Of a stretch of DNA of 20,592 nt, positions 1 to 20,592 are shown piece after piece. The DNA is taken from positions 1 through 20,592 of IMG/VR virus record IMGVR_UViG_3300044695_002601. One strand, written 5' to 3'. The stretch comes from a virus. The notes beneath the pieces are model-generated. The model saw only the letters and a program-made list of their open reading frames with translations, was not told the origin of the DNA and searched no databases. Made by a program: the position numbers and the translations under genes. Positions within the stretch are counted from its first letter, which is position 1, and the number at the start of each line of letters is the position of its first letter.

Positions 1-557
1 TTGCGGAACAGTCTGAGCCCATGCTCACATGCACCACCGGCTACAGATGACTCTTCCTCTTGGATCGGCTCCTCGGTCTGCCAAAGCGACTCATCCGGAT
101 CTGTTTGTATCGATCGGACAACCGAGAGCGTTGGCTCGTGGACTGGATCTGCCATCCACTGATCTAGCGCTACACCGAAGCGCATCGCTGCATTCTTGAT
201 GGCATCACTGATCGCCGTTTTGATCGCATCTCCACCCTTTTGATGGGATTCGCTTGCTCCATATCCAATACGACTGACACCGAGTACCTCTAGTCGGATC
301 CAGATACCGCCATGCAGATCCATCACAGGTAAGCCCTGATCTGTATGACCCATCGGCTCCCATGACCAGCTCGGATCTACTGAGAGTAGCCGATCGGTCA
401 CTAGCGCGTGATTGACATAGGCGAACTGCTTCCCTGCCATCTCTTTATACTCGATAACATCCTTCGGGAAAGGCTCTCTGAGCATCTGTGCGTCATCTGG
501 TGTCATCATCGGCTCTAGGAACTCGTGCTGACATTCGTGCATATCCTCATCCATCAT
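1..557 (-). CDS. Rad52/Sak-like single-strand annealing protein (3' end cut off)
   Basis: The frame is open from the ATG at 557 to the window edge, giving 185 residues with no stop, so the C-terminus is missing. Residues about 35-135 resemble the Rad52/Sak-type annealing proteins of phages: a start segment ending in VTDRLLSVDP, a beta-rich middle with GGIWIRLEVLGVSRIGYG, and the helix DAIKTAISDAIKNAAMRFG, which matches the conserved 'DAxKRAxxxFG' helix of the family. After an acidic linker the visible end has CEHG (Cys177, His179), which in related phage proteins begins a C-terminal zinc ribbon; here the rest lies outside the window. Such proteins anneal ssDNA during phage recombination and replication. 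The start ATGATG overlaps the prim-pol stop (ATGA), with AGAAGG about 8 bases upstream; the second ATG at 554 is an alternative. Family assignment is by pattern and moderately sure. Confidence 0.7.
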   Translation of the reverse strand, partial: MMDEDMHECQHEFLEPMMTPDDAQMLREPFPKDVIEYKEMAGKQFAYVNHALVTDRLLSVDPSWSWEPMGHTDQGLPVMDLHGGIWIRLEVLGVSRIGYGASESHQKGGDAIKTAISDAIKNAAMRFGVALDQWMADPVHEPTLSVVRSIQTDPDESLWQTEEPIQEEESSVAGGACEHGLRLFR

Positions 558-1006
558 GCCACTGCCCTTCTCTTCACTGTTGGACTTACTACGCGATACA
601 CCGCGCCACTCGGATGGATAGATGGTGGTGCTACCACATATCCGTTGTGTTTGATATCTACGCCCTGCCTTAGTTTGCCAGGGAAAGTCGCGCCATCTTT
701 GGTCTCATAGTAGAAGTGGAAGCCATCTCCGGTGCGTACTGTCAGCGTGGGTGCGAGTCCTTGCGGTGTGCCACCGGATCGCTCATCTACATCGAAAACA
801 ACAAGCCCAGATATGGCGCATGCGATCCCGATGTTCAGCTCTGGCTCCGCGCTCCACCATCTGATCGCTGTCTCAGGATCATTGGTTGCAGATTTGTATC
901 CCTGTGGTGCAAAGGGAAAGTATGGAACTTTGTCCCGTTTTTTGAGTGGCAGTACATACCAGCCCTCTGCGATGTAGCTGAGAGCATGCTCTAGGTGTGT
1001 GGTCAT
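554..1006 (-). CDS. Stand-alone prim-pol domain (archaeo-eukaryotic primase type)
   Basis: This 150-residue protein matches the bifunctional DNA primase/polymerase N-terminal domain. Visible motifs are the metal-binding FDVD (Asp72, Asp74), the GDGFHFYY segment with His97, and GVDIKHNGYVVAPPSIHPSG (from about 115), which carries the third acidic residue, Asp117, and the nucleotide-binding region. The protein ends about ten residues after the domain, so no helicase or primase C-terminal part is fused to it; in many phages and plasmids this domain is joined to a D5/VirE-like ATPase. It would synthesise primers or short DNA at the phage fork. It lies between a membrane microprotein (4-base overlap) and the Rad52-like gene (4-base overlap), which marks the start of a replication/recombination module. 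A partner helicase, if encoded, is beyond the window. Confidence 0.85.
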   Translation of the reverse strand: MTTHLEHALSYIAEGWYVLPLKKRDKVPYFPFAPQGYKSATNDPETAIRWWSAEPELNIGIACAISGLVVFDVDERSGGTPQGLAPTLTVRTGDGFHFYYETKDGATFPGKLRQGVDIKHNGYVVAPPSIHPSGAVYRVVSPTVKRRAVA

Positions 1007-1155
1007 TTGGCACTCACATGTCTATTGACTGCTTTGCCTCGTTCATATCCGATGGCTTTGCCATCTCGGTGTCCTAGCGAGTACCCGATCACCATGCTCA
1101 TGATGATCGTTGCTGTGACAAGTACTGATAGCGAGATGATCTCGATATTGCTCAT
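1003..1155 (-). CDS. Single-pass membrane microprotein, 50 aa
   Basis: A 50-residue frame begins at the ATG at 1155 after a strong GGAAGGAG-type ribosome site and ends in TGA overlapping the prim-pol start (ATGA). Residues about 5-27 (IIS...IGYSL) form one hydrophobic helix. The rest, with GHRDGKAIGYERGKA, is short, charged and probably cytoplasmic, giving an N-out/C-in topology by the positive-inside rule. Small proteins of this shape, with a GxxxGxxxGxxxGKA-like tail, are frequent in phages, but I know no function. The tight coupling to prim-pol suggests joint translation, not a shared task. It is real by ribosome site, junction style and clean membrane-helix pattern; its role is unknown. 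Confidence 0.7.
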   Translation of the reverse strand: MSNIEIISLSVLVTATIIMSMVIGYSLGHRDGKAIGYERGKAVNRHVSAK

Positions 1156-1184
1156 TCTAGACTCCTTCCAGTCTGTTATTTATT

Positions 1185-2051
1185 TTACGCCATCCCGATG
1201 TCAGACAAGGCTCGTGCCACGCCTTCAGAGATGGAGATCTTTGGTTGTGAGTAGGTGTACATCTTGCGTGGATCCCCTACTCGATAGGCCACGCCCTTCG
1301 GCTTTGTCGCATCTGCCATGATCTCAGGTCGATATCCGATCTGATGCGCGATGATCTCGACCAGAGTGCGAAAGGATGTGCCGATGCCTGTGCAAAGATT
1401 CACTGTGTCATTCACGCGATACTTCGCCATGATCAGACTTGCCTGCACGATGTCATCGATGTGGATCCAGTCGCGAGTTGTCCGATCTGATCCCCAGATG
1501 ATGAAGGGATCCTGCCTCTGGATGCCTCTAGTTACGATCGATGGGAACGGATAGTCCAGCGATTGATCACTGCCATATCCTGAGAAAGGTCGCAGTGTGG
1601 TGATCGATGCGCCCTCGCGCCGTAGGTTGTTCATCAGCATCTCACCTGTCAATTTTGCCCAGCCGTACACCATGTCTGGAGTGTCGATCGAATCAAAATC
1701 GATATCTGTCTCGACTAGACGATGCGAGACCAGACCTGACTGGTGCTTGATCGGATACGCAGCACTAGATGAGAAATAGAGGATGTGCTTTGGCTTTGTG
1801 CGCATCGCCCAGGATGCCATCTCTGCATCGATCGATAGATCAACGGCTAGAGATAGTGGTGAGCCCTCGATCATCATCCGACCGCCGACCACTGCTGCGA
1901 GGTGGATCACGAGATCGTACTGAGTCTGGTCTGCGCGAAAAAAGTCACGAGCATCCACGCCCGTCTTGATATCGATGCAGTGGATATCACCAGCGAGCGC
2001 CTGCCTGAAATGTGTGCCAACAAAGCCCTCTGCTCCAGTGATCAGAATCAT
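1185..2051 (-). CDS. NAD-dependent epimerase/dehydratase (extended SDR, nucleotide-sugar type)
   Basis: The 288-residue protein is a complete extended short-chain dehydrogenase/reductase. It has the Rossmann dinucleotide motif GAEGFVG (6-12), HLAA (50-53), the SSS of the active site (94-96), the catalytic pair Tyr129/Lys133 in YGWAK, RPF (154-156), and the RDWIHIDD segment (193-200) typical of sugar-nucleotide epimerases and reductases such as GDP-fucose synthase and UDP-hexose epimerases. Substrate cannot be told from sequence alone. The start overlaps the stop of the upstream glycosyltransferase (ATGA), so the two are very likely made together: this enzyme would shape an activated sugar and the transferase would use it. 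The target could be a virion protein, host surface glycan or DNA; nothing here decides it. All catalytic residues are present, so it looks active. Confidence 0.88.
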   Translation of the reverse strand: MILITGAEGFVGTHFRQALAGDIHCIDIKTGVDARDFFRADQTQYDLVIHLAAVVGGRMMIEGSPLSLAVDLSIDAEMASWAMRTKPKHILYFSSSAAYPIKHQSGLVSHRLVETDIDFDSIDTPDMVYGWAKLTGEMLMNNLRREGASITTLRPFSGYGSDQSLDYPFPSIVTRGIQRQDPFIIWGSDRTTRDWIHIDDIVQASLIMAKYRVNDTVNLCTGIGTSFRTLVEIIAHQIGYRPEIMADATKPKGVAYRVGDPRKMYTYSQPKISISEGVARALSDIGMA

Positions 2052-2743
2052 CGAAGTCCAGCCAAGAGTGTCTGATACTCATTCGATGCCATGTACTCAC
2101 TGAAGCGGATGCGATCAGCATCGTAGATCTCTGGTGCGTTCACTCTGATGTATCCCTCATCCACCTCTGCCTTGCCGATCAGTGGGTGCATGTGCTCAAT
2201 GATGCAGTCAGGTAGATAGAACAGTCGATCTAGATCCTCACCGAGTTGCTTCCAGAAATTGTCTAAATAGAGATGGATCAATCCATCGGGAACCATCCCA
2301 TCGAGCTGCATGGCGATAGTGCCATCCATCCCCACAGCCGTTGGAAGATTCTCGTGCTGAAACAGATCATCGCCATACACGAGCCCACCACGATCTTGCA
2401 GGATGTCGATCCACATCTGATCCCATCGGATCGTGCGTGGTCGGTGATCATCGCCCAGAAAGGCAAAGTGTGTGAATTGTTGCTCGCGCAGTAGTTTCTG
2501 CACTCCTAGATTGAGCGGTCGCGCCATCCCTTTGGACTCTCTAGGAAAAATCATCAGGTTCTCTGCGATCTCCATGTACTGCTCCAGAGTCGGATCATCA
2601 TCATCGCAGACCACCCAGAGAGGTGATGTGGTGAAGGTATCTGAGAGTGATCTCTGCATCTCTGCGATGTTCTCAGGTCTGCCTCTGGATGGAGTCACGA
2701 TCGCCATAGTCGCGAAATCGTCTCGTTGAATATAAGTACTCAT
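2048..2743 (-). CDS. GT-A-like glycosyltransferase
   Basis: A 231-residue soluble protein with the look of a small GT-A glycosyltransferase. It begins with a beta strand and VTPSRGRP (16-23), the usual opening of these enzymes where the nucleotide binds. VVCDDDDP (44-51) and FLGDDHRP (95-102) supply acidic residues of the kind that form the metal-binding DxD; GLVYGDDLFQHENLPT follows (120-135); and HMHP (184-187) could give the C-terminal metal-binding histidine. No membrane segment or signal peptide is seen. Related proteins occur in many actinobacterial and environmental phages, usually without an assigned acceptor. The next gene is an epimerase joined by an ATGA overlap, and a ribbon-helix-helix-like gene ends one base before this start. 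Fold assignment is good; donor and acceptor are unknown. Confidence 0.75.
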   Translation of the reverse strand: MSTYIQRDDFATMAIVTPSRGRPENIAEMQRSLSDTFTTSPLWVVCDDDDPTLEQYMEIAENLMIFPRESKGMARPLNLGVQKLLREQQFTHFAFLGDDHRPRTIRWDQMWIDILQDRGGLVYGDDLFQHENLPTAVGMDGTIAMQLDGMVPDGLIHLYLDNFWKQLGEDLDRLFYLPDCIIEHMHPLIGKAEVDEGYIRVNAPEIYDADRIRFSEYMASNEYQTLLAGLR

Positions 2744-2744
2744 C

Positions 2745-2897
2745 TCACTTCCGTTTCTTTGTAGTAGATGTTTTCAGATACTTCTCTAGAGCATCTCGCA
2801 ATATCTCACTGACAGTGATGCCCTCTGTGCGACTTTTCTCGATCGCCTGATCCCACAGATCATCCTCGACTCTGAAGGCTCGCAGTCTCCGGATCAC
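2745..2897 (-). CDS. Ribbon-helix-helix-like small DNA-binding protein, 50 aa
   Basis: The frame starts at GTG 2897 (there is an in-frame stop a few codons upstream and no ATG) and ends one base before the glycosyltransferase. The 50 residues read as a short beta strand (RRLRAFRVEDDLWDQA), a helix, a turn (EGITVSEI) and a second helix (LRDALEKYL), followed by a lysine-rich tail. This is the layout of CopG/Arc-type ribbon-helix-helix repressors, in which the strand pairs in a dimer and lies in the DNA groove. The GTG shares its first base with the stop of the zinc-ribbon gene upstream. It could regulate its own cluster; the inverted repeat at 3696-3720 is an obvious candidate operator, but that link is conjecture. 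Confidence 0.65.
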   Translation of the reverse strand: MIRRLRAFRVEDDLWDQAIEKSRTEGITVSEILRDALEKYLKTSTTKKRK

Positions 2898-3037
2898 TAT
2901 ATGCTCACAAGTTCATCGTGGAGTTTTGCGCACTCTGGACATGCGTATGCCATGAACTTGTTGCCGTTGTCATACTCATACCAGCGATTGATCCATCTTT
3001 CACTTGTGCGACCACACATCGGGCAGAGTTGTGTCAT
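2897..3037 (-). CDS. Zinc-ribbon microprotein, 46 aa
   Basis: A 46-residue frame begins at ATG 3037 and ends in TAG sharing a base with the next start. It has two CxxC knuckles, CPMC (residues 5-8) and CPEC (33-36), separated by an aromatic, charged strand region (WINRWYEYDNGNKF). This is a minimal zinc ribbon with four cysteine ligands. Such mini zinc ribbons are common in phage early regions and may bind nucleic acid or host RNA polymerase; no specific role can be read here. The start is in a TAATG junction with the preceding gene, meaning translation is probably re-initiated. Confidence 0.72.
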   Translation of the reverse strand: MTQLCPMCGRTSERWINRWYEYDNGNKFMAYACPECAKLHDELVSI

Positions 3038-3192
3038 TAGCCCACCTGAAAATCGTCACAGAACTTGCATTCGTATGAGTCACCGAGCAGTGAGTCAGGG
3101 TCATAACTGTGCTCGTACTCGTGTTGATCGTAGGTCGCACAGAACTTATTTCCACGCTCGTACTTGAATTTTAACTTGGTTTGGGTTGTCAT
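3037..3192 (-). CDS. Small cysteine-containing protein, 51 aa
   Basis: A 51-residue frame between two TAATG junctions (start 3192, stop TAA ending at 3037). It carries CxxC (Cys42, Cys45) near the C-terminus, a further cysteine at 18 and histidines at 24 and 28, so a zinc site is possible but less regular than in its neighbour. It is acidic and tyrosine-rich in the middle (EYEHSYDPDS). I do not recognise a family. Evidence that it is real is the exact stop-start coupling on both sides and the absence of any competing frame. Confidence 0.6.
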   Translation of the reverse strand: MTTQTKLKFKYERGNKFCATYDQHEYEHSYDPDSLLGDSYECKFCDDFQVG

Positions 3193-3440
3193 TATTTGAT
3201 CTCCAGACTCATCCAGTCAACGCAAACCGAGCAAGGTAGAGCACCGAGTAAGCCCATTGCGTATTGATCCCAAGTACCAAGTGGAGTGTGATGGCTTATC
3301 GCTTTTGGATTTGCTTTGATCTCAGATCGTAAGTACGCACCTGCATGACCATCGCAGGTGACATCTCCGTTATCAGAAACCCATAAGCGAGAATTATCGT
3401 GTTTTATTTGTGCTTTAACTTTCTGTGATGTGGTAGTCAT
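3192..3440 (-). CDS. Putative zinc-binding protein, 82 aa
   Basis: The start at ATG 3440 is chosen over an upstream ATG because it sits in a TAATG junction with the preceding gene and has a GGGTGAG-like ribosome site. The 82 residues contain CDGHAGAYL (Cys29, His32) and CSVC (71-74), spaced as in small phage proteins with a C-x2-H plus C-x2-C zinc site, and a TPLGTWDQ segment between them. Similar small proteins appear in actinobacterial phages without known function. It lies in a run of four tiny genes joined by one-base overlaps and may act with them in host takeover or early control; that is inference from position only. Confidence 0.65.
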   Translation of the reverse strand: MTTTSQKVKAQIKHDNSRLWVSDNGDVTCDGHAGAYLRSEIKANPKAISHHTPLGTWDQYAMGLLGALPCSVCVDWMSLEIK

Positions 3441-3661
3441 TATGCACTCACCCTTGCAAGATATTTTGCTTGCGCATCTTCGAGAGTTGGTGCGTGATCT
3501 ACTGCGAAGTACCATCCGTTAGATCTGCGCGATGAGATGACCCACTCGCTCGATCCACCTTTAAAAGTGAAGTATTGGATGCGATATGACTGATCCATTG
3601 CTAGATATTCACCGCGATTGATCCGTACTAGCTTCTTTGGATTTGTTTCTATGTTTGACAT
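3440..3661 (-). CDS. Hypothetical protein, 73 aa
   Basis: First gene after the hairpin-bearing gap. The 73 residues are predicted as mostly beta with a final helix: YRIQYFTFKGGSSEWVISSRRSNGWYF followed by a short helix (TLEDAQAKYLARV). No cysteines, signal or membrane segment. The pattern 'W.I......GWYF....TL.DA' is reminiscent of small phage proteins of unknown function. The start ATG at 3661 follows GGAAGGCAGG. Its stop overlaps the next start (TAATG). I cannot name a function. Confidence 0.65.
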   Translation of the reverse strand: MSNIETNPKKLVRINRGEYLAMDQSYRIQYFTFKGGSSEWVISSRRSNGWYFAVDHAPTLEDAQAKYLARVSA

Positions 3662-3680
3662 CTGGATCCTGCCTTCCGTA

Positions 3681-3720
3681 GAGGCTCCCTGCCTCGTAGA
3701 TACAACACTACTGTATCTAC
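3681..3720 (-). promoter_or_regulatory. Two abutting hairpins / inverted repeats at the lysis-early boundary
   Basis: Within the 93-base gap 3662-3754 there is a perfect 9-bp inverted repeat GTAGATACA / TGTATCTAC (3696-3704 and 3712-3720, 7-base loop). It is followed directly on the minus strand by GAGGC-AGGGA-GCCTC (3681-3695, 5-bp stem, 5-base loop). The second hairpin overlaps a near-tandem repeat: TCTACG...GGCAGG occurs twice in a row, the second copy giving the ribosome site of the gene at 3661. No U-run follows. It could be a terminator or attenuator between late and early genes, an operator for a dimeric repressor, or a 5' leader structure. Confidence 0.55.
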
Positions 3721-3754
3721 ACAGATCCGCAAGTATCCAGATCCATCGGCGTGG

Positions 3755-4075
3755 CTACTTTTTTGGCTCCTCCGGCTTGGCTTTGCCTTTGAGCCCATTC
3801 CCTGCCAGTACGCCGCCTAGTGAGCCGGTGAGAAAGATAGCTAGGGTCTTTAGCAGGTCAATGAAGGCCGCGTCATTTGGAGACTGCTTCATCGGCTGTG
3901 TGACGAATACAAGCGCATAACAAGCTGAAAATACTAGGACTAGAAATGTGACAGCCAGAGTGCCACCGATGATCAGGATGAGCCTGGCGTGGATGTCCTC
4001 TGGTGCGAGTCTGCGCTGTGGCTTGCTATTGACTCTATCGATCCAGGAGGTCTGCTGTGCATGTGCCATCCGCAT
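3755..4075 (-). CDS. Two-helix membrane protein of the lysis module (holin candidate), 106 aa
   Basis: An open frame extends to 4159, but ATG 4075 is preferred: it has GGGGGAG six bases upstream and avoids most of the overlap with the lipoprotein gene (41 bases still overlap). The protein has a basic N-terminus, a hydrophobic helix at about residues 31-58 (LILIIGGTLAVTFLVLVF and on), a short loop with QSPNDAAF, a second hydrophobic helix at about 75-97 (LLKTLAIFLTGSLGGVLAGN) and a basic, proline-rich tail (KGKAKPEEPKK). Two helices, small size and place beside the endolysin fit a class II holin or accessory lysis protein; similar proteins with 'SPNDAAFIDLL...LTG.LGG' occur in aquatic phages. 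Function not proven. Confidence 0.7.
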   Translation of the reverse strand: MRMAHAQQTSWIDRVNSKPQRRLAPEDIHARLILIIGGTLAVTFLVLVFSACYALVFVTQPMKQSPNDAAFIDLLKTLAIFLTGSLGGVLAGNGLKGKAKPEEPKK

Positions 4076-4211
4076 CACACGCTCCCCCTTTTTGGCAGGC
4101 GGCAGTTTCCCAGTTCTGGAACTCTTGACATGGATATCTGATGCTTCCGTCATATCCACATCCTCCCAGTAGAAAAACTGCCGCGATACCTAGAGCGACA
4201 GCTCGGATCAT
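4035..4211 (-). CDS. Small lipoprotein of the lysis module, 58 aa
   Basis: The start ATG 4211 overlaps the stop of the holin-like gene (ATGA). Residues 1-17 form a signal peptide with a hydrophobic core (AVALGIAAVFLL), then a lipobox-like LGGC with the lipidated cysteine at 18. The mature part is about 40 residues and holds four cysteines in a pattern (GYDGSIRYPC...CQ...C...GTCTADLL) that I recognise from small phage lipoproteins in aquatic phage genomes. In Gram-negative phages a protein of this size and place would be an outer-membrane spanin partner. If the host is Gram-positive, it would be tethered to the cytoplasmic membrane's outer face instead. Its last 41 bases overlap the next gene in another frame. 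Confidence 0.7.
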   Translation of the reverse strand: MIRAVALGIAAVFLLGGCGYDGSIRYPCQEFQNWETAACQKGGACDADGTCTADLLDR

Positions 4212-4399
4212 CGACCTAGTGAATCCTTTGGATTCAAATAGCGATAGATAGGTGGTGCTACTGCTGCCAGAGCTGATGATGCAAGTGCTCGTAGATCCAT
4301 GCTGCCTGTAGCTAAATAGTAGGCCAGCGCTGCTGAGACGGCAGCTCGTGTCCATGAGCCAGCCATCTGCTTAATGGTATTGATCGTGTGCTTGCTCAT
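4208..4399 (-). CDS. Holin-like small membrane protein, 63 aa
   Basis: ATG 4399 overlaps the stop of the 52-residue gene (ATGA) and the TGA at 4208-4210 overlaps the lipoprotein start. The 63 residues have a polar N-terminus, a first hydrophobic stretch (RAAVSAALAYYLATG, about 19-32), a second (LRALASSALAAVAPPIYRYL, about 37-55) and end in NPKDSLGR. The ending with an 'R.LNPKD' motif is familiar from small putative holins beside phage endolysins. It would let the CHAP enzyme reach the wall. Two candidate holins exist in this module, so one may be an antiholin. Confidence 0.68.
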   Translation of the reverse strand: MSKHTINTIKQMAGSWTRAAVSAALAYYLATGSMDLRALASSALAAVAPPIYRYLNPKDSLGR

Positions 4400-4554
4400 A
4401 CATCTACCTCTTTGCCCTCGGCATACGGCTCTGCCTGATTTTCTTCCGGCATAGGTGCATCGTCTGCCATGTTCGTCATGACTTCTTTGATTGCCTCCGC
4501 GATCTTGGGTGCAAGATCCTCGATCTCTTCTCTGCTGATTCTTGTCTCGCTCAT
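4396..4554 (-). CDS. Small acidic helical protein, 52 aa
   Basis: A 52-residue frame joins the endolysin and the holin-like gene with ATGA overlaps on both sides. The first half is a charged amphipathic helix (SREEIEDLAPKIAEAIKEVM) and the second half is acidic and disordered (PEENQAEPYAEGKEVDV). There are no membrane segments or cysteines. Family and function are not recognised; position in the lysis cassette suggests an accessory role or mere co-translation. Confidence 0.6.
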   Translation of the reverse strand: MSETRISREEIEDLAPKIAEAIKEVMTNMADDAPMPEENQAEPYAEGKEVDV

Positions 4555-5021
4555 ACTGCCTCCTCGTAAATAGGCCTTCCGAATCCCACGATGGAACCAC
4601 CCTTGGAGTACTGCCTCTTCTTGCGCATGACCTCGCCGCCATTTCGTTGGCTGCCACCGCCGGAAGTATTCCCCTCTATTGTCTCACACCAGCCTTTGCC
4701 GAGATCCTTTACCACGATGCCGACATGCGAGATTCGATTTACATTGTCATCGGGGAAGTCGAAGTATGCAATCCATCCTGGCTCTGGTGTAGCCGGTGCA
4801 TCACTCCACTGCTTGTTCTTTTTGAATGCGTTCGATCCAGCTACAGTCGAGACAGTATTCGGGATCTTGACCTTCGCCTTTTTCGCACACCAGTTCACGA
4901 AGGATCCGCACCAGGGCAGTCCGTTCGCCTTCATCAGATCGCCGTACTTCGTAAGATTGTCGAAGGTCTCGGTGTAGCCGATCTCGGCCGTAGCTATCTC
5001 AATCAGTTTTGCTGCGCTCAT
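4551..5021 (-). CDS. CHAP-domain endolysin
   Basis: A 156-residue cysteine peptidase/amidase of the CHAP family that would cut host peptidoglycan at lysis. The catalytic cysteine is Cys38 in LPWCGSFVNWC, the histidine His99 in SHVGIV, and the acidic/polar partner lies in ETIEGNTS (Glu117 or Asn118); GWIAYFDFP precedes the histidine strand as usual. The domain fills the whole protein, with no separate cell-wall binding domain and no signal peptide, so it needs a holin for release. The start ATG 5021 overlaps the stop of the gene before (ATGA); an upstream in-frame ATG lies inside that gene and is less likely. The next four genes form the rest of a lysis cassette. Confidence 0.9.
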   Translation of the reverse strand: MSAAKLIEIATAEIGYTETFDNLTKYGDLMKANGLPWCGSFVNWCAKKAKVKIPNTVSTVAGSNAFKKNKQWSDAPATPEPGWIAYFDFPDDNVNRISHVGIVVKDLGKGWCETIEGNTSGGGSQRNGGEVMRKKRQYSKGGSIVGFGRPIYEEAV

Positions 5022-5362
5022 AGCTCGATGGCATCCCATCTGCGCTTAGATTCATTCCAAGAATATCTTTCGCCATCAGTTGGGTATGCCACTGGCGGTT
5101 GCCAATCAAAGTTTTCATCTAGCGACCAAGAAGCAAAAGGTTGTGGTGCAATAAAAACATCTGCATCAGCATTGTATGAATATCCAATACCGCAATACTG
5201 CTTGCGGATTCGATTGTTGTAGCTTGTGCGCTTACAGACTTGACCTCTTAAATTACCATACCAAGTTTCGGGATCAAGTCCTTCAATTAATTCGGTTTCG
5301 TCAATGCCTGTAATTACTTCGGTCACAATATTATTCTCATCTAAAAATGCGTAATGTGCCAT
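5018..5362 (-). CDS. Conserved phage protein after the tail-fibre gene, 114 aa
   Basis: The start ATG 5362 is in a TAATG junction with the glycine-rich gene. The 114 residues begin MAHYAFLDENNIVTEVITG and contain RTSYNNRIRKQYCGIGYSYN and a repeated tryptophan pattern (FASWSLDENFDW, YSWNESKRRWD). I recognise this layout from a family common in marine and freshwater phages, where it follows tail or fibre genes and has no proven function; a small tail-associated or chaperone protein is likely. The DNA is richer in A/T and poorer in GATC than the head genes, matching the adhesin gene next to it, so both may have moved together. Confidence 0.75.
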   Translation of the reverse strand: MAHYAFLDENNIVTEVITGIDETELIEGLDPETWYGNLRGQVCKRTSYNNRIRKQYCGIGYSYNADADVFIAPQPFASWSLDENFDWQPPVAYPTDGERYSWNESKRRWDAIEL

Positions 5363-6279
5363 TATGTCCAACTCACATTTCCAGAACCAGCCGTGAGAGT
5401 GGCTCTTTTGTATCCACCGCTTGCGGCACTTTCCGTACCTGTTAAACCTGAACCAATTGAAATTGTAAAAGTATCTAAATATCTTAAAATAATTACACCG
5501 CTTCCACCTGCTCCACCTGCCGCATTAGAACCGCCAGCGCCACCGCCACCGCCGCCCGTGTTCACCGTTGCCGCACCGCCAGCAGTCGAGCCGCCGTTAC
5601 CAGTACCACCGCCGCCTGATCCGCCAGCAATAGTTGAACCTCCACCGCCTGATCCGCCTCCGGCATAAAAAACGGACGAACCAGTTATTGAGTTTGACAC
5701 TCCATCGCCGCCATGTCCGTTTCCATCTGTGTTTCCGACTTCGGCTGAACCTCCGCCTCCGCCTGCCTGACCGGAACCGCTGACGCCACTACCGCCATCG
5801 AACCCTTGATTGGCTGTTCCAGTACCGCCTAAGTTTAGAAGAAAACTACCGCCGCCGCCTGAACCACCATTACCGCCATAATTTGACGCATTGACTGTGT
5901 TGGTTGTATTGCGACCACCTTTACCGCCCCCGGCGCAAGTAATCGAGGAAAAGGAAGAATCCGTTCCAACTGTATTGCTTGCACCGCCGCCGCCAATAGT
6001 CGCGGTATATCCTGTTGATAACGATAGCGATAAAGGACTTATCTCAGCACCGCCACCGCCCGTTGGCAATACTGAACTTTTTAAGCCACCTGCACCGCCA
6101 CCGCCTCCGCCATTGCCGCCATCGGTAAATCCTTGACCGCCTCCGCCGCCTCCGGCAACAACGAGGAAGTCCACTGTGATGCCGGATGCTCCTTGTGTGG
6201 TTGCATTTCCATACCAATAACTGATCGTTGATGCATTGGCCGTGCTAGTTAATCGCGTTCGCTGTCCAAATCTTGACAT
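5362..6279 (-). CDS. Glycine-rich tail adhesin / receptor-binding protein
   Basis: This 305-residue protein has a short N-terminal part, then VDFLVVAGGGGGG (about residue 36 on), followed by about 200 residues dominated by glycine runs with serine, asparagine and threonine. It closes with SGVIILRYLDTF, an ending typical of phage glycine-rich tail proteins, plus about 35 further residues. Such domains can form polyglycine-helix sandwiches, as in T-even gp38-like adhesins, whose loops contact the host; here only the composition supports this. Low complexity makes it prone to length change and recombination. GATC is rare here (three sites between 5401 and 6300), unlike the packaging genes. Place at the end of the tail genes supports a host-recognition role. 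Confidence 0.78.
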   Translation of the reverse strand: MSRFGQRTRLTSTANASTISYWYGNATTQGASGITVDFLVVAGGGGGGQGFTDGGNGGGGGGAGGLKSSVLPTGGGGAEISPLSLSLSTGYTATIGGGGASNTVGTDSSFSSITCAGGGKGGRNTTNTVNASNYGGNGGSGGGGSFLLNLGGTGTANQGFDGGSGVSGSGQAGGGGGSAEVGNTDGNGHGGDGVSNSITGSSVFYAGGGSGGGGSTIAGGSGGGGTGNGGSTAGGAATVNTGGGGGGAGGSNAAGGAGGSGVIILRYLDTFTISIGSGLTGTESAASGGYKRATLTAGSGNVSWT

Positions 6280-6632
6280 TATGAAATCCGATTCACATAG
6301 CCTGTTAGCGTGATCACATTTGCGGTTGCCGCGAATGCTTTAACAACTAATGAGTTTTGCAATAAAAGGCCAGGTGAGACAAGAATTAATCCGGTGCCTT
6401 CGGCTCCAATATTGATTTCAATGTTGCCATCGGGAGCTGTTGCCTCGCCCCATTCCAAAGTTAGTTTAACGGCCGACGCTGATGAGTTGTGCGCATATAG
6501 CCAGATCTCATCGATCGATGCAGTACCACTGACTGCGGTGTGAATAGTCGTACCGGCGGTCGCGGTTGCAACAACTTTAATTGCTTTGCCATTTGTCGAT
6601 CCGCTTAAAAGTGTTTTGGTAAAAGTTGCCAT
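6279..6632 (-). CDS. Small tail-tip/fibre-associated protein, 117 aa
   Basis: A 117-residue, all-beta protein rich in Thr, Ala, Val and Ser (TKTLLSGSTNGKAIKVV, IDEIWLYAHNSSASAVKLTLEWGEA, GLLLQNSLVVKAFAATAN). The pattern of a strand-rich domain with 'DEIWLYA.N.S.....LT.EWG' is widespread among phage tail-region proteins and resembles small virion decoration or fibre domains. It is joined to the adhesin by TAATG. Ribosome site GGAAATCAA before the ATG is weak. It is probably structural; no exact role can be given. Confidence 0.65.
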   Translation of the reverse strand: MATFTKTLLSGSTNGKAIKVVATATAGTTIHTAVSGTASIDEIWLYAHNSSASAVKLTLEWGEATAPDGNIEINIGAEGTGLILVSPGLLLQNSLVVKAFAATANVITLTGYVNRIS

Positions 6633-6641
6633 TTGATTTCC

Positions 6642-7058
6642 TTATCCGAATATCTGAGAGGCGAGAATGGGTTGGTCACTATCTGCTGCACTTGCTGATC
6701 CACCAGTCCTGAGTATCGCTGCCGAAGAAGAGGTGAAATATAATATAGCAGCGCCATATTGCGCTATCGCTAGAGATCCGGTTGTATCCACTGTGGCTGT
6801 TCCGGCTGTGACTGTAGTTATCCCTGCGCCTATATTTTGCAGAGACACAGTATCTCCGGCAGCGAATAGTGATGTATTTACTGTGATGGTTGTCGCGCTT
6901 CCGCTATTCATCACCACTGTAGTTCCAGCATCGGCCGCAACCAGAACATAGCTGGCCGTTTTCGCTGTAGCCGATCCACCGCCGAGTGCAGTCTGTTGCA
7001 GATCTGTCATCTGCGCCGCTGTTAGAACCTGACCCGTAGTGAAGGTCTGTTTAGCCAT
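6642..7058 (-). CDS. Fibre-like minor tail protein, 138 aa
   Basis: The 138 residues begin MAKQTFTTGQVLTAAQMTDLQQ, a start shared by many phage tail proteins that anchor a fibre domain. A beta-rich segment follows (TAKTASYVLVAADAGTTVVM and TTITVNTSLFAAGDTVSLQNIG), which resembles the repeating strand domain of phage and prophage fibres. It ends with a short helical tail. A good AGGAG ribosome site precedes the ATG, after a 12-base gap from the minor tail gene. It is likely a virion protein at the tail tip. Confidence 0.7.
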   Translation of the reverse strand: MAKQTFTTGQVLTAAQMTDLQQTALGGGSATAKTASYVLVAADAGTTVVMNSGSATTITVNTSLFAAGDTVSLQNIGAGITTVTAGTATVDTTGSLAIAQYGAAILYFTSSSAAILRTGGSASAADSDQPILASQIFG

Positions 7059-7070
7059 CTCATCTCCTAA

Positions 7071-8324
7071 TCAGTAAGCGAGGGAATCCTCATCGAGTCG
7101 GCCATCGACAGAGGAATCCAAGACGAATCCTACCGCGAATGGTTGTGCAGTTGTGAATGTGGTAGTAAATAAATTAGGTGTTATGTCATACGCGACTCCA
7201 GTGATCACTGTGTTGCTCACCGCATTGCCACCGACATATACCTGCGTTACCTGTATCGGATCAAAGACATCAAGCTCTAGAGCAGCAGTCACACGCGCTG
7301 GATCTGATCCATCGAAGGCATCTACCACCATGTTCTGCATTCGTAGATCTGCGCCTACTTCTTTACGCGATGCGATGATCATCTGCGCAGAGTTGAGTGC
7401 ATCTGCATCTGTCTGCGCGATAGATGATCTGATTCTGCTGTGATCGAAATAAGTCAGTTGCGATGGAATATCCTGTGCGCTTTGTGGTGTGCCACCAGTC
7501 CTAGTGACTGTCACGCTGTTCACTACGCCGAAGTCGGACAGATCAAAGGACACACTCTGATAGGCGATCACTCCAGGTGATCCAGAGTCAGAGAAGGCTG
7601 TGGCAGTGCCACCTGACAGGGAAATAATGTCATTTCGGCTCTTGAAGGTCGCGTAGCCATTCTGGTTCATGTAGAAGGCTCCGAGCTCGGTCTGCTCTGC
7701 CGTTTGACATGCGCTCAGTGCGCTGCGACTGCTGCCATCGTCTGCCTGGACAGTGGTGGTCGCAGTTGAGCTGATCGATCGCATACCACCAGGGAAGTCT
7801 GCGGCGTTGAGTACGCTGGAGACTCTCTGCGCTGTAGTCTGGCCAGCAGTGCCACCGGCCACCGATGTGATCGTAGTTAGATTGAGTAGCTGAAAACCAT
7901 CGACACATACAAGATCAACATAGGCTGGATCGAATCCTGTCGGTGACTGATATGCCCATGACTGCACATACATCGAGCCCAGTGCGTATTCCTGATTCAG
8001 AGTATCTTTGCCGATGAAGCGGATCTTGCGCATCGGCAGGATCTTGCCGTATAGCGCTCCGCTTGTATTAGAAGGATTGAATAGCCCTGTGTCATCGATC
8101 AGGCGTACAGTTGCCGATCCTGTTTGGAATGAGTCAGATGTGCGATTGTAAGCTCTGCGAATCGATGCACGCATCACGAACTGTGTGACATCGAGTGTGT
8201 CAGCTACGGCTGTGCCTAGTACAGATGAGTCGAGTGGTGTGCTCGGATCATCGAGCACAAGAGCCGGATCGAAGGTAGCTCCGTTTCCAAAGTCAATGAT
8301 GCACTGAAATGTTGCCCCTGACAT
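7071..8324 (-). CDS. Minor tail protein (tail-tip/hub type), 417 aa
   Basis: This gene follows the tape measure directly (TAATG), the usual place of distal-tail or hub proteins. Its 417 residues are mainly beta strands. Early segments read QFVMRASIRRAYNRTSDSF and GSATVRLIDDTGLFNP; a middle part has TTAQRVSSVLNAADFPGG and GAFYMNQNGYATFKSRN; and the end has FDPIQVTQV and TPNLFTTTFTTAQPF. The order 'insertion of a cohesion-like beta domain, then a domain that reads like the tail-hub fold' is typical of minor tail proteins in actinobacterial siphophages. No peptidase or glycosidase motif was seen. It probably forms part of the tail-tip complex that carries the small fibre proteins encoded next. 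Confidence 0.75.
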   Translation of the reverse strand: MSGATFQCIIDFGNGATFDPALVLDDPSTPLDSSVLGTAVADTLDVTQFVMRASIRRAYNRTSDSFQTGSATVRLIDDTGLFNPSNTSGALYGKILPMRKIRFIGKDTLNQEYALGSMYVQSWAYQSPTGFDPAYVDLVCVDGFQLLNLTTITSVAGGTAGQTTAQRVSSVLNAADFPGGMRSISSTATTTVQADDGSSRSALSACQTAEQTELGAFYMNQNGYATFKSRNDIISLSGGTATAFSDSGSPGVIAYQSVSFDLSDFGVVNSVTVTRTGGTPQSAQDIPSQLTYFDHSRIRSSIAQTDADALNSAQMIIASRKEVGADLRMQNMVVDAFDGSDPARVTAALELDVFDPIQVTQVYVGGNAVSNTVITGVAYDITPNLFTTTFTTAQPFAVGFVLDSSVDGRLDEDSLAY

Positions 8325-10093
8325 TAGCGCCCTAGAAGGTCAAGCGTCACAGGATTGCCCTGTCTGTTTTGATTACCGATCAGGTTTGAAAGATAGAAGC
8401 CTAGATCCTGCTCGGTCAGAACTGATCCAGCTACATTGAGATTGATCGTAGTGCCACCTGATGCGCCAACGCCTAGATAGTCAAATCCACCCATAGATGA
8501 TGGCGCTGCCAATCCGCTAAAACCTGCATCCCCTGGCATGAATGGCTTATCGATCGCCATTTCCCTATCGATCAGATCTTGCACAGAATCACCTATTGGA
8601 GTTCGTGGCTGCATTGATGGTGGCGCTGGCGGCGGCGGTGGTGGTAGCGGCGGTGGTGTGGGTAGTTCTCCCGTTAGACCTTTGAGAACATCTGGTGGAA
8701 TAGGGATGCCCAGACTCTTGTAGTAGAGCTGGATCTCAATAGTCAATTTATTAAGTTGGTTTACATCTGCGGCTACTGCTGCTGCTCTGGCCTTATCTAG
8801 CGCGATCAGTTTGGCAAGCGCCGCCTCATCGTCTTTGTATCCCTCAGACTTTATGGCCTGCAATCCCTCGACCGCAGCTATCTCCTCGCTTGTTCCAGCC
8901 CTGCGCTTAGCGATAGCAAGATTGATGCCCTCAATATCAAACTTATTTGCTAGATCAGACATGATCTTGGCTTGGCGCTCTTCCTCTAATTTCTTTGCGC
9001 GCTCTTTATTTTTCTCCGCGTTGGTTTTCTTTTCTTGTTCTTGAAGTTTCTTTTGCAGTGCTAGTTGCGAGGCAGTAAGTTTGACGATCTTGGTTGTAGT
9101 TTGTGTCTGTGCTGCCCTTGCCTGATCCCGTTTGTTTTCTATATCAAGAGTGCCTTTAAGCGCATCGCGTTCTGCCTTGACCTGAGCTCCGCGTTTTTCA
9201 AAGAGCTTGAGAGCTATACCAACAGCCCCGATGATCCGGCCTAACGGAGTCAGTACCGCGATGACCGCTAATACAGGCTTAATGATCCCCTTTGCATCTT
9301 TGGCGAAGTCTGCAAAACCCATCGCTACATTTCCAAAGCGTGTTCCTATCTTCTCTAGCTCACCGCCCAGATTTTGCATGCCGCCAGGTCTATCTCCGGC
9401 CAGAATCTTCATAGCCTCGACTAAACCGACACCTAGATTCTCCTGTGCCTTTTCTCCTGAGATCCGCAGTTTGTCGAGCTGACCTGCAAAGCCCTCTGCG
9501 GCATTTGCAGCCTGTCCTGAGAACTTCTGTGATAGCTCTAGGATCGCGCCATCCAGATCACCAGATTTAAGGGTGGACTTGTCCAGACCCACATTGAGTT
9601 TGCCCAGCGCCGCTAGGTTTCCTGAGAAGGCTCGTGATAGCGCACTTGAGACTGTAGCTAGATCTTTGCCGGAGCCTTTTGATACATCAAGGGCAATCTT
9701 GAGTAGCTCCTGCGATGAGGCCACATCTTTGGTTACATTTATGAGCTGATTTAGCGATGGCCTAAGCTCATCTTCGGACACACCGAAGGCTCTCTGGAGA
9801 CCATCAACGAAACCATCAACCTCTTTGACCGAGAAGGATGAGCCGATATTCTGAAGTGTCTGATCTAGCTGCCTGAGCGCCCGATCCTCATCCTCTGTTG
9901 CTTTGAGCGCCGCCGCCATCTGCTTGCCAGCAAATGCAACCGCAGCCGTACCTGATAAAAGGAAACCTATCTTTGATGCCTTGCCTGCCTGTAGAGCAGA
10001 CTTTCCCATCTTCTTAAAGCCGCTCTCGGCCTGTTTTAATCCTTTAGCGTTTAACTTTGTAATAAAGGAGACGATGACTGAGCGATTAGCCAT
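8324..10093 (-). CDS. Tape measure protein
   Basis: The 589-residue protein lies after the tail chaperone and before the tail-tip gene. The N-terminal part is helical with Lys/Ala-rich repeats (LNAKGLKQAESGFKKMG), a hydrophobic stretch lies at about 42-62 and another at about 270-298 (IIKPVLAVIAVLTPLG), then a charged coiled coil at about 300-380 (QLALQKKLQEQEKK). A proline-rich tract, PTPPPLPPPPPPAPP (478-492), precedes a C-terminal part ending with TTINLNVAGSVLTEQDLGF, which is common in tape measures. Tape measure length sets tail length; at roughly 0.15 nm per residue this predicts a fairly short tail near 90 nm, which is an inference. It is joined to both neighbours by TAATG. Confidence 0.88.
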   Translation of the reverse strand: MANRSVIVSFITKLNAKGLKQAESGFKKMGKSALQAGKASKIGFLLSGTAAVAFAGKQMAAALKATEDEDRALRQLDQTLQNIGSSFSVKEVDGFVDGLQRAFGVSEDELRPSLNQLINVTKDVASSQELLKIALDVSKGSGKDLATVSSALSRAFSGNLAALGKLNVGLDKSTLKSGDLDGAILELSQKFSGQAANAAEGFAGQLDKLRISGEKAQENLGVGLVEAMKILAGDRPGGMQNLGGELEKIGTRFGNVAMGFADFAKDAKGIIKPVLAVIAVLTPLGRIIGAVGIALKLFEKRGAQVKAERDALKGTLDIENKRDQARAAQTQTTTKIVKLTASQLALQKKLQEQEKKTNAEKNKERAKKLEEERQAKIMSDLANKFDIEGINLAIAKRRAGTSEEIAAVEGLQAIKSEGYKDDEAALAKLIALDKARAAAVAADVNQLNKLTIEIQLYYKSLGIPIPPDVLKGLTGELPTPPPLPPPPPPAPPSMQPRTPIGDSVQDLIDREMAIDKPFMPGDAGFSGLAAPSSMGGFDYLGVGASGGTTINLNVAGSVLTEQDLGFYLSNLIGNQNRQGNPVTLDLLGR

Positions 10094-10716
10094 TATCGTG
10101 ACTTTCCAAATCTAGCGAGTATGGGATCTATGATGCGTTCCATTTGTCCACCTATCTGGATTCCATGCTCTTCTTTGATACGCCAGACCACGCGTTTGCG
10201 ATCGCCATGCTTCCTGTTCATATTCTCTCGCATTCGCACTCCAGCGTTAAGATTGCGAGCCCTGTACCTGCCATCGGATCTGCGCTTGCCCTGACCGATC
10301 AGCTCATACATCTTGCCCGATACACTGTCATTCTTTAATCCGATTACATTGTCAAAAGTTAGGCCTTTAGCCTTAAAGGATCCACGCGTGATGCTGATCC
10401 CACGCTTGGCATCGGCGCTATCCCATACCCATCTGATGGCCGCATCTCTACCATGATGCTTTGTATCATTCTCCCAGGTTGCTGATGTGTATGTTGGCGC
10501 AATCGTTCTCCACTTTGATAGTGGAGACTCGGCAGGGATGAAGCCTCTAGCCATAGTGACATAGGGCAACAGGATGTTGCGCGTGTCTTTGTTAAATGCT
10601 TTACGCGCCTGTGGATCTATGCGTTTGAGATCTTTTAGAGCCTCATCTAGATCCGATACATACAGGATGTGTCCAGCGTTTCGATTAGCCTGATCAACGA
10701 AAAACTCTCTGATCAT
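10093..10716 (-). CDS. HK97 gp10-like tail/neck protein, 207 aa
   Basis: The N-terminal half has LDEALKDLKRIDPQARKAF followed by a helix and a basic, arginine-rich core (GRDAAIRWVWDSADAKRGISI; GKRRSDGRYRARN), and the C-terminus is a long amphipathic helix (QIGGQMERIIDPILARFG). This fits the HK97 gp10-like family of tail-completion or neck proteins, although these usually sit before the tail tube gene. Here the gene is between the chaperone and the tape measure, which is unusual. Its start overlaps the stop of the frameshifted chaperone (ATGA), and it meets the tape measure in TAATG. Family call is moderate. Confidence 0.55.
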   Translation of the reverse strand: MIREFFVDQANRNAGHILYVSDLDEALKDLKRIDPQARKAFNKDTRNILLPYVTMARGFIPAESPLSKWRTIAPTYTSATWENDTKHHGRDAAIRWVWDSADAKRGISITRGSFKAKGLTFDNVIGLKNDSVSGKMYELIGQGKRRSDGRYRARNLNAGVRMRENMNRKHGDRKRVVWRIKEEHGIQIGGQMERIIDPILARFGKSR

Positions 10717-11128
10717 CGTCTGCCTCTCCTCACCTGTTGCCTTCCTGCCTGATTGCGTTCAGTCAGGATTGTTTTGATCGCTACTAGGAAGGCCGGATCA
10801 CAGTCGAGAAGATCATTCGGCGCTATACCAGTGAGCACCGACAAGGATGCGATCTCAAAGATGCGCCCTTGTCGGCTTATCCATTTGGGGAGTCAGTCAC
10901 GATGTCCACTTCAACAAGTGAGTCGATGAAGGCATCGAGGGCTAACTGCGTGAGTCCTTTGCGCTTCATCGCGTGATGTGCGATCCAGTAGAGATCTGAC
11001 TGGCGCTCATTGTCGCGAAGCAGCTTATAGAAGCCACCCTTGAACTCGATCTCGAAGGCACACTCCGTTGCTGGAGTGACATCTACGACCTCGCTCTTTC
11101 CCTCTTTGGTTGTGATCTTTAGCCTCAT
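10713..11128 (-). CDS. Tail assembly chaperone, -1 frameshift fusion (G-T type), about 138 aa
   Basis: Reading from 11128, a -1 shift at CCCAAAT (10889-10883) avoids the TAA at 10879 and continues through a second open segment to the TGA at 10715-10713. The added residues read WISRQGRIFEIASLSVLTGI and onward to a basic end (QAGRQQVRRGRR), the usual make-up of the T part of lambda-like G-T chaperones. The new stop overlaps the next start as ATGA, just like other junctions here, which strongly supports that the shifted frame is truly translated. The fusion would be about 138 residues (80 upstream, two at the slip, 56 after). In lambda the ratio of G to G-T is needed for correct tail assembly around the tape measure. 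Confidence 0.85.
10838..10889 (-). promoter_or_regulatory. Programmed -1 ribosomal frameshift signal
   Basis: Three parts are visible on the minus strand: the slippery heptamer C CCA AAT (10889-10883), which fits X XXY YYZ in the zero frame; a 7-base spacer GGATAAG (10882-10876) that includes the zero-frame stop; and a perfect 9-bp stem CCGACAAGG / CCTTGTCGG (10875-10867 with 10846-10838). The 20-base loop can add an inner stem (GCG, bulged C, ATC with GATCGC; five-base loop). Spacer length and stem strength are those expected for a stimulator of -1 slippage. Confidence 0.88.
10877..11128 (-). CDS. Tail assembly chaperone, unshifted product (G type), 83 aa
   Basis: The zero-frame product is 83 residues. 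It starts after GGAACCGGAAGG and contains a beta-rich first half (MRLKITTKEGKSEVVDV, ATECAFEIEFKGGFYKLL) and a helical second half with DLYWIAHHAMKRKG and ALDAFIDSLVEVDIV. The 'W.AhhA..R' and 'F...L..V.' pattern is typical of the tail-assembly chaperones that coat tape measure proteins in the cell. It is followed by the frameshift element, so it is expected to be the more abundant of two products. It is encoded right after the tail tube gene, 18 bases downstream. Confidence 0.78.
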   Translation of the reverse strand: MRLKITTKEGKSEVVDVTPATECAFEIEFKGGFYKLLRDNERQSDLYWIAHHAMKRKGLTQLALDAFIDSLVEVDIVTDSPNG

Positions 11129-11146
11129 CCTTCCGGTTCCTTCCTA

Positions 11147-11554
11147 TTAGGCTGATGTTGATTTGGTTAGTGCTTTAACCGGCCATGTGACGCTTGCTGT
11201 GGCCACTGTTTCTGGACTGGTATTGATTGGCTGCCACTGACCCACGAAACAGCTCATGGTGTAGCTAGGGTTGGTCGCTGTGACTGTGCCGCTAACTGGA
11301 ACCAGCTTCAGATTCAAGTATGAACCAAGTGCGGCCTCTACTAGATCATTCACTGAGCTCGATGCAAAGTCGTTAAAGAACTCAATGGTTACTGAGTCGT
11401 TATTTAGACCACCGAGGAACACATGATCGGCATTTGACATCGTTGTGATTTCAACGGCATCGACCTCACGATTCAGTGTGACCTGACTGACGAATGCTGA
11501 GACAGTGGTTGTTCCGAGAATCACCACTGTGTTCTTGCCTGAAAATATTGCCAT
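11147..11554 (-). CDS. Major tail (tube) protein, 135 aa
   Basis: A 135-residue beta-rich protein just upstream of the chaperone, the standard place for the tail tube subunit. It starts MAIFSGKNTVVILG after GGAGAAGAG, contains DAVEITTMSNADHVFLGG, NDSVTIEFFNDF, and ends with TASVTWPVKALTKSTSA. The arrangement 'strand, DxVExTTxSDxxxxxLxG' and a final 'W.V.A' strand resembles the small tube proteins of actinobacterial siphophages. It would polymerise as hexamer rings around the tape measure. The strong ribosome site fits high expression. Confidence 0.82.
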   Translation of the reverse strand: MAIFSGKNTVVILGTTTVSAFVSQVTLNREVDAVEITTMSNADHVFLGGLNNDSVTIEFFNDFASSSVNDLVEAALGSYLNLKLVPVSGTVTATNPSYTMSCFVGQWQPINTSPETVATASVTWPVKALTKSTSA

Positions 11555-11563
11555 CTCTTCTCC

Positions 11564-11968
11564 TTATCCAATCAGTTCTGTTCTGAATCGGTATGCGAGA
11601 TAGTCTATCGCACCGACTTGAATGGAACCGCTTGTTGCTGTGGTGACTCTCAGTGTTTGACACGCCCCTGAAAGTGTTGGATTTGCTTCGACTACTGTCT
11701 TGACTGATGACGATCCCGTTCCAGTCAGGTAAGTATCCAAAGCGTTTTGAGCTGAGCGTTCGCTCATTCTGCCTGTGATGATGATGATATCGAGTGTGGC
11801 CTTGTCTGCGCCTCGCATCATAGACATGTCAAACTCGAAGTCGAGCATTCCAACAATCGCTGCTGGAACATTTATGGAGTCTGGAATGGTGTCATAGCAT
11901 CGCAGTCCAGTGATTGTTTGTAGTTGTGTTTTTAAAGCATCGCGCACATTAGATGGAGTCATACTCAT
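11564..11968 (-). CDS. Tail terminator / tail completion protein, 134 aa
   Basis: A 134-residue protein between the connector and the tail tube. It begins with an N-terminal helix (SNVRDALKTQLQTITGLRCYDTIPDSINVPAAIVG) and continues with beta strands and one helix (SERSAQNALDTYL). 'L...L..I.GLr.Yd..P.....PAa.v' is the usual opening of gpU-like tail terminators in phages with small genomes. It would cap the tail tube and join it to the head. It overlaps the connector gene by ATGA. Confidence 0.72.
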   Translation of the reverse strand: MSMTPSNVRDALKTQLQTITGLRCYDTIPDSINVPAAIVGMLDFEFDMSMMRGADKATLDIIIITGRMSERSAQNALDTYLTGTGSSSVKTVVEANPTLSGACQTLRVTTATSGSIQVGAIDYLAYRFRTELIG

Positions 11969-12588
11969 GCGAGTGTCTCCTTGCGATAGGCGCGCACTAT
12001 TTGAGTTACATCACGCCCTAGTGGACTCATCCTGATCGCACCAAGATCACCTAGACCGAGGATGCCACCTGGAGAATCCTTGCGCTTGTATAGATCAGCA
12101 GTCAGGATCAGACATGCTTGATTGATGTCATCCGGTACTGATGGCCATCCAAATCGAGCTGTCACCTGTACACCAGGTCGAAGTCCGTTTTGGAATAGTC
12201 CTGGAAATATTGGAAAAGTCTTTGATGTCGAGACGATCGTGATCTGTGTGAAAGGTCTGCCTAGTGATAGGGCAGTCAGTGGATCCATGATGTAATCAGT
12301 ATTCAGTGTCAGCGTAGTCTCGAATACGCCATCGCCATCATCATCAGTCTGCACCACCAGACTAGAGGTTGTTCCTATGTCATCGGTGTAAAGGATCACT
12401 GGTGAGCTGACTCGATACTGACGAGCTGATGCTGTCGAGTCTAGATAGAACCTGCGGTTGGCGATGCGATCGATTGATCTTGATGCCGACTCAATCATAT
12501 TCTCTAGCAGTGTGTCATCAACATTATCTGAGATCGATAGGAAGCCCTTCGCCTCATTGAGTGTCGCATATCCATTAACTACGGCCAT
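11965..12588 (-). CDS. Head-tail connector (HK97 gp6-like adaptor)
   Basis: The 207-residue protein opens with YATLNEAKGFLSISDNVDDTLLENMIESASRSIDRIANRRF, a helical pattern found in gp6/gp15-like adaptors that bind below the portal. It has a beta-rich insertion with VVQTDDDGDGVFET, then RFGWPSVPDDINQACLILTADLYKRKDSPGG and a final arm DVTQIVRAYRK, also typical. The start ATG 12588 follows AGGACTGCTC. It is the first gene after the capsid terminator hairpin and starts the tail-joining block. Confidence 0.8.
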   Translation of the reverse strand: MAVVNGYATLNEAKGFLSISDNVDDTLLENMIESASRSIDRIANRRFYLDSTASARQYRVSSPVILYTDDIGTTSSLVVQTDDDGDGVFETTLTLNTDYIMDPLTALSLGRPFTQITIVSTSKTFPIFPGLFQNGLRPGVQVTARFGWPSVPDDINQACLILTADLYKRKDSPGGILGLGDLGAIRMSPLGRDVTQIVRAYRKETLA

Positions 12589-12681
12589 GAGCAGTCCTGA
12601 CTGAAAGGGAGACAGCCATGACGGATAGAGAGGTGCAGGAGTAGATCTTCCCCATCGACTCCATCCTCTCTTGACTGCTCA
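12588..12681 (-). repeat. 9-bp inverted repeat reaching the connector start codon
   Basis: TGAGCAGTC on the minus strand (12681-12673) is matched by its complement GACTGCTCA (12596-12588), about 75 bases apart. The second arm lies between the AGGA ribosome site and the ATG of the connector gene, and its last A is the first base of that ATG. If the stem forms, it could hinder start of translation. Chance is possible for a 9-mer. The 106 bases 12589-12692 also hold a 29-codon frame from an ATG at 12664, which I do not accept as a gene. Confidence 0.35.
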
Positions 12682-12692
12682 GGTCGTAGAGC

Positions 12693-12722
12693 CTGGCGGC
12701 CACCGGAAGGGATGACCGCCAG
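12693..12722 (-). terminator. Hairpin terminator after the major capsid gene
   Basis: Twelve bases downstream of the capsid stop the minus strand has CTGGCGG...CCGCCAG with a 7-bp GC-rich stem. Inner pairing (UCAUC with GGUGG, including two G-U pairs) extends it to 12 bp with a 6-base loop CCTTCC. No U-run follows, as is common in actinobacterial terminators. It lies in the largest non-coding gap of the structural region (12589-12734), between the most highly expressed virion gene and the connector, so partial termination or mRNA-end protection is likely. Confidence 0.7.
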
Positions 12723-12734
12723 ACATTTATTGGT

Positions 12735-14099
12735 CTAGAAGCTAGGTGAAGCCAGACCAGTTCCGTTAATTTGTGCCATTGCTTTTCCGTAGCGTTCTGA
12801 GGTGTAAGCAGCAAAGCCGTACATGACGATGTTAATTGCCACTTTGCCGTTTGGCTCTTCAAAGGTCACATACTGTGGATCTCCGTTGCCCTCTTCGAAC
12901 AAGTGTGACTCATTAGCATCCATGACGAATATGGTGTCTTGGTTTGTGCTCGCACCGAGATTTGTTGCGATGTTTGCATCTGTGACAATAGGCAATCCGA
13001 GGATCGAGTAGCCAGTGTTTGAGCCATAGGCAGGATATCCGCCGTTGCCAGTTCCCATTGCGTTCACTGGATTGTAAGCAGTAGGAACGACCAGTGGTCG
13101 GTTTTGTCCATCAAGCCCAGCTAACAAGAAACCTAAGCGTCTTGGGTGCATGATCACATGTGTAGGACTGACATAAACATTGGATTGAATTTGCTGGATC
13201 GCATCGGCGATCTTTGGATATAGGCCACTGACAGTTCCGGTTGTAGCTGTGTATGTCACCAGGATGCCTGATGTCATTGTAGCTAGACCGAGAGGCTGTC
13301 CGTTTGAGCCTGTTCCGTTGAGGATCAGATCATCGAGCTTGGTGTGATATGCGCGGATGAGATCTGCAAGAACGATGTTCTCGATGTTGTATCCGCGTTG
13401 CAGTGCTTGCTTGGATACTGATTGCTGGCCGGCAATGGTGAAAACATCTACTGTTAAAGTGGTGTCATCCATGTCAGTGCTAACAGCAGCAGTGTTCTGT
13501 GAAGTTTGTGCGGCCACAGAAGTACCAGTGGTTATACGAGACAGCACGGCCGAAATGCCTTGCGCCGGTAATTGATGCTTGCGTGATACATCTGCCGTTG
13601 GCCGACCAGCCCTGGCCAATGGCGCGTAAAGGTCAACAAGATATTGGGGGACTACGAGGCCCGCGAAGTTAGCAGTAGAAACTGCTCGCTTCTCAATCTT
13701 CATTTCACGCTGATGACGCGCAATGCGCTCGGATGCCTCGCTGTTGTTCATGAACTGTGATGCAAAAGCATCTCCCAAGAAGCTGTGACCAGCGCGCTCG
13801 GTATAGGTCAGTTCCTCATTTACAACATAAGCAGGTGAGGCTGATCGTGTTTCTGGTTTCACATTTGAGTCCACTTTGGCTGCGAGATCTGCTGCCTTTG
13901 CATTGCGGATTTCAATGTCTGAGATTTGCTCGATGCGCTCATCTAGTTTTTTTACTTCTAGATTTAACGCTTCAACATTTGCTAATTCAATTTCTGTGAT
14001 ATCGCGTACTTCTATGGCTGCGCGCTCAACGATTGACTCAATGAGTGCTGTCTTGCTCTCACGCTTTTCGCGTAAGGAGACAAGGAATGAATTGGACAT
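12735..14099 (-). CDS. Major capsid protein, HK97 fold
   Basis: The 454-residue protein has a charged coiled-coil N-terminus (residues about 8-75: LREKRESKTALIESIVERAA, EALNLEVKKLDERIEQIS) equal to the delta/scaffold domain that the protease removes, so no separate scaffold gene is needed. Then come NFAGLVVPQYLVDLY (144-158), the usual start of the folded shell part, and FTIAGQQSVSKQALQRG, LDDLILNGTGSNGQPLG, HVIMHPRRLGFLL and GYSILGLPIVTDANI, all typical of HK97-family capsids. The cleavage site cannot be fixed by eye. AAGGAG precedes the start. A candidate promoter lies upstream and a strong hairpin downstream, suggesting extra transcription of this gene. Codons of this gene and neighbours look alike. 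Confidence 0.95.
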   Translation of the reverse strand: MSNSFLVSLREKRESKTALIESIVERAAIEVRDITEIELANVEALNLEVKKLDERIEQISDIEIRNAKAADLAAKVDSNVKPETRSASPAYVVNEELTYTERAGHSFLGDAFASQFMNNSEASERIARHQREMKIEKRAVSTANFAGLVVPQYLVDLYAPLARAGRPTADVSRKHQLPAQGISAVLSRITTGTSVAAQTSQNTAAVSTDMDDTTLTVDVFTIAGQQSVSKQALQRGYNIENIVLADLIRAYHTKLDDLILNGTGSNGQPLGLATMTSGILVTYTATTGTVSGLYPKIADAIQQIQSNVYVSPTHVIMHPRRLGFLLAGLDGQNRPLVVPTAYNPVNAMGTGNGGYPAYGSNTGYSILGLPIVTDANIATNLGASTNQDTIFVMDANESHLFEEGNGDPQYVTFEEPNGKVAINIVMYGFAAYTSERYGKAMAQINGTGLASPSF

Positions 14100-14134
14100 G
14101 CTTCTCCTTAGATTGTTGGTGGTGAGAGAAGGTG

Positions 14135-14196
14135 TTGCCGATAGGCAAGGTGTTCTGCTTGTTGCGGATTATATCTTATTTTGTAATTCGTTTAGA
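14135..14196 (-). promoter_or_regulatory. Candidate promoter and leader before the capsid gene
   Basis: A perfect TATAAT lies at 14173-14168, overlapping the stop codon of the gene before. The hexamer 17 bases upstream is TCTAAA (14196-14191), a weak match to TTGACA (3 of 6). The sequence around is AT-rich, unlike the coding DNA near it. The expected leader of about 60 bases carries a small hairpin, TTGCC-TATC-GGCAA (14148-14135), before the AAGGAG ribosome site. This 69-base gap is one of few in the late genes. Promoter activity is inferred. Confidence 0.45.
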
Positions 14197-15263
14197 ATAA
14201 TAATTGCGCGCGCAACACGATTTTCTTCTCGTGCCACGATTGCATCTGCCCATGTCTTTCCAGGATCGCCGCCCCAGAGCGCCCATGCGATTCGCCCGTT
14301 AGATGGATAACCATCCTCACCAGGTCTGAATCCTTCTGCCTGCTTATCTACCTCGTGACGAGCAAAGAATGAGGATACTCTTTTTACAGTATCTAGTGGC
14401 AGATCTTTGCCGTTTGATATATCGCGCGCACGAGCTACACCGATCTCAGTGCCGCCTCTACCAAACTGCCGCCGCCATGCCAGCCCACGCTTAGCCTCCT
14501 CGACCATTCCGGCTGTTGGAGTGTAAGACTCAGCTCTTTCCTGAGCCGCGCGCTTTGCACTGTAGCGCGGATGATCAGCGTTGAGTAGATCGTTATCGCC
14601 CACATACTTTGGATTCTTAGGTGATCCGGTACGCGCTAAATGGAGAAATGCGTTCACTCTCGCCATCGACCACTGCGCTCTACCGATACCAGGTCGGTGC
14701 GATGTCGAGTACGCCCCAGATCCCCTGCGATATACAGCCTTGAGCGCTCCGAGTCGCACACGAGTCCAGCTCGGCCGATCAGCCTCACTCATCGCCGCGT
14801 TGTGCTCTTCCATTTTATTCTGGAGAGCTGTTTCTGTCGCTGCCGAGATCTCGATATCACCAGACTTGCCGGATGCCGAGTCAGGATCATTCTCATCACT
14901 ACCCTCGATCTGGTCGCTAGGTGGAGCCGGTGCGCGCTCGCCATCCTCGTACTCCTCCTCCTCTAGCATCACCCATCTGTTGCAGTAGTAGTCTGCCTGT
15001 ACATTTGCATCCCAGAGTGAGCAGTATCCGGCCTCGTAATAAACACAGTTGCCACAGGCTCGACCCTCTGGCACATCCTCGCTGGAGGCTGGTCGATAAT
15101 TTTCTGGCAGTGCGCGATCGCCATATTCTGCAATGTTGAGTGCAGTCAGTTGAGCCTCTGCTTGGTCGATGGTGCGATGGCATCCCATCAGCTCGCGCCC
15201 TTCATCTTTGATGACGGCATAAGCTTCACACTCTGGATGATCTGTAACGATGCTATATGGCAT
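14169..15263 (-). CDS. Multidomain head-region protein with Cys4 motif, 364 aa
   Basis: This gene lies between the prohead protease (TAATG junction) and the capsid gene. Four parts are seen. Residues 1-45 hold YAVIKDEGRELMGCHRT and a helix, the 'GCH.T...A..Q..AL' motif often seen in phage head-gene proteins. Residues 60-97 carry four cysteines (70, 73, 81, 94) in CGNCVYYEAGYC...CNRW, resembling small iron-sulfur or zinc sites. Residues 100-135 are an acidic linker. Residues 160-345 are a basic domain with RVRLGALKAVYRRGSGAYS, GRGGTEIGVARARDI, SSFFARHEVDK and YPSNGRIAWALWGGDPG, a conserved block I know from phage genomes but without a function. It may be an internal virion or assembly protein; residues 146-364 could also act on nucleic acid. 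No catalytic motif is clear. Confidence 0.7.
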   Translation of the reverse strand: MPYSIVTDHPECEAYAVIKDEGRELMGCHRTIDQAEAQLTALNIAEYGDRALPENYRPASSEDVPEGRACGNCVYYEAGYCSLWDANVQADYYCNRWVMLEEEEYEDGERAPAPPSDQIEGSDENDPDSASGKSGDIEISAATETALQNKMEEHNAAMSEADRPSWTRVRLGALKAVYRRGSGAYSTSHRPGIGRAQWSMARVNAFLHLARTGSPKNPKYVGDNDLLNADHPRYSAKRAAQERAESYTPTAGMVEEAKRGLAWRRQFGRGGTEIGVARARDISNGKDLPLDTVKRVSSFFARHEVDKQAEGFRPGEDGYPSNGRIAWALWGGDPGKTWADAIVAREENRVARAIIILNELQNKI

Positions 15264-15805
15264 TACTGCTTCAGCGTAGCTAGTATCTCACGAGCCTGTG
15301 CAAGTCTAGGATTCTCATCCATCTCAGTATCCCTGACTCCACTGACCGCCGCCATCTCACCATAGGCTCCAAAGGTCACGAGTGAGATCTCGGCTAGATG
15401 TGCCTTGATGCGCTCGATCACTCCATCCTCACGCTTGCGATTTTTTAGCGGCATGAAGCCGATCGATAGATTATCCAGAGCGCCATCCTTGATGAGCTCT
15501 AGTACCTCATCTCCTGCGGCTGTATTGCTGACACGCATCTCCGCGTATAATCCCTTGTCTGTTTCCCTGAGCATAGTCGCGCGGCCTAGTGGTAGCGCCT
15601 TCGCATCGTGGCCTCGCAGCAATTTCACGCGAAACGGCGCGCGCACTACATCGGCAAAGGCTCCCTTGCGAAATACCTCGGTGAGTGATCCACTGATTTT
15701 CTGCTCCACATCATAGGGAACAGCGATGCCAGAGATGGTGCGCCCATCCCCTTCTGCTCGATACTCTAGATCGATCGTATAACTGCGATGCTCGATCTCA
15801 CTCAT
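15263..15805 (-). CDS. HK97-type prohead protease
   Basis: A 180-residue serine protease of the HK97 gp4 (U35/S78) family that matures the capsid by removing the delta domain. It opens with the usual GRTISGIAVPYD (21-32), has the catalytic histidine in LLRGHD (His66), the serine in DNLSIGF (Ser114) and the third residue in LAEISLVT (Glu139), all at usual spacing. The last about 25 residues are a charged, helical tail that may tether the enzyme in the prohead. The start overlaps the portal stop (ATGA). Confidence 0.93.
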   Translation of the reverse strand: MSEIEHRSYTIDLEYRAEGDGRTISGIAVPYDVEQKISGSLTEVFRKGAFADVVRAPFRVKLLRGHDAKALPLGRATMLRETDKGLYAEMRVSNTAAGDEVLELIKDGALDNLSIGFMPLKNRKREDGVIERIKAHLAEISLVTFGAYGEMAAVSGVRDTEMDENPRLAQAREILATLKQ

Positions 15806-16992
15806 GCTATCTCCTCGCTTTCGCTCTCATCACCAAGATCATCAAGATCGGTGTCATCACTGATCTCATCCTTCAGTGCATTCTCTGAGTCATCTAATCC
15901 CTCGCGCTTCTCCATTTCCCTGACCTCATCTACAGTCAAGAAGCCGTTGGAGATTGCGATCTGGTGTGCTTGGTAGCGACTGAGTGTGTCAGTGCGCAGT
16001 AATGAATCAAAGTTAAACTTGGCTACTTGACCTCGCACTAGGAGATCAGATAGTGCCTCCTCGATACGCTGTGCGATCGGCTGGATACTCCATCGGATCA
16101 GTTGCAGATTCTCCTGCTCAACATTTGAGTAGGTGCGTGACGAGTTAGGTGCGCCTAGATAGTAGGCCGGAAGTCCGAGGATATTGCTCGCCTCAACGAG
16201 CGCCTGCTGCTGTGCCTCTATGAGCTGAGCCTCTTGTGCGTTGTCGCTGAGTACCTGGAACTCGGTGCTGCTATTCAGGACAGCCGGTGCTCTATTGCGT
16301 GAGCTATACATCGACATCCATGCGGCCTTGAGTGCATCTGCCTCTTCCTGTGTCAAATCAGGATTGGCTGATTTCAGGATCGCCGATGGACTCACTCCTC
16401 CATCAAAATATCTAGATGCGTACTCATTGATCGCTATCAGCTTACCGAGCGCCTGTTTCTGCGCTCCGAGTATGCCTACACCTACGAGCGCTCCTGGCAT
16501 CGAGAAGTTCTTGATATGCAAAATCTGTGATTGGTCATACTGTCTGCCATCGATCATGTAGATCATGCGCCCGTTGTCGCGCGATACATTTACTCGATTT
16601 GGCTCTACAGGATAAAAGGACTCTGGTAGCCCATTCGCTCCAGGCTCTCCTAGAACAGCGATGTAGTTGCCATGAATCAAAAGAGCTGAGGCCATCGCAG
16701 CGATTGTTTCCATGCGTATGCAAGGTGGATTCGGTCGAAGTAAGATATTGGGTGTTGGCTTGACCAGCGTATCGCCGCGATAGGCATGCAATGGCATAGC
16801 GCCGATCGCATCTGATATTAGAGTGATGCCTCTCCAGATGGCTGGTACTCCGAGCATCGTGTCTTGATCTACATAAACGCCTGCCCAGTTGCCCTCGAAG
16901 AATCGACCTACTCGACCGAGGGAATCGACATAGCCTGTGTTGGTATAAACAACAGAGCCCTGAAACTGTCGCTTCAGTAATTTGTTAAGCAT
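15802..16992 (-). CDS. Portal protein, HK97 type
   Basis: The 396-residue protein matches the Phage_portal family of HK97-like phages. It has GVPAIWRGITLISDAIGAMPLHAYR (about 48-72, the wing/stem entry), LLIHGNYIAVLGE (104-116), FYPVEPNRVNV, ILHIKNFSMPGALVGVGILG (157-176), EYASRYFDGGVSP (190-202) and ASNILGLPAYYLG, all typical. The C-terminus is a highly acidic tail (DEISDDTDLDDLGDESESEEIA). Twelve copies would make the ring through which DNA is packed by the large terminase. The start is within the end of the 50-residue membrane gene (8-base overlap). Confidence 0.94.
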   Translation of the reverse strand: MLNKLLKRQFQGSVVYTNTGYVDSLGRVGRFFEGNWAGVYVDQDTMLGVPAIWRGITLISDAIGAMPLHAYRGDTLVKPTPNILLRPNPPCIRMETIAAMASALLIHGNYIAVLGEPGANGLPESFYPVEPNRVNVSRDNGRMIYMIDGRQYDQSQILHIKNFSMPGALVGVGILGAQKQALGKLIAINEYASRYFDGGVSPSAILKSANPDLTQEEADALKAAWMSMYSSRNRAPAVLNSSTEFQVLSDNAQEAQLIEAQQQALVEASNILGLPAYYLGAPNSSRTYSNVEQENLQLIRWSIQPIAQRIEEALSDLLVRGQVAKFNFDSLLRTDTLSRYQAHQIAISNGFLTVDEVREMEKREGLDDSENALKDEISDDTDLDDLGDESESEEIA

Positions 16993-17137
16993 CGCGCTCC
17001 AATGCTATGCCAAAGAGAGTGAGGATCACGCCCCCACATAGTACTGCAAGCCTTGTGGAATATAGGGATATGCCACCTATCAATATTGTTGCGCCCATGA
17101 TCTGCATCGCTGTGCTTATTATTTTTTTTGTGCTCAT
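16985..17137 (-). CDS. Two-helix membrane microprotein, 50 aa
   Basis: A 50-residue frame fills the space between large terminase and portal. Its ATG at 17137 shares a base with the terminase stop (TGATG), and its TAA falls 8 bases inside the portal gene. After a basic start with a run of eight A's (STKKIIS) there are two short hydrophobic stretches (IMGATILIGGISLY and LAVLCGGVILTLFGIAL). No family is recognised. Junction style and uninterrupted membrane pattern support it as a gene; a membrane protein in this spot is unusual. It could be an early-assembly membrane anchor or an unrelated insert. Confidence 0.6.
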   Translation of the reverse strand: MSTKKIISTAMQIMGATILIGGISLYSTRLAVLCGGVILTLFGIALERDA

Positions 17138-18540
17138 CAGAATATTCTACTCCTTACTAGTTCGCGTTCGATGGCTTTGCTTGTGATTCCGTAGTGCGCA
17201 AGAGTTGCTGCAACAAGTGGTGTGATGTTTGTTGTCGATCGTCTATTCCATGCCCACGCATCTCCTAGTGGTCTCTTGCTCGATCCGATGATGGCCTCTC
17301 TCATAGTGTCATCGCCTAAATGACATAAAGTGCGAGATTGCACTGCATCGAAGAAGTTGCCACACGCTCGCGCATATTCCTGCATCCCTATCGGGATCAC
17401 CTTTATATTTTCTAACTCCAAGCTACCGATCAGGGATGCTGCTGGTGATCCGGTATCGATCACCACAGATGCGTTCCACTTCTTTGCTATCTCGATCACT
17501 CGTGGCAGTAACCATCCCACACCCTCGCGCATATCCACAATCTCTATCGGATTCAGCCCTGATACAGATCCAGCAGCAGCGATCGAGGCTCGACTGCGCT
17601 CTCGTGACATATCGACACCGATCGACACCTGCGATCCCACGATCACATCCGATCGCATCAGCTCATCCCATTGCGTTGTATCGATCACCTGTGTGGCCTC
17701 ACTTGATGCCCAAACATTGAGCCATTCTCGTGTGAAGATATCGGGAGCAGTAGTGTTCGCTGCCTCCCTGACTGCCTGGATCGTCACGCCATGCGGCAGA
17801 CCTAGCGATGGGATCGCCTGTTTCCATACATCCTCATCCATGTAGTCGAACTTGTCTGCATAGGGAGCCCACTCGAACCATGCGAGTCTGCTCTGCTTAT
17901 CTGTCAGATTTGTGTGCGCAAGGTTGCGATAGTGTGCGAGCAGCGTAGATCTCTCATCTCCAGCGTTTGACAGGATCCAGAGCTGTCCGTTTGGCTTCGT
18001 AGCTAGCGTTGGTTGTAGCGCGCCGATCAGTTCCATGTCATGTGTCAGCGCCTCATCGATCACCACCAGATCTAGACTGCTACCTCGACCGCCTTTGTTG
18101 TTCGGTGTTGTGATCTGATAGGTAGATCCGTTCTTGAAAACTAGGTGCTCGTTTCCGTTGGTGCGTACCACTCTCTCGACCTTGCTGCGAAAAGGGCTGC
18201 CCAAGATGATCTCAGTGTGCTCCTCCCACTTAGCTCTCGCCATATTGCGATCCTGAGCTGTATAGGCGATCCGATGCTTCGGCCAAATCGCCTCGTATGC
18301 AATGCGCGTTGCGACTAGGGAACTTTTACCGTTCTGCCTGCCTACGGCCACACCGATTGTTCTGTATTCGTACTGGCTCTTCCGATACTCCATAGCCGTA
18401 TCGACCACATATCGTTGCCAGGGAAAAAGCTGAAAGCCCATCGCCTCCGCGAGTGCTGCTAGATCCTGCCCTCTAGTCTTAATCCTTTTATTGCGTTTGG
18501 ATGCCCATCGAGGCTGTGCCAGATTTTCGGATTCGCTCAT
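17137..18540 (-). CDS. terL: Terminase large subunit
   Basis: The 467-residue packaging motor has all core motifs: FQLFPWQ adenine-binding segment (37-42), Walker A GRQNGKS (67-73), Walker B LVVIDEA (158-164), coupling motif SNAGD (191-195), and the RNase H-like nuclease with Asp310 (IGVDMSRERSRASI), Asp362 (VVIDTG) and a final Asp in LGDAWAWNRR (Asp427). It cuts concatemeric DNA and pumps it into the prohead through the portal. The variant Walker A without a classic GxxxxGK order (GRxxGKS) is usual for this group of siphophage terminases. It overlaps the small subunit by ATGA. Confidence 0.95.
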   Translation of the reverse strand: MSESENLAQPRWASKRNKRIKTRGQDLAALAEAMGFQLFPWQRYVVDTAMEYRKSQYEYRTIGVAVGRQNGKSSLVATRIAYEAIWPKHRIAYTAQDRNMARAKWEEHTEIILGSPFRSKVERVVRTNGNEHLVFKNGSTYQITTPNNKGGRGSSLDLVVIDEALTHDMELIGALQPTLATKPNGQLWILSNAGDERSTLLAHYRNLAHTNLTDKQSRLAWFEWAPYADKFDYMDEDVWKQAIPSLGLPHGVTIQAVREAANTTAPDIFTREWLNVWASSEATQVIDTTQWDELMRSDVIVGSQVSIGVDMSRERSRASIAAAGSVSGLNPIEIVDMREGVGWLLPRVIEIAKKWNASVVIDTGSPAASLIGSLELENIKVIPIGMQEYARACGNFFDAVQSRTLCHLGDDTMREAIIGSSKRPLGDAWAWNRRSTTNITPLVAATLAHYGITSKAIERELVRSRIF

Positions 18541-18917
18541 TTAGATATCTCGGCTGCGAGCTGATCCCAGATGTCAGGTGTCTCCACAACCTTCGTTTCT
18601 CCGGTAATGCCTAGCAGTTTGACACGCTGTTCGATGATTTTCAGGATCATGCTCATAGAGGCAGCATCTCCAGTCATCGCCTTCGGCCATGCTGCTACCT
18701 GCAGACGATCGAGACGATCTAGTTCTTGGCGCAGTAGTTCATCGGTACTCTGCTCTGAGTCGTTGCGGATAGCTCGCTGATATGCTCGATGAGCACCACT
18801 GTGATCGGCATATCCGACCTCTTCTGCAATTCTTTGCCAGGTCAGCCCTGCTCTTCTGAGCTCTAGTACCCTGGCATCTTTGTCAGCCGCCGGACTCGGA
18901 TCTGTTTTCTTGGTCAT
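18537..18917 (-). CDS. terS: Terminase small subunit
   Basis: The 126-residue protein carries an N-terminal helix-turn-helix (ARVLELRRAGLTWQRIAEEVG, about 15-35, then SGAHRAYQRAI) that would bind the packaging site, followed by an oligomerisation helix (ELLRQELDRLDRLQVAAWPKA) and a second helical part (SMILKIIEQRVKLLG). It ends with DIWDQLAAEISK. This order is usual for small terminases of siphophages, and the gene immediately before terL confirms it. Confidence 0.85.
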   Translation of the reverse strand: MTKKTDPSPAADKDARVLELRRAGLTWQRIAEEVGYADHSGAHRAYQRAIRNDSEQSTDELLRQELDRLDRLQVAAWPKAMTGDAASMSMILKIIEQRVKLLGITGETKVVETPDIWDQLAAEISK

Positions 18918-19705
18918 TGCAACGCCTTTTTGTGGAGCCCTGAGATTGGACTTGCACCATCTTCTATACGCTGGAAGCGCATCACATCAGTGTCAATGCT
19001 TTCAGGGCGCTGCCCACGATACATGCGCGCGCCCACAAGGTCAATCGTTGAGTACGGCAAGACTGGCACTGTCAGGCGATCCTGCACTGTGCTGTTGAGC
19101 GGATACAGATATCTGAGCTGAAATCCTGGCAGGCAAACCGCCCCTACTTTTTTAAGGAAGGCTGTGGATGTCTCTGTTCCTGTTTTGCCGTATCGCGCTT
19201 TGACTCCGTTGCCTTTCGCATTTGGACTAAATCCTGGCTCCAGCACTATCTTCGCTAAGACTTCTCCATCTGGCATCCTCCACATCGATGTGTTCTTTTT
19301 GATGCCTATCAGCAGAAATCCTGCTGCTCGATAGATCGTGCCATCTCCACTCTGCGTTCCATCTGCATACGAGAGTATCCACTCCACATGTGGAGCATGC
19401 TGCTTCATAATTTTCATGGCTATAGATAGGGCTCGACTCTCGCTGTTGCGAGGCAACACTGGAGTGAAGGCCATGCGATTGAGCTCCATGAAATTGTTCC
19501 ATCCAGTATCTTTGACCAGTCCTATCGCCTTGCTTTTGTCGATAGAGATGCCAAACTGGAGACATCCTTCGAGACTGCCTCGATAGAAAACACCGAGATG
19601 GATCTGTGATCGTGGATCGACCTTGCCAGAGTAGTGATTGGCTCGCACAAACTTCATCGCCTCTCTCGCCCCTATCGGCTCGATGCGTAACTCTTTAGCG
19701 CTCAT
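18914..19705 (-). CDS. Mom-like GNAT-fold protein, candidate DNA-adenine modification enzyme
   Basis: From the ATG at 19705 the protein has 263 residues; a longer frame exists but would overlap the ParB-like gene further. Residues 1-160 resemble Mom-family proteins: ANHYSGKVDP (His24), a beta hairpin with LGVFYRGSLEGCLQFG, MELNRMAF (73-80), RALSIAMKIMKQHAP, WILSYADGTQSGDG (109-122) and TIYRAAGFLLIG. In phage Mu, Mom adds a carbamoylmethyl-type group to adenine and protects DNA against host restriction. Residues 160-263 are a poorly conserved extension with two stretches like GNGVKARYGKTG. Mu mom needs a zinc-finger translation factor (Com) and Dam control; neither is seen here. Placed between the ParB-like gene and the terminase genes. 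Function is family inference. Confidence 0.7.
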   Translation of the reverse strand: MSAKELRIEPIGAREAMKFVRANHYSGKVDPRSQIHLGVFYRGSLEGCLQFGISIDKSKAIGLVKDTGWNNFMELNRMAFTPVLPRNSESRALSIAMKIMKQHAPHVEWILSYADGTQSGDGTIYRAAGFLLIGIKKNTSMWRMPDGEVLAKIVLEPGFSPNAKGNGVKARYGKTGTETSTAFLKKVGAVCLPGFQLRYLYPLNSTVQDRLTVPVLPYSTIDLVGARMYRGQRPESIDTDVMRFQRIEDGASPISGLHKKALQ

Positions 19706-20291
19706 CCCAGTCCTTACATATCGCCCACAGTGCGTTGCCGTTGCTGTTGCTGTTATCTGTCTCATCAAAGTTGTGCATGGTCTTGCATCGCCTGATCGCT
19801 GCCTTGATCTGCTCTGCCTGATCTAGTGTCATGGTGAAGGTCATCTGAGTAGCGTTATCTCTCTCACCTGTTGGCAGGTTTTCGAAGGCCTGATCCATAG
19901 GGATCTGAGTAGCCTCGTTCACTGCGAATCCAAGCGAGACAAGTGACATGCCCTCTGCCTCTAACATCTCTAACTGTGCTGCCAGCTCTAACTCATCCCA
20001 CTCAGCTAGTGTGGCCGTTTGATTATCTGCGATCGCATAAGCCTGAGCCATGCTCGCATCCCAGTCATCTGGTATATCGGTGACTGATATCTCTGTCCAT
20101 CCAAGAGCCTGCGCAGCCTGATATGTGCCATTCCCTGCAATGATCCTGCTGCCCTGTACTACCAGAGGCTTACGCTGTCCGAACTGTTTGAGACTTTCGC
20201 TGATCGCGTTGATATTCGCTACCGAGTGCTTCCGCACATTTGATGGATCTTGATGCAAATCTGCTATAGGGATCATCCGAGTGTTTACCAT
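19695..20291 (-). CDS. ParB-like nuclease-domain protein, 198 aa
   Basis: The start at ATG 20291 lies just before the stop of the HNH gene (ATGGTAA); AAAGGAAG is about 11 bases upstream, somewhat far. Residues 5-110 are a ParB/sulfiredoxin-like N-domain: IPIADLHQDPSNVRKHS, ISESLKQFGQRKPLVVQ, IIAGNGTYQAAQALG (GNGT in place of the GxRR box, residues 53-60), and IADNQTATLAEWD. The last 70 residues hold MTFTMTLDQAEQIKAAIRR and a Asn/Ser-rich end (ETDNSNSNGNAL), a combination I know from phage ParB-like proteins encoded near terminases. It may bind or nick DNA or act as a CTP/ATP switch; no plasmid-type ParA is present. It shares 11 bases with the next gene. Confidence 0.8.
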   Translation of the reverse strand: MVNTRMIPIADLHQDPSNVRKHSVANINAISESLKQFGQRKPLVVQGSRIIAGNGTYQAAQALGWTEISVTDIPDDWDASMAQAYAIADNQTATLAEWDELELAAQLEMLEAEGMSLVSLGFAVNEATQIPMDQAFENLPTGERDNATQMTFTMTLDQAEQIKAAIRRCKTMHNFDETDNSNSNGNALWAICKDWDER

Positions 20292-20551
20292 GTCCGAGTC
20301 CACTTCCTTTGGTTCCTGCGAGCGTTTGTAATCTTCGCCCCGCGTGAATAGTTGCATTTGGCACAAGCTGGTCTGAGTACTCCTCGCCATAGTTCAGGCG
20401 CAGGGAAAGATGACAGTGGTGGATCGTGGTCTGCTGTCGTTGCTGGAGCTAGTCTGCACCAGTAACAAATCGGATCAGATTCCAGTAATTTCTGACGCAT
20501 CTTTCTATATATGCTCGAATATTTTCTATTTCCCCAAGTTTTTATTTCCAC
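20285..20551 (-). CDS. HNH endonuclease, 88 aa
   Basis: The frame starts at GTG 20551 because a stop lies just upstream; the next ATG (20500) would also keep the nuclease core. The protein has CYWC (29-32), the HNH core ADHDPPLS (40-47) and CAKCN (63-67), then a basic tail (RGAKITNARRNQRKW). The four cysteines form a zinc knuckle around the beta-beta-alpha-metal fold. Free-standing HNH proteins next to terminase genes are needed for cos cutting in several siphophages, so a packaging role is plausible; a homing nuclease is the alternative. No clear ribosome site was seen before the GTG. Confidence 0.8.
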   Translation of the reverse strand: MEIKTWGNRKYSSIYRKMRQKLLESDPICYWCRLAPATTADHDPPLSSFPAPELWRGVLRPACAKCNYSRGAKITNARRNQRKWTRTW

Positions 20552-20592
20552 AAATCACACTGTTTCACATGTCGGGGAGAGGGAAAAAAAGC
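20552..20592. other. 41-base non-coding end of the window
   Basis: No gene is seen. On the minus strand it reads GCTTTTTTTCCC, then CTCTCCCCGACATG, then GAAACAGTG. It has a T-run and a pyrimidine block before the HNH gene. It may be part of a leader or of a packaging site, since the HNH and terminase genes follow, but 41 bases cannot decide this. Confidence 0.3.

Follow-up and report, generated by a model that had tools for sequence, protein, structure and literature searches.

Two-product tail chaperone genes and the locus compared

In phage lambda, a short gene located after the major tail protein gene undergoes a −1 slip near its 3′ end, which gives access to T in the −1 frame and leads to two products, gpG and gpGT (PMC5009743). 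This two-product G/GT design is widely conserved in long-tailed phages although the sequence similarity is low (PMC5009743). The same device is found in the actinobacteriophages of the SEA-PHAGES collection, whose tail assembly chaperone frameshifts were catalogued by PRFect: a joined frameshift gene is annotated in 2476 of 3679 genomes, and 2397 of these are tail assembly chaperones (PMC10885494).

The present analysis concerns a window of 20,592 nucleotides, i.e., the whole stretch analyzed (positions 1 to 20,592 of the IMG/VR record IMGVR_UViG_3300044695_002601), in which all the features discussed lie on the minus strand. It indicates, with a probability that we estimate at about 95%, that one gene gives rise to two tail assembly chaperones through a −1 programmed ribosomal frameshift. 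The mechanism is a textbook one of a known kind (the lambda-type G/GT −1 frameshift); what is new is this unannotated gene. As in lambda, a short gene sits immediately downstream of that of the major tail protein, a −1 slip would take place near its 3′ end and T lies in the −1 frame. The window differs from lambda by: (i) the lack of any detected resemblance to known chaperones, whether in sequence or in the fold modelled for G, (ii) a CCCAAAT heptamer accompanied by a strong hairpin, and (iii) one gene that stands between GT and the gene of the probable tape measure protein.

Two described phages carry closer counterparts. The first one, Pontimonas phage phiPsal1 (MG835450), was found via its major tail protein. 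Its gene 016 is homologous to G (25% identity over the aligned part) and has an in-register heptamer and the same neighbours as in the window; however, the heptamer is AAAAAAA and the gene is annotated merely as a hypothetical protein. A_AAA_AAA (3667-3673 of locus L050) opens onto an unannotated 55-codon −1 frame after gene 016, which would run into gene 017 past its annotated start. Frameshifting is not mentioned in the phiPsal1 paper. The second one is EBPR siphovirus 6 (JF412301), in which the T domain of gp13, RIASLAVDTGIAPSLLM, resembles RIFEIASLSVLTGIAPNDLL of the window and CCCTTTG is in register, whereas its G is more divergent and its heptamer lies about 11 codons ahead of the 0-frame stop. 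The next phages by major tail protein, Rhodococcus phages Shagrat and REQ1, were also considered and set aside: they carry a different annotated chaperone gene without in-register XXXYYYZ. Our search of the literature on this heptamer or this lineage in phage tails returned nothing specific. This gene, which now receives a two-product annotation, is missed in the phage studied here as well as in phiPsal1, EBPR siphovirus 6 and several hundred environmental contigs (at least 593 matches).

The heptamer, the −1 frame and the stem in the window and its close relatives

G, the putative 0-frame chaperone (83 amino acids), occupies 10877..11128, including its TAA stop codon (10879-10877), and has homologues in 11 close IMG/VR contigs and in distant ones. 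Its 3′ end reads ..GAC TCC CCA AAT GGA TAA, which places the heptamer C_CCA_AAT (10883..10889) in register for tandem −1 slippage. The spacer GGATAAG (7 nt, 10876..10882) holds the 0-frame stop and is followed by an exact 9-bp stem with its 5′ arm CCGACAAGG at 10867..10875 and its 3′ arm CCTTGTCGG at 10838..10846. In the −1 frame, T (WISRQGRIFEIASLSVLTGIAPNDLLDCDPAFLVAIKTILTERNQAGRQQVRRGRR, 10713..10883) continues from the heptamer as WISRQGR...RRGRR over 56 codons until a TGA (10715-10713), which is included in an ATGA overlap (10713..10716) with the next gene, whose ATG begins at 10716. The fused G-T product would be 138 amino acids long, with the junction peptide ..DIVTDSPNWISR, and gene callers miss it, leaving a gap of 160 bases (10717-10876). 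The sequence-only reading had proposed this whole arrangement (in-frame heptamer, 7-base spacer, perfect stem with a loop able to fold further, 56-codon frame ending in ATGA, missed 138-residue product and 160-base gap), and this observation was confirmed.

Under this reading, most ribosomes would stop at the TAA and release G, whereas a fraction of them would be stalled by the hairpin while tRNA-Pro and tRNA-Asn occupy CCA AAT, then move one base back onto CCC AAA and produce G-T. By analogy with lambda, G would coat the tape measure protein, the T domain of the minority G-T would recruit the major tail protein, and neither G nor G-T would be present in the virion. Frameshifting at the heptamer, its rate and the chaperone role are all inferences.

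An open −1 frame was found in 7% of shuffles; it is therefore weak evidence for frameshifting on its own, and we did not accept it as proof. The genes of the window contain roughly one in-register XXXYYYZ heptamer per 390 codons. Such a heptamer falls among the last 7 codons of only two of these genes, the one other than G leading to a 13-codon extension. A second in-register heptamer of G, GGGAAAG at codon 8, was rejected as a candidate: it is absent from the more distant of the close relatives and its −1 frame closes 23 codons further on.

Only 0.06% of shuffles gave a perfect 9-bp stem with the same spacing. In the predicted RNA fold, closing G-U pairs lengthen the stem to 11 pairs, the spacer shrinking to 6 nt when the closing G-U pair is assigned to the stem. 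A bulged 6-bp apical stem also forms, in agreement with the loop folding suggested earlier. The predicted energy is −39.9 kcal/mol over 103 nt (z = −2.96), a stability reached by one of 200 shuffles.

The close relatives are 11 IMG/VR contigs whose G shows 75-100% identity with that of the window. All of them (11/11) keep CCCAAAT, a 0-frame stop shortly after it and the stem, and in each the T frame spans 55-56 codons; the identical heptamer is also present in the MAG contig L139. The ATGA overlap was found in 10 of the 10 sequences checked (the window and nine close relatives). In these contigs, 95.9% of the cells of the stem alignment are paired, compared to 35-51% for slid controls, and three pairs changed on both sides, L012 showing both AU to GC and GC to AU replacements. 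None of 500 shuffles reached the covariation score of this stem. Differences between the T frames of the window and of L008 number 10, 2 and 24 at the first, second and third positions of −1 codons, respectively. Since they are mostly located in the third position, T appears to be read as a protein, and the −1 frame bears the mark of selection at the protein level; its conserved residues are W1, R4, Q5 and R7-A12.

Distant relatives and exchange of the heptamer

The same design persists, with other X_XXY_YYZ heptamers also in the 0-frame register, in independent lineages of more distant relatives, in which G has 25-45% identity. With a profile search, we found contigs at 36% identity whose G has C_CCT_TTA at its end, followed by a long stem and by a T frame 57 codons in length. 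This CCCTTT clade (L024-type loci, L054-L133) is very abundant in IMG/VR: a search with the G of these contigs gave at least 600 stretches, including at least 593 confirmed relatives, mostly on short contigs. Among the best 80 of these at least 593 relatives, 79 carry CCCTTTA or CCCTTTG in register. The open frame and the heptamer are kept in 86 of the 87 loci retrieved by three further scans, the lone exception being L126, which has a broken heptamer (CCCTCTG, near 585-600) and a T frame that is still open. The comparison of related contigs for heptamer, spacer and stem, which the sequence-only reading had put forward as a check, thus revealed no relative devoid of both the heptamer and the open −1 frame. 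Besides, A_AAA_AAA is found in five of five loci from the phiPsal1 clade, and two MAG contigs carry CCCAAAT (L139, contig labelled uncultured actinobacterium) and CCCTTTA (contig labelled Thermoleophilia). In one locus, L085, the last third of the T frame is unrelated to the family.

The codons used at the site of the CCCTTT clade differ from those used in the rest of G. Proline is encoded by CCT at the site in 73 of 73 distinct genes, compared to 59 of 148 elsewhere in G, and leucine by TTA or TTG in 72 of 73 distinct genes, compared to 134 of 510 elsewhere. The 0-frame codons of the heptamer are therefore under synonymous constraint in this clade. The same test is uninformative in the clade of the window, whose other Asn codons are likewise all AAT. 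The stem also covaries across lineages: among 13 representatives of lineages other than the clade of the window, the score was 0.300, compared to 0.176 for shuffled alignments (none of 500 reaching it) and at most 0.149 for slid versions. A conserved and probably stimulatory structure is thus found downstream of the heptamer, at a distance within the 5-9 nt expected of −1 frameshift sites. Since it is conserved in many environmental phages, the frameshift signal is real.

The heptamer of the window had been described as a less usual choice than GGGAAAN-type sites. This holds for its final T but not for its CCCAAA core. According to a study in Escherichia coli (PMC4066793), C_CC.A_AA.G gave the highest value measured, with the IS3 pseudoknot, whereas the C-ending heptamers A_AA.A_AA.C and G_GG.A_AA.C are weak, although insertion sequences probably make use of them, and AAT in the A site falls outside the motifs most efficient in this species. 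Only the last base, which places an Asn codon in the A site, is therefore odd, and modestly so: given the slippery CCCAAA core with a final G and the weak yet probably used C-ending heptamers, a final T is unusual but not unprecedented in kind. It may suit low-level frameshifting or the tRNAs of the host.

Taken together, these data could correspond to a large unnamed family of tail chaperones from phages of (probably) aquatic actinobacteria, in which the −1 frameshift and the stem were kept while the heptamer was switched between CCCAAAT, CCCTTTA/G and AAAAAAA. The CCCAAAT form would rely on a slip of tRNA-Asn outside the efficient E. coli set, hinting at host-specific decoding. We propose this broader view tentatively, with slightly less than even odds. 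Such heptamer swaps at one conserved site provide a natural series for testing the evolution of slippery sites.

Alternative readings and identity of the gene

The existence of two overlapping frames could have other causes than ribosomal frameshifting. A single-base indel would be enough to unite G and T, as expected if a sequencing error or a pseudogene had broken one 138-codon gene. This explanation is already refuted by conservation: the frames part at an identical position across 11 contigs of a single clade as well as numerous distant contigs, and an X_XXY_YYZ heptamer and a stem almost always accompany the split. It is also very improbable that T is a separate small gene, expressed unfused to G by re-initiation or internal initiation. 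The −1 frame does contain a TTG at T codon 14 and a GTG at codon 16, but neither has an evident Shine-Dalgarno motif, both are located in or at the 3′ arm of the stem, and the conserved residues W1, R4, Q5 and R7-A12 encoded upstream of them would go untranslated. Furthermore, separate expression explains neither the conserved in-register heptamer nor the synonymous constraint on its 0-frame codons. Transcriptional slippage could also unite the frames, and a slippage of the polymerase is conceivable on the A7 of the phiPsal1 clade. However, homopolymers in CCCAAAT, CCCTTTA and their immediate context do not exceed 4 bases, and the conservation of a stem downstream suits a ribosomal mechanism, which leaves this possibility with a very small probability as well.

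A genuine −1 frameshift could serve a tail function other than that of a G/GT-type chaperone. This would fit the additional gene that precedes the tape measure gene and the results of similarity searches. G, T and G-T had no match in Pfam or NCBIfam and no named chaperone family was found for them in Pfam, NCBIfam or PHROGs, G matching only PHROG 6889 (function unknown, E 1.8e-4). A tblastn search of INPHARED with the G-T of the window (E 0.01) gave no match. Fold searches with a modest model of G alone (pLDDT 77) yielded nothing informative, with a best E of 0.48 in Foldseek and a best Z of 4.0, to an unrelated chain, in VIA. Since these searches returned no chaperone, we infer the chaperone role from the position of the gene and its two-product design, together with the conservation of the T domain. 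Position after the major tail protein gene, sizes, two-product design and basic T tail all fit G/GT, and another tail role is therefore improbable. Other frameshifted genes are not known to be common at this position. The tail chaperone frameshift proposed by the sequence-only reading thus gains support from conservation.

The upstream neighbour (11147..11554) encodes the major tail protein (PHROG 4574, E 3.2e-17). Downstream, a gene of 207 codons (10093..10716) without family match separates GT from the gene of the probable tape measure protein (589 amino acids, 8324..10093), which has no family match either and is recognized by position and composition only. GT is thus located between the major tail protein gene and a tape measure gene that is assigned, in the window, by position. 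The order major tail protein, G/GT, one gene and probable tape measure is shared by L024 and phiPsal1, both of which have a gene of similar size to the 207-amino-acid neighbour at the same place; the annotation of phiPsal1 reads tail tube, hypothetical 016, hypothetical 017 and tape measure. A gene of similar size is found at the same place in EBPR siphovirus 6 too. The 207-codon gene could encode a neck or tail-completion protein that has been relocated. Elsewhere in the window, a gene for a Mom-family DNA-modification protein (PF25680, E 1.7e-50) adjoins a ParB-N-like gene (18914-19768 and 19695-20390, both on the minus strand), and a sugar epimerase (PF01370) lies beside a weak match, below the cut-off, to a TET-associated glycosyltransferase (PF20691) in the region 1185-2743 (minus strand).
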